A stretch of 64,000 nucleotides of DNA from Pseudomonas sp. HR96. Lineage in GTDB: Bacteria > Pseudomonadota > Gammaproteobacteria > Pseudomonadales > Pseudomonadaceae. The notes under the pieces were generated by a model. The model was not told where the DNA came from, did not search any database, and saw nothing but the letters and a program-made list of their open reading frames with translations. The stretch lies in NCBI RefSeq assembly GCF_034059295.1, contig NZ_CP139141.1:1285001-1349000 (forward strand). The letters run 5' to 3'. The position numbers and the translations under genes are program-made. The stretch's first letter is position 1. Each line of letters starts with the position of its first letter. Positions 1-64,000 of the stretch are shown here, one piece after another.

Positions 1-1
1 G

Positions 2-211
2 GTGCCCGACGACATGGCCGAAATTTTGCGCCAGGCGCGCACCGAGCGACGTTTTCCCGGCGATGGTGATTGTGACCTGCCCGGGTTGTTGGCGGCGCTG
101 CCCCAGGGCGTGCCCATCAGCATCGAGGCGCCAACCCGCCAGCAGCAGCCGCTCGACGGTTACGAGCGCGCGGCAGCGGGGCTGGGCAAGATGCGCAAGC
201 TTCTGCGCTGA
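2..211 (+). CDS. sugar phosphate isomerase/epimerase, C-terminal part (gene cut by window start)
   Basis: The open frame runs in from the window edge and stops at TGA 209-211, so only the last 70 or so residues are visible. The visible part has the late beta-alpha units of a xylose-isomerase-like TIM barrel: an acidic GDGDCDLPGLL stretch followed by VPISIEAPT, where the Glu is in the position of the conserved metal ligand of this family. Such proteins isomerise or epimerise keto-sugars, inositols or related polyols. It converges with a Gfo/Idh oxidoreductase, a common partner in polyol or sugar breakdown clusters. The substrate cannot be told from this fragment. The real start lies upstream of the window. 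Confidence 0.7.
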   Translation: MPDDMAEILRQARTERRFPGDGDCDLPGLLAALPQGVPISIEAPTRQQQPLDGYERAAAGLGKMRKLLR

Positions 212-220
212 AATCCAAAT

Positions 221-275
221 CTCGCGGGCTCTGCCCGCTCCCACGCAAGTGTCGGGGGTGATGCCCCCTCCCACC
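221..275. repeat. REP-like double hairpin
   Basis: Two short hairpins lie in the gap between the convergent genes: GCGGGC-tct-GCCCGC at 224-238 and GGGGG-tgat-GCCCCC around 254-268, each followed by a CTCCCAC-type tail. This is the layout of Pseudomonas REP sequences. It may also act as a bidirectional transcription stop. Confidence 0.5.
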
Positions 276-293
276 GGCCGTCCGCGCGGCCTA

Positions 294-1349
294 TCACCGC
301 CAGACAGCCGTCTGCACCACCTCTCCACTGCGCGCGGCCTCGGCGATCGCTTCGACGATCAGCAGGTTGCGCAGCCCATCGCGCGCGGTCACCAGCGGCT
401 GCGCCTGGCCACGAATCACTGCGCAGAAATGCGCCAGCTGTCGCGCCAGCGGGTCATCGCGCTGCGCCGTCGCCACGCTGCACTCGAACGGCTTGAACCA
501 CGAGCGATCAGCCGGCTGGCCGTAGCGTTTCAAGCGCAGGGTGGGCACCGACAAAGTGCCGTCCTTGCCGCTGATGACGTAGCAATCCTCGTCGGCATAG
601 CGGGCGTAATCGGGATTTTCCCCGGAGGTCTGTTCCCAACTGCGCGCGCTGGCGGCGCTGTCCGACAGCAGGAAGGTGCCGAGCACGCCATTGGCGAAGC
701 GCAGGCCGATTGCCACTGTGTCTTCCACGGCGAAGCCCCGCGCATGGCTGGACTGCATCGCTTGCACGGCGACGATCTCGCCGCACAACGAGCGCAGGTT
801 GCCGATCTCGTGAATCAGGTTGATCAGAATCGGCCCGCCGCCCTCCTGACGCCGCCACGGCGCGGCGTCGAAGTAATCGTCCGGCTTGTAGAACAGGGCG
901 CTGCCCTGCACCGCGACCAGGTCGCCCAACTGCCCCTCGGCGATCAACTCCCGGGCCCGCTGCAGCATCGGGCTGTGGGCGCGGTGATGACCGACCAGCA
1001 CCTTGGCGTCGACGGCCTCGGCCCGCTCGCACAGGTGCAGCCCTTGTTCGACGCTGTGCGCCAGCGGTTTTTCCACCAGCACCGCGACCCCGGCTTCGAT
1101 GCAGTGCAGGGCCTGCTCGACGTGCAGGGCGTTAGGGGTGGCGAGGATGACGCCGTCCGGTTGCTGCGCGGCGAACAGCTGCGCGAGGTCGGCGTACTGA
1201 GGCACGCCAAGCTCCGTCAGGTACGCGGCTGCGGCGGGCAATGGGTCGACCACCGCGAGCAATTGGCAGTCGGCGCTGGCCCGTACCAGCTCGACGTGGC
1301 GGCGGCCGATGGCGCCGATTCCAGCGATGGCAATTTTCAGTTTTGGCAT
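294..1349 (-). CDS. Gfo/Idh/MocA family NAD(P)-dependent oxidoreductase
   Basis: A 351-residue cytoplasmic dehydrogenase. The N-terminal Rossmann fold carries the nucleotide loop GIGAIG at residues 10-15, and the EKP signature (VEKPLA) is at 92-97. The family's catalytic region contains NLIHEIGNL at 177-185, where His180 is a likely general acid/base. The length is usual for the family. Members oxidise sugars, inositols or biliverdin-like substrates, and this substrate is unknown. The gene is convergent with a sugar isomerase, which suggests carbohydrate or polyol catabolism. The start is the ATG at 1349, giving MPKLKIAIAG, which places the glycine-rich loop at the expected distance. Confidence 0.88.
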   Translation of the reverse strand: MPKLKIAIAGIGAIGRRHVELVRASADCQLLAVVDPLPAAAAYLTELGVPQYADLAQLFAAQQPDGVILATPNALHVEQALHCIEAGVAVLVEKPLAHSVEQGLHLCERAEAVDAKVLVGHHRAHSPMLQRARELIAEGQLGDLVAVQGSALFYKPDDYFDAAPWRRQEGGGPILINLIHEIGNLRSLCGEIVAVQAMQSSHARGFAVEDTVAIGLRFANGVLGTFLLSDSAASARSWEQTSGENPDYARYADEDCYVISGKDGTLSVPTLRLKRYGQPADRSWFKPFECSVATAQRDDPLARQLAHFCAVIRGQAQPLVTARDGLRNLLIVEAIAEAARSGEVVQTAVWR

Positions 1350-1426
1350 GGCAGCAGGTCCTGTTTTTTGTCCGATTATTTAGAACCGAATTCCACTTAA
1401 TCGCAACCTGTGCAGTTGATTCTTGT

Positions 1427-1690
1427 CACACCTTCAAGGCGCTGGCCAGCGCCGGGGTGTCGGACCCCGGGCAGACCTGCGCCGGCATCGGCACGGCGTT
1501 ATATGCCACCGGCCTGGGCATCGCCATCGCGCTAGGCTGTGTGGTGTTCCATAATCTGTTTCAGGACCGCCAGGAGCGCATCAACGATCTGCTCAAGATG
1601 CTGCTGATTCACGCGGCCATGGGCGCGCGGCCCCGGGCCGAAGTGCACCTGGCCGCCCCTGCGGCGCCGGGCCACTACCGTACGGCATAG
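1427..1690 (+). pseudogene. MotA/TolQ/ExbB proton channel family, truncated C-terminal remnant
   Basis: An open stretch in the plus frame encodes a typical ExbB/TolQ C-terminal end: KALASAGVSDP, then GIGTALYATGLGIAIALG (last transmembrane helix), then HNLFQDRQERINDLLKMLL and a polar tail to the stop at 1690. The N-terminal two thirds of the protein, with the first membrane helices, is missing. Upstream sequence belongs to the divergent oxidoreductase start region and has no homologous look. No ExbD or TonB partner is adjacent. I read it as a decayed fragment left by a deletion. A full tolQ exists elsewhere in the window, so this is not the Tol component. Confidence 0.7.
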
Positions 1691-1756
1691 GCAATACCCA
1701 TTGGCGGCGGCCACCTCGGCCGTCGCTTCGATCAAGGACTGACTGCGAGCCTGGCC

Positions 1757-3448
1757 ATGCACAGGATTCTGCCGTACTGGCGTCACCTGACGCTTCTTGC
1801 GCTGCTGCTCGCCCTGATCAGCTGCGCACCGTCGAACAGCAAGGCACCGGCGGTGCAGGTGCACATCGTTGCCATCAATGACCTGCATGGCTACCTGCAA
1901 GCCAACCCCTGGGTCTACCGCGACGCCAGTGGCGCCAACCACACGCTCGACGCCGGTGGCCTCGCCACCCTTGGTGGCATGCTCGACCAGCTGCGCGCCG
2001 CCGATCCGCAATTGCTCTTCGTCGGCGCCGGTGACCTGGTGGGCGCAAGCCCAGCCATCTCCGCGATGTGGGCCGACGAGCCGACGCTGCTGGCCCTGCA
2101 TGACATGGGGCTGCGCCTGAGCGCCGTGGGCAACCATGAACTGGACAACGGCAAGGCCGAACTGCTACGCCTGCGCGACGGCGGCTGCAGCTCTTCACGA
2201 CCGGCCAAGGCCTGTCGTTTTCACACGGATTACCCCGGCAGCGGTTTTCCCTACATTGCCGCCAACCTGATCGACACCCAGACCGGCAAGCCGCTGCTGC
2301 CGGCCTATCGCATCGAACAGAGCCACGGCATCAAGGTAGCTTTCGTCGGCGCGGTCCTGCGCGATGTCGCTCAGGTGGTCAGCGTGCGGGGCATGCAGGG
2401 CCTCAAGGCGGTGGACGAGGCCGAGTCGATCAACCGGGTCATCCCCGAGCTCAAGGCCCAGGGCGTCGACGCCATCATCGCCTTGATCCACCAGGGCGGC
2501 GAAACGCCCGAGGCGGTCGACCAGCAGGATTGCAAGCAACTGAGCGGCAGTATCGTCGAGGTTACCCGGCGCCTGGACCGGGCGGTGGACGCGGTGATCA
2601 GCGCGCACACCCACCGCGGCTATCTGTGCCGGGTCGATGGACGGCTGGTGACCCAGGGCAGTTCCTACGGCCATCTGCTCACCCAGCTGACCTTGACCGT
2701 CACGCCCGGCCAGCACCAGGTGACCTCGGTCAGCGCCGTCAACCTGCTGGCAGACCCTGCGCGTTATCCCCCTGACGAAAAGCTGGCAGCCTTTGAGCAG
2801 CAAGTGCAAACCCGCAGCAACGCCGTGCTCCTGCAGCCTGCCGGGCGCATCGCCGCGCCGATGATCAGCAACCGCCCGGACCCCAGCGGCGAATCGGCGC
2901 TGGGTGACCTGATCGCCGACTCGCACCTGGCGATGACCCGCGACCTGGGCGCGCAGATCGCCCTGATGAATCCCGGCGGCATCCGCAACAACCTGGCTCT
3001 GGCCCCCGGCCAGGATCAATTGACCTACGCGCAGCTGGCGCAGGTGCAGCCGTTCGGCAACACCCTGGTGCTGGTCGACCTGACCGGCGCCCAGTTGCTG
3101 GCGCTGCTCGACCAGCAGTGGAACGGCGACCAGTTCAAACCGCTGCAGGTGTCCAAGGGCCTGAGCTACCGCTGGGATGCCCAGCGCCCGGCCGACAGCC
3201 GGGTGGTGCCGGGCAGCCTGACCTACAACGGCGTTCCGGTCGCCGCCGAGCGCGTCTACCGGGTCGTCGCCAACAGCTTCCTCGCCGAAGGCGGCGATCA
3301 CTTCACCGTGTTCCAGCAGGGCACCCGCCGCCAAGACAGCGGCCTGGGTGATCTGGACGCCACCGTGGCGTACCTGCAAGGCAACACCCGCCGCGGCATT
3401 GCCGTGGGCGCGAGCGAGAGTGCAGGGCGCTATCAGCGGGTGAATTAA
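1757..3448 (+). CDS. bifunctional metallophosphatase / 5'-nucleotidase lipoprotein (UshA-like)
   Basis: A 563-residue exported enzyme. Residues 1-23 form a lipoprotein signal with lipobox LISC (Cys23), so the protein is probably anchored in the outer or inner membrane facing the periplasm. The calcineurin-like metallophosphoesterase motifs are in order: NDLHG at 41-45, GDLVGASP at 92-99, GNHELD at 125-130, and a late AHTHRG. The C-terminal 5'-nucleotidase domain carries NPGGIRNN, which contacts the nucleotide. Members release phosphate from extracellular nucleotides or UDP-sugars for scavenging. The start follows the signal peptide; the Shine-Dalgarno sequence is weak. No obvious operon partner is present. 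Confidence 0.88.
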   Translation: MHRILPYWRHLTLLALLLALISCAPSNSKAPAVQVHIVAINDLHGYLQANPWVYRDASGANHTLDAGGLATLGGMLDQLRAADPQLLFVGAGDLVGASPAISAMWADEPTLLALHDMGLRLSAVGNHELDNGKAELLRLRDGGCSSSRPAKACRFHTDYPGSGFPYIAANLIDTQTGKPLLPAYRIEQSHGIKVAFVGAVLRDVAQVVSVRGMQGLKAVDEAESINRVIPELKAQGVDAIIALIHQGGETPEAVDQQDCKQLSGSIVEVTRRLDRAVDAVISAHTHRGYLCRVDGRLVTQGSSYGHLLTQLTLTVTPGQHQVTSVSAVNLLADPARYPPDEKLAAFEQQVQTRSNAVLLQPAGRIAAPMISNRPDPSGESALGDLIADSHLAMTRDLGAQIALMNPGGIRNNLALAPGQDQLTYAQLAQVQPFGNTLVLVDLTGAQLLALLDQQWNGDQFKPLQVSKGLSYRWDAQRPADSRVVPGSLTYNGVPVAAERVYRVVANSFLAEGGDHFTVFQQGTRRQDSGLGDLDATVAYLQGNTRRGIAVGASESAGRYQRVN

Positions 3449-3478
3449 AGGTACGAACCTGTGCCAGCCAGATGTCCG

Positions 3479-4741
3479 TCAACGTTGCGCGCGGACAAAT
3501 GCGGGGGCCATCGCGTCCCGTTCTCGCGGCGACAGGCCTACTCGTTCGGCCAATGTCCGCCAGTGGCTGACGGCATGAGCGCAGTCGGCGATGATTTCAT
3601 CGGCTGCTGCCAATGGCACTCGAAAAACTACCGCGACCTCACGTGCCAACTCGAGGTCCAGGGCATTGTCATGTTCGGTGATGTTGAGCTTGAGCCCATC
3701 GCCGTGGGCAACCGGATTGAGGTCATAAGCAGCCGACAATCGCCAGCCTTTGCCGGGTACCAGGATGAACCCGTGGTTGCGTAAATGGTCATCGGTGTTG
3801 GACACCAGGATACTGAACACGATGCGCGACCACAGCTCCCGGAGGTCTTGTTTGGGGTTGGCTCCGTGGCGCATGAGCACCTCGGCCAGCTCCAGATAAC
3901 TTGCCCCGCTGCTGGCATCGTCGCCGTCCTGGCGGCCCGTCAGGGTCATCGCCGAAGCGAAATGCAGGCGTTGGCCCTGGGCATTGCGGTCGAAGCGTTT
4001 GACCATAAAACAGTGGTGCTCACTGGCGTAGCGCCTGGCGGTTGCCGGCGCGACATCCAGCCCGCACGCCTTGGCAAGCGCGTTGACCACCAACTCCCAG
4101 CCCCCTACATCGTAGTCGTCGCGCAGCGAGGGAAATTTGGCGATCCATAAATGGTTGTCATCATCGACCACGCTGGCCTTCGGCCGAGCACCGCCGAGCG
4201 AGCCGCCTGGTGCAATCAGCATCCGCAGCCATTCGCGGCCTTCGGTGAGGGAGTTGTCGGCATCGCGCTCGATCTCCAGGCTGGCGCGCTCCAGAACACG
4301 CAGCTCGACAAAGGGCGGGGCGGCGTAGTCAGTCTGGTGGTCGAGAAAAGGTCCGGTATCGTTCAGGCGATAGCGCAGGGCCCCGACCCTGTAAAGGTCG
4401 TGGACTCCCAGGAGAAAATCGGTTTCGGACAACCGGATTCTTTGGTCCAGGCCGTCACGCAGGTCCCGCTCATGACGACGCTTCATCAGCAGTCGCCCCC
4501 AACGATCAGGGCTGGAGTCGGCAAACACGCCAAACATCGCATGCCCTGATTGCGGATATTGAGCACCGGCATACGGGCCGATTGCAGGATCGATCGGCAC
4601 GCTCCCGATGGCAGGATCCAGCAGAGCGAGCGGGTCGTTTTCATATTCGAAACGTTCGCTTTGCCGAGTCTTGCGCGCGTGCAGCCAACCCAGGCGCCGG
4701 GGGGCATCCAGCCCTGCCCAGTCGGCGTATACGGCGATCAT
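3479..4741 (-). CDS. hipA: HipA-family serine/threonine kinase toxin
   Basis: A 420-residue HipA-like kinase. Kinase landmarks are visible: the glycine-rich loop [10 protein letters not shown] at 179-188, the VKRFDR motif near 248, the catalytic [11 protein letters not shown] at 315-325 (Asp in DDH as base, Asn as metal ligand), and the metal-binding AAYDLNP at 337-343. All key residues are present, so the kinase should be active. HipA toxins phosphorylate aminoacyl-tRNA synthetases and cause growth arrest; the target here is not deducible. It overlaps the upstream antitoxin gene by 4 bases (ATGA), so the two are translationally coupled. The N-terminal region of about 100 residues matches the HipA N1 subdomain. 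Confidence 0.92.
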
Positions 4742-5223
4742 GAGCGATTATCCTTTGGACGGCGCGGAACCAGCGCCGCTAGCGCATCGCTGGTGTACGA
4801 GGCAGGCGCCTCGCGCACAGGATCTGGCGCGGCGACCGGGGTGGCGGGCTCTACAAAGGTTGCGCGGGGCGATGCCTGCGGTATCACGGCGTTTGGCGCC
4901 GGCTGACGTGCTGATCCGCTTCCTGCCCGCGTGGCCGGCAACAGACGCGCGTCCTGCAGATGGCGGCCCAGCTCATCTGCGGCAGCGAGTTGGGCCAGGT
5001 CGCTTTCCACCCCCAGCACCTGCATGACCGAAAGGTAGGCTCCTATAGTACTGCCCGGTGACCCGCGCTCAAGGGCGCGAAGGGTCATCAGCGACATGCC
5101 GGCGCGTTCTGCTGCCTGTTTGGCGGTGATCTTGCGGCGCAGGCGGGCGAGCTTCAGGCGTTCGCCGAAGTCGGCGAGGAGCCGCTCGGTAGCCGGGAGC
5201 AATGCGGCGGTCGTTTTAGCCAT
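4738..5223 (-). CDS. hipB: HipB-like XRE-family antitoxin with long Pro/Ala-rich tail
   Basis: A 161-residue protein with a helix-turn-helix of the Cro/C1 type at about residues 21-75 ([20 protein letters not shown]). It is the antitoxin and autorepressor of the HipA kinase whose start overlaps its stop. From about residue 100 there is a Pro/Ala/Arg-rich, probably disordered tail of 60 residues. Classical HipB is about half this length, so the tail is unusual and may be the kinase-contacting or protease-sensitive part. The start ATG at 5223 has AGGA 9 bases upstream and sits next to one arm of an 11-bp inverted repeat, which fits autoregulation. Confidence 0.88.
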
Positions 5224-5226
5224 GCC

Positions 5227-5298
5227 ATTATTCCTGCGTTCAAGAGGTTCGAATGCAGGAATAATAGCAGAGGATGAATCTCTCTAAATGCTATTATT
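5227..5298 (-). promoter_or_regulatory. hipBA operator region, three related inverted-repeat arms
   Basis: ATTATTCCTGC at 5227-5237 is repeated inverted as GCAGGAATAAT at 5255-5265 (perfect 11 bp). The second arm also shares AATAATAGC at 5260-5268, which pairs with GCTATTATT at 5290-5298 (perfect 9 bp). The middle arm is therefore common to two nested palindromes. This AT-rich region lies immediately upstream of hipB, with the first arm next to the start codon. It is the expected layout of HipB-type operator half-sites. Assignment to HipB is inference. Confidence 0.7.
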
Positions 5299-5346
5299 CT
5301 ATCATTATGTTAGCATATATGACGTAATAATGGCGGCCTGCTCGCT

Positions 5347-6420
5347 TTAAACGACCTCCGCGCTCAACCGTGCGATCTCCTCATCCTCCAGCGACGGCAA
5401 CACCCGCACCTTGCCTGCCACCCCCAGCCAGCCCAACCCTGCGCAGACCCACTCGCGCACGGGCGCATCGTGTTCACCGATACCGCCGGTGAACACCAGC
5501 AGGTCCAGGCCCTCCAGCACCGCCACCATGGCCGCGATCTGCTTGCGTGCGGCCTGGCAGAACATCTCGATGGCCAGCGCCGCATCCGCGTCGTGGCCCG
5601 CCGCGGCGTGCAGTTTGCGCATGTCGCTGGCCAGGCCCGAGATGCCCAGCAGGCCGGACTGATGGTCGATCAACTGCGCAAGGGCGTCGGCGTCGAGCTT
5701 GTTGTGACGCAGCAGATAGATCAGCACCCCGGGGTCAAGGTCGCCGCTGCGGGTACCCATGACGATGCCGCCGCTGGGCGTCAGGCCCATACTGGTGTCG
5801 ACGGACTGGCCCTGATGGACGGCGGTGATGCTGGCGCCATTGCCCAGGTGGGCGATCACCAGGCGCGGCGGCACCTCATTGCCCAACTGGCGAACGATGG
5901 ACGCACAGGACAGGCCGTGAAAGCCGTAGCGTCGCACGCCCTGTTCGCGCAGCTCGCGCGGCAGGGCGAGGGTGCGAGCCACCGATGGCAGGTGCTGGTG
6001 AAAACCGGTGTCGAAGCAGGCCACCTGGGGCACGCCTTTGAAGAATCGCCCGGCTTCCTCGATCACTTTCAGCGCAGCCGGCACGTGCAGTGGAGCAAAA
6101 GCGCTGGCCTGCTCAAGCTGGGTCAGTACCTGCGCATCGATCAACGTCGGCTGATACAGCTGCGACCCGCCATGCACCAGCCGATGGCCGATGACGTCCA
6201 GCGCCGGCAGCTGCATCTGCTCCAGGCGCTGCATGACCCCGGCCACGCTACCGTCGGCCAGGGGCTCACGGTCCACGCCAGTGGCACTGAAGGCGGCGTC
6301 CTGGCTGCCGAGGCCCTCGGCTTCGCCGCTGAGCAGGGTGTCGAGCTGGCCCTGGCCAACCAGATAGACACCGAACTTGAGCGACGACGAACCGCTGTTC
6401 AGCGCCAGGACGGTCTTCAT
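5347..6420 (-). CDS. ackA: acetate kinase (short form linked to phosphoketolase)
   Basis: A cytoplasmic kinase of the ASKHA fold: acetyl phosphate + ADP to acetate + ATP. The N-terminal phosphate loop [10 protein letters not shown] begins at residue 7, and later signatures [15 protein letters not shown] and VFTGGIGEH are intact. I start at the ATG 6420 ([10 protein letters not shown]), which overlaps the phosphoketolase TGA by 4 bases (ATGA). The alternative upstream Met at 6435 adds five residues with no ribosome site. The protein is about 357 residues, roughly 40 fewer than common AckA, and ends soon after the GGIGEH region. This fits acetate kinases that accompany xfp. It is the last gene of the aldolase-phosphatase-phosphoketolase operon. 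Confidence 0.93.
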
Positions 6421-8798
6421 GCCTGCCATTGCCATTGCAGGATCTCCGGCAGGTCTTCGCCCTGTTCGCTGATGTACAGCTTGTGCCGCTCGATGCTGCT
6501 CCAGTAGCGCTTCTGCGCCTTGTCCACTTCGCCGTGCAGGCGCGGCACGCGCATGATGGCGTCCAGCGCCAGCTGGTAGCGGTCGAGATTGTTCAGCACC
6601 ACCATGTCGAACGGCGTGGTGGTGGTGCCCTCGTCGCGGTAGCCGCGCACGTGGAAGTTGTCGTGGTTGGTGCGCCCGTAGGTCAGCTTGTGGATCAGCG
6701 TCGGGTAGCCGTGGAAGGCGAAGATCACCGGCTTGTCGGCGGTGAACAGCAGGTCGAAGTCGACGTCGGTCAGCCCGTGCGGATGGTCGGCGCGCGGTTC
6801 GAGCACCATCAGGTCGACCACGTTGACCACGCGGACCTTCAGGTCCGGCACGTACTCGCGCAGCAGGGTCACGGCGGCCAGGGTCTCCAGGGTCGGCACG
6901 TCGCCGGCGCAGGCCATGACCACGTCCGGCTCGCCGTCACCCTCGTTGCCCGCCCATTCCCAGATGCCGGCGCCCGCGGTGCAGTGACGCACGGCGGCGT
7001 CCATGTCCAGCCACTGCCATTCCGGCTGCTTGCCGGCGACGATCAAGTTGACGTAGTGGTGGGTGCGCAGGCAGTGGTCGGCCACTGAGAGCAGGCAGTT
7101 GGCATCCGGCGGCAGGTAGATGCGCACGGTGTCGGACTTCTTGTTGGCGACATGGTCGATGAAGCCGGGATCCTGGTGCGACAGGCCATTGTGGTCCTGG
7201 CGCCAGACGTGGGAGGTGAGCAGGTAGTTGAGCGAGGCGATCGGCTTGCGCCAGGGAATGCTGCGGGTTTCCTTGAGCCACTTGGCGTGTTGGTTGAACA
7301 TCGAGTCGATGATGTGAATGAACGCCTCGTAGCACGAAAACAGGCCATGGCGGCCGGTCAGCAGGTAGCCTTCCAGCCAGCCTTCGCAGAGGTGTTCGCT
7401 GAGCACCTCCATTACCCGGCCGTGCTGGCTGAGGTTGATGTCGACATCTTCGACCTTGGCCATCCAGGCCTTGCCGGACACTTCCAGCACCGCTTCGAGG
7501 CGGTTGGAGGCGGTCTCGTCCGGGCCGAACAGACGAAAATTCCTGCTCGCCAGGTTGAGCTTCATCACGTCGCGCAGGAAACCGCCAAGCACCCGTGTCG
7601 CTTCGGCGCGAACACCGCCGGGCGTCGGCACCGCCACCGCGTACTCGTGGAAATGCGGCAGGGCCAGCGGTTCGAGCAACTCGCCGCCGTTGGCGTGGGG
7701 GTTGAAGCCCATGCGCTGGTGGCCGGTGGGGGCGAGCTCGGCGTACTCGGCGACGAACTGGCCGTTGGCGTCGAACAGCTCTTCGGGCCGGTAGCTTTTC
7801 AGCCAGCCTTCCAGTTGCTGGACGTGCTCGGGGTTGCTGAACTCGGCAATCGGCACCTGATGCGCGCGCCAGGTGCCTTCCACCGGCAGGCCGTCGACGG
7901 TCTTGGGCCCGGTCCAGCCTTTGGGCGTGCGAAAGATGATCATCGGCCAGCGTGGCCGCGGCACATCACCGCCCTCGGCGCTGCGCGCGCTGGCCTGGAT
8001 GTCGCGGATCTTGCCCAGGACGATGTCGAGGGTGGCGGCCAGCGCCTGGTGGACCTGCTCCGGGTCGTCGCCCTCGACGCGGTACGGCTCGTAGCCGTAG
8101 CCCTGCATCAGCGCGTCGAGTTCGGCGTCGTCCAGCCGCGCCAGCACCGAGGGGTTGGCGATCTTGAAGCCATTAAGGTGCAGGATCGGCAAGACGGCGC
8201 CGTCGCTGGCCGGGTTGAGGAATTTGTTCGAGTGCCAGCTGGTGGCCAGGGCACCGGTCTCGGCTTCGCCATCGCCGACCACGCAGGTGACGATCAGGTC
8301 GGGGTTGTCGAACGCCGCGCCATAGGCGTGGACCAGCGAGTAGCCCAGTTCGCCGCCCTCATGGATCGAGCCCGGGGTTCGCGCGGAAACGTGGCTGGGA
8401 ATGCCGTTGGGCCAGGAGAACTGCCGGAACAGACGATGCAGGCCGTTGGCGCTGCGCTCGATGGCCGGATAGCGCTCGGTGTACGAGCCTTCCAGGTAGG
8501 TGTGCGCGACCAGCCCCGGGCCACCGTGACCGGGGCCGGTGATGAAGATCATGTTCAGGTCGTTTTCGCGGATCAGCCGGTTGCAGTGCACGTAGAGGAA
8601 GTTCAGCCCCGGCGTGGTGCCCCAGTGGCCAAGCAGGCGGCGCTTGATGTGCTCAAGGCGCAGCGGTTCCTTGAGCAGCGGGTTGTCGGCCAGGTAGATC
8701 TGCCCGACCGAGAGGTAGTTGGCGGCACGCCAGTAGGCGTCCATCTTGCGAAGTTGGTTTGAGGAAAGAGTCTTGTCTGAAGAAAGAGTCTTGCGCAT
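6417..8798 (-). CDS. xfp: phosphoketolase (xylulose-5-phosphate / fructose-6-phosphate)
   Basis: A 793-residue thiamine-diphosphate enzyme that splits xylulose-5-P (and often fructose-6-P) with phosphate into acetyl phosphate plus glyceraldehyde-3-P (or erythrose-4-P). Signatures are GPGHGGPG at 88-95, the ThDP/Mg motif VGDGEAETG at 174-182 and a full-length transketolase-like C-terminus. The start at 8798 has GGAG 8 bases upstream. The N-terminus carries a small in-frame duplication ([12 protein letters not shown]) mirrored by a direct repeat in the DNA. The next gene, ackA, overlaps the stop and uses the acetyl phosphate product. The pair forms a bypass that keeps carbon out of pyruvate decarboxylation. 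Confidence 0.96.
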
Positions 8799-8888
8799 GC
8801 TGTTCTCCGCGGTGAGCGCGGCTCGGATGAGCCGCGCGCGGTGCCTTGGTTCGCTGTAATGCGCGCATCAGCGGTGCAGAAAGGGGGG

Positions 8889-9506
8889 TTACTGCAGGCC
8901 CTCCAGAAAGCCACGACCAGGGGTGAGGTTCCACGCCGAAATGATCGGCGCATTTGAATGTTTGGCGTCCAGCGCCAACACGCTGAGCGACGCCGTGGCC
9001 AGCGGGAAGTGCCGTGCCTCGGTCAGCGGCAGCTCCAGCCAGCGGGTGGCCAGCACACCGCCGACGTGGCCGTGGGCGAACACCGCCACGTCGCCGCTGA
9101 GGGTGCGCAGGTGCGCGATCACGCCGTCGATGCGCGCCGTCATCTGCGCGGCCGATTCGCCGCCGGGGCAGCCGTCGCTGAAGATGTTCCAGCCGGGCCG
9201 GCGCTCGCGGATCTCCACCGAACGCAGGCCTTCGTAGTCGCCGTAGTCCCACTCGGCGAGGTCCTGCAGCACTTGCGCGGCATCGCCCAGGCCAGCCAGT
9301 CGGCTGGTCTGGCGGGCACGTTGCAACGGGCTGCTCAAGACATGGCTGAAGTTGAAACTACGCAGCAACGGCGCCAGGGTACGGGCCTCGTCTTCACCCT
9401 GGGCGGTCAGCGGGATATCGGTACGGCCGGTGTGCTGGCCGGTCAGCGACCATTCGGTCTGGCCGTGGCGCACGACGAAGATGCGCAAGGGAGCCTGCTC
9501 GCTCAT
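8889..9506 (-). CDS. histidine phosphatase family protein (phosphoglycerate-mutase-like)
   Basis: About 205 residues. The phospho-acceptor motif VVRHGQTEW has RHG at 13-15, and the second catalytic His is in FAHGH at 143-147. The fold is that of GpmB-type enzymes, most of which are phosphatases rather than mutases. I chose ATG 9506 because it overlaps the aldolase stop (ATGA), and the frame upstream of it belongs to no recognisable domain. It sits between class I aldolase and phosphoketolase, so a sugar-phosphate substrate is likely. The exact substrate is unknown. Confidence 0.85.
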   Translation of the reverse strand: MSEQAPLRIFVVRHGQTEWSLTGQHTGRTDIPLTAQGEDEARTLAPLLRSFNFSHVLSSPLQRARQTSRLAGLGDAAQVLQDLAEWDYGDYEGLRSVEIRERRPGWNIFSDGCPGGESAAQMTARIDGVIAHLRTLSGDVAVFAHGHVGGVLATRWLELPLTEARHFPLATASLSVLALDAKHSNAPIISAWNLTPGRGFLEGLQ

Positions 9507-10522
9507 GGGCGTTGTTCCATCCCTTCGTTGTAGGTGCCCAGCGCAGCGGCGCGGTTGCACACGGCGCGGTGCAGCAGCTCGCGCTGGCCCGCTTCGACGT
9601 TGGCGGGTTTGCCGTCCCAGGCACTGAGCGCCGGTTGCTGCAGGGCGCGACCGTAGGAGAAGGTTACCGCCCATGGCAGCGCCTGGCCTTGATGCATGTC
9701 ATTCAAATGCGCCGAGGCCAGCTCGGCCGACTGTCCGCCGGAAAGAAAGGCGATGCCGGGCACGGCAGCCGGCACTGCCCGCAGCAGCACCTGCACAGTG
9801 GCGTCGGCGACTTCCTTGACCGAGGCCTGTTCGGCCGCCTCGCTGCCACTGGTGACCATGTTCGGCTTGAGCAGCATCCCTTCGAGCACCACGCCCTGGG
9901 CGTTGAGTTCGGCGAACACGGCGTGCAACACGCGCTCGGTGACTTCGCTGCAGCGCTGCAACGAGTGGGCGCCGTCCATCAGCACTTCCGGCTCGACGAT
10001 TGGCACCAGGCCAACTTCCTGGCACAACGCGGCGTAACGCGCCAGCGCATGGGCGTTGACCGCGATGCCGGCATCGGAGGGAATGCCGTCGCCGATGTTG
10101 ATCACCCCGCGCCACTTGGCGAAACGTGCGCCGAGCTTGAAGTAGTCCTCGAGGCGCTGGCGCAGGCCGTCGAGGCCTTCGGTGACGGTCTCGCCGGAGT
10201 GGCCGGCCAGTGGCTTGGCGCCCAGGTCGACCTTGATCCCGGGGATCAGCCCCCGCTCGCGGATGACGTCGATGAACGGCGTGCCGTCGAGTTTCTTCTG
10301 GTGGATGGTTTCATCGAACAGGATCAGCCCGCTGACGCTCTCGGCCAGGCGCGGCGTGGTAATCAGCAGCTCGCGGTAGGCGCGGCGCATTTCTTCGGTG
10401 TCTTCGATGCCTTGCTCGACGAAGCGCTTGCGGCAGGTCGAGGCGCTTTCGTCCATCGCCAACAGGCCCTTGCCGTCGGCGACCAGTGCCTTGGCGATAT
10501 CGCTCAGTGCTTGAGTGTTCAT
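9503..10522 (-). CDS. class I fructose-bisphosphate aldolase
   Basis: A 339-residue Schiff-base aldolase: fructose-1,6-bisphosphate to dihydroxyacetone phosphate + glyceraldehyde-3-P. The family's N-terminal GKGLLAMDES motif and the lysine-containing MLLKPNMV motif (Schiff-base lysine) are present. The start is ATG 10522 with AAGGAGG 7-8 bases upstream; longer upstream reading is not coding-like. Pseudomonas normally relies on a class II enzyme for central metabolism, so this class I copy is probably dedicated to the phosphoketolase operon. It is the first gene of that operon, with the promoter expected in 10523-10644. Confidence 0.93.
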   Translation of the reverse strand: MNTQALSDIAKALVADGKGLLAMDESASTCRKRFVEQGIEDTEEMRRAYRELLITTPRLAESVSGLILFDETIHQKKLDGTPFIDVIRERGLIPGIKVDLGAKPLAGHSGETVTEGLDGLRQRLEDYFKLGARFAKWRGVINIGDGIPSDAGIAVNAHALARYAALCQEVGLVPIVEPEVLMDGAHSLQRCSEVTERVLHAVFAELNAQGVVLEGMLLKPNMVTSGSEAAEQASVKEVADATVQVLLRAVPAAVPGIAFLSGGQSAELASAHLNDMHQGQALPWAVTFSYGRALQQPALSAWDGKPANVEAGQRELLHRAVCNRAAALGTYNEGMEQRP

Positions 10523-10644
10523 CAGCAGCCTCCTTATGTCAGAGAACCAGTAGTCCAAAGATTCAGCCGCGCCCTCTGCGGCGCGAGGTACAGGGGTGTG
10601 ACCATAGCCTATGGGAGATGTTCGGCGCCTGAAGATGAACAAAA

Positions 10645-11658
10645 TCAGCGCTTCCAAGCTCCGTCACTGGCTACCAGGGCTTTGTGTATCGCCTCGTTCC
10701 AGTGCCCTTGGGCTAGGTCATAAGCCCCGAAGCTGCCCTCGAACTGCCAATAGGCCCAGGCAAAATGGCGCTTCTCGGCGGCGTTCACCACAGCAATTGT
10801 CCAGGCCAGGCGGTCGGCCGTGGGGGCCGCCTCGTAGGCGCCGAACTCACCCAGCAGCACCGGCCGGTCATGGGCCCTGGCCCAGTCGGCGATGACGTCG
10901 AACTCGTGGTACAGCTTGCTGCGTGAGGCCTGGTCGCCCCAGTGCACGTCGTGCTGGTCGCGGATATCCGCCCGCGTCCACGGCGCGCCCTGATGGGTGA
11001 AGCTGAAGGGATTGTAATAGTGCAGGGTGACGATCAGATGGCGGTCGGTGTCGGGCAGCTGCAGATCGGGCAGGGCAGTGAAGTAATTGCCCTTGGCCGG
11101 GCCGACGATCACCCCGCGCTGCGGGTTGCTCTGCCGAATCGTCGCCAGGACCTCAGCCAGGAGCGCGTTCCACTTTGCGACGGTCAGCTTGCCGCTGGGC
11201 TCGTTGAGCGCCTCGAACAGGACCGTGCCAGGCGCATCGCGAAAGCGCACAGCGACCTGGCCCCAGAACGCCAGAAGCCTGCTGCGGCAGGTCTCGGCGT
11301 TCTGCGCACAGGGGTGGAAGTCATGCTCGTCCAGGATCACCTTGAGCCCGGCGGCGCTGGCTTGCTGCACCACCGCATCGAGGCTGTGCAGCCATTGCGG
11401 GTCGAGTCGGTCGTGCGCGTCCATGTGGGCGAAGGCCTGCAGATTGACCCGCACGGTCTGGAAGCCACCGGCGGCGATGACCTTGAACAACTCGGGCGTG
11501 AACCGTGCCTTGGCCGGATCGCTCCACAGGGGGTCATAACCCAGCACATTGATGCCTCGGCCCAGCGATTGCGCCGAGTCGAATACATCCTGCGCCTGCA
11601 CCATCGCGCCGTGCAGCAGGCACAGGCCCAAGGTGGCCGCGCACAGGCGGACGATCAA
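10645..11658 (-). CDS. secreted glycoside hydrolase family 5 (cellulase-like)
   Basis: About 337 residues from a TTG start at 11658 that overlaps the stop of the upstream VOC gene, with a GAGG ribosome site just before it. That start gives a clean signal peptide (LCAATLGLCLLHGAMVQAQ). A longer ATG frame starting at 11718 would lie inside the neighbour and destroy the signal. GH5 residues: acid/base Glu153 in FEALNEP and nucleophile Glu271 in LLGEFG, with the substrate-side HYYNPF between them. The protein should hydrolyse a beta-1,4-type glucan or mannan outside the cytoplasm. The specific polysaccharide is unknown. Confidence 0.85.
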   Translation of the reverse strand: MIVRLCAATLGLCLLHGAMVQAQDVFDSAQSLGRGINVLGYDPLWSDPAKARFTPELFKVIAAGGFQTVRVNLQAFAHMDAHDRLDPQWLHSLDAVVQQASAAGLKVILDEHDFHPCAQNAETCRSRLLAFWGQVAVRFRDAPGTVLFEALNEPSGKLTVAKWNALLAEVLATIRQSNPQRGVIVGPAKGNYFTALPDLQLPDTDRHLIVTLHYYNPFSFTHQGAPWTRADIRDQHDVHWGDQASRSKLYHEFDVIADWARAHDRPVLLGEFGAYEAAPTADRLAWTIAVVNAAEKRHFAWAYWQFEGSFGAYDLAQGHWNEAIHKALVASDGAWKR

Positions 11659-12062
11659 GCCTCGTCCTCGGCGTACAGGCAGACGAAGCACAGCTTGTTG
11701 CCTTCCGGGTCGCGGCAATAGGCGGCGTAGAAGCCAGGGCCGTACTGTGGACGCAGGCCGGGGGCGCCTTCATCGACGGCCCCCAGCGCCAGGGCAGTGC
11801 GCCAGGCGTTGTCGACCTGGCTGTCGGAGGCCGCGCGAAAGCTCACCTGGGTGCCATTGCCCCAGCTGGCCGGCTGGCCGTTGAACGGCAACTGCACAAA
11901 GAACTGCGGGTAGCGCTGGCCGGGCAGCTGCCAGCCGGCGCCATCCGGGCCGGCGTCCTCATAATCCACCAGACGCACCAGGCCCAGCGGCAGAAGAACC
12001 GCGTCGTAGAAGGCAATCAGGGCAGGAAGGTCGCGGGCGCCGAGCTGGATGTGGCTGAACAT
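11655..12062 (-). CDS. VOC-family (glyoxalase/bleomycin-resistance fold) protein
   Basis: A 135-residue single-domain protein. It has the N-terminal FSHIQLGARDLPALIAFYDA strand-helix unit and the C-terminal YCRDPEGNKLCFV strand, typical of the vicinal oxygen chelate superfamily. A start at ATG 12062 has AGGAG 7 bases upstream; the open frame extends further but without coding features. Members bind a metal and act on small molecules or antibiotics. Function here is unspecified. Its stop overlaps the TTG start of the GH5 gene, so the two are co-transcribed. Confidence 0.82.
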   Translation of the reverse strand: MFSHIQLGARDLPALIAFYDAVLLPLGLVRLVDYEDAGPDGAGWQLPGQRYPQFFVQLPFNGQPASWGNGTQVSFRAASDSQVDNAWRTALALGAVDEGAPGLRPQYGPGFYAAYCRDPEGNKLCFVCLYAEDEA

Positions 12063-12217
12063 GGGAGGCTCCTGAGAGGTGCGCGGTTGGACGCACGGCA
12101 TGTGGGAGGGGGCGTGGCCCCTTGAGGCCGCCAGGCCGTTTGGTTGTCTAGTTGTTTGCATGCATCGACAGCTCGTGCGCTGCGCACGCTCCCACACCCG
12201 CAGTACGACCTGCGCAG

Positions 12218-13468
12218 CTACAGCGTCGTGCTGCCCTGCACCGGCAACGGCGGTGCAACGACCACAGCAAAGGTAGCAAACAAAGCGCTGGCCAAGGCGA
12301 ACGCCACGATCACCCCGGCCATGGGCCGCGGCGTGCCGTCGGCGAAGATGCCCACCAGCCCCGAGCCGAAGATGCCGGTGCCGTATTGCAGGGCACCGAC
12401 CAGCGCCGACACGGCGCCGGCCATGTGCGGATAGCCATTAAGGGCGCCAATGATCGAGTTGGCGATAATCAGCCCGGTGGCGCCGACGAAGACGAACAGC
12501 GGCACGACCAGGCCTGGCAAGCCGCCCCATTGCGTCCAGGCATCCAGCGCCACCACGCAGGCGGCGCTGGCACCCAGCCAGCTGCCATAGCGCAACAGCG
12601 TATCGCTGCCGACCCGGCGCACCAGCCGCGCATTGAGCCCGTTGGCCAGCATGATGCCGACGATGCCGGCACCGAACAGCAGGCCGTAGACCTGCGGCGA
12701 CACGTGGTAATAGCTGATGTAGGCGAACGGCGTACCGGCGATGTAGGCATACAGGGCGCCATAGAAGCAGCCGCCGGCGCCGATGTAGGCGACGATGCGC
12801 CGTTGCGCCAGTAGCTGGCCGTAGCGGCGCAAGGCACCGCTCAAGGGCAATTGACTGCGCCGCTCGGCGGGTAGCGTTTCGGGCAGCAGGGTCAGGGCCA
12901 GCCAGGTGATGAAGCCGAACACCGCCAGCGCCCAGAAAATCGCTCGCCAGCTGCCGAGCGTGAGAATCAGGCTGCCGATGCTCGGGCCCAGCAAAGGGGC
13001 CACCGCCATCACGCTCATCAGCGTCGAGAGCATTTGTGCGGCGCGGTGGCCTTCGTACAGATCCCGCACCATGGCCCGCGCCAGCACCACGTTGGCGCAG
13101 GCGCCCACCGCCTGCACGGCGCGCCAGCCGATCATCCAGCCAATGTCGTTGGCCAGCGCACAGCCGGCAGAGCCGATGATGAACAGCAGCAGGCCGGCGA
13201 CGATCGGCCGCTTGCGACCGTAGCGATCGCCGATCGGGCCCCACAGCAACTGGCCCAGGCTGAAGCCCACCAGGTAGCCGGACAAGGTCCAGGCCACTTG
13301 CCCCGAGTCAGCGTGCAACGACTCGCCCATGGCCGGCATGGCAGGCAGATAAACGTCGGTGGAGACCGAGGCGAAGGCCATGAGGGCGCTGAGGATCGCC
13401 AGGATCTTCAGGCTTTGCCTATCGGAAGGAGGTGAGTGCTGCTGCGATGACTGGTGATCTGATGACAT
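12218..13468 (-). CDS. Bcr/CflA-subfamily multidrug MFS transporter
   Basis: A 416-residue inner-membrane protein with 12 hydrophobic helices. The Bcr/CflA hallmark STDVYLPAMPAM is in helix 1, and the MFS loop GPIGDRYGRKRP lies between helices 2 and 3. It exports drugs or metabolites by proton antiport. The start MSSDHQSSQQ leads into a short polar N-terminus before helix 1, normal for the family. It is read divergently from katG with a 294-base gap. The 155 bases on its other side hold a REP-like GGGGGC/GCCCC hairpin. Confidence 0.9.
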   Translation of the reverse strand: MSSDHQSSQQHSPPSDRQSLKILAILSALMAFASVSTDVYLPAMPAMGESLHADSGQVAWTLSGYLVGFSLGQLLWGPIGDRYGRKRPIVAGLLLFIIGSAGCALANDIGWMIGWRAVQAVGACANVVLARAMVRDLYEGHRAAQMLSTLMSVMAVAPLLGPSIGSLILTLGSWRAIFWALAVFGFITWLALTLLPETLPAERRSQLPLSGALRRYGQLLAQRRIVAYIGAGGCFYGALYAYIAGTPFAYISYYHVSPQVYGLLFGAGIVGIMLANGLNARLVRRVGSDTLLRYGSWLGASAACVVALDAWTQWGGLPGLVVPLFVFVGATGLIIANSIIGALNGYPHMAGAVSALVGALQYGTGIFGSGLVGIFADGTPRPMAGVIVAFALASALFATFAVVVAPPLPVQGSTTL

Positions 13469-13750
13469 GGGGCGAAGCGTTACCCGTTGGCGTGGCGCGA
13501 TGCAGGCGCGCGAAGGTCAAAGCACTACTGTAGAGGGCCGCACGCCCGGCAACAATCTCTTTGCGAGGTGCAGAACATTTCAGGTCGTGGGTGCTTTGGC
13601 AATGGTCGCAGGCGCCACAGCGGTCTAGGATTAATCCGGTGCAGGTGGCGACCACGTGCCTGCAATACGTGAAGCGCATGATCGGAGCCCGGCGCCCCCC
13701 GCGTGATGGCGCCTTCGAAAGGGGACCGACAGCCTGAACGATTCACCTGA

Positions 13751-16042
<2,292 letters not shown>

Positions 16043-16101
16043 TCGAAAGCGGGACCGGGCTTGCCCCCGTCAACGCCGCCTGTGGCCTCACCCAGATTGG
16101 C

Positions 16102-16371
16102 GTAGGAGCCGGCGTAGCTGGCGAGGGCATCACCTCGGTGTCCGGGTAAATCATCTGATGGCATCGCGGCCGATGGCCAATCAAGCCTGGCGTTCGGGGT
16201 CGCTCCGCTCGCCAGCTTCGCCGGCTCCTACGCCACCTGTGGGGTCACCGGATTGGCGTAGGAGCCGGCGTAGCTGGCGAGGGCAACACCTCGGTGGTTG
16301 GGTGGATCATCTGATGGCATCGCGGCCGATGGCCAATCAAGCCTGTCGTTCGGGGTCGCTCCGCTCGCCAG
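16102..16371. repeat. REPIN-type inverted repeats, tandem duplicated (16102-16231 and 16258-16371)
   Basis: GTAGGAGCCGGCGTAGCTGG at 16102 is matched by its inverted copy ending at 16231, forming a REPIN of about 130 bases. A near-identical second copy begins at 16258 (offset 156 bases) but loses its final arm after 16371, where other sequence begins. The interior differs by few bases between copies. The gap from katG to the HD-domain gene (16043-16419) holds nothing else that I can support. Confidence 0.8.
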
Positions 16372-16419
16372 CGCCTGTGCGCCCCGTGATGGAAGGGGCA
16401 AAGCCCCCGATTCTCGACT

Positions 16420-17049
16420 TCAGCCCTTCCACCCCGAGCCACGAATCACCTCGCAGAAGTTGCCCCGCACGAAGCGCGGGTCCTTGTCGGCCAGCACGTC
16501 GGCCTTGACGTTGCCGAACGTGGTCTGCGGCTTGTGCTTGATGCCGTCGTAGAAGGCTTGAATGATGTCTTCCTTGAAATGCTCGGTACGCGGGTGCAGG
16601 CGCACGATGGCCTCGCGCTCGGCATCGCTGTATTCGTTGTAGGTCAGGCCCAGCACGTCCATCTCCACACCGGCGGTGACCAGGGCGATCACGGGGTGCA
16701 TGTGCTGCGGGATGCCGGGTGTGGTGTGCAGGGCAATGGCCGTCCATACGGTGCCGATGTCGGCTTCGGCAATCTGGTGGCCGCGCAGGAAATCCCGCGC
16801 CGCATTGGCGCCGTCCACTTCGAAGCGTTCGCAGGCGCTGCTGCATTTATGGGTCAGGCCCATATCGTGGAACATGCACCCGGCGTACAGCAGCTCGCTG
16901 TCGAACTCCAGGCCCCGGCGCTGGCCGGCCAGCGCGGCGAAATGATAGACGCGGCTGGAATGTTGAAACAGCAGGTCGGGCGCCGTGTCGCGGACCAGTT
17001 CGGTGATTTCGCGGGCCATGGCGCTGTCGGGGGTCTTGAAGTCATACAT
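16420..17049 (-). CDS. HD-domain phosphohydrolase-like protein (cyanamide-hydratase-like family)
   Basis: About 209 residues from ATG 17049 (MYDFKTPDSA). Metal ligands of an HD fold are visible: His in FQHSSR near 30, His-Asp in GCMFHDMGLT at 61-62, and later His in ALHTTPGIPQH. The spacing and the GIPQHMHP element resemble HD proteins annotated as cyanamide hydratase-like. The reaction is not established. It is divergent from a GlxA-type regulator with a 118-base shared promoter region, which suggests that the regulator controls it. A start further upstream (17100) would run into that region. Confidence 0.8.
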   Translation of the reverse strand: MYDFKTPDSAMAREITELVRDTAPDLLFQHSSRVYHFAALAGQRRGLEFDSELLYAGCMFHDMGLTHKCSSACERFEVDGANAARDFLRGHQIAEADIGTVWTAIALHTTPGIPQHMHPVIALVTAGVEMDVLGLTYNEYSDAEREAIVRLHPRTEHFKEDIIQAFYDGIKHKPQTTFGNVKADVLADKDPRFVRGNFCEVIRGSGWKG

Positions 17050-17167
17050 GCAGGTGATCTCTGTGCCGGGGGTGGAATTCCATTGTCGGCTCGTGCACAC
17101 TTGTCCTCAATCGTCGTTATGCGACGTTTACTGCCATATGCGGATCATTGCCGCCACGGAGCCCGAC

Positions 17168-18130
17168 ATGGCCGATCAACCGCGAACCATCGCCATCCTG
17201 GCCTTGCCTGGTGTGCAACTGCTGGACGTCTGCGGGCCACTGGACGTGTTCGCCGAAGCCAACCGCTCTGCAGATCGCGCGCTTTACCAGCTCCGCGTGC
17301 TGGGCACGCGGCCGGGTCCGATCGGCAGCTCCTCGGGCGCCAGGCTCATGGCCGATGCCACGCTGCAGGACACCGACGAGGCCATCGACACGCTGCTCGT
17401 CGCCGGCTGCCCGGACGCCGCGCAACGCCCGGTGGATGCGGCACTGACGCAATGGCTGCAGCGCCGCGCGCCAGGACTGAGGCGCCTGGGCTCGGTGTGC
17501 ACCGGCGCTTTCATTCTGGCCCGCGCCGGTCTGCTCGAAGGCCGGGAGGTCACCACCCATTGGGCTGGGGCCGAGCAGCTGGCTGCCGAGTTTCCCGGGG
17601 TCCGGGTGCAGGTCGATGCGATTCACGTGCGCGACGGCAAACTGCGTACAGCGGCCGGCGTTACCGCTGGCCTGGACCTCGCCCTGGCGCTGGTCGAGGA
17701 GGACCACGGCCCGGCCCTGGCCAGGGACGTGGCAGCGCATCTGGTGATGTTCTTCAAGCGCCCGGGCGGGCAGTTGCAGTTCAGCCGCAAGGGCGAGGCG
17801 GTGCCCACCGGCCGCTCGGCGTTGCAGGAGATTCAGCGCTACATCAGCGCCCATCCGGCAGCAGACCTGAGCATCGAGCAGCTGGCGAAGCGGGCAGGGC
17901 TGAGCCCGCGGCACTTTGCCCGGCTGTTCCAGGCCGAGGTGGGCGAGACGCCAGCGGCGTGGGTGGAAGCGGCGCGCATCGAGCGCGCTCGTCAGGCCCT
18001 TGAAGGCGGTAAGCTGGCGCCCAAGCAGGTGGCTGCGCTGTGCGGTTTTGCCAGTGTGGATGTCCTGCGGCGGGCCTTTACCCGCCGGCTGGGGGTCAGC
18101 CCTGCCGAGTTTCGCCGTGGCTTTGTCTGA
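17168..18130 (+). CDS. GlxA-type transcriptional regulator (DJ-1/PfpI domain plus AraC HTH)
   Basis: A 320-residue two-domain activator. Residues 7-180 form a DJ-1/PfpI-like sensor with the elbow Cys111 in GSVCTGAF, a position that is often regulatory rather than catalytic. Residues 220-318 form the AraC/XylS double helix-turn-helix (SIEQLAKRAGLSPRHFARLF). Members of this group sense amines, choline derivatives or amino acids. I start at ATG 17168 because the open frame upstream of it overlaps the divergent gene. The likely target is the HD-domain gene on the opposite strand. Confidence 0.88.
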   Translation: MADQPRTIAILALPGVQLLDVCGPLDVFAEANRSADRALYQLRVLGTRPGPIGSSSGARLMADATLQDTDEAIDTLLVAGCPDAAQRPVDAALTQWLQRRAPGLRRLGSVCTGAFILARAGLLEGREVTTHWAGAEQLAAEFPGVRVQVDAIHVRDGKLRTAAGVTAGLDLALALVEEDHGPALARDVAAHLVMFFKRPGGQLQFSRKGEAVPTGRSALQEIQRYISAHPAADLSIEQLAKRAGLSPRHFARLFQAEVGETPAAWVEAARIERARQALEGGKLAPKQVAALCGFASVDVLRRAFTRRLGVSPAEFRRGFV

Positions 18131-18214
18131 GTGCTGGCAGCCGCTGCCAACTTATGAGGCCGGCAAGGGTCCATTGTGTTGAGTCCGTGCGACACACCCA
18201 AAGGAGCCTTCTAC

Positions 18215-18451
18215 ATGCCTGGCCAGAACACTTCCTTTCATGAACTGCTGCATCGTATCGCCGCCGGCGCCACCGAGCTGAGTGCGCCAGAAGATGTCGA
18301 TACCACTTCGCAACTGATCAGCTTCGGTTTCGCCACGGCCGACTTCGTTCAGCACGACGGGCACCTGACCTACACCAATGTGCGCATCACACCCCAAGGG
18401 CGCGGCTACGTAGCTGACTGGGACGGACCACATGGTTCGGCGATACGCTGA
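18215..18451 (+). CDS. hypothetical small protein
   Basis: A 78-residue acidic soluble protein starting MPGQNTSFHELLHRI, with AAGGAG 8 bases before ATG 18215. No transmembrane segment, cysteine motif or known domain is visible. A mid-region FGFATADFVQHDGHLTYTN suggests a beta-rich core. It lies just downstream of the GlxA-type regulator on the same strand, 84 bases away. I do not recognise the family, but the ribosome site and codon use make it a believable gene. Confidence 0.6.
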   Translation: MPGQNTSFHELLHRIAAGATELSAPEDVDTTSQLISFGFATADFVQHDGHLTYTNVRITPQGRGYVADWDGPHGSAIR

Positions 18452-18529
18452 CTGCTGCCTTGCGCCCTGCCCACATAAAGGTGGGCGGGGCAGAGTCCCC
18501 GAGAGGCCGCAAGCCAGGTGCAATACCGG

Positions 18530-18790
18530 TCAGAACTTCCCGGTCCCGGCCCCCTGGGTATTGGGGTATTCCCACTGTTGCACGATCTTGTCCTTGATCA
18601 GCAGGCGCTTCTCCTTGAGCTTGGTCACTTCATCGTCATTGGCCGCAGCTTTTTCGGCATCGACCACGGCGGCGTCGGCACCCTGGTATTCGTCCAGCAG
18701 CCGGCTGAGCTTTTCGTCGCCCTGGCGACGCTTGTCGACTTCGGCCTTGCTGACGTTGAGGTCTTCGTACAGATCGTGTTTTACCGGCAT
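18530..18790 (-). CDS. YdcH/DUF465-like coiled-coil protein
   Basis: An 86-residue, highly charged protein from ATG 18790 (MPVKHDLYEDLNVSKAEV) with GGGAG before it. It has the helical hairpin of DUF465/YdcH: heptad-rich segments with a VTKLKEKRLLIKDKI stretch near the C-terminus. Function is unknown. It converges with the small hypothetical gene and diverges from rnd. Confidence 0.72.
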   Translation of the reverse strand: MPVKHDLYEDLNVSKAEVDKRRQGDEKLSRLLDEYQGADAAVVDAEKAAANDDEVTKLKEKRLLIKDKIVQQWEYPNTQGAGTGKF

Positions 18791-18978
18791 GGGTATGTTT
18801 CTCCCTGTAGCCCGCAGGTTGCGGGGTTGAGAATAGTCGCGGTGCACTATCTGTGACCCCCGTGCAGTGGCGATTTGTTCCCAGAGGCTGTACGAATTCC
18901 GGGCGAACTGATGGCGCCGATGCCCAGTAATGGCTGGGGGCGATATATACTGCGCGCCATTGTTCAAGGGAGAGCCCC

Positions 18979-20154
18979 GTGGCTATCGATATTCACTGGA
19001 TCCGCGACGACGCCAGCCTGGCCGCCCATTGCGCCGCCTGGCAGTCCCTTCCCTTCGTGGCGGTCGACACCGAGTTCATGCGCGTCGACACGTTTTACCC
19101 GATTGCCGGGCTGATCCAGGTCGGCGATGGCGCCAGCGCGTTCCTCATTGACCCGCTGACCATCCAGCAATGGCAGCCGCTGGCGGCGTTGCTGGAAAAC
19201 CCGGCGGTGGTCAAGGTGCTGCACGCCTGCAGCGAAGACCTCGAGGTGCTGTTGCGCCTGACCGGTAGCCTGCCGGCACCATTGTTCGACACGCAGTTGG
19301 CGGCCGCCTATCTGAACCTGGGCTTTTCCATGGGCTATTCACGGCTGGTGCAGGAGGTGCTCGGGATCGAGCTGCCCAAGGGCGAAACCCGTTCCGATTG
19401 GCTGCAACGGCCGCTGTCCGACACGCAGGTGAGCTACGCCGCCGAAGACGCCGTGCATCTGGCCGAGGTGTACGCCCAACTGCGCCCGCGCCTTAGCGAC
19501 GAGCGCGCCGCCTGGGTGCTGGAAGACGGCGCCGAGCTGGTCGCGCAACTGCGTCGCGAGGTCGACCCCGACGAGCTTTACCGCGAGGCCAAGCTGGCCT
19601 GGAAGCTGTCCCGGGCGCAGCTGGCTGTGTTGCGCGAGCTGTGTGCCTGGCGTGAGCGCGAGGCCCGCGCCCGCGACGTGCCGCGCAACCGCATCGTGCG
19701 CGAGCATTCGCTGTGGCCGCTGGCCAAGACCCAGCCGGACAACCTGCAGGCGCTGTCGCGCATCGAAGACATGCACCCGCGCACCGTACGCCACGATGGC
19801 GAATTCCTCCTCGAGCTGATCAAGCGCAGCGCCAGCCTGCCGCCCGAGCAGTGGCCCGCGGCCGTGCCTGAGCCGCTGCCGGTCGAAGCGGCCGCAGTGC
19901 TCAAGCAACTGCGCGCAGTCGGCCAGGCGCAGGCGGAGCGGCTGGGGATTGCCCCGGAACTGATGCTGCGCAAAAAAAACCTCGAAGCCCTGCTCAAGAG
20001 CGGCTATCCGAATGGCCCTTGGCACTTGCCGGAAAGCCTGCGTGGCTGGCGCCGCGAACTCATGGGCGACGCGCTGTTGCACTGCCTGGCGCAAAGCTCG
20101 GCAACGTCAGCCTCGGCAACGCCAGGCTCGAACGAATCAGAGAAGCTGTCATGA
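18979..20154 (+). CDS. rnd: ribonuclease D
   Basis: A 391-residue 3'-5' exonuclease for tRNA maturation. The DEDD active site is seen as Asp-Glu in [10 protein letters not shown], Asp in [10 protein letters not shown] and the final Asp in [14 protein letters not shown], all in the first 170 residues. An HRDC-type helical domain follows ([16 protein letters not shown]). Translation starts at GTG 18979 with AAGGGAGA upstream. The stop overlaps the next start by ATGA, so it is coupled with ycgL. Confidence 0.95.
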
Positions 20155-20444
20155 AACGCATTTGCTCGATCTACAAAAGTCCGAAACGCAACGAAATGTA
20201 CCTTTACGTGCTCAAGAGCGACGGCCTGGAGCGCGTGCCCGAAGGGCTGCTGAGCGTGTTCGGCAAGCCGGTGCACGCTTTCGACCTGGTGCTGTCGCCC
20301 GAACGCGCGCTGGCCCGCGAAGATATCCACACGGTGCTCGAACACCTCGACAGCCAGGGTTACCATTTGCAGATGCCGCCCGCCGAGGACGAATACATCG
20401 AGCATTTGCCCGAAGAATTGCTGCGCCGCAACGATCCCATCTGA
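20151..20444 (+). CDS. YcgL domain-containing protein
   Basis: A 97-residue protein starting [20 protein letters not shown], overlapping the rnd stop (ATGA). The two-strand opening and the [18 protein letters not shown] region are characteristic of the YcgL family, whose role is unclear. Pairing with rnd is conserved in Pseudomonas as far as I recall. No cofactor motif is visible. Confidence 0.88.
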
Positions 20445-20525
20445 GCGCCGCCGACAACCCCGCTTTCCACTTTCACGGCCTGCGGCCCAGTGCCGCCGGC
20501 ACGCTCTTGCACAGGTTTCATGATC

Positions 20526-21458
20526 ATGCGCGTTCTCATCGCAGAACAGGATTACGCCGTTTACGCCCAGCTGTTGCGCGAAGCGGCCCCGGACCTGGAC
20601 GTCTGCACCAGTGGCGATTCCGCCGAACTGGCCCGGTTGGCGGCGGATTGCCCGGTGTGGCTGGGTCAGCCTGACCTGCTGGCCACCCTGTTGCGCCAAG
20701 GCCATTCGCCACTGTGGCTGCAGTCGACCTGGGCGGGGATCAAACCGCTGCTGGCCGAGGGCCTGCAACGCAGCTATCGGCTGACCCGCGCGGTGGGCAT
20801 CTTTGGCCAGGTGATGGCCGAATACATGCTGACCTACATGCTCGGCCACGAGCGCGAAGTGCTCGGGCGCCTGGTCAGTCAGGTCGAGCGCAAATGGGAC
20901 AACCGCCCTGGCCGCGGCCTGGCCGGGCGACGCGTGCTGGTGGTGGGCACTGGCGACATTGGCCAGCGCGTAGCCGAATTTCTCCAGCCGTTTGGCGTCA
21001 AGCTGTACGGCGTGGCCCGCACCGCGCGCAGCCAGGCGCCCTTTGTCGAAGTGGCGGCCATCAGCGAGCTCGGCCGCCTGGTGGGCGAGGTGGACTACGT
21101 CCTCAACCTGCTGCCGGACACCCCAGAGACCCACGACCTGTACGACGCGGCGCTGTTCGCCCGGTTCAATCCCGAGGCGCTGTTCATCAACGCCGGGCGC
21201 GGCGTGGCCGTGGTCGATGCCGACCTGGTCGAGGCGCTCAAGCAGGGCCACCTGGCGGGCGCCGTGATCGACGTCTGCCGCCAGGAGCCGCTGCCCCAGC
21301 GGCATCCGTTCTGGACCGCCTGGGGCCTGCTGTTGACCGGCCACAGCTCGGCGCCCACTTCGCCGACAGCGATGGTGCAGGTGTTCGTCGACAACCTGCG
21401 CGCCTGGCAGCAGGGCCAGCCGTTGCGCGGTGAAGTGGATTTCGTGCGCGGGTATTGA
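20526..21458 (+). CDS. D-2-hydroxyacid dehydrogenase (glyoxylate/hydroxypyruvate reductase type)
   Basis: About 310 residues. The Rossmann nucleotide loop is VVGTGDIGQR, the catalytic Arg is in INAGRGVAVVDAD, and the Glu and His are in RQEPLPQRHPFW and LTGHSSAP, the order of GhrA-type reductases. The substrate is likely glyoxylate or hydroxypyruvate with NADPH, by family. ATG 20526 (MRVLIAEQDY) is preferred, although ATG 20520 in the same frame adds only two residues. It follows ycgL on the same strand. Confidence 0.87.
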   Translation: MRVLIAEQDYAVYAQLLREAAPDLDVCTSGDSAELARLAADCPVWLGQPDLLATLLRQGHSPLWLQSTWAGIKPLLAEGLQRSYRLTRAVGIFGQVMAEYMLTYMLGHEREVLGRLVSQVERKWDNRPGRGLAGRRVLVVGTGDIGQRVAEFLQPFGVKLYGVARTARSQAPFVEVAAISELGRLVGEVDYVLNLLPDTPETHDLYDAALFARFNPEALFINAGRGVAVVDADLVEALKQGHLAGAVIDVCRQEPLPQRHPFWTAWGLLLTGHSSAPTSPTAMVQVFVDNLRAWQQGQPLRGEVDFVRGY

Positions 21459-21511
21459 AACGCGAGCTGCGCACTGCGCCCGGTGTGGGCGGGTGCGCAG
21501 CGCCCGAACGG

Positions 21512-22105
21512 TTACAGGCTGAAATCTCCCTCGGCCGCCAGCTCGCTCAGCGGCTTGCGTGGGCTTGGGGTTTCCCGGGCCTGGAGGAAGTCGGCCAGGG
21601 TGGCCTTGTCGCCCAGTTTGCCGATCGCGATCGCCGCATGCAGGTCGTAGCCTTCGGGAATCTTCAGCTCGCTGCGCGCCAGGGCCTGGTCGAAACCGGC
21701 CATGCCGTGGGTGTGCCAGCCGCTGATGCTGGCCTGCAGGGCCAGGTGCGCCCAGGCTGAGCCGGTGTCGAAGGTGTGCCACAGCGCCGGGCTTTCTTCA
21801 CTGGCGCCCGGGGCGGTGAAGGTGGTCTTGGAGATCACGATCACCAGCGCCGACGCGTGCTGCGCCCAGCTGCGGTTGAACTCGTTGAGCAGGCCCAGGT
21901 AGCGCTGCCAGTTCGGCGTGTCGCGGCGCGCATAGAGGAAGCGCCATGGCTGCGAGTTGTAGGCCGACGGCGCCCAGCGCGCGGCTTCGAGAAAGCTCAG
22001 CAGGGTTTCTTCGCTGATTGCCTCGTCGCTGAACGCGCGGGGCGACCAGCGCTGGATGAACTGTTCGTGGATGGCGTAATCGGCGACGCGGGTATTCTCA
22101 CTCAT
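21512..22105 (-). CDS. nitroreductase-family FMN oxidoreductase
   Basis: About 197 residues from ATG 22105 (MSENTRVADYAIHEQF). The family's opening RWSPRAFSDEAI with FMN-binding Arg-Ser-Arg-like residues is present, followed by AARWAPSAYNSQPW. The C-terminal half has GSAWAHLALQASISGWHTHGMAGF, as in HpaB-less stand-alone nitroreductases. Substrates are nitroaromatics, quinones or enones by family only. The open frame upstream of 22105 contains no conserved sequence, and a start there would reach the ycgN promoter. Confidence 0.85.
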   Translation of the reverse strand: MSENTRVADYAIHEQFIQRWSPRAFSDEAISEETLLSFLEAARWAPSAYNSQPWRFLYARRDTPNWQRYLGLLNEFNRSWAQHASALVIVISKTTFTAPGASEESPALWHTFDTGSAWAHLALQASISGWHTHGMAGFDQALARSELKIPEGYDLHAAIAIGKLGDKATLADFLQARETPSPRKPLSELAAEGDFSL

Positions 22106-22283
22106 GGGGTGCGGATTCCAGACCGTGGGTTGATCTGCTTTGATAACCAATGTCATCGCCACACGCAAGTAAATACTACCGCCAGTCGCCGCTGGCGCAA
22201 CGGCCACTTGGCCAGCTGGGCGCGGCGCACTAGACTGCCGCGCTCGATTCACAGCAGCCGCTTCAAGACAGGACAACCGCACC

Positions 22284-22733
22284 ATGGCCGGCAATCTCGA
22301 ACCTTTCTGGATGGGCAAGACCCTCGAACAGCTCAGCCCCGTCGAGTGGGAGTCGCTGTGCGACGGCTGCGGCCTGTGCTGCCTGCAGAAACTCGAGGAC
22401 GAGGACGACGGCAGCGTCTATTACACGCGCATCGCCTGCAAGCTGCTGGACCTCAAGAGTTGCCAGTGCAGCAACTACCCTGAACGCAAGGCGCTGGTCC
22501 CCGACTGCATCCAGCTCACCCCAGGCCAGGCCGACCAGTTCAAATGGCTGCCGCCGACCTGCGGCTACCGCCTGGTCAGCGAGCGCAAGGACTTGCCGGC
22601 CTGGCATCACCTGGTCTGTGGCGACCGCGAGCAGGTGCACAAGCAACGCATCTCGCAGTCCGGGCGGATGCTCAGCGAGAAAGACGTGGCCGAGGACGAC
22701 TGGGAAGATTACCTGATCTTTCGGGCGGGTTGA
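22284..22733 (+). CDS. YcgN-family cysteine cluster protein (UPF0260)
   Basis: A 149-residue soluble protein with the hallmark cysteines DGCGLCC at about 34-40, a second pair in [12 protein letters not shown], and CIQLTP and PTCGYR later. They could bind zinc or an iron-sulfur cluster, and function is unknown. The start MAGNLEPFW at 22284 follows a purine-rich stretch. It converges with the AcvB/VirJ-like gene across a bidirectional terminator. Confidence 0.9.
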
Positions 22734-22818
22734 TCGCGGGCTGGGTTGGATAAAGCGGCCGGGCGACCTTTGCCACACCGGATGGCACCTTCAGGCGGGC
22801 CGGCCCGGCGCGAAAGCA

Positions 22819-22848
22819 AAAAAAACCCCGCATCGGCGGGGCTTTTTA
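22819..22848. terminator. bidirectional Rho-independent terminator
   Basis: CCCCGC (22826-22831), loop ATCG, GCGGGG (22836-22841), flanked by A-tract on the left and T-tract on the right. It serves both convergent genes. Confidence 0.9.
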
Positions 22849-22859
22849 TTGCAGGGGTA

Positions 22860-24146
22860 TCAGCTCTTAGGCGTCCTGCCCTGGCGCTTCTCGATCGCGT
22901 CGATCAGGCGCTTGGCCAGGGCCGGATAGTTCTCGTCGAAGTGGTGGCCGCCAGGCAGCTGGACCATTTCCCCGACTGCGCCAGGCTCGGTGCAGCCGGT
23001 CTCGTCCTTTTCCTCGATGCCGTAGATGCACAGCACTTTCTCCGCCGGCAGTCTGGCTTCTTCCGGCCCGGTAGGCGCTTCCTTGCCTTCCTTGCCCAGC
23101 CAGCCTTCAACTTCGATCTCGAAGCTGCCGCTGCGGGCGAATGCCAGCAGGATCACCGCGTCCACGCGCTTTTTCTCGTCGGCAGGCAGGGCATTGTAGA
23201 TCGCCGGCAGCACGTCGGCGCCGAACGAGAAACCGGTCAGCACGAAACGCTTGGTGCCCCACTTCTGCCGGTAATGCTGCATCAGCTCGGCCAGGTCGTT
23301 GGCGCTCTGCTCAGGGCTCTTGTGCTGCCAGTAGTAGCGCAGGGTGTCGATGCCGACCACCGGGTAGCCCAGCTTGGCCATTTCGCCGGCGACATCGCGG
23401 TCCAGGTCGCGCCAGCCGCCGTCACCGGAAAGGAACAGCGTCACAGTGTCGCTCGGCTGGCCGGCCGGTACTTCGATCACCGGCATGTTCGGCGCGTCGC
23501 TGTCGTCGTCCACCAGGTAGTGGCTGAGCTGGTTCTTCAGCACCTGCGGCAGGTGCACGTCGTAGTCGCTGATGCTGGTGTCGGCGTTGCTCTGGCCGCG
23601 CACGAACGCCGCGCTCGGGTCATCCGGGGCGTCGTTCCAGGCGGCGGTCCAGTGGCCGTGCTCGGCCTTCTGCGGCAGGGCGAGGGTGCAGCCCTTGGGG
23701 TCGATGTCGAACCCCACGGAAATCGCCCGTGCCTGGTCGTTGCTTTGTCCGGCCAGCCAGCGCCAGGCCAGGTTGGCCCCCGAGCCGATGCCGCCGACCA
23801 GGGTCGGTGCACCCTTGAGGTATTGCAGGCTGTCGTCAAAGGCCTTTTGTTGGGCCTGGCAGTCGCCGTCCGGGAGAATCACCTGGATGATCCTCGCGTT
23901 GGAATCCTGGCTCAGGCTGACCAGTTGCGAATTGTTCAGCGCCTGATCGGCCGGCACGGCCAGGGCGACCTGGGCTTCGTCCGGCTCGCCGGGGATCACC
24001 TGGGTCACGGCTGCACCATCGGCGGTCTTGAGTTGTTTCACGGCAGGTTGTGGGGCAGGGCGGTTGATCCACCAGTAGCCAATACCCGCTGCTACCAGCA
24101 GCACCACGAGTACGGCGACCAGCAATCGCCAGGAGCGTCGAATCAT
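22860..24146 (-). CDS. AcvB/VirJ-like alpha/beta hydrolase (aminoacyl-phosphatidylglycerol hydrolase candidate)
   Basis: A 428-residue protein with an N-terminal membrane anchor (LLVAVLVVLLVAAGIGYWW) facing the periplasm. The C-terminal half is an alpha/beta hydrolase with nucleophile Ser in LTGFSFGADVLP and a C-terminal His in LPGGHHFDENY. Known homologues next to mprF in P. aeruginosa (PA0919) and in rhizobia hydrolyse alanyl- or lysyl-phosphatidylglycerol, so this is the probable eraser of the MprF modification. Its first base is the last base of mprF, giving tight coupling. The substrate amino acid is inferred from genus. Confidence 0.85.
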   Translation of the reverse strand: MIRRSWRLLVAVLVVLLVAAGIGYWWINRPAPQPAVKQLKTADGAAVTQVIPGEPDEAQVALAVPADQALNNSQLVSLSQDSNARIIQVILPDGDCQAQQKAFDDSLQYLKGAPTLVGGIGSGANLAWRWLAGQSNDQARAISVGFDIDPKGCTLALPQKAEHGHWTAAWNDAPDDPSAAFVRGQSNADTSISDYDVHLPQVLKNQLSHYLVDDDSDAPNMPVIEVPAGQPSDTVTLFLSGDGGWRDLDRDVAGEMAKLGYPVVGIDTLRYYWQHKSPEQSANDLAELMQHYRQKWGTKRFVLTGFSFGADVLPAIYNALPADEKKRVDAVILLAFARSGSFEIEVEGWLGKEGKEAPTGPEEARLPAEKVLCIYGIEEKDETGCTEPGAVGEMVQLPGGHHFDENYPALAKRLIDAIEKRQGRTPKS

Positions 24147-26794
24147 CAGCGTTTCACCAATCCAGTCAGGCCGCCCGCAATCAGGGCAGCGGTATCGGCC
24201 AGTGCCACCAGCGGGTCGAGACCTGCGGGCACGGCCATGTAACGGGGTTCCCAGTCAGGCTGGAATTTGTCTTTGAAGCGGCGCAAGCCCTGGAAGTTAT
24301 ACAGCTGTTCCCCACGGCGGAACACCATCGAGCCCAGGCGCTGGGTGAGCGGCGCGCCGCGCCGAGGCTGCAGCCCCGAGAGCGGCACCATGCCCAGGCT
24401 GAACCGCGCGTAGCTCTTGTTCTTATAATGTTGAATCAGGCCGACCATCATGAATTCCATGGTCAGTTTCGGCGCATCGGGGTGCGCACGCATCAGGTCA
24501 AGGCTGGCCAGTTCGCTGCTGTGGGTTTCCAGCAGGTTGGAAAAGGCCACTGGCTTGCCTTCGAAATGGACGATGGCAATGCGAAAGTGCGACAGGTACT
24601 CATCGCTGAAACGGCCAAGCGAGAAGCCTTTCTCGCGCACGTTCTTGCCGGTCAGCCAGGCATCGGAGATCACTCGCAGCTCTTCAAGCGGCGCCTGGCC
24701 AGGCTCGTACACCTCCAGCGAGAGGCCGTCGCGGGTGCCGCGGTTCCAGGTGTAGCGCAGGTCCTTCATCTCCTTGCCCTTGGCTTCGAGATCGAACTTG
24801 CGCAGGTCGACCCGCGCTTCCTCGCCCAGCTTGATCGCGGTCAGGCCGATGTCCATGTAGAACGGCAGGTTCTCCGCGCGCACCTGGTAGAACACCGGGC
24901 GAGCGTGATGGAAGTCGCAGAGGTCGCGGAACTGCCAGATCATCTCGGCGCGCTGCTGGGTCGGGCCGATGGGGTCGTACAGCGCCACCAGGCTGCGGCC
25001 ACGGCGCGCGTACATCAGGAAGGCCTCGTCCTTGGGGTGGAACAGCAGCGCCTTGTCACCGGTCAGGGCCAGGCCACCGTCGGGTTGGTCCGAGGCCTGG
25101 AGGATCTTCGCGGCGCGCTGGATCTCATCGGCCGTGGGCAGGTGAATGGTCGGCCGCGCGGTGCGCAGCAACCAGGTCAGGGAAACGATCACCAGCACCA
25201 CGGCGCTGCCCAGGGCGGCGCGCAGGCCGCGTGGAGCATCGGCGTCGAGGGTGAATTGCCACCACAGCTGGTTGCTATAGGGCACGTCCTGGTAGGCGAA
25301 CAGCAGCAGCCAGATCGACGCGCCGACCACGCTGGCGCTGGCCAGCACATAGAACGGCGAGAACGGCAGCTCGAGCAGGCGGCTGGGGCGGTAGAAGGAG
25401 CGGCGGAAGATCGACAGCAGCGCGGCGGTCATCACCAGCAGCGAGGCTTCTTCCCAGTCGAAACCCTTGAGCAGCGAGAGCAGGGCGCCGGTCAGCAGCA
25501 GGATCATGGTCAGCATCCAGGCCGCCGACAGGCGCCGGCGCAGGCCTTGGGCCAACAGCAGGCAGAGCACGCCGATCAGGCTGGCGCCGAAGTGCGAGGC
25601 GTCGATCAGCCGGTGCGGCAGCAGAAAGCCCATGTGCTCCAGGCGGGTGTCGATCTCCGGGGTCGCCCCGGAGAACAACAGCACCACGCCGGAGAGAAAC
25701 ACCAGCACCGCCAGGATCGGCGCGGCCATCCCGGAGCCGACCCGTACTGACTGCTTGGCCAGCAGCCGCCGGCCTTCATTGATCAGCAAGGCGACGCAGG
25801 CCAGCAGCAGCGGCAGCATCACGTAGATCAGGCGGTATAGCAGCAGGGCAGCGGCCAGGGGCGCGGCGCCCAGGTCGTTGGCAAAGGCGGCCAGCAGGAT
25901 GGCCTCGAACACGCCGACGCCCCCGGGTACGTGGCTGAGCACGCCGGCGGCCAGCGCCAGCAGATACACCAGCACGAAGGCGCCGAAGGGCGGTGCTTCG
26001 GGCAGCAGCAGGTAGAGCACAGTGGCGGCCGCCAGCACGTCGAGGGCGGTGATGACCAGCTGCAGCAGGGTCAGCTTCAGGCCGGGTAGGCGCAGGGTGC
26101 GCCGACCCACCTTGACCAACAGGTTGTGCGCGATCGGCTGCTCGGGCAGGCGCCGCCGATAGATGCCGGCACCCAGCGCCAGCGCCAGGGCCAGGATCGC
26201 CCCGGCCACCAGGCCCAGCAGCCACGGCGACAGGTGCAACGCCTCGGACGCGGCTGGCAGGTTGCTCAAGGTGGCCAGAGCGGCCAACGGGGGCAAGGCA
26301 CAGCCCAGCGACAGGCTGGCGAACAGTGTCATGCGCGCCACTTCGCCGGCACCGATGCCTTCGCGCGAGTACAGACGGTAGCGCACCGAGCCGCCAGAGA
26401 GCATGGACAGACCGATGGCGTTGCCGATGGCGAACGCGGTGAAGCCGCCCAGCGCAAGGGTTTTAGGCTTGAGGTCTACCGAGGCATAGCGGCTGGCCGA
26501 CCACTCGTAGCCCAGCAACACGATGAAGCCGAAGGCCGTGGCGGCGAAAGCGCCGAGCAGCGCGGAGTTCGGCGTGTCGGTGACCGAGTCGTGCAGCGCG
26601 TAGATGTCCAGCTCGCTGAGCAGGTGGTGGCAGGCCACCATGGCGATGCAGAACAGCAAGAGGGTGACGGCCAGCCCCAGGGGCTGCCGATATTTGCTGA
26701 TCCATTCACCCAGGCGCGGGCGGGGGTGGATCGGGTCGGGAGCGGTTTCAGGCACCGCAGGGTCAAGGGTATTCGGCGAGTCGGGGCGCATCAA
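24146..26794 (-). CDS. mprF: bifunctional aminoacyl-phosphatidylglycerol synthase/flippase MprF
   Basis: An 882-residue protein. About 14 hydrophobic helices (residues 30-550) form the flippase. The C-terminal DUF2156/GNAT-like domain (570-860) transfers the amino acid from aminoacyl-tRNA to phosphatidylglycerol; its KLTMEFMMVGLIQHYK and ARFSLGMVPLSG regions are typical. In Pseudomonas the product is usually alanyl-PG, giving resistance to cationic peptides and acid. The start at 26794 follows an AGAGGTG ribosome site. The gene overlaps the downstream hydrolase by one base. Confidence 0.94.
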   Translation of the reverse strand: MMRPDSPNTLDPAVPETAPDPIHPRPRLGEWISKYRQPLGLAVTLLLFCIAMVACHHLLSELDIYALHDSVTDTPNSALLGAFAATAFGFIVLLGYEWSASRYASVDLKPKTLALGGFTAFAIGNAIGLSMLSGGSVRYRLYSREGIGAGEVARMTLFASLSLGCALPPLAALATLSNLPAASEALHLSPWLLGLVAGAILALALALGAGIYRRRLPEQPIAHNLLVKVGRRTLRLPGLKLTLLQLVITALDVLAAATVLYLLLPEAPPFGAFVLVYLLALAAGVLSHVPGGVGVFEAILLAAFANDLGAAPLAAALLLYRLIYVMLPLLLACVALLINEGRRLLAKQSVRVGSGMAAPILAVLVFLSGVVLLFSGATPEIDTRLEHMGFLLPHRLIDASHFGASLIGVLCLLLAQGLRRRLSAAWMLTMILLLTGALLSLLKGFDWEEASLLVMTAALLSIFRRSFYRPSRLLELPFSPFYVLASASVVGASIWLLLFAYQDVPYSNQLWWQFTLDADAPRGLRAALGSAVVLVIVSLTWLLRTARPTIHLPTADEIQRAAKILQASDQPDGGLALTGDKALLFHPKDEAFLMYARRGRSLVALYDPIGPTQQRAEMIWQFRDLCDFHHARPVFYQVRAENLPFYMDIGLTAIKLGEEARVDLRKFDLEAKGKEMKDLRYTWNRGTRDGLSLEVYEPGQAPLEELRVISDAWLTGKNVREKGFSLGRFSDEYLSHFRIAIVHFEGKPVAFSNLLETHSSELASLDLMRAHPDAPKLTMEFMMVGLIQHYKNKSYARFSLGMVPLSGLQPRRGAPLTQRLGSMVFRRGEQLYNFQGLRRFKDKFQPDWEPRYMAVPAGLDPLVALADTAALIAGGLTGLVKR

Positions 26795-26880
26795 TCACCT
26801 CTTGGATAATGCGCAACAGGATGAGGGTATCCAATCAAGTTACCAATCCTTACGAAGAAAATAATTCAGTACATATTAAC

Positions 26881-26954
26881 CTGTAAGACAATTCTACAGG
26901 CCCGCTGCTTCAGCTATAGGGGAAGTTTCACGAGGCGTCCACCCATGGGTGGAC
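26881..26954. promoter_or_regulatory. palindromes upstream of mprF
   Basis: CTGTA-N9-TACAG occupies 26881-26899, and a perfect 18-bp palindrome GTCCACCCATGGGTGGAC lies at 26937-26954. Both are in the AT-rich 250-base gap between mprF and the tRNA terminator. They could be regulator sites or cruciform elements; no regulator is identified. Confidence 0.4.
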
Positions 26955-27008
26955 CACATTTTTGCCGTTCAGTGCGACAGCCGCTGCAGCGCTTTTTCCT
27001 GCGCAAAC

Positions 27009-27039
27009 AAAAAAGGCCACTCTTTCGAGTGGCCTTTTT
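27009..27039 (-). terminator. terminator after tRNA-fMet copy 1
   Basis: On the minus strand, AAAGGCCACTC-gaaa-GAGTGGCC followed by six or more T. The 10-bp perfect stem lies 7 bases beyond the tRNA CCA end. Confidence 0.9.
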
Positions 27040-27045
27040 CGATGT

Positions 27046-27122
<77 letters not shown>

Positions 27123-27282
27123 TCTGTGGGGGCGCATTCTACGGATAAAGCGGTGGGTGTCAAGCAAAGGTTTGGATTTGGTCTAAAATTGATGCCTCGC
27201 TGCCGATTGGCAGTCCACCTCTGCCGGACCAGGCTTGCTCGGGAACCGACCTCAACAGCCGATCAAAGAAACCAGCAGACAC

Positions 27283-27314
27283 AAAAAAGGCCACTCTTTC
27301 GAGTAGCCTTCTTT
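27283..27314 (-). terminator. terminator after tRNA-fMet copy 2 (one G-U pair)
   Basis: Same hairpin as after copy 1, but one stem base has changed so that a G-U wobble replaces a G-C pair (minus strand GGCTACTC against GAGTGGCC). The T-tract is kept, so it should still work. Confidence 0.8.
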
Positions 27315-27320
27315 GATGTT

Positions 27321-27397
<77 letters not shown>

Positions 27398-27659
27398 TCT
27401 GTGGGGCGGATTTTACAGCGTGACGCTGGGCTGTCAACCGCTAGTTTGCAGAAAACTCTTCGCGTTCAATCGCTTAGCGCCAGGGAAAAGCGCTGAGAGG
27501 CAGGCACGGCAAGGGCTGGCGGCCTATCGACTACGCTTTTTCGATTGAGAAAATAAATTCTGCAGCGCCGGGTTTCATGGATTCTCGTCGGCTACGCCTG
27601 CCGTTGGTCCGTGGTGGATGCGATAATGCGCATCTGTTTGTTTCCATGACTGGCGGTAC

Positions 27660-28718
27660 ATGACCCAGCGCAAGATCATCCACGTCGACTGCGACTGTTT
27701 CTACGCCGCCATCGAAATGCGCGACAACCCTAGCCTGGTCGGCAAGCCGCTGGCGGTGGGCGGCTCGGCCGAGCGGCGCGGGGTCATCGCCACCTGCAAC
27801 TACGAGGCGCGGGCCTATGGCGTGCGCTCGGCCATGTCGTCCCGCCACGCGCTCAAGCTGTGCCCGGACCTGACCATCGTCAAGCCGCGCATGGACGCTT
27901 ATAAGGAAGCGTCGCGGGAGATTCACACGATCTTTCGCGAATACACCGAGCAGATCGAGCCGCTGTCGCTGGACGAGGCCTACCTGGATGTATCCGACTG
28001 CGCGCATTTCTCCGGCAGCGCGACGCGCATCGCCCAGGACATCCGGCGCAAGGTTTCGCAACGTCTGCATATCACCGTCTCGGCGGGGGTGGCACCCAAC
28101 AAGTTTCTCGCCAAGATCGCCAGCGACTGGCGCAAGCCCAACGGCCTGTTCGTGATTACGCCGGGCGAAGTGGAGGCCTTCGTAGCCGACCTGCCCGTGG
28201 CCAAGCTGCACGGTGTGGGCAAGGTCACTGCCGACAAGCTGGCGCGCCTGGGCATCGAGCATTGCCGGGAGCTGCGCGAGTGGAAGAAGCTGGCGCTGGT
28301 GCGCGAATTCGGCAGCTTTGGCGAGCGCCTGTGGAACCTGGCCCACGGCGTCGACGAACGCGCGGTGCAGAACGACAGCCGGCGCCAGTCCATCAGCGTG
28401 GAAAACACCTATGACGTCGACCTGCCGGACCTGGCCAGTTGCCTGGAGAAGCTGCCCGAGCTGATGGAAACCCTGGCCGGCCGGATGCAGCGCATCGACA
28501 GCAGCTACAAGCCGGGCAAGCCCTTCGTCAAAGTGAAATTCCACGACTTCACGCAGACCACCCTCGAACAGGCAGGGGCAGGGCGCGATCTGGCCAGTTA
28601 TCAACAGCTGCTGAGCCAGGCGTTTTCCAGGGGAGGTAAGCCGGTGCGGCTGCTGGGGATTGGGGTCAGGCTGCTGGACCTGCGCGGCGCGCATGAGCAG
28701 TTGGAGTTGTTCGGCTGA
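27660..28718 (+). CDS. dinB: DNA polymerase IV (Y-family)
   Basis: A 352-residue translesion polymerase. Catalytic acids are Asp10 (HVDCDCFYAAIE) and Asp105-Glu106 (SLDEAYLDV). The steric-gate region, helix-hairpin-helix thumb (LPVAKLHGVGKVTADKL) and little finger follow. The length is the usual one. The start is ATG 27660. SOS control is known for the family in Pseudomonas, but I could not fix a LexA box in the 260-base upstream gap. Confidence 0.96.
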   Translation: MTQRKIIHVDCDCFYAAIEMRDNPSLVGKPLAVGGSAERRGVIATCNYEARAYGVRSAMSSRHALKLCPDLTIVKPRMDAYKEASREIHTIFREYTEQIEPLSLDEAYLDVSDCAHFSGSATRIAQDIRRKVSQRLHITVSAGVAPNKFLAKIASDWRKPNGLFVITPGEVEAFVADLPVAKLHGVGKVTADKLARLGIEHCRELREWKKLALVREFGSFGERLWNLAHGVDERAVQNDSRRQSISVENTYDVDLPDLASCLEKLPELMETLAGRMQRIDSSYKPGKPFVKVKFHDFTQTTLEQAGAGRDLASYQQLLSQAFSRGGKPVRLLGIGVRLLDLRGAHEQLELFG

Positions 28719-28819
28719 CAGGGAGGGGGGTGAGTGCAAGACGCGCGAGAGGGCACCAGGCCGGTTTCGCGCGCCGCACTTGCAGTGCAATGAGGCCAGT
28801 TGCCTGGCCTCGGTGGGGT

Positions 28820-30535
28820 TCAGCGACGCACGCGAGCCTGCAGGAAGGCCAGCACGTCGGCCACCGGCAGGGCCTGGGCCTCGCTTTCGGTGCGGCTCTT
28901 GTACTCCAGGTTGCCTTCGGCCAGGCCGCGGTCGCTGATCACGATGCGATGGGGGATGCCGATCAGCTCCATGTCGGCGAACTTGATCCCTGGGCTGGTC
29001 TTCTTGTCGCGATCGTCCAGCAGCACGTCGAAACCGGCGGCGGTGAGGTCGGCGTAGAGTTTGTCGGTGGCCTCGCGGACCGGCTCGGTTTCATAGCGCA
29101 GCGGCACCAGAGCGACCTGGAACGGCGCCAGGGTATCGCTCCAGATGATGCCGCCAGCGTCGTTGTTCTGCTCGATGGCGGCGGCCACCACGCGCGATAC
29201 GCCGATACCGTAGCAGCCCATGGTCAGGGTCACCGGCTTGCCGTTTTCGCCCAGCACCTGGCACTTCATCGCTTCGCTGTACTTGGTGCCCAGCTGGAAG
29301 ATATGGCCGACTTCGATGCCGCGTTTGATCAGCAAGGTGCCGTTGCCGTCCGGGCTTGGGTCACCGTCGACCACGTTGCGCAGGTCGGCGACTGGCGGCA
29401 CGGGCAGGTCGCGCTCCCAGTTCACGCCGAAGTAGTGCTTGTCGTCGATGTTGGCGCCCACGCCGAAGTCGCTCATCAGTGCCACCGAGCGGTCGATGAT
29501 GCACGGCAGCGGCAGGTTCAGCGGGCCCAGGGAGCCGGCACCGGCGCCGATGGCGGCGCGCAGTTCAGCTTCGCTGGCCATGACCAGTGGGCTGGCCACC
29601 TGGGGTTGGTTGGCTGCCTTGATTTCGTTGAGCTCGTGGTCGCCGCGGATGATCAGGGCGATCAGCTTGCCTTCTTCGGCCGCATGCACCACCAGGGTCT
29701 TGACCGTCTTCTCGATCGGCAGGCCGAAGTTTTCCACCAGCTGGGCGATGGTCTTGGCGTTGGGGGTGTCGACCAGGCGCAGCTCCTGGGTGGCGGCAGG
29801 GCGCGCGGTTTCCCGTGGGATGGCCTCGGCCTTTTCGATGTTGGCAGCGTAGTCGGAGCTGTCGCTGAACACGATGTCGTCTTCACCGGACTCGGCCAGC
29901 ACGTGGAATTCGTGGGAGCCGGCGCCGCCGATCGAGCCGTTGTCGGCTTCCACCGGGCGGAACTTCAACCCCAGGCGGGTGAAGATGTTGCTGTACGCCA
30001 GGTGCATGCGGTCGTAGGTCTGCTGCAGCGAGGCCTGGTCGGCGTGGAAGGAGTAGGCGTCCTTCATGATGAATTCGCGGCCGCGCATCAGGCCGAAGCG
30101 CGGACGAATCTCGTCACGGAACTTGGTCTGGATCTGGTACATGTTGATCGGCAACTGTTTATAGCTGTTGAGCTCGTTGCGCGCGATGTCGGTGATCACT
30201 TCTTCGTGGGTCGGGCCGGCGCAGAACTCGCGATCATGGCGGTCCTTGAGGCGCAGCAGCTCTGGGCCGTACTGCTCCCAGCGGCCGGATTCCTGCCACA
30301 GTTCAGCGGGCTGGATGCCGGGCATCAGCACTTCGAGGGCGCCGGCGGCGTCCATCTCTTCACGGACGATGGCTTCGACCTTGCGCATGACCCGCAGACC
30401 CATCGGCAGCCAGGTGTAAAGGCCCGAGGCGAGCTTGCGGATCATGCCGGCGCGCAGCATGAGCTGGTGGCTGATGACGACCGCGTCGGAAGGGGTTTCT
30501 TTGAGCGTGGCGAGCAAATATTGACTGGTGCGCAT
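28820..30535 (-). CDS. proS: prolyl-tRNA synthetase (bacterial type with editing insert)
   Basis: A 571-residue class II synthetase. Motif 1 region PGIQPAELW, motif 2 ([24 protein letters not shown]) and motif 3 (GCYGIGVSR) are intact. The YbaK-like editing domain that removes mischarged alanine is inserted between motifs 2 and 3, at about 225-400. A C-terminal anticodon-binding domain ends the protein. The start is [12 protein letters not shown] at 30535. It converges with dinB, with a GAGGCCAG/CTGGCCTC hairpin in the gap (28792-28811). Confidence 0.97.
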
Positions 30536-30686
30536 GATAGGCCGTTGTCTGTCGCTGAATTTTATAGAAGCTGGGCATTGTACGGGGTGGTGACGGCGGG
30601 AGCAAAGCGGGGTGTGGCACTACTTGCAGGCAGGTTCAGGCGGTGGCGGCGGGCTGCGGATGTTTCTTCTCTATATATAGAAGAGC

Positions 30687-30713
30687 AAAAGCCCGGCATG
30701 AGCCGGGCTTTCG
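30687..30713 (-). terminator. terminator of oprD
   Basis: AAAGCCCGGC-tcat-GCCGGGCTTTT read on the minus strand, with a T-tract following, 43 bases past the oprD stop. Confidence 0.85.
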
Positions 30714-30755
30714 TGAAGCGTGCGATACCTTGCTGCGAGCTGGCGCTCGCCTCGA

Positions 30756-32114
30756 TTACAGGATCGAGATTGGGTAGTCGACGATCAGGCGGAACTCTTT
30801 GGTGTCGCCGTCGGATTGAGCGGCGTCGGCGTAGTGGAACGCTTGACGAATACGGAACGACAGGTCCTTGGCAGGGCCCGACTGAACAACGTACTTGGCT
30901 TCCAGGTTGATTTCGTGGTGACGAACGTCGCTGGCGTTGTTGTGCGAGTCGATACCTACGCCGTCTGCGTCCCGTGCGTAGTAAGCACTGTCAGCCGACA
31001 CTTTGGTGTAGTCGATGTCCCAACCGTAGATGTAACGGCTCATGAAGCTCAAGCCAGGCACGCCGTAGGAGGCCATGTTCAGGTCATAGCGAGCCTGGAC
31101 CGATTTTTCGCCCGGACCGTTGAAGTCGGAGTACTGGATGGAGTTGGCCAGGAAGATCGAGTCGCCGCCGCGGTTGTTGTCACCCACGCCGATGTAGTCG
31201 AAAGGCGAGTTGCCGTTGACTTTCTGGAAGGCCAGGGTCACGGTGTGAGCGGTCAGGAAGGAGTACGCTGCCGACAACGAGTAGGTGTTGTTGGTGATAT
31301 CGCCTGCTTTGGCATCACCCGAATCGCGGGTGTTGTAGTAGTTCAGGTCGAAGGTCAGCGACTGAGTATCGCTCAGCGGCAAGGCGTAGTTCAGGTTGCC
31401 GTAGTACTGGTTGTACACGTCTTCCAGTTTCAGGCCATATACCGAAGCCGACAGGGCGTCGTTGATCTGATACTTGCCACCGGCATAGGTAGCGGACTTG
31501 GCCGATACGCCGGCGTAAGTTGCCCAGATTTCGCCATCGCGGTTGGTTTGCGATTCGCTGGTGGCCGAAGTGAAGCGACCGGCTTCCAGGTCCAGGCCCT
31601 TGATTTCGCTGCTCTGGATGGTGGCACCGGTAGCGGTCTGTGGCACCAGGCGCGAGCCGCCTACAGCAAACACCGGCGAGGTGGTTGGCTGCTGGTCACC
31701 GATTTTCAGCTCGGTTTTCGAGAAGCGGATTTTCAGAGCGGCGCCGGCTTTGCCGAAGCTGTCCGATGGATCGCCGTCGTTGCCCACTACGGTGTTGTTG
31801 GTACCGGTGGTGCCTTTGCCGCCATCCAGTTTCACGCCCAGGTAGCCGAATGCGTCAACGCCAAAGCCTACGGTGCCTTGGGTGAAGCCAGAGCTGAATA
31901 CGCCCTGGAAGCCTTGAGTCCAGTCGATGGCATCATGGCTGCCGTTCTTGTTGTCACGGTTGAAATAATAGTTACGCAGCAACACGTTCAGGGTGCTGTC
32001 TTCCACAAAACCCTTGGCGTCTGCCTGGTCACTGACGAAGGCTGCTGCCGAGGCCAGTTGGGTGCTGGCGGCGGTGACTGCCAGTGCGATTGCGCTCCAC
32101 TTCATCACTTTCAT
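30756..32114 (-). CDS. oprD: OprD-family outer-membrane porin
   Basis: A 452-residue outer-membrane beta-barrel. It has a signal peptide (MKVMKWSAIALAVTAASTQL, cleavage near ASA-AA), then alternating amphipathic strands with many Tyr, Asn and Asp. The barrel closes in FRLIVDYPISIL with the hydrophobic terminal residue needed for assembly. The family admits basic amino acids, dipeptides or carboxylates. Its place next to proS matches oprD of P. aeruginosa, but paralogues are numerous, so the substrate is uncertain. A good ribosome site (GGAGCAAG) precedes ATG 32114. Confidence 0.88.
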   Translation of the reverse strand: MKVMKWSAIALAVTAASTQLASAAAFVSDQADAKGFVEDSTLNVLLRNYYFNRDNKNGSHDAIDWTQGFQGVFSSGFTQGTVGFGVDAFGYLGVKLDGGKGTTGTNNTVVGNDGDPSDSFGKAGAALKIRFSKTELKIGDQQPTTSPVFAVGGSRLVPQTATGATIQSSEIKGLDLEAGRFTSATSESQTNRDGEIWATYAGVSAKSATYAGGKYQINDALSASVYGLKLEDVYNQYYGNLNYALPLSDTQSLTFDLNYYNTRDSGDAKAGDITNNTYSLSAAYSFLTAHTVTLAFQKVNGNSPFDYIGVGDNNRGGDSIFLANSIQYSDFNGPGEKSVQARYDLNMASYGVPGLSFMSRYIYGWDIDYTKVSADSAYYARDADGVGIDSHNNASDVRHHEINLEAKYVVQSGPAKDLSFRIRQAFHYADAAQSDGDTKEFRLIVDYPISIL

Positions 32115-32775
32115 CGTGACTTGCTCCTTTGGTTTTTAGGAAGAGTACTGCCAGCCCACCTGGTTTTTTATCTGGGCCAGCTCTTTCTTTTTTTGCCGAT
32201 CCGGCCAGGCCGTCCCGACGGGTTCGTTGATTCGTTCCAGCCCGGTTAGAGGCGGTGTCGCCTTGCATCGCATCCTTGTGGCCGAAGCGCGTGCCCTTGT
32301 CTGAAGCCTTTGCAAAAGGCTGTTCCCCCGAGGGCTCGCAACCTGGATCAAGTTCCAGGTTTTTGCTTCTACACACTCCAGCAAACTTGCTCGCATCCGT
32401 CCTGCCCGTGTCGGCCAGGTCGTCTATACGAGTGATATAGCAACAAGCGTGCACAAAGGTGACATCTTCTAACAAATTTTTCACAACTTTTTCTGCGCTG
32501 TGGTGGAACCCCCCGAAAACACTGGGGTCTCCCCGGTTTTCAGGCATTTGCTAGCAATCTTCTGTTACCTCGCCACGCTTAACCTGGCAGTCAGGTTGTT
32601 ACCGCTTAAGTCCGAAAGTGGGAAGGCGGCTTCCCACTTTGCGCACTGAGTTCAGCCGTTATGGCTCTTTTTGGTGCGAAAAGTAGCGCTGAGGATTTTG
32701 ATGCTAGCCGATGGCGAAACTTTCGCAAAGCAATCGGATAGACGGAATTTCTCGGCGTGGAAGGCATTTAGGCAT
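32115..32775. other. long non-coding gap upstream of oprD with several hairpins
   Basis: 661 bases without a convincing gene. It must hold the oprD promoter and leader. On the plus strand ACCTGGA-tcaagt-TCCAGGT followed by TTTT (32341-32364) looks like a Rho-independent terminator for a plus-strand transcript, although no plus-strand gene precedes it. A perfect 11-bp hairpin AAAGTGGGAAG-gcgg-CTTCCCACTTT lies at 32615-32640, and a bulged GAAAAC/GTTTTC hairpin near 32513-32541. An antisense or trans-acting small RNA at about 32150-32365 is possible. Confidence 0.4.
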
Positions 32776-32931
32776 ATGTCCTCGTGTGAAATATCGGCTT
32801 TGATCGGCGCCCTGCAGGCCTATAGTGAACTTATGCTCGCTAATGGTGCGGCTGGCACCAAAGCGCGCCAGGCGGTTCAACGCGGTATAGACCGCTGCCT
32901 TGCGCCGGGGCAGGGCAGCCCGATTCATTAA
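32776..32931 (+). CDS. small hypothetical protein
   Basis: A 51-residue frame from ATG 32776 (MSSCEISALIGALQAYSELM) to TAA, mostly helical, with a Lys/Arg-rich middle (AGTKARQAVQRGIDRC). The frame stays open 35 codons further up, but that part has poor codon use. It sits just before the HIT gene on the same strand, in the position where related genomes have a short hypothetical gene. No domain is recognised. Confidence 0.45.
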   Translation: MSSCEISALIGALQAYSELMLANGAAGTKARQAVQRGIDRCLAPGQGSPIH

Positions 32932-33033
32932 TCCATGCCATTTAAGGGTGCATTTGCCGAGCGGGATGATTGCACCCCTGATCGCCTGTATCCTGTGGCG
33001 ATTCCCTGAATTGCCCCTCCCGGAGACTTGACG

Positions 33034-33465
33034 GTGTTCAATCTGGACCCACGGCTGCAACAAGACACTCATCATCTGGGCGACCTGCCGCTCAGCCGCG
33101 TACTGCTCAGCAACGACGCGCAGTACCCTTGGTTCATCCTGGTGCCGCGGCGTGACCAAGTGAGCGAGTTGTTCGACCTCGATGAACAGGACCGCCGACA
33201 GCTGTGGCGCGAAACGGAGCTGCTCGCTCAGCGCCTGAGCACCGCCTTTGGCGCCGACAAGATCAACGTCGCGACCCTGGGCAACGTGGTCGCCCAGCTG
33301 CACATGCATGTCATCGTGCGTTATCGCAACGATGCCGCCTGGCCCGCGCCGGTGTGGGGCAAGCATCCCGCGCAGTCTTACAGCGCCGAACAGCTCGCCG
33401 ACCTGCGGCACAGGTTCAATACACTAATGGCTGAAGATTGCAGTTATGTTGAGGCGCAAGCATGA
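33034..33465 (+). CDS. HIT-family protein with altered triad
   Basis: A 143-residue HIT-fold protein starting at GTG 33034, with GGAG 8 bases upstream. The fold's [10 protein letters not shown] strand and [10 protein letters not shown] motif are present, but the third His of the triad (His-x-His-x-His) is replaced by Ile. Nucleotide hydrolase activity may therefore be reduced or absent. The stop overlaps slyX (ATGA), so the two are coupled. Confidence 0.85.
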
Positions 33466-33668
33466 GCCTCGAAGAACGCGTCAACGATCTGGAGAGCCGC
33501 CTGGCGTTTCAGGACGACACTATTCAAGCGCTCAACGACGTGCTGGTGCAGCAGCGCAATGTGGTCGACCGCCTGCAGCAGCAGATGGCTGCGCTGCTCA
33601 AGCGCCATGAAGAGTTGGTGGGGCAGTTCGAGTCCGTGGAAGAAGAAGCGCCACCGCCGCACTATTGA
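33462..33668 (+). CDS. slyX: SlyX family protein
   Basis: A 68-residue coiled-coil protein ([19 protein letters not shown], then heptads to residue 55) with the typical PPPHY end. Its function is not established. It is translationally coupled to the HIT gene and followed by a strong terminator. Confidence 0.93.
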
Positions 33669-33683
33669 AATGCTGGGCCCTGA

Positions 33684-33724
33684 AAAAACAAAACCGCGAA
33701 GCCTGTTCGCGGTTTTGTTTTTTG
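33684..33724. terminator. bidirectional terminator between slyX and the cold-shock gene
   Basis: AAAACCGCGAA-gcctg-TTCGCGGTTTT with A-tract before and T-tract after; it serves both convergent genes. Confidence 0.92.
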
Positions 33725-33735
33725 CGCCGGCGCTG

Positions 33736-34344
33736 TCAGCGACGCGGTGAGGCCGCGATGACGTCTTCGGCCTGCAGGCCCTTGTCGCGGTTCATCACCG
33801 AGAACTCCACGCGCTGGCCTTCGACCAGCACCCGGTGGCCTTCGCCACGGATGGCGCGAAAGTGCACGAAGATATCGTCGCCCGAGTCGCGGGAGATGAA
33901 ACCAAAGCCCTTGGAGGTGTTGAACCACTTCACTGTGCCGGTATCGCGGTTGCTCATGTCGTAGTTGCCAGCCGGGGCCGCAGCGGCCTTGGACACGCGG
34001 TAGAAGCTCACGCCCAGGTGCAGTGCCACGGCGATCATGGCGCTGGCCAGGCTGAACAGGATGGCCGGTTGGCTGCCGATCATCGGCAGGGGTGCCAGCA
34101 GGGCGATGGTCTGCAGGACCACGGCGAGGACCAGCAGGGCGCTGGAGAGGATCTGCAGTTGATGGCGGCTGCCGCGGTGCCAGTAGGGCACGACCGGGGC
34201 GATCAGCAGGTTGAGCAGGCCGAAGAACGCCAGGTAGACAGCATCGGGTTGTTCCAGGTAGGGGAGCGCGTCGGCGCGCAGGTTCGGTATGAAAGACAAC
34301 AGCAAGGCTGCTGCGCCCGTTACGAGGTGAACGATTTTCAACAT
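33736..34344 (-). CDS. membrane protein fused to a C-terminal cold-shock domain
   Basis: A 202-residue fusion. Residues 1-120 hold about four hydrophobic helices ([57 protein letters not shown]). Residues 135-200 are a complete CspA-type domain: GTVKWFN, RNP1 KGFGFI, RNP2 DIFVHF. The domain would bind single-stranded RNA or DNA at the cytoplasmic membrane. It corresponds in position to the probable cold-shock gene PA0961 of P. aeruginosa. The purpose of membrane tethering is unknown. Confidence 0.88.
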
Positions 34345-34627
34345 TTTGAGTGACTCACTTTAAGACGGACAGCTTGAGGAAGAGCTGCCATGGCGCGGTT
34401 CGCCGAGAAACGGAAGCGGCGCTGATCACGTGCCAGGACAAGCCTATGCACCGAGCTCGATAGAAAGCATGCGGCGGCACCCGACCAATTTAACAGCAAA
34501 GCTTGGGGCTCTCAAATCAAGCGCTTAGAGCCAAGTGCAGGGCTCTGGCAAGGGCTGCGCGCGAGGCCCGGTCTTGCTAGAGTAAATGTCCATTTATCGA
34601 TATGTTTCAAAATGAAAGGGGAATGGC

Positions 34628-35101
34628 ATGGCAATTGATATCGGTATCAGTGAGGCGGATCGCAAGTCCATCGTCGATGGCCTGTCGCATCTGCTCGCCG
34701 ACACTTACGTTCTTTATCTCAAAACCCACAACTTTCACTGGAATGTGACCGGCCCGGCCTTCCGTACCCTGCACCTGATGTTCGAGGAGCAGTACAACGA
34801 GCTGGCCCTGGCGGTGGACTCCATCGCCGAGCGTATTCGCGCTCTGGGTTTCCCGGCGCCGGGTACCTACACCACCTATGCGCGCCTGTCTGCAATCAAG
34901 GAAGAGGAAGGCGTGCCGCCGGCCAACGACATGATCAAGCAATTGGTCGAGGGCCAGGAGGCGGTGGTGCGCACGGCCCGCAGCCTTTTCCCGCTGCTGG
35001 ACAAGGTCAGCGACGAGCCGACCGCCGACCTGCTGACCCAGCGCATGCAGATCCACGAGAAAACGGCGTGGATGCTGCGCTCGCTGCTGGAAAACCAATA
35101 A
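34628..35101 (+). CDS. dps: Dps-family ferritin-like DNA-protection protein
   Basis: A 157-residue protein forming a 12-mer shell that oxidises ferrous iron with peroxide and can coat DNA. The inter-subunit ferroxidase ligands are His37 (NFHWNV), His49 and Glu53 (TLHLMFEE), Asp64 and Glu68 (DSIAERI), in the canonical spacing with Glu in place of the usual Asp. The Lys-rich N-tail of DNA-binding Dps is absent (start [13 protein letters not shown]). ATG 34628 is preceded by AAAGGGGAA. Peroxide or stationary-phase control is likely. Confidence 0.93.
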
Positions 35102-35128
35102 CCGAAGCGCCTTGAGCGCGGCACACCA

Positions 35129-35164
35129 GGCCCAAATGTTTGCAAGACATTTGGGCCTTTTTTG
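35129..35164 (+). terminator. terminator of dps
   Basis: GGCCCAAATGT-ttgcaag-ACATTTGGGCC followed by TTTTTT; an 11-bp perfect stem. Confidence 0.95.
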
Positions 35165-35386
35165 TGGCGCTGGCCGGGCGGCGTCGCTGGCCAGAGCCTG
35201 TGGGCAAATGGTCAGTCTGAAGGGTTTCCGCAGGCGCCGGGCGCAGCGCCGGAACCGGTTACAAATGCCCCGCTGCAGGCCGCTTGGCGGTGGTTTTAAA
35301 TGGTTTTGTCGCCGGAATCGAGGCAGTCGTCTACTTCGCAGGGTGCGCAAGTACTGTCCGATCCGCTCAGTTCAAGGAACCGAACC

Positions 35387-35743
35387 ATGCTCAGCTCATC
35401 CGAAGCCATCGCCCCCGTCATGACCTGCACCCGAAGCCGCCCGTCAGGCGCCCATTGTGACCAGCCCGGCATCGACCCGTTCGAAAAGCAGTTCAACATG
35501 CACCTGGCCCAGCCCCTGTCGCGCTCGGTCCGCCTCAACGGCTTCGCCACCTGCCTGCGGCTGGAGGAGATCTACTGGAAGATTCTCGAGCGCATTGCCC
35601 GGTCCAACGGCTGCTCGGTCAATGCCGTGCTCTCGCACATCGACCGTCAGGTGCACTTGCGCTTTGGCGGGGTGCGCAACTTCAGCGGCCTGGTGCGAGT
35701 GGTATGCGTGGTGCATTTACTCGAATACCCGGTCGGTTCCTGA
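35387..35743 (+). CDS. ribbon-helix-helix domain protein
   Basis: A 118-residue protein from ATG 35387 (AAGGA 8 bases before). After a variable N-terminus (about 45 residues) the strand SVRLNGFATCLRLEEIYW and helices ILERIARSNGCSVNAVLSHI form a ribbon-helix-helix fold of the RHH_4 type, followed by RNFSGLVRVVCVVHLLEY. It is probably a DNA-binding regulator; targets are unknown. It lies between dps and the fmdB-aspS operon. Confidence 0.75.
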   Translation: MLSSSEAIAPVMTCTRSRPSGAHCDQPGIDPFEKQFNMHLAQPLSRSVRLNGFATCLRLEEIYWKILERIARSNGCSVNAVLSHIDRQVHLRFGGVRNFSGLVRVVCVVHLLEYPVGS

Positions 35744-35753
35744 AGTCGCCGTG

Positions 35754-35782
35754 CTGCACAGCCTTGATTAACCGGATATAAT
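35754..35782 (+). promoter_or_regulatory. putative sigma-70 promoter for fmdB-aspS
   Basis: A perfect -10 hexamer TATAAT at 35777-35782 with a weak -35 (CTGCAC at 35754-35759, 17-base spacing), 90 bases before fmdB. The leader contains two similar GCGCCGT-GGCGCTG hairpins. Confidence 0.4.
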
Positions 35783-35872
35783 CTCGCTCTTTGTTGCTCG
35801 GCGCCGTGGGCGCTGACTCTTCGTTGCTGGTTATTGCGCGCCGTCGGCGCTGCGGTTATCGAGATTTTTTCC

Positions 35873-36094
35873 ATGCCCATGTACGACTATCAATGCCAAT
35901 CCTGCGGTCATCAGCTGGAGGCGATCCAGAAGATCAGTGCGCCGCCCTTGACCGACTGCCCGGCATGCCAGGCCCCGGCCCTGAAGAAAATGCTGTCGAT
36001 GCCCGGCTTTCGCCTGAGTGGCAGCGGCTGGTATGAAACCGACTTCAAGACCGGGGCTAAAAAGAACCTGGCCGGCGGCGACAAGCCCGACTGA
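35873..36094 (+). CDS. FmdB-family zinc ribbon protein
   Basis: A 73-residue protein beginning MPMYDYQCQSCGHQLEAIQK. Two CxxC knuckles (CQSC at about 8-11 and CPAC at 33-36) form a zinc ribbon. The C-terminal MLSMPGFRLSGSGWYETDF is the usual ending of this family. Function is unknown. It stands directly before aspS on the same strand, as in related genomes. Confidence 0.9.
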   Translation: MPMYDYQCQSCGHQLEAIQKISAPPLTDCPACQAPALKKMLSMPGFRLSGSGWYETDFKTGAKKNLAGGDKPD

Positions 36095-36187
36095 TTGATC
36101 TGCACCCGCTGGATCCAGCACTATGTGGCCCATTCGAGGCCTGCTGGGCCTCTCCCGAACACCGAATTGCGAGAAGAAACCACCATC

Positions 36188-37963
36188 ATGATGCGCAGCC
36201 ATTATTGCGGCCAACTGAACGAGAGCCTGGAAGGTCAGGAAATTTCCCTATGCGGCTGGGTCCACCGTCGTCGGGACCATGGCGGGGTGATTTTCCTCGA
36301 TATCCGTGACCGTGAGGGCATGGCGCAGGTGGTCTTCGACCCGGATCGCGCGCAGAGCTTTGCCGCCGCCGACCGAGTGCGCAGCGAATATGTGGTTCGA
36401 GTCACCGGCAAGGTGCGTGCGCGCCCGGCCGGCGCGGTCAACCCGAACATGGCATCCGGTGCCATCGAAGTGCTGGGCTACGAGCTCGAAGTGCTGAACG
36501 AAGCGGAAACCCCGCCGTTCCCGCTCAACGAGTTCTCCGACGTCGGCGAAGAGACCCGCCTGCGGTATCGCTTCATCGACCTGCGCCGTCCGGAGATGGC
36601 CGAGAAGCTGCGCCTGCGTTCGCGCATCACCACCAGCATCCGTGGCTACCTTGACCAGAACGGCTTCCTCGACGTCGAGACGCCGATCCTCACCCGCGCC
36701 ACCCCCGAGGGCGCCCGTGACTACCTGGTACCGAGCCGCACCCACCCCGGCAGCTTCTTCGCCCTGCCGCAATCGCCTCAGCTGTTCAAGCAGTTGCTGA
36801 TGGTCGCCGGCTTCGATCGCTACTACCAGATCGCCAAGTGCTTCCGTGACGAAGACCTGCGTGCCGACCGTCAGCCGGAATTCACCCAGATCGACATCGA
36901 GACCAGCTTTCTGGACGAGAGCGAGATCATCGCCATCACCGAGAAGATGGTGCGCCAGCTGTTCAAGGAAGTGCTCGACGTCGAGTTCGATGCCTTCCCG
37001 CACATGACTTTCGCAGAAGCCATGCGCCGCTTCGGTTCCGACAAGCCCGACCTGCGCAACCCGCTGGAGCTGGTGGACGTCGCCGACCAGCTCAAGGAAG
37101 TCGACTTCAAGGTGTTCAGTGGCCCGGCCAACGATCCCAAGGCCCGCGTTGCCGCGCTGCGCGTACCTGGCGGGGCGAGCATGCCGCGCAGCAAGATCGA
37201 CGACTACACCAAGTTCGTCGGCATCTACGGTGCCCGTGGCCTGGCTTACATCAAGGTCAACGAGCGCGCCAAGGGTGTTGAAGGCCTGCAGTCGCCGATC
37301 GTCAAGAACATCCCCGAGGCCAACCTCAACGTCATCCTTGATCGCGTCGGCGCGGTCGACGGCGACATCGTCTTCTTCGGGGCCGACAAGGCCAAGATCG
37401 TCAGCGAAGCGCTGGGTGCCCTGCGCATCAAGCTGGGCCACGACCTCGACCTGCTGACCTGCGAGTGGGCACCGATGTGGGTGGTCGACTTCCCGATGTT
37501 CGAAGAGAACGACGACGGCAGCTTCTCGGCCCTGCATCACCCGTTCACGGCACCCAAGTGCAGCCCGGCCGAGCTGGAAGCCAACCCGGCGACCGCGCTG
37601 TCGCGTGCCTACGACATGGTGCTCAACGGCACCGAACTGGGGGGCGGGTCGATCCGTATCCACCGCAAGGAAATGCAACAAGCCGTGTTCCGCCTGCTGG
37701 GCATCCAGGAAGCCGAGCAGGAAGAGAAGTTCGGCTTCCTCCTCGACGCGCTCAAGTACGGTGCTCCGCCCCACGGCGGCCTGGCATTCGGCCTTGACCG
37801 CTTGGTGATGCTGATGACCGGCGCGCAATCGATTCGTGAAGTCATCGCCTTCCCGAAAACCCAGAGCGCCGCCGACGTCATGACCCAGGCACCGGGTGTA
37901 GTCGATGCCAAGGCGCTGCGCGAGCTGCACATCCGTCTGCGCGAGACGCCGAAGGCGGAGTAA
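36188..37963 (+). CDS. aspS: aspartyl-tRNA synthetase
   Basis: A 591-residue class II synthetase with an N-terminal OB-fold ([20 protein letters not shown]), a catalytic core with motif 2 ([19 protein letters not shown]) and motif 3 ([12 protein letters not shown]), and the bacterial GAD insert. The Pseudomonas enzyme is usually non-discriminating (it also charges tRNA-Asn), by family knowledge. I start at ATG 36188 (MMRSHYCGQ) after AGAAGAAA. The longer open frame begins inside untranslated leader. Confidence 0.96.
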
Positions 37964-38047
37964 GGCGGGTGAGGGGCACGGCTGGCCGCTGCCCCTTTCG
38001 CAGGACCGCAAGCAGGTTTTTGAACAAAGAGAATTCTGGAGCAATAA

Positions 38048-38794
<747 letters not shown>

Positions 38795-38926
38795 GCCATT
38801 GCCCGGGCGACCAGCCCTCGAACTTGAAGCCGGAGTCGCCAGGCCGCGGGAAATACGCGACCATGCGGCTCCGGCTTCTGCCATCCGGCGCCTGGCGCCC
38901 GGAGTCACCCTCATGCTGCAGGCTTT

Positions 38927-39451
38927 ATGACGTTAATTCTTGGCATCGACCCCGGTTCGCGCATCACCGGTTATGGCATCGTGCGTGACCTGGGGCGCGG
39001 CTGCGAATATGTGGCCTCCGGTTGCATCCGCACCGGTAGCGGGTTGTTACAGGAGCGCCTGCAAATTGTCTTTCGCGGCGTGCGTGAAGTGATTCAGACT
39101 CATGGACCGGTCACCATGGGCATCGAAAAGGTGTTCATGGCGCGCAATGCCGACTCCGCGCTCAAGCTCGGGCAGGCCCGCGGTGCGGCCATCGTCGCCG
39201 CCGTGGAGGAGGGCCTGGAGATCGCCGAGTACAGCGCTACTCAGGTCAAGCAGGCCATTGCCGGCACGGGTGGGGCCAACAAGGAGCAGGTGCAGATGAT
39301 GGTCATGCACCTGCTCAAGCTGACCCAGAAGCCGCAGATAGACGCCTCGGACGCCCTGGCCATCGCCCTGTGCCATGCCCACACCCGCTCCAGCCTGATA
39401 CCTCACGGGCTGACGGGGGCGCGCAGCCGCGGCGGCAGGTTGCGCCTGTGA
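38927..39451 (+). CDS. ruvC: crossover junction endodeoxyribonuclease RuvC
   Basis: A 174-residue resolvase. The RNase-H-like active-site acids are Asp8 ([12 protein letters not shown]), Glu in [10 protein letters not shown], and the C-terminal Asp pair in [15 protein letters not shown]. It cuts Holliday junctions in the RuvABC complex. The gene comes first in ruvC-ruvA-ruvB. Confidence 0.97.
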
Positions 39452-39503
39452 TGGCGCAACAGCTGGGCAATTCACGCACACGCAATGATTCGGGAAGCAC
39501 ACA

Positions 39504-40112
39504 GTGATTGGACGTTTGCGCGGCACCCTGGCGGAGAAGCAACCGCCGCATCTCATTCTGGACGTCAACGGCCTGGGCTACGAGCTCGAAGTGCCGATGA
39601 GCACCCTGTACCGCCTGCCGGCGCTGGGCGAGGCGGTGACCTTGCACACCCATCTGGTGGTGCGCGAGGACGCGCAGCTGCTGTATGGCTTCTACGAGCG
39701 GCGCGAGCGCGAACTGTTTCGCGAGCTGATCCGCCTCAATGGCGTCGGCCCCAAGCTGGCGCTGGCCTTGATGTCGGGCCTGGATGTAGATGAATTGGTG
39801 CGTTGCGTTCAGGCTCAAGACACCTCGGCACTGGTAAAGATACCCGGTGTCGGCAAAAAGACCGCCGAGCGCCTGCTGGTCGAGCTCAAGGACCGCTTCA
39901 AGGCCTGGGAGACCGTGCCCAGCCTGTTCCAGCTGGTGCCCAGCGGCCCGCAGGGGCCGGCGCCGGTCAATACTGCCGAAACCGACGCCGTCAGTGCGCT
40001 CATCTCGTTGGGCTACAAGCCTCAGGAGGCCAGCCGCGCGGTGGCGGCCATCGACGCCAAGGGGCTGACCAGCGAAGAGCTGATCCGCCGCTCATTGAAA
40101 GGAATGATCTAA
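39504..40112 (+). CDS. ruvA: Holliday junction DNA helicase subunit RuvA
   Basis: A 202-residue protein from GTG 39504 (first residues [12 protein letters not shown]). It has an OB-fold, two helix-hairpin-helix motifs ([12 protein letters not shown] and [13 protein letters not shown]), an acidic/proline linker and a C-terminal RuvB-binding three-helix domain ([17 protein letters not shown]). It binds the four-way junction as a tetramer. The stop directly abuts the ruvB start. Confidence 0.97.
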
Positions 40113-41159
40113 ATGATCGAAGCCGACCGTCTGATCACCGCCACCGGGCGCGACCGCGAAGAGGTCCAGGATCGCGCCATCCGCCCGTTGAGCCTGGCCG
40201 AGTACATCGGTCAGCCAACTGTGCGCGAGCAGATGGAGCTGTTCATCCAGGCCGCGCGCGGGCGCAACGAATCGCTCGACCACACCTTGATCTTCGGCCC
40301 GCCGGGCCTGGGCAAGACCACCCTGGCCAATATCATCGCCCAGGAAATGGGCGTGTCGATCAAGAGCACCTCGGGCCCGGTGCTGGAGCGCCCGGGGGAC
40401 CTGGCGGCGCTGCTGACCAACCTCGAGCCGCACGATGTGCTGTTCATCGATGAAATCCATCGTCTCTCGCCGATCGTCGAGGAAGTGCTGTATCCGGCCA
40501 TGGAGGACTTCCAGCTCGACATCATGATCGGCGAAGGCCCGGCCGCACGCTCGATCAAGCTCGACCTGCCGCCGTTCACCCTGGTCGGCGCCACAACCCG
40601 GGCCGGCATGCTCACCAACCCGTTGCGCGACCGCTTCGGGATCGTCCAGCGCCTGGAGTTCTACAGCACCCCGGACCTGGCCACCATCGTCAGCCGCTCG
40701 GCGAGCATTCTCGGCCTGCAGATCGAAGACCAGGGCGCTTTCGAGATCGCGCGCCGGGCCCGTGGCACCCCGCGTATCGCCAACCGGCTGTTGCGCCGCG
40801 TCCGCGATTTCGCCCAGGTCCGGGCCCAGGGCCACATCACCAAGGCCATCGCCGACCTGGCGCTGAACATGCTCGACGTCGACGAACGCGGCTTCGACCA
40901 CCAGGACCGCCGCCTGCTGCTGACCATGATCGAGAAGTTCGACGGCGGCCCGGTGGGGGTCGACAGCCTGGCCGCCGCGATCAGTGAAGAGCGCCATACC
41001 ATCGAAGATGTGCTGGAGCCCTACCTGATCCAGCAGGGCTATATCATGCGCACCCCGCGCGGGCGTGTGGTGACCCGCCATGCCTACCTGCATTTCGGCT
41101 TGAACATTCCCAATCGCCTGGGCGAGATGCCAGTCACGGACGAGCCCGATGAGCTGTAA
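40113..41159 (+). CDS. ruvB: Holliday junction branch migration ATPase RuvB
   Basis: A 348-residue AAA+ motor. Walker A is GPPGLGKTT, Walker B is FIDEIHRL, sensor 1 is GATTRAG, the arginine finger is in the DRFG region, and a winged-helix domain ends the protein ([17 protein letters not shown]). It starts immediately after the ruvA stop. Confidence 0.98.
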
Positions 41160-41301
41160 CGCGAGTGATCGAATGAACGTTTCGGCTGTCTCAGGGCTGT
41201 TGCCGGAGATATTCGTCTGCAACGCCAGCCTGAACGCGGCCAGAACGATAAAAAAACAGTTGCCTGACCCGATTGGCAACCCGAGGAGTAAGCACTAGAG
41301 T

Positions 41302-41757
41302 ATGCGCGCGCAAAACGGGCTTGAGCCTTTTGCACACCGCTGTCGCGTTTATTACGAGGACACCGATGCAGGGGGCGTCGTTTATTACGTCAATTACCTG
41401 AAATTCATGGAGCGGGCTCGTACCGAGCGCCTGCGCGAGCTGGGCTTTGCCCAATCCTCGCTGGTGCAGGACAACCTGCTTTTCGTGGTGCACTCCACCC
41501 AAACGCGCTATCACGCGCCGGCCCGTCTGGACGACGAGTTGCTGGTGAGTGCCCAGGTGGTGGAGTTGAATCGCGCCAGCCTGCGATTTTCCCAGCGGGT
41601 GACGCGAGTGACAGATGATGTGCTGCTCTGTGAAGGGCAGTTTCTGGTGGCCTGCGTGCGCGCCGACAATTTCAAACCCCGGGCCATTCCCACAGCAATG
41701 CGTGCGGCCTTTGCCGACGCCAGCGGGCCGGGTACAACTCTAGAGCAGGAGAACTAA
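41302..41757 (+). CDS. ybgC: tol-pal-associated acyl-CoA thioesterase YbgC
   Basis: A 151-residue hot-dog fold thioesterase. The catalytic Asp is in [20 protein letters not shown], the 4-hydroxybenzoyl-CoA thioesterase signature. It is the first gene of the tol-pal cluster; the stop is 3 bases before tolQ. The 142-base gap after ruvB should hold the tol-pal promoter. Confidence 0.94.
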
Positions 41758-41759
41758 GC

Positions 41760-42455
41760 GTGGAAGCTAACGTCGTCGACCATACCTCCATGTGGAGCCT
41801 GGTCAGCAATGCCAGTATCGTTGTGCAACTGGTGATGCTGATCCTGATTTCCGCATCGATCACATCCTGGGTCATGATCTTTCAGCGCAGCAACATGCTG
41901 CGTGCCGGCAAGCGCGCCCTGGACAGCTTCGAGGAGCGTTTCTGGTCGGGCATCGACCTGTCCAAGCTGTACCGTCAGGCGGGCAGCAACCCGGATCCGG
42001 ATTCCGGTGTGGAGCAGGTGTTTCGCGCCGGTTTCAAGGAATTTTCCCGTCTGCGTCAGCAGGCTGGCGTCGACCCTGATGCGGTCATGGAAGGGGTAGG
42101 GCGGGCCATGCGCGTGGCGGTCTCACGCGAAGAAGAAAAACTCGAGCAGAGCCTGCCGTTTCTCGCCACCGTCGGTTCGGTCAGCCCGTACATCGGCCTG
42201 TTCGGTACCGTGTGGGGCATCATGAATTCCTTCCGTGGCCTGGCCACGGCGCAGCAGGCGACCCTGGCCACCGTTGCTCCGGGCATCTCGGAAGCCCTGG
42301 TGGCCACCGCCATCGGCCTGTTTGCCGCCATTCCGGCGGTGATCGCCTACAACCGCTTCGCCGCTCGCAGCGAAACCCTGATCAATCGTTACTACACCTT
42401 TGCTGACGAGTTCCAGGCCATCCTGCACCGCAAAGTGCACACCAGCGAAGAGTGA
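41760..42455 (+). CDS. tolQ: Tol-Pal system proton channel TolQ
   Basis: A 231-residue inner-membrane protein from GTG 41760, with three transmembrane helices: one near residues 15-40, then two after position 135 with FLATVGSVSPYIGLFGTVWGIM and VATAIGLFAAIPAVIAYN. With TolR it uses the proton gradient to energise TolA during cell constriction. Confidence 0.97.
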   Translation: MEANVVDHTSMWSLVSNASIVVQLVMLILISASITSWVMIFQRSNMLRAGKRALDSFEERFWSGIDLSKLYRQAGSNPDPDSGVEQVFRAGFKEFSRLRQQAGVDPDAVMEGVGRAMRVAVSREEEKLEQSLPFLATVGSVSPYIGLFGTVWGIMNSFRGLATAQQATLATVAPGISEALVATAIGLFAAIPAVIAYNRFAARSETLINRYYTFADEFQAILHRKVHTSEE

Positions 42456-42468
42456 GCAGGTAAACCCA

Positions 42469-42924
42469 ATGATTCGAGGTCGCCGTCCAAAACGCAAGCC
42501 GGTCGCCGAGATGAACGTAGTGCCTTACATCGACGTGATGCTGGTACTGCTGGTCATCTTCATGGTCACCGCACCGATGCTCAACCAGGGCGTTAAAGTC
42601 GACCTGCCCAAGGTTTCCAGCGAAGCCTTGCCGCAGGACAACAACACCCAGGTTCTGACCATTTCCATCAAGGCTGACAAGACCTACTACTGGAACGTCG
42701 GCAGCGAAGTCGACACCGACAAACAGCAGGCCAAGGCGCTGACCCTGCCCCAGATGACCCAGGCGGTGACTGCAATCATCGCCCAGGGCACCCAGGCGGG
42801 CAAACACACCCAGGTCTTCATTCGTGGCGACAAGTCCGTGGACTACGGTTCGGTCATGGGCGCCATGGGTGGGCTGCAGAAGGCGGGTGTGGGTAACGTC
42901 GGCCTGATTACCGAGGCGCCCTGA
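42469..42924 (+). CDS. tolR: Tol-Pal system protein TolR
   Basis: A 151-residue protein from ATG 42469. It has a short cytoplasmic N-terminus, one membrane helix with the proton-path Asp (VVPYIDVMLVLLVIFMVT) and a periplasmic domain (QVFIRGDKSVDYGSVM). The stop TGA shares its last base with the tolA ATG. Confidence 0.97.
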   Translation: MIRGRRPKRKPVAEMNVVPYIDVMLVLLVIFMVTAPMLNQGVKVDLPKVSSEALPQDNNTQVLTISIKADKTYYWNVGSEVDTDKQQAKALTLPQMTQAVTAIIAQGTQAGKHTQVFIRGDKSVDYGSVMGAMGGLQKAGVGNVGLITEAP

Positions 42925-44057
42925 TGCGACATCGAGAGCCCTCCGCCTCGGAAAGCTACTACTGGCCCACGGTGTGGGCCGTGGCCCTGCACATCCTGAT
43001 CTTCGGCATGCTGTTCGTGAGCTTTGCCATGACGCCTGACCTGCCCGAGTCCAGGCCGATCGTGCAGGCCACGCTCTATCAGCTCAAGTCCAAAAGCCAG
43101 GCCACCCAGCAGACCAACCAGAAGCTCGCCGGCGAAGCGAAGAAATCCGCTGCGCGCCAGACCGAGGTCGAGCAGATGGAGCAGAAGAAGGTCGAGCAGG
43201 AAGAGATCAAGGCCGCGCAGGAACAAAAGAAAGCCGACGCTGCTCAAAAAGCCGAACAAGCCAAGGCTGCCGACGAAGCCAAGAAGGCCGATGCCCAAGC
43301 CAAGGCTGAAGCGGCCAAGGCCGCCGACGATGCCAAGAAGGCCGATGAGGCGAAAAAGGCCGACGACGCCAAGAAGGCTGCCGACGCGAAGAAAGCCGAA
43401 CAGGCCGACATCGCCAAGAAAAAGGCCGAAGAGGAAGAAGAGAAGAAAGAAGCCGCCGAGGAAGCCAAGAAGCAGGCTGCCGAGGACGCCAAGAAGAAAG
43501 CCGCCGAGGACGCCAAGAAACAGGCTGCCGAAGACGCCAAGAAGAAAGCTGCCGACGACGCCAAGGCCGCTGCAGCCGCTGCTGCCGCCGATGCGAAGAA
43601 GAAGGCCGCCGAAGACGCGAAGAAAACCGCCGACGCCGCCAAGAAAAAGGCCCAGGACGCTGCGCGCAAATCGGCCGAAGAGAAGAAGGCGCAGGCACTG
43701 GCCGATCTGCTCTCCGACAAGCCGGAGCGTCAGCAGGCCTTGGCCGAAGAGCAGGGCGACCAGACAGCGGGCAACTACGACGACCTGATTCGTTCGCGCG
43801 CCGCCGAAGGCTGGACCCGTCCGCCATCGGCTCGCAAGGGCATGACGGTGGTATTGCAGATCAACATGCTGCCTGACGGCACCGTCACTTCGGTGAGCGT
43901 GGCCAAGTCCAGCGGCGATGGTCCGTACGATGCCTCGGCCGTGGCTGCGGTCAAGAACATCGGCCGGCTTACCGAAATGCAGGGCTTGAAACCGAACGAA
44001 TTCAATCCCTATCGTTCATTCAAGATGACATTCACACCTGAGGACCTAGCCTTGTGA
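42924..44057 (+). CDS. tolA: cell envelope integrity protein TolA
   Basis: A 377-residue protein with an N-terminal membrane anchor ([20 protein letters not shown]), then a long Ala/Lys/Glu/Asp helical rod of about residues 60-265 made of repeated (A)DAKKAA-type units. The C-terminal domain III binds Pal/TolB and is also exploited by group A colicins and phages. The DNA of the rod is a purine-rich, imperfect repeat prone to length change. The stop overlaps the tolB GTG start. Confidence 0.96.
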
Positions 44058-45355
44058 TTAACCTTCTTCGAGGACTGCTTGTCGTTCTTTGTTGCGCAGC
44101 GGGTTTCGCCGCTGCCGACGAAAAGAACATTCTGGTCACCAGTGGCAGCGACCGGGCCACCCCGATTGCCGTGGTACCGTTCGGCTGGCAGGGCGGCACC
44201 GTGCTGCCCGACGACATCGCCGACATCGTCAGCAACGACCTGCGCAACTCCGGCTTCTACGAGCCGCTGGCGCGCCAGAACATGATCAGCCAGCCGACCC
44301 AGGCCAGCGAAGTCATCTTCCGCGACTGGAAAGCGCTGAACGCCCAGTTCCTGATGGTCGGCAGCATCGTGCCAGCCGGTGGTCGCCTGCAGGTGTCCTA
44401 CGCGCTGTTCAACGTGGCCACCGAGCAACAGGTGTTGACCGGCAGTGTGTCGGGAACCACCGAGCAACTGCGTGACATGGCGCATTACATCGCCGACCAG
44501 TCGTTCGAAAAGCTCACCGGCATCAAGGGTGCGTTCTCTACCCGCATGCTCTACGTGACCGCTGAACGTGCCTCGGTGAACAACACCCGCTACACCCTGC
44601 AGCGCTCGGACTATGACGGCGCCCGCGCGGTCACCTTGCTGCAATCTCGCGAGCCCATCCTGTCGCCAAGCTTTGCACCCGACGGCAAGCGAATTGCCTA
44701 TGTTTCGTTCGAACAGAAGCGTCCGCGCATCTTCGTGCAGAACATCGACACCGGTCGTCGCGAGCAGATCACCAACTTCGAAGGCCTGAACGGCGCACCG
44801 TCGTTCTCGCCGGACGGTCGCAAGCTGGCCCTGGTCCTGTCCAAGGACGGCAACCCGGAGATTTATGTAATCGACCTGGCTTCGCGTCAGTTGACCCGGG
44901 TCACCAACAGCCCGGCGATCGATACCGAACCGTTCTGGGGTAAAGACGGCGCTACTCTTTATTTCACTTCCGACCGTGGCGGCAAACCGCAGATCTACAA
45001 AACGTCGGTGGGCAGCGGCAACGCCGACCGTGTGACTTTTATTGGTAACTACAATGCCAATCCAAAGTTGTCGGCAGATGAAAAGACGCTGGTCATGATT
45101 CATCGGGCGGATGGTTTTACCAACTTCAAGGTGGCGGCGCAGGATTTGCAGCGCGGTAGCGTAAAAATCCTCACAGATTCGACTCTTGACGAGTCGCCCA
45201 CTGTTGCACCCAACGGCACCATGGTAATCTACGCCACCCGCCAGCAGGGCCGGGGAGTCTTGATGCTCGTGTCGCTTAACGGACGCGTCAGGATCCCGCT
45301 TCCAACCGCTCAAGGCGAAGTCAGAGAACCTTCGTGGTCCCCTTACCTGAACTGA
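44054..45355 (+). CDS. tolB: Tol-Pal system periplasmic beta-propeller TolB
   Basis: A 433-residue protein starting at GTG 44054, overlapping the tolA stop. The signal peptide ([18 protein letters not shown]) is followed by an N-terminal domain and a six-bladed propeller with repeated [13 protein letters not shown] / [17 protein letters not shown] blades. It binds Pal in the periplasm. Confidence 0.97.
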
Positions 45356-45407
45356 CGCGGCGCTTTACGTTTTACTTAACACACTGGGGTTCATTAGGAG
45401 TTTCAAG

Positions 45408-45911
45408 ATGGAAATGCTGAAGTTTGGTAAGTTCGCTGCTCTGGCTCTGGCCATGGCTGTAGCTGTTGGTTGCTCGTCCAAAGGCGGTCAAGACGCTGGT
45501 CAAGGCGGCGCTGCTGTAGATCCTAACGCTGGTTACGGCGCAAACACCGGTGCCGTTGACGGCTCCCTGAGCGAAGAAGCCGCTCTGCGCGCTATCACCA
45601 CTTTCTACTTCGAATACGACAGCTCGGACCTGAAGCCAGAAGCTATGCGCGCTCTGGACGTTCACGCCAAGGACCTGAAAGCTAGCGGCGCCCGCGTCGT
45701 TCTGGAAGGTAACACCGACGAACGTGGCACCCGCGAGTACAACCTGGCTCTGGGCGAACGTCGCGCCAAGGCTGTTCAGCGCTACCTGGTTCTGCAAGGC
45801 GTAGCTCCTGGTCAACTGGAAATCGTTTCCTACGGTGAAGAGCGTCCAGTTGCTACCGGCAACGACGAGCAATCCTGGGCTCAAAACCGTCGCGTCGAAC
45901 TGCGTAAGTAA
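45408..45911 (+). CDS. pal: peptidoglycan-associated lipoprotein Pal (OprL)
   Basis: A 167-residue outer-membrane lipoprotein. The signal ends in the lipobox AVGC, followed by a Gly-rich linker and the OmpA-like peptidoglycan-binding domain ([18 protein letters not shown]). It uses strongly biased codons, as expected for an abundant protein. cpoB follows 6 bases later. Confidence 0.98.
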
Positions 45912-45917
45912 TTCGTC

Positions 45918-46775
45918 ATGCGAACGTGCCGTCGTGCTGTAACTGCTCTGGCTTTCGCCCTGCCACTCGTGGCCTGGGGCGCGGTTCCCGTAGTGGATAG
46001 CAATGATGCTGGAGGCTATTCCAATAGCACCGCCAGCAGCAACGCTCCGCCGGCGGGTTACGGTACGAACGGCGCCTATGCCGGGGGAGGTGCTTCGGCA
46101 CCTGTCTCGGCACAGGGTCAGCTGTTCATGCAACTGCAACAAATGCAGGAAGACATCGCGCGTCTGCGCGGTCAGGTTGAAGTCCAGCAAAATGATATCC
46201 AGCAGCTCAAGCAGCAGGCGCTGGAGCGTTATCAGGACCTCGACGGTCGTATCCAGGCGATTCAGCAAGGCTCTGCCGCCGCTGCGCCAAATAATTCCCC
46301 TGCCAGTGGCGGCGTCAGCGCCGCTGGCACGCCAGCCCCGGCTGGCCAGGATGCCCAGGCTCCTGCAGCGGCCCCGTCCGCGAGCAGCGAGCCGGGGGAT
46401 CCGGCTAAAGAAAAACTCTATTACGACGCCGCCTTCGATCTGATCAAGGCCAAGGATTTCGACAAGGCCAGCCAGGCCTTCTCGGCTTTCCTGCGTAAAT
46501 ACCCGAACAGCCAGTACGCCGGCAACGCCCAGTACTGGCTTGGCGAGGTCAACCTCGCCAAGGGTGACCTGCAGGGTGCTGGCCAGGCCTTCGCCAAGGT
46601 CAGCCAGCTGTACCCCAAGCACGCCAAGGTGCCCGACTCGCTGTACAAGCTCGCTGACGTAGAACGCCGGCTTGGCCACACCGACCGCGTCAAGGGCATC
46701 CTTCAGCAAGTGGTCTCGCAATACCCTGGCACTTCCGCCGCGCAACTGGCGCAGCGTGACCTGCAAAAGATGTAA
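45918..46775 (+). CDS. cpoB: Tol-Pal coordinator CpoB (YbgF)
   Basis: A 285-residue periplasmic protein with a signal peptide (residues 1-22), a trimerising coiled coil (QLFMQLQQMQEDIARLRGQ region), an Ala/Pro-rich linker of about 60 residues and a C-terminal TPR domain (YYDAAFDLIKAKDFDKASQ). It links cell-wall synthesis with outer-membrane constriction. It is the last gene of the tol-pal operon and is followed by a terminator. Confidence 0.95.
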   Translation: MRTCRRAVTALAFALPLVAWGAVPVVDSNDAGGYSNSTASSNAPPAGYGTNGAYAGGGASAPVSAQGQLFMQLQQMQEDIARLRGQVEVQQNDIQQLKQQALERYQDLDGRIQAIQQGSAAAAPNNSPASGGVSAAGTPAPAGQDAQAPAAAPSASSEPGDPAKEKLYYDAAFDLIKAKDFDKASQAFSAFLRKYPNSQYAGNAQYWLGEVNLAKGDLQGAGQAFAKVSQLYPKHAKVPDSLYKLADVERRLGHTDRVKGILQQVVSQYPGTSAAQLAQRDLQKM

Positions 46776-46791
46776 GCTTGACCCGCTGATC

Positions 46792-46819
46792 AAAAACCCG
46801 CTCATGCAGCGGGTTTTTT
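46792..46819 (+). terminator. terminator of the tol-pal operon
   Basis: ACCCGCT-catgc-AGCGGGT followed by TTTTTT, 17 bases after cpoB. Confidence 0.93.
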
Positions 46820-46946
46820 ATTGGGGCTTTTTGCTAGAATGTCGCTCCTTTTTTGACTCACGCCTGTCTGGATCACGCGCTCGCGGTTTCGGACAGTTGC
46901 CCAACGGAGGCCTTCAGCCTGTTCAGCTGTCGTGCCCGTGGATGCC

Positions 46947-47594
46947 ATGCAAGACACATTACGCATTACCGAGGTGTTTTACTCGTTGCAGGGTGAAACG
47001 CGCACCGCCGGCTTGCCCACGGTTTTCGTGCGCCTGACCGGCTGCCCCCTGCGCTGCCAATATTGCGACAGCGCCTACGCCTTCACCGGCGGCACCCTGC
47101 GTACCCTGGAATCGATCATGGAGCAGGTGGCCAGCTTCAAGCCGCGCTATGTCTGCGTCACCGGTGGCGAGCCGTTGGCCCAGCCCAACGCCATCCCTTT
47201 GATGCAAATGCTCTGCGACGCCGGCTATCAGGTGTCGGTGGAGACCAGCGGATCGCTGGACATCTCGGCGATCGATCCGCGAGTCAGCCGCGTGGTCGAC
47301 CTCAAGACCCCCGGTTCCGAGGAAGCCCACCGCAACCGTTACGAGAACATTGAGCTGTTGCGACCAAACGACCAGGTAAAGTTCGTGCTCTGCTCGCGCG
47401 ATGACTACGACTGGGCAGTGTCCAAACTGATCCAGTACGGGCTGGAGCGGCGGGTCGACGAGGTGCTGTTTTCCGCCAGCCACCATCAGCTGAGCTCCAC
47501 TGACCTGGCCGACTGGATCGTGGCCGACAACCTGCCGGTTCGCCTGCAGATGCAGTTGCACAAAATTCTTTGGAACGACGAGCCGGGGCGCTGA
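46947..47594 (+). CDS. queE: 7-carboxy-7-deazaguanine synthase QueE
   Basis: A 215-residue radical SAM enzyme making CDG in queuosine/preQ0 synthesis. The cluster cysteines are C33, C37 and C40 in GCPLRCQYC, and the SAM-binding GGEP is in [10 protein letters not shown] start at ATG 46947 ([11 protein letters not shown]); a GTG at 46932 in frame would add five residues. queC starts 2 bases after the stop. No preQ1 riboswitch was recognised upstream. Confidence 0.95.
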
Positions 47595-47595
47595 T

Positions 47596-48285
47596 ATGAA
47601 CGAGCAGAACACCACGCACAAACGTGCAGTCATCCTGTTGTCCGGCGGCCTGGATTCGGCCACCGTGGTCGCCATGGCCAAGCAGGCCGGCTACAGCTGC
47701 TACACCATGAGCTTCGACTACGGCCAGCGCCACCGTGCCGAGCTCAATGCCGCCGCCCGCGTCGCCAGGGACTTGGGCGTGGTCGAACACAAGGTGATTG
47801 GGCTGAACCTCAATGGCATCGGCGGCTCCGCCCTGACCGACAGCAGCATCGATGTGCCAGAAGCTCCGGGCGAAGGCATCCCGATCACCTACGTGCCGGC
47901 GCGCAACACGGTGTTCCTGTCCCTGGCCCTGGGTTGGGCCGAGGTGCTCGGCGCCCGCGATATCTTCATCGGCGTCAACGCCGTGGATTACTCCGGCTAT
48001 CCAGACTGCCGCCCCGAGTTCGTCGAGGCTTTCGAGCGCATGGCCAACCTGGCCACCAAGGCCGGCGTGGAAGGCCAGGGCTTCACCATTCAGGCGCCCC
48101 TGCAGAACCTCTCCAAGGCCGACATCGTCAAGGCCGGCGTCAAGCTGGGCGTGGACTACAGCCTCACTGTGTCCTGCTATCAGGCCGACGACAACGGCCA
48201 CGCCTGCGGCAAATGCGACAGCTGCCGCCTGCGCGCCGAAGGCTTTGCCGCGGCAGGTGTGGAAGACCCAACACCCTATTTTTGA
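47596..48285 (+). CDS. queC: 7-cyano-7-deazaguanine synthase QueC
   Basis: A 229-residue ATP-dependent enzyme converting CDG to preQ0. The PP-loop is [10 protein letters not shown] near residue 15, and the C-terminal zinc site is formed by CYQADD...CGKCDSCR. It is in an operon with queE. Confidence 0.97.
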
Positions 48286-48304
48286 AAATATTTTGATTTA
48301 AGTG

Positions 48305-48332
48305 TTGAAATATCTTTAGAAATCAGTATTAT
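48305..48332 (+). promoter_or_regulatory. promoter of tRNA-Lys
   Basis: TTGAAA (48305-48310), a 16-base spacer and TATTAT (48327-48332), in an AT-rich stretch; the tRNA begins 15 bases after the -10 box. Confidence 0.75.
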
Positions 48333-48346
48333 GCGCACCACGAAAC

Positions 48347-48422
48347 GGGTCGTTAGCTCAGTTGGTAGAGCAGTTGGCTTTTAACCAATTGGTCGTAGGT
48401 TCGAGTCCCACACGACCCACCA
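48347..48422 (+). tRNA. tRNA-Lys (UUU)
   Basis: 76 bases starting GGGTCGTTAGCTCAG, anticodon loop CTTTTAA (UUU), encoded CCA end. The acceptor stem GGGTCGT pairs with ACGACCC. Confidence 0.98.
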
Positions 48423-48427
48423 TTTCG

Positions 48428-48463
48428 AAAAGCCGGAAATCTTTGGATTTCCGGCTTTTTTTT
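48428..48463 (+). terminator. terminator of tRNA-Lys
   Basis: AGCCGGAAATC-tttg-GATTTCCGGCT followed by eight T; an 11-bp perfect stem. Confidence 0.95.
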
Positions 48464-48563
48464 GCCTTTTTGTCGACAGGAGCGCACAGCTGCCGATGGC
48501 CCCAGCGGCCCGGTGTATACTCGCTCCCCTGACAATAATCAGCGCTTGCAGGCCCTCGCCACC

Positions 48564-49622
48564 ATGACGCAAATCTCCGAACGCCTCCTCGTCCAGGCCC
48601 ACCTCGACGCCAAGCAGCCCCACGCCCTCAGCGCCGACGAAGAGGCCTTCTACCGCAGCGCCATCGCCGCCGAGCTCAAGGCCCAGGATGCGGTGCTGGT
48701 CGCTCACTACTACTGCGATCCGGTGATCCAGGCCCTGGCCGAGGAAACCGGTGGCTGCGTGTCCGACTCGCTGGAGATGGCCCGTTTCGGCAATCAGCAT
48801 GCGGCGCAGACCGTGGTCGTCGCCGGCGTGCGTTTCATGGGCGAGACGGCAAAGATCCTCAATCCGGAAAAACGCGTGCTGATGCCGACCCTCGAAGCGA
48901 CCTGCTCGCTGGACCTGGGTTGCCCGGTGGAGGAGTTCTCGGCCTTCTGCGATCAACATCCGGAACGCACCGTGGTGGTCTACGCCAACACGTCCGCGGC
49001 GGTCAAGGCACGCGCCGACTGGGTGGTGACTTCCAGCTGCGCGCTGGAAATCGTCGAGAGCCTGATGGACAACGGCGAGAAGATCATCTGGGCACCGGAC
49101 AAGCACCTGGGCCATTACATCCAGAAGAACACCGGCGCCGACATGCTGCTGTGGGACGGCGCCTGCATCGTCCATGAGGAATTCAAGTCGCGTCAGCTGG
49201 AGGATATGAAGGCGCTGTACCCGCAGGCCGCAATTCTGGTGCACCCCGAGTCGCCGGAGTCGGTGATTGCCCTGGCTGATGCGGTGGGCTCCACCAGCCA
49301 GCTGATCGCCGCCGCGCAGCGCTTGCCCAACCAGACCTTCATCGTCGCCACTGACCGCGGCATTTTCTACAAGATGCAGCAGCTATGCCCCGACAAGATC
49401 TTCATCGAGGCGCCCACCGCCGGCAACGGCGCGGCTTGCCGCAGCTGCGCGCATTGCCCGTGGATGGCGATGAACACCCTGCAGCGCACCCTCGACTGCC
49501 TGCGCGCCGGCAGCGGCGAAATCTTCGTCGACCCGGCGCTGATCCCTCAGGCGATCCGGCCCCTTAAACGCATGCTCGACTTCACTCAGGCCGCACGCCT
49601 GAAGCTCTCCGGCAACGCCTGA
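48564..49622 (+). CDS. nadA: quinolinate synthase A
   Basis: A 352-residue [4Fe-4S] enzyme condensing iminoaspartate with dihydroxyacetone phosphate to quinolinate in NAD synthesis. The [12 protein letters not shown] opening and the C-terminal cysteine motif [16 protein letters not shown] are present. The start is ATG 48564; a TATACT -10-like box lies at 48516-48521. Its 3' end overlaps the convergent OpgC-like gene by 37 bases. Confidence 0.96.
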
Positions 49623-50767
49623 TCAACGCCCGCCGGTCTTGGCTGGCGCAGGCGTTTGCTCAGCTCCAGCCAGTTGCTCAGGGCCAGCATCAGGCCCACG
49701 CCGACCAGTGCGGTGAGCAACTGGCTGGCGAAGCGGTCGTCGTTCAGCGCGTTGACCATGTCGGCCAGCGGCGCCAGCAGCACGCCGAGACAGAAGATTT
49801 CCAGCGAATGCCTGCCCATCGCCGCCACTTGCCTGCTGAGCCAGTGCTGCAGCCAGGCGCCCTCGCGGATCAGGCTGGCGGTGCAGTAGGCCAGGGCCAG
49901 GAAGTGCAGCAGCCGCGCCGGCGCCAGGTTGGTCTTGCTCACCGGGTATAACAGCTCGGCGATCCAGCCGGGCATCAGCGCTGCGTGCAGCGCAGGCCAC
50001 TTCCAGGTCAACGCCAGCAGGGCGCTGAGCACCAGGAAAGCGGCCAGCAGCAGAAACAGGGGTTGCTCCAGCAGGGGGCGATCGTCGGTGACGGCGCCGT
50101 ACTCGCGGCGCACCGCCATGGCCCCGCCGAATACGAACAGCACCTGCCAGGCCAGGGGGTTGAAGTACCAGAGGCCATTGTCATGGGCCGGGATGTTCCA
50201 GCCCTGCCACTGCACCAGCGCATACAGCGCCAGCGACCCCAGCACCACGCGGCCGGGCCTGCGCAGCAGCGCGGGGAGGATCAGCGGCAGCGCCGCCAGC
50301 AGCACGATGTACAGCGGCAGCGGGTCCATCAGGTTGGGCTTGAAGCGCAGCAGCAGTTCGTCGACCAGCGCCTGCTGAGGGTTGCCGATAAAGTAGCCAA
50401 GGTTCATCGACTGCACCATATCGCGGGTCTCGACGTAGTTGTTGGCCACGAAGACCATGCCCATCAATAGCACCAGCAGGAAGATGTGCACTACATAGAG
50501 CACCCAGGCGCGGCGCAGGATGTGCACGCTGGCGATCAGCCAGCCATCGCGTCGGGCAATCCTGCCGTAGGCCATCACCGCCGCATAGCCGGCGAGAAAC
50601 ACGAACACCTCGGCGGCGTCGCTGAAGCCGAAGTTGCGCAGGGTCAGGTTGGCCCAGGGGTTCTGCGGAATGTGGTCCCAGAAGATGAAGATCAGCGCCA
50701 GGCCGCGGTAGAAGTCGATGCGATGATCGCGGCGCGGGGTCATGACCGGGGGAAGGGCGTGTGTCAT
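49586..50767 (-). CDS. OpgC-domain membrane protein (acyltransferase-3-like)
   Basis: About 393 residues with ten or so transmembrane helices. The N-terminal [22 protein letters not shown] matches the OpgC/acyltransferase-3 opening with its His in helix 1. OpgC proteins succinylate or otherwise acylate osmoregulated periplasmic glucans; an OpgD gene lies 11 kb away in this window. The start is uncertain: ATG 50767 or ATG 50743, neither with a strong ribosome site. The C-terminus overlaps nadA on the other strand. Confidence 0.8.
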
Positions 50768-50950
50768 AGGGGTCAGGCTCTTGTCGATGGCGGCACCACC
50801 TGCCGTGGGCGAGGCGCCGCGGAGGTTCACCGTTTTTGCACCGAAATGCAAAAAGCGGTTATTACTGAATGTCTCAAAGGCGCCTGCAAGGCATGGATTG
50901 CCCGCATTTCTGTGCGAAAATCAGACTTTTCCGCCCGACCGCAGATCGCC

Positions 50951-51634
50951 ATGGCCTATACCATCAGTAACAAACCCCTGACTCATGACGATTTCGTCTA
51001 CCTTCAGGACCAGCTCGAAAAACATGCCACCGGCCACTCGATCGCGGGCGTGTCGGAGATGGACGGTTTCTTCGCTGCCGTTATGTCCTGCGCCGAGGTG
51101 ATTGCCTTCGACCGGTGGTACCCCGCTTTCTGGGGCGGGCCGGAACTGCTGCCCAAGTGGACCAGCGAACGCGATTTCCAGCGTTTCTTCGACCTGCTGG
51201 TGCAACACATGAACCAGATCGCCATGCTGATGGCGGACTACCCCGATGACTACTCGCCCATCTTTAACCTGGCCGACGATGACGAGACCCTCGACGTGGT
51301 CGACTGGTGCCTGGGCTATGAGCGCGGGGTGGCGCTGGACGGCGGCTGGACCGAGCTGCCGGAGCAACAGGGGCTGCTGCATGCATTGATCGTGATGCAG
51401 ACTCTGGAATACACCGAGGCCGAGGCGGACAACCCGCTGGCCGGGCAGGATCCGGCGCAGCTGATTCGTTATGCGGCGCTGGGGCTGCATGAATACTGGT
51501 CGCAGCAGCGCGAGGAAGAGGTGCCGGAATTGCAGCCGGTACGCGTCGACACCAAGGTCGGGCGCAATGACCCGTGCCCCTGCGGCAGCGGCAGGAAGTT
51601 CAAGCAGTGCTGCATGGGTGCAGCGTCCAGCTGA
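50951..51634 (+). CDS. UPF0149/YecA-like protein with C-terminal SEC-C zinc motif
   Basis: A 227-residue soluble protein. Residues 10-180 form the YecA/UPF0149 helical domain ([17 protein letters not shown]). The last 25 residues are a SEC-C motif, [17 protein letters not shown], which binds zinc and in SecA contacts SecB or ribosomes. The start is ATG 50951 after GATCGCC; the open frame further upstream overlaps the divergent promoter. Function is unknown. Confidence 0.85.
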
Positions 51635-51648
51635 CCTGCCTTGCCCCG

Positions 51649-51704
51649 CAGGACCGAGCTTGCTCGGGAATGGGGCGCTGGTTCCCGGGCAAACTCGGTC
51701 CTGC
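51649..51704. repeat. REPIN-like inverted repeat
   Basis: GCAGGACCGAGCTTGCTCGGGAA is mirrored by TTCCCGGGCAAACTCGGTCCTGC with a 10-base centre. It sits exactly between the convergent SEC-C gene and lhr. Confidence 0.75.
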
Positions 51705-51706
51705 AG

Positions 51707-54700
51707 CTACCCCCTGATCAACTTGTCCCGCAACTCCCCATCCTCCGGCTGCCAATACTGCGGCTTGCCCGCGATCAGCGCGGCCGCCGGCACCCCATCG
51801 CGGAACACCACGCGGTTGCTCGCCAGCGCTGGCACCTTGCTGCCCGGCAGCAAGGTGCCGACCAGGTTCAGTGGGTCGCTGGCGCTGATTGCGACCAGGC
51901 TGGCATCCACAGGCCGCTTGCGCACCTCGCGCAGCACCGCCACCGCCTCGGGCAGGGCGAACTGCTCGCCGGCCAGGCCGCTGACAAAACGCCCGCCGCG
52001 GATCTCGCCACGGGCCTCCAGACGATGGAAGGTGCGCAGCAGCTCGCGCCAGCTCGGCAGCCACTCGGCCTCACGCTCCAGCAACCGCCAGAACACCACG
52101 CCGTAGCGGCGCAGCAAGGTCAGGGCAATGTGTTCGAGCAGCTCCGATCGATCGACACTGTCGGCCGCGGGTCGGCGCAGCAGGCCCCAGCGCCCGGCAT
52201 CGTCCATGCCGCCGATGAAGGCGCCGCGGCCTCGGCGCGGGCTGCGGCTCTGGCGCTTGCCAGGTGGCGTGATCAGGGCTCGCAGGCCGGCAAAGCTGTC
52301 GGCACTGGCCAGGCCGGCCGCGACCAGCTCCTGCAGCGCGGTTTCCAGCTCGCTGGGCAATAGCCGCGCTTCGCCGGTCAGCTCGTCGAAAAACGAGGCG
52401 CCCTGTTCGCTTAGCGCGGCGTGCACCTTTTGCGCCCTCGGGGTCAACTGCTCGGGATCGAACGGCTCGCTCAGGCCGCGCCACAGATTGACCCGGTTGC
52501 GCGGCAACAACACGATCGGCGTGCTGCGCAGCGTCGCGGTGACGCCTTTGCTCGCAGCGGCAAGGCGCGTCCACACGGTCTTGCCCGAGCGGCAGGCTTC
52601 GTCCAACCAACTGGAGGTGTAGTCCTTGAGCCGTGGTGCGAGCAGTTCGTGCTCCCACGCAGCGGCCGCTGCCGAAAAGCCCTCGAACTGCCCGAGTACT
52701 TCGCCCAGCGCGGCCTGACCCTGCAGCTGGGTGGCCGGCGCCAGGTGTTGCCAGTCGAACAGAAAACGCATGAAGTCTTGCAGCGACACCGGCTCGATCT
52801 CGCGGCGCAGGCGCTTGACCGTGTAGCGGTGAATACGCGCCAGCAGGTGGCGTTCGCACCATTGGGTCTCACGCACGTTGGGCACAAACTGCCCGCGCAA
52901 CACGTAACCTTCGCGCTCCAACACTGCCAGCGCCTGTTCCACCTCTACCGGTGGCAGGTCCAGCGGTGCGCAGATCTGCCCCAGGCGCAGCGGGCCGAAG
53001 CCGCTCAGCCGGGCACGGACGATTTCCACCTGGGCCGCCTCGCGCGACCAGGCTTCGGCGAACCCTGGCAGCGGTTGCAGCGCCGGCCGCAACGCCGCTT
53101 GTGGATAAATCGCCTGGAGGCAGGTGAGCCGCTCGATCGGCAGCCACAGGTGCCGTTCGCCGCTGCCAAGACAGGTGGCGCGGCCGCTTTGGGCCAGGCC
53201 CTCGAGCCAAGCTTGCCAGAGGGGATGGGCGTCCACCTCGGCCTGTTCGACCACCCCGAGGGTCATCAGCGCTTCGTGCATCTCGTCGCGGTTGGCCGGG
53301 GCCGGCCAGGCTTGCTCGGCCACCGAGTCGATGGCGTCGGCGTCCAGGGCGCCAAGGTCATCGGCCGACTGTGGCTCGCTCCAGCGCCGGCTGAGCACCG
53401 CCTGGGTGCGCCGCTCTTCCAGCGGCGCGTCGTCGAGAAACGCGTAGGGCCGGGCATTGAGGATCGCCGCCGCCAGGGGCGAAGGCGCCGGCAGGTCGCG
53501 GGCGATCAAGCGCACCTGGCCTTGCTCCATGCGCCGCAGCAGGGCCAGCCAGGCCTCGCTGTCCATGGCCTCGTGCAGGCAGTCGTCGAGTGTCTGTTCC
53601 ACCAGTGGGTGATCGGGGATCTCGCGCTCGCCGACCAGGTTCTCCAGGCAGGCAATCTGGTCTGGGAACACCGTGGCGATCAGGTCCTCGCTCTTCATCC
53701 GTTGCAGCTGCGGCGCCACTTTGCGCCCGCCTGCATAGCGCGGCAGGGCCAGGGCGGTGTTGGCATTCCAGCGCCAACGCACGCCGAACAGCGGTGCTTC
53801 GAGCACGGCCTGCACCAGAATCTGCTCGGCGCTGTTGGAGTGCAGGTAGCGCCAGACCTCGTCGAGCTCGAAGCTGTGGGTGGTGGACAGCGACAGCACG
53901 ATGGCGTCCTCGCTGGCCGCCGCCTGCAACTCGAAGTTGAAGGTGCGGCAAAAGCGCTTGCGCAGGGCCAGGCCCCAGGCGCGATTGACCCGGCTGCCGA
54001 ACGGGGTGTGGATGATCAGCTGGGTGCCACCGGACTCGTCGAAGAAGCGCTCCATGATCAGCGTGTCCTGCGAGGGCAGGGCGCCCAATGCCTGGCGAGT
54101 GCGAGCCAGGTAGTCAAGCAGTTGCTCGGCGCTGTCCAGGCCCAGACCGAGGTCATGCTGCAGCCATTGCACCAGCGGCGCCAGCTCGCCGCCGCTGGTG
54201 CTCAGGCGCTGGTCGATATCGGCCTGCAGGCGCGCCACCGCCACCGACAGCTCGTCACTACGCCCAGGCGCCTCGCCCAGCCAGAACGGAATGTTCGGCG
54301 GCATGCCTTGGGCGTCCTCGACGCGCACTCGCCCGGTGTCGATACGCAGGATGCGGTAGGAGGTGTTGCCCAGCTGGAAGATGTCGCCGGCCAGGCTCTC
54401 GACCGCGAAGTCTTCGTTGACGCTGCCGATGTTCAGGCCTTGGGGCTCTAGGATGACGCCATAGTCGGCGTTGTCCGGGATCGTGCCGCCACTGGTCACG
54501 GCGGTCAGCTTGCTGCCGCGGCGGCCGCGCAGCAGGCCAGTCACCGCATCGCGATGCAGATAGGCGCTGCGCACGCCCTGGCGGCCGCTGTAGCCTTCGG
54601 CGAGCATGCGCAGCAGGGCCTGGTAGTGCCTTTCGTCCAATGTCTGATAGGGCATGGCCTGGCGGAACAATGCCAGCAGCTGGTCTTCATGCCACTCCTG

Positions 54701-55984
54701 GCAGCTGACCTCGGCGATGATCTGCTGCGCTACGACGTCGAGTGGCGCCACTGGCACGTGGAGGATATCCAGCTCGCCGCGGCGCACGCAGTCAAGCAGG
54801 GCCACGCATTCGATCAGGTCGTCGCGCGAGGTGGCGAACAGACGCCCCTTGGGCGTGCCCCCGACCTGGTGGCCGGAGCGGCCGACCCTTTGCAGAAACG
54901 CGGAAATGCTGCGCGGCGAGGCGATCTGGCACACCAGGTCGACGTCGCCGATGTCGATGCCCAGCTCCAGCGAGGCGGTGGCCACCAGCACTTGCAGCTC
55001 ACCGGCCTTGAGGCGTTGCTCGGCCAGCAGGCGCTGTTCCTTGGCCAGGCTGCCATGGTGCGCGGCCACGGCTTCGCGGCCCAGGCGGTCACTGAGATGG
55101 CGAGTCATGCGCTCGGCCAGGCGCCGGGTGTTGACGAAGATCAGGGTGGTGCGGTGCTCGCGGGCCAGCGCGGCGAGGCGGTCGTAGACCAGCTCCCAGA
55201 CATCGTTGGCCAGCACCGCGCCGAGCGGCACCGGCGGCACCTCGATGGCCAGGTCGCGCGGCCGCGCGTGGCCGATGTCGACGATGGCGCAGGGGCGCTC
55301 ATGGCCGACCAGAAAACGCGACACCCGCTCGATGGGTCTTTGCGTGGCCGACAGGCCGATGCGCCGCAACGGTTGCCCGCTCAAGGCCTGCAGACGCTCC
55401 AGGCTCAGCGCCAGGTGGCTGCCGCGCTTGCTGGCGGCGATGGCGTGGATCTCGTCGACGATCACCGTGCGTGCCGAGGCCAGCATGCGTCGCCCCGAGT
55501 CCGAGCCGAGCAGTACGTACAGCGACTCAGGGGTGGTGACGAGAATATGCGGCGCCCGCTTGCGCATGGCGTTGCGCTCTTTTTGCGGGGTGTCGCCGGT
55601 GCGCACGGCGGTCAGGATTGGTACCACCGGCAAGCCCATGCGCGCCAGCTGCTCGCTGATGCCGGCCAGCGGGTTCTGCAGGTTGATCTGTATATCGTTG
55701 GACAGCGCCTTGAGCGGTGACACGTACACCACCAGGGTCTGCTCGGGCAGCTGGCCGCCATGGGCCAGGCCCTCGCGGACCAGCTCGTCGATCACTGCAA
55801 GGAAGGCCGTGAGGGTCTTGCCCGACCCCGTAGGCGCCGCGATCAGGGTCGAGCGCCCAGCCTGGATCAACGGCCAGGCCTGGGCCTGGGCCGCCGTCAC
55901 GGCCGGGAAGCACTGGTCGAACCAGGCCCGCGTGGCCGGGTGAAAGCCGTGCCACAGCGGGTCGTTGCGCGCGGGGAGATTCAT
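51707..55984 (-). CDS. lhr: large ATP-dependent helicase Lhr
   Basis: A 1425-residue superfamily 2 helicase. Walker A is APTGSGKT at 50-57, motif Ic TTPESL at 150-155, the DEIH box at 177-180 and motif VI QRVGRSGHQVGG near 365. Then come the winged-helix, beta-sheet and long C-terminal domains of bacterial Lhr. It has 3'-5' DNA/DNA-RNA unwinding and a repair role by family. The start MNLPARNDPLWHGFHP is at 55984. Its 5' flank abuts the decayed end of the bacteriocin immunity array. Confidence 0.95.
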   Translation of the reverse strand: MNLPARNDPLWHGFHPATRAWFDQCFPAVTAAQAQAWPLIQAGRSTLIAAPTGSGKTLTAFLAVIDELVREGLAHGGQLPEQTLVVYVSPLKALSNDIQINLQNPLAGISEQLARMGLPVVPILTAVRTGDTPQKERNAMRKRAPHILVTTPESLYVLLGSDSGRRMLASARTVIVDEIHAIAASKRGSHLALSLERLQALSGQPLRRIGLSATQRPIERVSRFLVGHERPCAIVDIGHARPRDLAIEVPPVPLGAVLANDVWELVYDRLAALAREHRTTLIFVNTRRLAERMTRHLSDRLGREAVAAHHGSLAKEQRLLAEQRLKAGELQVLVATASLELGIDIGDVDLVCQIASPRSISAFLQRVGRSGHQVGGTPKGRLFATSRDDLIECVALLDCVRRGELDILHVPVAPLDVVAQQIIAEVSCQEWHEDQLLALFRQAMPYQTLDERHYQALLRMLAEGYSGRQGVRSAYLHRDAVTGLLRGRRGSKLTAVTSGGTIPDNADYGVILEPQGLNIGSVNEDFAVESLAGDIFQLGNTSYRILRIDTGRVRVEDAQGMPPNIPFWLGEAPGRSDELSVAVARLQADIDQRLSTSGGELAPLVQWLQHDLGLGLDSAEQLLDYLARTRQALGALPSQDTLIMERFFDESGGTQLIIHTPFGSRVNRAWGLALRKRFCRTFNFELQAAASEDAIVLSLSTTHSFELDEVWRYLHSNSAEQILVQAVLEAPLFGVRWRWNANTALALPRYAGGRKVAPQLQRMKSEDLIATVFPDQIACLENLVGEREIPDHPLVEQTLDDCLHEAMDSEAWLALLRRMEQGQVRLIARDLPAPSPLAAAILNARPYAFLDDAPLEERRTQAVLSRRWSEPQSADDLGALDADAIDSVAEQAWPAPANRDEMHEALMTLGVVEQAEVDAHPLWQAWLEGLAQSGRATCLGSGERHLWLPIERLTCLQAIYPQAALRPALQPLPGFAEAWSREAAQVEIVRARLSGFGPLRLGQICAPLDLPPVEVEQALAVLEREGYVLRGQFVPNVRETQWCERHLLARIHRYTVKRLRREIEPVSLQDFMRFLFDWQHLAPATQLQGQAALGEVLGQFEGFSAAAAAWEHELLAPRLKDYTSSWLDEACRSGKTVWTRLAAASKGVTATLRSTPIVLLPRNRVNLWRGLSEPFDPEQLTPRAQKVHAALSEQGASFFDELTGEARLLPSELETALQELVAAGLASADSFAGLRALITPPGKRQSRSPRRGRGAFIGGMDDAGRWGLLRRPAADSVDRSELLEHIALTLLRRYGVVFWRLLEREAEWLPSWRELLRTFHRLEARGEIRGGRFVSGLAGEQFALPEAVAVLREVRKRPVDASLVAISASDPLNLVGTLLPGSKVPALASNRVVFRDGVPAAALIAGKPQYWQPEDGELRDKLIRG

Positions 55985-56084
55985 ACCCGATTAATGCGGG
56001 CACGAAGGCAAGGTTGCAAGGTTGTTCGTCGGGAGGGGTAACGGATTCCGTTATCGGGAGCTGTACGGGTTCCAAGACTATTTG

Positions 56085-56214
56085 CGTTGGTGTTGTGCCT
56101 CGCTGCCTTCAAATATCCAATAACAGGCGTCGCGACAATAGTTTCATTTTCGACCAGCTCCTTGTAGGTCGACCCTCAACCCTCTATAAGCGCTTATATA
56201 GTAGGATTATTCAT
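56085..56214 (-). pseudogene. bacteriocin immunity gene remnant (N-terminal end, array distal copy)
   Basis: Reading minus from ATG 56214 gives MNNPTI then a stop (TAA) at codon 7, a second stop (TGA) at codon 13, then TYKELVENETIVATPVI, clearly homologous to MNNPTIEALIAGLGLTYKAL of the intact copy. A 1-base deletion follows (GGATATTTGAAGG against GAAGTATTTGAAGG), after which homology fades toward lhr. Just before the ATG, TGG TAT GAA TGA (Trp-Tyr-Glu-stop) overlaps the ATG exactly as the live toxin stop overlaps its immunity gene. Confidence 0.82.
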
Positions 56215-56287
56215 TCATACCATTGCGGTCTAATTGTTTTTAGCGGGGACGAAAACACCTGAATCGGGCGTATATGCGCGGCTGGAT

Positions 56288-56368
56288 GTGGGAAGGGCCA
56301 AGCTCCAGAGCCGTCAAGACTGAAGATCAAACCGGCTTGCCAAGTCTTGGGTGGCTTTCCCTTCCCAC
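56288..56368. repeat. REP-like hairpin unit, copy A
   Basis: GTGGGAAGGG ... CCCTTCCCAC inverted arms enclosing about 60 bases, immediately 3' of the immunity gene at 56381-56851. It is near-identical to the unit 636 bases away (56924-57004). Confidence 0.75.
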
Positions 56369-56380
56369 GTTGGTTCGTGC

Positions 56381-56851
56381 TTAATCGTCTGTGTAAGGTA
56401 AGGCAAAGGTCAGGCGTCTAACGACCATTTCCGTGTTGTAGGTCACATAGAGATATTTTGGGGGTGTAGCTTCGGCATCAATTTCGTATTTGTCCCATCC
56501 TCCGGTGGGGGGTAGCGGGTAGGGCAATCGATTATAGCCCCGCGATTCCAGTGGGTTCCCCAACCTTTCCCTCGTCTCAATCTGCGTTCGGCCCGCATAA
56601 TGCTCGGGGATCGCTCCCTCGAATATTCCAATTTCATCATCGTCTTCCAGGATATGTATGGATATTTTGCTTACGATGCCGCTATCGGCATCTATACCGA
56701 TTTCAATTCCGTTCGCAGGGACGGTGTACTGCGATTCACTGCCTTCAAATACTTCAATAATAGGCGTCGCGCCAATAGTCTCGTTGGCAACCAGCGCCTT
56801 GTACGTCAAGCCCAAGCCAGCTATGAGCGCTTCTATAGTAGGATTATTCAT
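56381..56851 (-). CDS. orphan bacteriocin immunity protein (array copy 4)
   Basis: A 156-residue acidic protein starting MNNPTIEALIAGLGLTYKAL. It shares the layout of all array members: a helical N-terminus (1-25), a TP(I/V)IE(V/I)(F/Y)EGS element, an acidic loop, PE(H/R)Y(A/T)GRTQ, RLPYPL-P--GGWDKYE and KYLYVTYNTEM. I recall this as a DUF6392-like family found beside Pseudomonas pyocins, but that name is unverified. The ATG overlaps a TGA that ends a decayed toxin tail (TGG TAT AAA TGA). Its last 40 residues are identical to those of the copy at 57017-57496, which suggests recent duplication or conversion. Confidence 0.82.
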   Translation of the reverse strand: MNNPTIEALIAGLGLTYKALVANETIGATPIIEVFEGSESQYTVPANGIEIGIDADSGIVSKISIHILEDDDEIGIFEGAIPEHYAGRTQIETRERLGNPLESRGYNRLPYPLPPTGGWDKYEIDAEATPPKYLYVTYNTEMVVRRLTFALPYTDD

Positions 56852-56923
56852 TTATACCATCGCGGTTTAATTGTTTGGGCGGGGACGAAAATACTTGGAT
56901 CGGGCGTATATGCGCGGTTGGAT

Positions 56924-57004
56924 GTGGGAAGGGCCAAGCTCCAGAGCCGTCAAGACTGAAGATCAAACCGTCTTGCCCAGTTTTGGGTGGCTTTCCCTTC
57001 CCAC
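56924..57004. repeat. REP-like hairpin unit, copy B
   Basis: Same GTGGGAAGGG / CCCTTCCCAC arms as copy A, offset by 636 bases. It lies 12 bases after the stop of the immunity gene at 57017-57496. Confidence 0.75.
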
Positions 57005-57016
57005 GTTGGTTCGTGC

Positions 57017-57496
57017 TTAATCGTCTGTGTAAGGTAAGGCAAAGGTCAGGCGTCTAACGACCATTTCCGTGTTGTAGGTCACATAGAGGTATTTTGGGGG
57101 TGTAGCTTCGGCATCAATTTCATATTTGTCCCATCCCCCGCTGGGGGGTAGCGGGTACGGCAATCGATGGTAGCCCTTCGATTCCACTGGGGTTCCCAAC
57201 TTTTCTCTGGTCTGCGCCTGGGTCTGCCCGGCATAACGCTCGGGCAGAGCCCCTTCAAAGATCCAGCTTTCGTCGTCCGGTTTCAGGATATCTATAGATA
57301 CCTTCGTAACTATCCCGCTAGCAGCATTGATGCTGAGTTGGACTCCGTCAACAGGGATGGTGTATTGAAGGTGGCTCCCTTCGGATATCTCGATTGGGCG
57401 CGCTGCGTTGATCTTTTTGCTGGCTCCCAGCTCCCGATATGCCCAGCCTAAACAGGATATCAGGGTCTCTACAGTAGGAGTGTTAATTAATATCAT
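57017..57496 (-). CDS. orphan bacteriocin immunity protein (array copy 3, relocated start codon)
   Basis: A 159-residue immunity paralogue. Aligned with the others, its ancestral start Met has become Ile (ATT AAC ACT CCT, against ATG AAT AAT CCT). The present ATG at 57496 lies three codons upstream, inside the former toxin tail, and adds MIL. That ATG overlaps a TGA created in the toxin frame, so the ATGA coupling is re-formed. The core motifs EISEGS, PERYAGQTQ and GGWDKYEIDA are intact. It probably still folds. It is preceded by a toxin deletion scar and a duplicated promoter block, so it may be independently expressed. Confidence 0.8.
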   Translation of the reverse strand: MILINTPTVETLISCLGWAYRELGASKKINAARPIEISEGSHLQYTIPVDGVQLSINAASGIVTKVSIDILKPDDESWIFEGALPERYAGQTQAQTREKLGTPVESKGYHRLPYPLPPSGGWDKYEIDAEATPPKYLYVTYNTEMVVRRLTFALPYTDD

Positions 57497-57558
57497 CCCA
57501 ATCTCATATTCTAATTGTGCAGGTCATTCCTCGCTCTTTCGAGCGCTCTCTTATCCAT
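57493..57558 (-). pseudogene. deletion scar of a second bacteriocin toxin gene
   Basis: Reading minus from ATG 57558: M D K, then R-ALERARNDLHN-stop-NMRLG-stop. This aligns codon for codon with the live toxin's C-terminus (ALEVARAELHEYNRKLGW). Tyr TAC is replaced by TAG and Trp TGG by TGA. The start codon region and upstream block resemble the live toxin's 5' end, so an internal deletion removed nearly all of a second toxin gene and left start plus about 20 C-terminal codons. Not expected to make a functional product. Confidence 0.78.
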
Positions 57559-57567
57559 GCCTTGCTT

Positions 57568-57655
57568 GTTACCAAGGGCCATGTTCGTCGAGCAGGCCAC
57601 GTGCGTATGCCAGACGGTTCTCTGATGCTTGTAGGAAATTTCCTAACATTGGTGA
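57568..57655 (-). promoter_or_regulatory. duplicated bacteriocin upstream block, copy 1
   Basis: This 88-base block matches 61380-61467, upstream of the live toxin, at 80 of 88 positions. It contains the perfect 14-bp palindrome TAGGAAATTTCCTA at 57632-57645. Similarity stops on the far side of the palindrome, within about 10 bases. It lies 10 bases upstream of the scar start codon, as the other copy lies 19 bases upstream of the toxin. It is probably promoter and leader; the palindrome is an operator candidate. Confidence 0.65.
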
Positions 57656-57687
57656 ATAAAGTATTGTTAGCTGCAGACTCAGTGTTA

Positions 57688-57735
57688 GGGGGGGGCGCCC
57701 TCCAGCGGCTAATGTTCAGGTCAGCAGCTGGGGGT
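57688..57735. repeat. degenerate REP-like element
   Basis: A G-rich run followed by CAGCGGCTAATG-ttcagg-TCAGCAGCTGGGGG, a decayed version of the hairpin at 61505-61562. It lies 3' of the immunity gene at 57749-58225, the same relative place as in the other units. Confidence 0.45.
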
Positions 57736-57748
57736 ACTTAGGTGCAAG

Positions 57749-58225
57749 TCAATCGTCTGGATGGGGGAGAATGAAAGTCAGATGGCTAACCATCATTTCA
57801 GTGTCGTAGGTTACATAAAGATATTTTGAAGGCAGTCTACCCTCATCGAGTTCGTATTTGTCCCATCCGCCGACTGGGCTCAGAGGGTAAGGCAATCGAT
57901 GATAGCCCTTTGACTCCAGTGGGGCCCCCAGTTTTTCCCGCGTCTGCGCCTGAGTACGCCCGGTATAGCGCTCAGGCAGCGTGCCATCAAACATCTCGCT
58001 TTCTTCATCGTCATCTTCAGGGAGTATGCTTATTGAGAGTTTCTCTACGATATCACTAGCGGATAGGATGGTAAGAGAAACGCCTTTTGCAGGATTGGTA
58101 TATTGCTGGAGGCTTCCTTCATAAACGTCAATCACAGGCGTATCAGCAACGATGTTGTTGGTGATCAACTCTTGATGTGTTGAGCCTAAATGGTTGATGA
58201 TTGCTTCTACTTCCAGACTGTTCAT
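57749..58225 (-). CDS. orphan bacteriocin immunity protein (array copy 2)
   Basis: A 158-residue paralogue starting MNSLEVEAIINHLGSTHQEL at ATG 58225. It is closest to the toxin-adjacent immunity protein (MNSLEIEAIIKNLGSTRQML), with the same length and motifs (FDGTLPERYTGR, GGWDKYELD, KYLYVTYDTEM). The bases before the ATG, CTGGGAAGGCACGAATGA, are the decayed end of a toxin gene (live toxin CTGGGATGGTACGAATGA). The unit was thus copied with its toxin tail. It has an acidic insertion (PEDDDEES) near residue 90. No toxin partner is left beside it. Confidence 0.82.
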   Translation of the reverse strand: MNSLEVEAIINHLGSTHQELITNNIVADTPVIDVYEGSLQQYTNPAKGVSLTILSASDIVEKLSISILPEDDDEESEMFDGTLPERYTGRTQAQTREKLGAPLESKGYHRLPYPLSPVGGWDKYELDEGRLPSKYLYVTYDTEMMVSHLTFILPHPDD

Positions 58226-58303
58226 TCGTGCCTTCCCAGTTATTGAGTAGGGGTTGTTTATACTTGATTCGGCGCGCATGTGCGGTTGCAGAGGAATATG
58301 GCA

Positions 58304-58377
58304 GGAGGCAAAACCCTCGGGCTTATGATGTCGAAGATTAAGGCGCCTTGCGATCACTCGAGGGGCCTTGCCCCTCC
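58304..58377. repeat. REP-like hairpin unit
   Basis: GGAGGCAAAACCCTCG mirrored by CGAGGGGCCTTGCCCCTCC, lying 3' of the immunity pseudogene at 58396-58572. Confidence 0.65.
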
Positions 58378-58395
58378 CGCGTCGGCTCACTTCGA

Positions 58396-58572
58396 TCATC
58401 TGTAACGGGCAGGGCAGGGGTCAGACGGTTAACTATCATTTTCCGTGTTGTAGCTCACGTAAAGATATTTCAGGGATACAGCTACGGTATCAATTCCGTA
58501 TGGGTCACATCCTCCGCTCGGGGGCAGAGGGTACGGCAATCGCTGGTAGCCCTTCTATTCCACTGGGGTTCC
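58396..58572 (-). pseudogene. bacteriocin immunity pseudogene (C-terminal part)
   Basis: The minus frame gives VE-stop-KGYQRLPYPLPPSGG-CDPYGID, then SLKYLYVSYNTEN and a stop. It is homologous to VESKGYHRLPYPLPPSGGWDKYEID and KYLYVTYNTEM of intact copies. Defects: TCG to TAG at the Ser codon, a 1-base insertion after NTE that shifts the end, and loss of the N-terminal half. The 5' boundary coincides with a REP remnant (58573-58602), so a REP-linked rearrangement probably cut it. Confidence 0.85.
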
Positions 58573-58602
58573 CGAGCGGTTGATATTCAGATCAACAGCT
58601 CG
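58573..58602. repeat. REP remnant at pseudogene boundary
   Basis: CGAGCGGTTGAT-attcag-ATCAACAGCTCG, the central part of the hairpin seen complete at 61505-61562. It lies 3' of the toxin-adjacent immunity gene. Confidence 0.6.
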
Positions 58603-58635
58603 GGGCGGCTTACCCTCCTCCAACTTTGGTCCAAG

Positions 58636-59112
58636 TCATTCAGCTGTATAGGGCAGAATGAAAGTGAGACGGTCCACCATCATTTCAGTGTTGTAGGTTA
58701 CATAAAGATATTTTGTGGGTAGCCCACCTGTATCGAGTTCGTATTTATCCCACCCTCCGACTGCGCTCAGCGGGTAAGGCAATCGATGATAGCCCTTTGA
58801 CTCCAGTGGAGGGCCCAGATTTTCCCTTGTCTGCGCCTGATTCCGCCCGGTATAGCGCTCAGGCAGAGTGCCGTCAAAGATCTCATTCTCCCTCTCGCCA
58901 TCTTCATGCTGTATGCGTACTGAGAGTTTCACTGCTATACCGCTAGCAGCCAGGATCGTAAGAGATATCCCTTTCGCAAGTATGGTGTATTGCTGGGCAC
59001 TCCCTTCAAAAATCTCAATCATAGGTGTATCAGCTACGATATGGTTGGCGATCAGCATTTGGCGTGTTGAGCCTAGATTCTTGATGATTGCTTCTATTTC
59101 CAGACTGTTCAT
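58636..59112 (-). CDS. cognate immunity protein of the adjacent bacteriocin
   Basis: A 158-residue cytoplasmic protein starting MNSLEIEAIIKNLGSTRQML at ATG 59112, which overlaps the toxin TGA (ATGA). This tight coupling is the norm for nuclease bacteriocins and their immunity proteins. An in-frame ATG at 59121 lies inside the toxin and is less likely. Motifs are those of the array family (possibly DUF6392, unverified). The acidic character (IQHEDGERENE, EIFEGS) would suit binding to a basic nuclease domain. No signal peptide is present. Confidence 0.88.
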   Translation of the reverse strand: MNSLEIEAIIKNLGSTRQMLIANHIVADTPMIEIFEGSAQQYTILAKGISLTILAASGIAVKLSVRIQHEDGERENEIFDGTLPERYTGRNQAQTRENLGPPLESKGYHRLPYPLSAVGGWDKYELDTGGLPTKYLYVTYNTEMMVDRLTFILPYTAE

Positions 59113-61361
59113 TCGTACCATCCCAGTTTTCGGTTGTATTCATGAAGCTCCGCTCTGGCTACTTCTAGTGCGGTCTCATCAAAGCCATGCTGAAGTAAAC
59201 CTTTCTTAATTGCGTCAAAATTTGAATTGACAGCATTCTTCAAATTGCTAGCATCCAACAGCTGTTTGTCGGCGGAATTGCGACCGCCCATGGTCTCGCT
59301 AAATTGATGGTGTATTTCTGACGGAATAGTAATGCTTGCTGCATTTTTTATGAATTTCACTTGCTGTTCAGAGTTCACGTCAGGCCTTTCATTTGTGAGA
59401 AATCTCTCCAAAGCCCGTCGAGACGGTATGTGATCCACATCCATCCCATCCTTTCTGCTTCTGCTGCTCAAATCATTATAACCACCCACTTCCAGCAATT
59501 CGGCCGGAGGGCGGGTTTCCATGATGAGGACGGGCGGCATCTGAGTGCCGGGGAAGATCAGTATCTGCGCGCCAAGCTCGACATCGTTGTCGCCTACGTC
59601 GACTTTGACCGGGGAGTTCAGCGGCATCAATGCCGCGCCCCGGTAGATGGCCGGCTTGGGTTGTTCGGCCGGCAGGCTGGTGGACGCGGAGGTCTGAGTG
59701 CCGGGCGGCGCTGCCGGGGTCCAAGTGAAGATCCTTGGCGGTGAATCGAGGCGAGCACTGTATTGCTGGTTTTCTTCGTCCCAGGTGGCCTCCAGCACCG
59801 GGACCGCGCCAGGCACCGGGACCACGAACAGATGGGCCTGATTGCCGGACGGGCGAATCATCAGCGAATGCGCGAGGGTGATCGACTCACCGCGCTCGGC
59901 AATGCCTTCGAGGTCAAGTCCGTTGGTGTCGAGCAGATCGCTGAGTGGGGTACTCAGCGCTACCCGGCGCTCGCCGTTGGCCAGGCTCGAGGGCCAGGCA
60001 AGGGCAAGGATGCCGACCAGAAAACCGCTGACCACACCGGCGGTTATCACCCCGGCAGCCGCCAGTTGGCCGACGGCGCTACGGATCGCGGCTTGCAACG
60101 CGGCCAGCTGCTGGGGAGGGAAGGGGGCTGCTCCAAAACCTCGGGCGCCGAGGATGGTCGACCCCGCCTGCGCGTTGTTGTACGCGTAGGTTCGGCTGGC
60201 TTCGAAGGCCTGTTGCAGAGCGGTGAATGGCGATCGCTGCGCCGCGCGCGCCGCTTGTGCCGCCGAATTCGCTGACTGCTGCGCGTCACGCGCGACGACC
60301 GCCTGGTTCAATCGAGCTTCGGCCTGTGCAGCCCGGGACTGCAATTGGCCGAAGGCCATGGCCGCTGCTTCCAGGTAGCGTGCCGACTCGCTATGAAAAA
60401 GCGCGGTATACAGTGCATGACTTGAACTGCCAGGGCTTGCCGCCTGCTGCAGACCGAGAAGCGAGTTGAGCGCCTCGAGCTCGGGTTTGCTCAGGGGCGG
60501 GCGAGCGGAGCGTATACCCGTGGCGGGCGCGCTGCCCACAGCGTTTCGATGGATTGCGGCAAGCTGGGCGGCGCCGGACTGGTGCTGCTGGAGTAGCTGA
60601 CTGACCCTGTGCTGCTGAAGGTCTCCGATCGCGGCGATGAGTTCGTTTTGAGCGAAACCAGGTAGTTGCCAGATCTGCAGCGGGATCTCATTTCTGAGAC
60701 GCTCGAGTCGCGCCTCAAGCAGAGCGATGGAGGCATCCAGATCGCCCGGCTCGGCGTCTTCTGCCTGATCCCGTAACTGACCCAGCTCATTCAAGGAATC
60801 ACTCAGGATTCTGGAAGCCTGCGCAAGGGCTTTCAGTTGGTGGGCAGCTCGGTAACTTTCACCCAGTGGGCCGTCGATGCCTAGCCAACTTCTGATCTCC
60901 TGGGGCGAGGAGCTTTGGTTGTGCTCTCTGAATCGTTGCGCGGCGATCTGATCGGTCAAAAAGAACGGCAGATGGCCGCTGGCGGCATAGGCTTTAACTA
61001 GATGCTGCGCATAGGCTGTTTGTTTACTTTGAACAAGGCCGAGGATGGCTTGGTGTTCAGCTGCGGCCCTTTGCCTATCGGCAAGATTGCCATCGGGGTT
61101 GGCTGCCTGCTTCGCTGAGGCTGCTTCAGCGGCCACAGTGCTGGGGGTGTTCTGGTGAACTGCGGCATATTCCGAGTCTATTGTTCTAATGTGCCGCCGT
61201 GATTCATTCAGCACCCGGCCTGCGTGGCCGGGTGCACCGGTCGTGCTGGCCTTGCCCCAACTTGAGCCGGGTAGACCTGTGTCGTTATATTCTGGCTTTG
61301 GGTTGATGTAGCCCTCTATATAGTCGAGGGGTAAATGTATACTTTGATCTTTCTGGTCCAT
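59109..61361 (-). CDS. S-type pyocin-like bacteriocin with putative HNH/His-Me-finger nuclease domain
   Basis: 750 residues from ATG 61361, with AAGGAG 9 bases upstream; no signal peptide. Residues 1-60 are a Gly/Pro-rich N-terminus (possible translocation region). Residues 85-400 are helical/coiled-coil and Ala/Gln-rich (receptor-binding or spacer). A hydrophobic hairpin follows at 433-456. Residues 460-615 resemble the Pyocin_S translocation domain (ITLAHSLMIRPSG, HLFVVPVPGAVPVLEATWD, PRIFTWTP). The C-terminal 130 residues carry DVDHIPSRRA at 641-650 and IPSEIHHQFSETMGGRN at 679-695, a His-rich pattern like HNH/ENDO VII-type toxins. The nuclease class is inference. The stop overlaps its immunity gene. 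Confidence 0.85.
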   Translation of the reverse strand: MDQKDQSIHLPLDYIEGYINPKPEYNDTGLPGSSWGKASTTGAPGHAGRVLNESRRHIRTIDSEYAAVHQNTPSTVAAEAASAKQAANPDGNLADRQRAAAEHQAILGLVQSKQTAYAQHLVKAYAASGHLPFFLTDQIAAQRFREHNQSSSPQEIRSWLGIDGPLGESYRAAHQLKALAQASRILSDSLNELGQLRDQAEDAEPGDLDASIALLEARLERLRNEIPLQIWQLPGFAQNELIAAIGDLQQHRVSQLLQQHQSGAAQLAAIHRNAVGSAPATGIRSARPPLSKPELEALNSLLGLQQAASPGSSSHALYTALFHSESARYLEAAAMAFGQLQSRAAQAEARLNQAVVARDAQQSANSAAQAARAAQRSPFTALQQAFEASRTYAYNNAQAGSTILGARGFGAAPFPPQQLAALQAAIRSAVGQLAAAGVITAGVVSGFLVGILALAWPSSLANGERRVALSTPLSDLLDTNGLDLEGIAERGESITLAHSLMIRPSGNQAHLFVVPVPGAVPVLEATWDEENQQYSARLDSPPRIFTWTPAAPPGTQTSASTSLPAEQPKPAIYRGAALMPLNSPVKVDVGDNDVELGAQILIFPGTQMPPVLIMETRPPAELLEVGGYNDLSSRSRKDGMDVDHIPSRRALERFLTNERPDVNSEQQVKFIKNAASITIPSEIHHQFSETMGGRNSADKQLLDASNLKNAVNSNFDAIKKGLLQHGFDETALEVARAELHEYNRKLGWYE

Positions 61362-61379
61362 GGCATAGATCTCCTTGGT

Positions 61380-61467
61380 GTTACCAAGGGCCATGTTCGG
61401 CGCGCAGGCTGCGTGCGTATGCCAGACGGTTCTCTGATGCTCGTGGGAAATTTCCTATGATTGGTGA
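61380..61467 (-). promoter_or_regulatory. bacteriocin upstream block, copy 2 (with palindrome)
   Basis: Matches 57568-57655 at 80 of 88 bases. It contains the palindrome GGAAATTTCC at 61446-61455, about 85 bases before the toxin ATG. Conservation of this stretch beside both the live and the deleted toxin argues that it carries the promoter and regulator site. The -35/-10 boxes could not be fixed, and no LexA box was recognised. Confidence 0.6.
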
Positions 61468-61498
61468 GGAAAAAGGATGGTTGGCAGCCGGCCCACGC

Positions 61499-61562
61499 AA
61501 AAAAGGGGGCAAAGCCCCGAGCTATTGACGTTGAAAGTCAACAGCTCGGGGGCTTTGCCCCC
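61499..61562 (-). terminator. REP-type long hairpin acting as opgD terminator
   Basis: GGGGGCAAAGCCCCGAGCT at 61505-61523 pairs with AGCTCGGGGGCTTTGCCCCC at 61543-61562, and the inner TTGAC/GTCAA extends the stem to about 25 bp. On the minus strand it is followed by CCCTTTTTTGC, so it is a Rho-independent terminator separating opgD from the bacteriocin. Confidence 0.8.
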
Positions 61563-61631
61563 TCCCACTCAGGCCCGACCTGGCCCCTGCCAGGGTTAGT
61601 CCTGTACAGCCGTTGGCTCACCCAGCGGCCA

Positions 61632-63257
61632 TTAAGGGTATTTGCGACGGTCCGGCGCAGGCGGGAAATACTGGTACAGCCAAGTCTCGCTCAACGTATG
61701 GTCGTTGCTCTTGAGGAACAGGCGCATGTTTACCGGCTCGACGCTGTCGCTGTCCGGATACCAGTCGAAGCTGACGCGGTAGCCCTTGATGTCTGGGCGG
61801 GCCAGCACAGTAATGTCCTGCACCTTGCCCTGGGTGACGCTGACGATGGGTTCGATCTTCGCATCGGCCGCCAGGCGTTCCAGGCCACCGCCGACGAAGT
61901 CCACGGCAAAGCGCCGCGCCCAGACGTCCGGGTAATGCTCGCCCGGCGCCCAGCCTTCGAGAAAGCCGCCCATTCCCGAACGCGTGGTCTGCACCCGCGC
62001 CAGTGGCGTGCTCACGGGCGGCAGCGCGCTCCAATAGAGCTTGTAGCCGAAGGTCAGCGAGTCGCCGGCGACCACCGGTTTCTTCGGCGTCCAGAACGCA
62101 ACGATGTTGTCCAGGGTCTCGCCAGTGGTCGACAGCTCCATCAGGTTGACCGAGCCCTCGCCCCACGGCGTGGTTGGCTCGACCCACAGGCTCGGGCGCT
62201 GGTTGTACCAGTCGACGGTGTCTTCATAACTGGCGAAGTCGTGGTCGGTCTGGACCAGGCCGAAACCTTTCGGGTTGTTGTCGGCATAGGCGTTGAACTG
62301 CAGCTTGGGCGGGTTGTTCAGCGGACGGCAGATCCACTCGCCGTTGCCGCGCCACATGGCCAGGCGATCAGAGTCGTGGATCTGCGGGTGAATGGTGTCG
62401 CACATGTGCCGCTCGTCGGTGCCACAGCTGAACATGCTGGTCATGGTCGAAATGCCCAGCTGTTCGATGTCGGTACGCGCATTGATGTGCGCGGTGACTT
62501 CCATCACCACCTGTTCGGCCTGGCAGTCGATGTCGAAGCGGTAGGCGCCGGTGGCGCTCGGCGAGTCGAGCAGGGCGTAGACCACGAAGCGGGTGCCGTC
62601 CTTGGTCGGGCTTTCGAACCAGAACTTGGTGAAATCGGGAAACTCTTCCTGCTTGTGGGCGTAGGTGTCGATGGCCAGGCCACGGGCCGACAGACCGTAC
62701 TGGCCGGTCTTGTCCACGGCGCGAAAGTAGCTGGCGCCGAGGAACGAGAGAATGTCGTGGTGGTCGATTTCCGGTTGCTTGAACAGGCGAAAACCAGCGA
62801 AGCCGAGGTCGCCGGTCAACTGCTTGGTGTCGACCCCGGCGTTCTCGTACTTGAACAGCGACGGGCGGAAGTGCACCTCGCGCGCCTGCTGGCTGTCCTT
62901 GTCGACGCTGTACATGCGCACCGGCTGCTTGAAGTCCATGCCGACGTGGAAGAACTGCACGTCCAGTTGGCCATTGAGCTCTTTCCACAGCGAGTGGTTG
63001 GCGTCGTATTTGATGGCGTTGAATTGCAGCGGCTGCAATTTGGCCAGGGTCGGTGGCAGCACTTCTTTGCCGTTGACGTATGGCGCGCCGGCCATTTTCT
63101 TCGCCTCGGCCTGCAGCCAATCGAAGTCGAAGTGCTCGCTGTCGCCATTGGCGGCGGCGCCAGCGGCGAACACGCGCGCGCTCAGAAGGCCAGTAGCCGA
63201 CAGCCCGGTGTAGGCGGCCAGGGCCATGGAGGCCTTGAGAATATTCCTGCGATGCAT
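61632..63257 (-). CDS. opgD: periplasmic glucan biosynthesis protein OpgD (MdoD), Tat-exported
   Basis: A 541-residue periplasmic protein. The N-terminus [20 protein letters not shown] is a twin-arginine signal. The MdoG/OpgD beta-sandwich follows ([57 protein letters not shown]). It shapes osmoregulated periplasmic glucans; recent work assigns beta-glucanase activity to OpgD. It lacks a neighbouring opgGH operon here. The 239-base gap upstream (63258-63496) should contain its promoter. Confidence 0.95.
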
Positions 63258-63496
63258 GGGTCAACCTGTCATGAATGAATCCGGCCGCTTCCTGCGCCCT
63301 GGAAAGATTGAAATGTAGGTTCGGGCATGCCCTCGTCCAAACTCGGCGAACTTTAAACAGATAACGTTCAGCTGAATCGGTTCGCAGGAAATTTAATTTT
63401 TTTGCCTGAGGCGGGCTTGTAAATGGACGGGCGCTTGACTGTCATCAGGATCAGGGCGACTGCACCCAGTTCTCCATAGGAGGTAGCGGGCCGGAA

Positions 63497-63727
63497 TCAA
63501 AAGTCTTCTCGATCCTGAGGGTGGGTATAATCTCGACCATCGATCATGAAATCATCGGGAAGGCTGGCGAGCGCGTCGAATATTGCCGAGGCGTTAATCG
63601 TAATCTGGCGCAGGACTATCTCCTCGCCCCGTCGGAAGATTTCCACCCGGTCCGTATTGAGTCGAAACTCTTTTGGTAGCCTTACTGCCTGGCTGTTACC
63701 TGATTGGAATACTCGAGCGAAAGCCAT
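63497..63727 (-). CDS. VapB-type antitoxin (AbrB/MazE-like), without VapC
   Basis: A 76-residue protein from ATG 63727, with GAGAGGTG about 7 bases upstream (an ATG three codons further up is in frame). The N-terminal MAFARVFQSGNSQAVRLPKEF is the swapped-hairpin AbrB fold of VapB antitoxins. The C-terminal LASLPDDFMIDGRD tail normally wraps the VapC PIN nuclease. In the 239 bases downstream no PIN-domain gene is seen, so the antitoxin is orphan or its toxin was lost. Confidence 0.85.
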   Translation of the reverse strand: MAFARVFQSGNSQAVRLPKEFRLNTDRVEIFRRGEEIVLRQITINASAIFDALASLPDDFMIDGRDYTHPQDREDF

Positions 63728-63796
63728 GACCAGCACCTCTCTGGAAAAAATTTGCGTAAGTGTATACGCATCCAGAGGGTGCTAACCCTGCGGACT

Positions 63797-64000
63797 TTAC
63801 CTCCCCACCTTCCACGCATCCCCAGCCGGCGCATTGCCGCGGTCATAGGGCTTGGCCACGACCATGTACACCAGCCCGAGGCCGATCACCACCAGGGTGC
63901 TGACCACCATCGCGTAGTTGACGTACCAGGGTGCGTCGGGGGTGCGTGGCCAGGCCATGTTGACGATCGCCGAAACGCCGTACAGCAGCGCGCCGATGTT
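63797..64000 (-). CDS. permease (APC-superfamily-like), C-terminal end cut by window edge
   Basis: The minus frame is open from the window end to TAA 63799-63797 and gives 67 residues. It starts with NIGALLYGVSAIVNMAWPR, a membrane helix and loop, then YAMVVSTLVVIGLGLVYMVV, a final helix, and a polar tail with PYDRGNAPAGDAWK. This matches the last two helices of amino-acid/polyamine permeases, but the assignment rests on a short fragment. The start lies beyond the window. Confidence 0.6.
   Translation of the reverse strand, partial: NIGALLYGVSAIVNMAWPRTPDAPWYVNYAMVVSTLVVIGLGLVYMVVAKPYDRGNAPAGDAWKVGR

Follow-up and report, generated by a model that had tools for sequence, protein, structure and literature searches.

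Organization of the locus

Why should a bacterium keep a row of related immunity genes behind a single intact toxin gene? The question is raised by a cluster in Pseudomonas sp. HR96, contained in the 64,000-nucleotide stretch of DNA that we analysed (the window), which in all likelihood is a bacteriocin locus built like those of the S-type pyocins, with one intact toxin and an immunity array. Behind the toxin, and on the same strand, lie four intact immunity genes (imm1 to imm4) and two fragments (psi5 and psi6), with spacers of 410, 252 and 165 bp among imm1 to imm4. An earlier note, made from the letters alone, had given coordinates for the toxin and the immunity copies that hold in our analysis. 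It had also described one live toxin coupled to the first immunity copy, in agreement with the ATGA overlap at 59109-59112 with imm1. The features, in window coordinates, are as follows, with the basis for each in parentheses:

61379-61472 (-): upstream leader of the live toxin, with a TAGGAAATTTCC motif (sequence; repeat)
59109-61361 (-): S-type-pyocin-like toxin, 750 aa (ORF; PF06958)
58636-59112 (-): imm1, DUF6392 immunity gene cognate to the live toxin (start overlapping the toxin stop as ATGA)
58396-58573 (-): psi5, imm3-like immunity gene, 3' part only (alignment with imm3)
58226-58249 (-): toxin 3'-end tail directly 5' of imm2, 24 nt (position-specific score)
57749-58225 (-): imm2, orphan immunity gene (ORF; DUF6392; 73% identity to imm1)
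57567-57660 (-): toxin leader copy (repeat D5; alignment, 89% to 61379-61472)
57488-57553 (-): degenerate toxin 3' tail 5' of imm3, 66 nt, with in-frame stops (position-specific score)
57017-57496 (-): imm3, orphan immunity gene (ORF; DUF6392)
56852-56875 (-): possible short toxin tail 5' of imm4, weak (24-nt score; local alignment)
56381-56851 (-): imm4, orphan immunity gene (ORF; DUF6392)
56085-56214 (-): psi6, imm4-like immunity gene, 5' part only and disrupted (profile; repeat with imm4)

Two kinds of feature in this list, the toxin leader copy and the toxin 3' tails 5' of orphans, were absent from the earlier note. Throughout this genome, the immunity and nuclease queries found matches within the locus only. 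No P-box (ATTGnn(n)GT repeats, following the definition in the consulted part of PMC4905994) was seen by eye in the sequence upstream of the toxin, and scans for promoters and terminators returned about as many sites as shuffled sequences (3 versus 3.5, and 7 versus 5.9, respectively), so we built no claim on these scans.

The toxin and its immunity family

The assignment of the toxin as S-type-pyocin-like was borne out by a Pfam match to Pyocin_S (PF06958) at residues 487-614 (E 3.5e-15), ahead of the C-terminal killing domain. The search against nuclease-family HMMs that had been proposed for this domain (residues ~612-750) was productive in part: Pfam, NCBIfam and PHROGs gave no family name, and a relation to TseN was obtained through PDB 9J9W, with chain 9j9w_B matched by phmmer at E 8.1e-4 from the single sequence and at E 5.1e-8 from a profile of 24 domains. 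By sequence, the toxin warhead is thus distantly related to TseN, which represents a class of T6SS DNases first reported in 2025; from this homology it probably acts as a DNase. A histidine invariant in 24/24 aligned nuclease sequences (toxin residue 684) pairs with an alanine of the crystallised TseN chain that is probably residue 254; the crystallised protein is described as an H254A mutant, H254 being the catalytic histidine, in the consulted part of PMC12574953. PF14410 (GH-E, an HNH/ENDO VII model) matched 1/24 relatives at E 0.0095 and was judged too weak, and a structure model of the full toxin was discarded for its mean pLDDT of 45. Neither the whole toxin nor imm3, each searched against the PDB as a single sequence, had a match at E up to 1, and query A1 against genome contigs confirmed no relative.

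As had been guessed in the earlier note, the immunity genes belong to DUF6392 (PF19929, Pfam; gathering score 25.9 bits). All four intact copies matched the family, imm2 (30.0 bits) and imm3 (33.5 bits) above the gathering score and imm1 (22.8 bits) and imm4 (19.9 bits) below it, with nearly the whole profile covered in the last two. Homology among the copies was equally evident, imm2, imm3 and imm4 being 57-73% identical to imm1. The best match of the predicted immunity fold was the chain paired with TseN in the crystal complex, and the immunity protein is thus predicted to share the TsiN fold. Because the killing domain resembles TseN and the predicted immunity fold resembles its partner in that complex, DUF6392 is probably the matching immunity family of the TseN-like DNase. 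The DUF6392 protein, tied to the DNase by genetic linkage and co-variation, would bind and inhibit it; the product of imm1 would be the cognate partner and is predicted to mask the active site in the manner of TsiN. When the N half of the immunity protein was compared with its C half, an internal repeat was unsupported, with a probability of 2.9%.

The two remaining copies are pseudogenes, as previously claimed: psi5 is a 3' part with one internal TAG, identical to imm3 at 139/170 positions over 58401-58573, and psi6 corresponds by profile to residues 1-38 and is interrupted by a single TGA and a single TAA, its start being 83% identical to that of imm4 over 122 nt. These broken copies, together with a neutral simulation in which 5-20% of copies stayed stop-free, would fit orphans that are decaying, functionless debris. 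However, the reading frames of three orphans, 156-159 codons long, are unbroken, and dN/dS was 0.19-0.32 in 6/6 full-length immunity pairs, whereas the toxin tail at imm3 has stops, making debris an improbable description of them.

Probable remnants of lost toxins

We scored toxin tails with a position-specific test, for which 28 cognate junctions from elsewhere than the window served as the training set, trying lengths of 24, 45 and 66 nt; the test was picked after it was known that local alignment of toxin tails was non-significant in 3/4 copies. At imm2, the 24-nt score was reached by 2/127981 window positions, that tail and the live toxin end, and its local alignment score by 0/1000 shuffles; at greater length this tail was unexceptional, with 183 positions reaching the 45-nt score and 1103 the 66-nt score. 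At imm3, the 66-nt score was reached by 2/127939 positions, again the tail itself and the live toxin end, and the 24-nt score by 10/127981. The corresponding values at imm4 were 172/127981 positions for the 24-nt score and 63/1000 shuffles for the local alignment, and the toxin tail at psi6 was weak. Among 57 genomes searched, the leader copy was matched in this genome only; the toxin leader had no match in the other 56, 35 of them same-genus.

Judged from these nucleotide remnants, toxin loss with immunity kept is strongly supported at imm3, by the leader copy plus the 66-nt tail. Toxin loss is supported at imm2, by the 24-nt tail and by its closest relative found, an immunity protein from elsewhere; P0012, the immunity protein of a relative, is 86% identical to imm2 and thus nearer to it than the cognate imm1 is (73%). 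Conversely, the units of imm3 and imm4 share 300 nt at 95% identity with an offset of 636 bp, and the 3' part of imm4 and its spacer are near-identical to their counterparts at imm3. This repeat at imm4 and psi6 suggests duplication or gene conversion and, the tails there being weak, one toxin loss per copy is not established. The serial loss of toxins proposed in the earlier note is therefore supported in part, at imm3 and imm2.

In-place tandem duplication, in which the immunity gene multiplied by itself and then diverged, without any copy having had a toxin of its own, would account for the offset repeat and for the uneven identity of imm3 and imm4 (86-87% in the C half, 52-53% in the N half). 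It would likewise agree with the tree of immunity proteins, a check suggested earlier, in which the window copies formed a single clade (support 100/100, 81 rows). It leaves unexplained, however, the leader and 66-nt tail at imm3 and the tail at imm2, and the position of P0012, closer to imm2 than imm1 is, also speaks against it; we regard tandem duplication alone as quite unlikely.

Growth of the array by toxin loss, with later reshaping by duplication or conversion, is in our judgement the best explanation and a likely one. Toxin modules would have been replaced or deleted with retention of the immunity gene at the 3' end, the array growing in good part by this route, and imm3, imm4 and psi6 would later have been reshaped by duplication or conversion among adjacent copies. 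At the sequence level, the evidence consists of the paralogy of the copies, the leader and tail at imm3, the tail at imm2 and the mosaic identity of imm3 and imm4.

Related loci and origin of the array

The same kind of toxin remnants is present in same-genus genomes, where 16/33 orphans outside the window sit behind a broken or truncated nuclease domain. Survey regions were picked via immunity matches, all being taken except G060, G180 and G324; nuclease matches without a nearby immunity match were left out, save two large ORFs. Of its 81 full DUF6392-family genes, a set without partial copies (e.g. L087, L115, L118 and L123; the split L082, L093 and L114; psi5 and psi6), 45 lay directly behind a near-complete nuclease domain. 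At least two full immunity genes on one strand occurred in 12/59 same-genus loci, window locus included, although the survey loci lack independence, L109 being a near-copy of L112.

Among the 45 near-complete nuclease ORFs, 12 matched L085 in its PAAR region and 15 matched L067 in its Col-Pyo_DNase region, and the two large ORFs, with nuclease matches at 36-37% identity, also bear haemagglutinin repeats. Such architectures would be expected if the orphans acted mainly against contact-delivered DNases of the same class (PAAR/T6SS or CdiA-like) and not against pyocins. Yet P0001 and P0002, the nearest relatives that we found for the window toxin, are both Pyocin_S proteins and have no PAAR domain listed, P0002 being a partial protein with a near-identical carrier and a different nuclease allele, and we consider mainly contact-delivered targets unlikely.

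GC content was 0.43-0.55 across 56050-59499 (300-base steps), versus 0.65-0.73 in the profiled part of lhr and 0.54-0.69 in the toxin carrier. In 15 relatives, the ~6 kb upstream of lhr yielded no opgD, so that no empty lhr-opgD site was definable. Both observations are compatible with an array acquired ready-made, with its carrier or via later recombination, which would be uninformative on toxin loss in this lineage. Nevertheless, this origin merely shifts the history to another host, where the scars still need explaining, and the leader was unmatched in the 56 other genomes searched; we give it a low probability.

Comparison with known systems

The earlier note did not recognise the pattern as described, but the model is already in print (PMC3482391, PMC5361080; for a single pyocin orphan, PMC4905994), and the comparisons below refer to the consulted parts of these papers and of PMC12574953. 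The pyocin S6/S2 locus of P. aeruginosa PAO1 similarly contains an S-type pyocin with an ATGA-coupled immunity gene, and its orphan immunity gene sits behind a 250-nt 3' toxin remnant, from which the authors infer toxin deletion; according to them, neutralisation by this orphan is shown (PMC4905994). The PAO1 pyocin differs in its rRNase warhead and distinct 77-aa immunity protein, and the orphans of PAO1 number one or two and are of unlike types (PMC4905994), in contrast with four paralogues of one family here.

The T6SS immunity arrays of Vibrio cholerae also show one live effector followed by several orphans, and a displacement model was proposed for them (PMC5361080). Alleles of one V. cholerae genome do not cluster (PMC5361080), unlike the window copies, which form one clade and show duplication; P0012, which lies nearer imm2 than imm1 does, is absent from the 81 rows of our tree. 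As to the toxin remnants that displacement would leave 5' of orphans, we found them at imm2 and imm3, with weak traces at imm4 and psi6.

Tandem immunity paralogues are likewise found in polyimmunity loci and in immunity strings at toxin 3' ends, the latter interpreted, for polymorphic toxins, as leftovers of past recombination (PMC3482391). Polyimmunity loci are described there as having small intergenic distances, without intervening toxins or cassettes (PMC3482391), whereas here the spacers are 165-410 bp long and bear toxin scars, and the array adjoins a live toxin, which sets it apart from homogeneous polyimmunity loci.

Finally, TseN-TsiN of Acidovorax citrulli (PDB 9J9W) shares the homologous DNase domain and, by prediction, the immunity fold, but TseN is an effector directed at fungi, delivered by a T6SS and bearing a nucleolar signal; the consulted portion of the TseN paper describes no immunity array, and its main text uses neither 'pyocin' nor 'bacteriocin' (PMC12574953).

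Possible role of the orphans

The orphan immunity genes may protect the cell: they would be expressed and still active against DNase alleles of kin or against T6SS effectors of the same class. A more specific possibility, which we advance tentatively, is that the array is an immunity library against allelic TseN-class DNases on the pyocin carrier of kin, imm2 corresponding to the P0001 type and imm3 or imm4, as a guess, to the P0002 allele. Recombination would homogenise the C half while the N half, with the active-site loop, diversifies, generating new specificities within the array. This reading of the two halves draws support from residues 23-31, the loop predicted to lie over the DNase active site, where 9/9 columns vary among the four copies, as compared with 22/59 in residues 100-158.

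Through this locus, DUF6392, a Pfam family that has no name, and a pyocin warhead of no assigned class are connected to a DNase-immunity complex of solved structure, making specificity testable. Its scars of toxin loss can be read at base level in three forms: a leader with a tail, a tail by itself, and an immunity gene lacking the 5' part. Should the orphans protect, the array would illustrate how a producer remains immune to weapons that its kin used earlier, and which portion of an immunity protein evolves for protection.

Organization of the toxin-immunity locus

The toxin-immunity locus lies on contig C1 (window, 1285001-1349000) of the 5.87 Mb host genome, between two genes whose protein sequences look like those of lhr and opgD, with all genes on the (-) strand. 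Judging from the names of homologues, the host is presumably a Pseudomonas. Every match to immunity or nuclease queries in this genome falls inside the locus. The earlier note described one live toxin with four intact immunity paralogues and two pseudogenes on the same strand, and both the coordinates and the homology (57-73% protein identity of imm2-imm4 to imm1) hold.

Features of the locus, in the order of transcription
61632-63257, - strand, opgD-like gene
59109-61361, - strand, toxin gene, 750 aa
58636-59112, - strand, imm1, first gene 3' of the toxin
58396-58573, - strand, psi5, immunity gene fragment between imm1 and imm2
57749-58225, - strand, imm2
57017-57496, - strand, imm3
56381-56851, - strand, imm4
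56085-56214, - strand, psi6, immunity gene fragment after imm4, last of the array
51707-55984, - strand, lhr

The toxin contains a Pyocin_S domain, and DUF6392 is matched by all four intact immunity proteins, of which two exceed the gathering score and two fall short of it. Unlike in the window, opgD was not found in the approximately 6 kb upstream of lhr in any of 15 relatives read. The window also contains two neighbouring tRNA-Met genes (27046-27122 and 27321-27397, - strand) and an ORF (63497-63736, - strand) whose product resembles a VapB-type antitoxin.

DUF6392 genes are linked to nuclease domains

Among 398 same-genus genomes, our own included, the immunity profile was present in 56 and the nuclease domain, the TseN-like C-terminus of the toxin, in 57. 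We retrieved 60 regions, comprising all immunity-profile places of the survey except three, and found 81 full-length immunity genes in 59 loci, counting the window. DUF6392 genes are genetically linked to nuclease domains: 45 of the 81 lie directly behind a near-complete nuclease domain, another 16 follow a domain that is broken or truncated, and for the remaining 20 no domain was detected. Nuclease and immunity identities also correlate across the 45 cognate pairs (Mantel r 0.656, 0/5000 permutations as high), a value inflated by relatedness.

The carriers of the 45 near-complete domains are diverse in architecture; 15 ORFs are at least 820 aa long, 15 match a Col-Pyo_DNase region and 12 a PAAR region. 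Two large haemagglutinin-type ORFs of relatives, each with a nuclease match 36-37% identical to the window domain, suggest use of the same nuclease class in a CdiA-like way:
L145 187-8190, - strand
L146 20-12835, + strand

Probable remnants of lost toxin genes

The 94-nt leader of the live toxin (61379-61472) is repeated with 89% identity upstream of imm3 (57567-57660). Both copies share the motif TAGGAAATTTCC; allowing up to 3 mismatches, the 23-base leader core occurs only at these two places in the genome, and among 57 genomes searched the leader matched in this one only. Visual inspection of the two leaders revealed no P-box repeats. Using a scoring matrix built from 28 cognate toxin-immunity junctions outside the window, we found that 66 nt between the second leader and imm3 match the toxin-family 3' end, with a score reached at only 2/127939 window positions, itself and the live toxin end. 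Judging from the leader copy and toxin tail, a second toxin gene, preceded by a leader of its own, apparently once stood upstream of imm3, and its body is now almost entirely gone.

At imm2, the 24-nt junction score was reached at 2/127981 positions, and by local alignment at 0/1000 shuffles, although the tail is unexceptional over longer stretches (183/127960 positions at 45 nt, 1103/127939 at 66 nt). Fragment psi5 is what is left of an imm3-like gene, its 3' part alone (139/170 identical), and lies directly behind imm1, as if an incoming toxin-imm1 module had landed inside its parent gene. The tails of imm4 and psi6 are weak, 172/127981 and 1573/127981 positions scoring as high at 24 nt, and plain local alignment was not significant for imm3, imm4 or psi6 (139, 63 and 131 of 1000 shuffles as good).

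The serial loss of toxins with retention of immunity genes, proposed in the earlier note, is partly supported, for imm3 and imm2 more than for imm4 and psi6, which have weak tails and belong to a repeat. The imm3-imm4 and imm4-psi6 units recur at an offset of 636-637, with 300 nt at 95% identity, and imm3 and imm4 proteins are 86-87% identical in their C half versus 52-53% in their N half. Since the four intact copies also form a single clade (100/100) in a tree of the 81 genes, local duplication or conversion has apparently acted too, most clearly on imm3, imm4 and psi6.

Pairwise dN/dS of the full-length window genes was 0.19-0.32, values that also cover the time before orphaning; for several of the pairs, synonymous change is close to saturation. 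The intact orphan frames are suggestive of selection at most, because 5-20% of copies stayed stop-free in a neutral simulation placing half of the observed differences on one copy.

Arrays and orphan immunity genes at other loci

Two or more full immunity genes occur at 13/59 loci, on one strand in 12 (window included), with a maximum of four in the window and L088 and three in L071, L072, L082 and L093. Locus L071 forms a staircase, in which a near-full nuclease and its immunity gene are followed by nuclease positions 81-132 and then 102-132, each with an immunity gene. Outside the window, 16/33 non-cognate full copies come after a broken or truncated nuclease domain. Of 16 scored copies outside the window, full or partial, that had no profile remnant, six had junction scores of at least 8.7 (null 99.9% point, -2.7), two of them (L109 and L112) being near-copies, and ten scored below. 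Locus L097 carries a pair of immunity copies (4318-5334) that are 94% identical to each other and whose junction sequences are the same; both lie within one 404-aa open frame, possibly a recent tandem duplication.

Orphans elsewhere can be near a live pair of another locus (L083, 96% to L085; L082_6474, 94% to L090); for the window orphans the best such value was 31-40%, none close. Among the closest toxin relatives found, P0002 (558 aa, first part missing, from a 3422-base contig) shares 98.6% identity with the toxin in residues 191-486, 98.4% in 487-615 and 74% in the nuclease, and judged by these identities is the same carrier with a different nuclease allele. The nuclease of P0001 is 84% identical. 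Immunity protein P0012, presumably from the same contig as P0001 because its longest contig, like that of P0001, has 4445 bases, is 86% identical to orphan imm2 versus 77% to cognate imm1, which offers the clearest clue to the toxin that imm2 might guard against.

The general idea is already known. PMC3482391 reads consecutive immunity genes at a toxin 3' end as a trace of past recombination, and PMC5361080 gives a sequential displacement model for V. cholerae. For pyocins, PMC4905994 describes an orphan immunity gene that follows 250 nt of toxin remnant and states that its neutralising effect was shown, and PMC12546727 contrasts loss of the toxin with gain of immunity for plasmids of E. coli. 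New here are the link of the warhead to DUF6392 and the toxin scars at the window locus.
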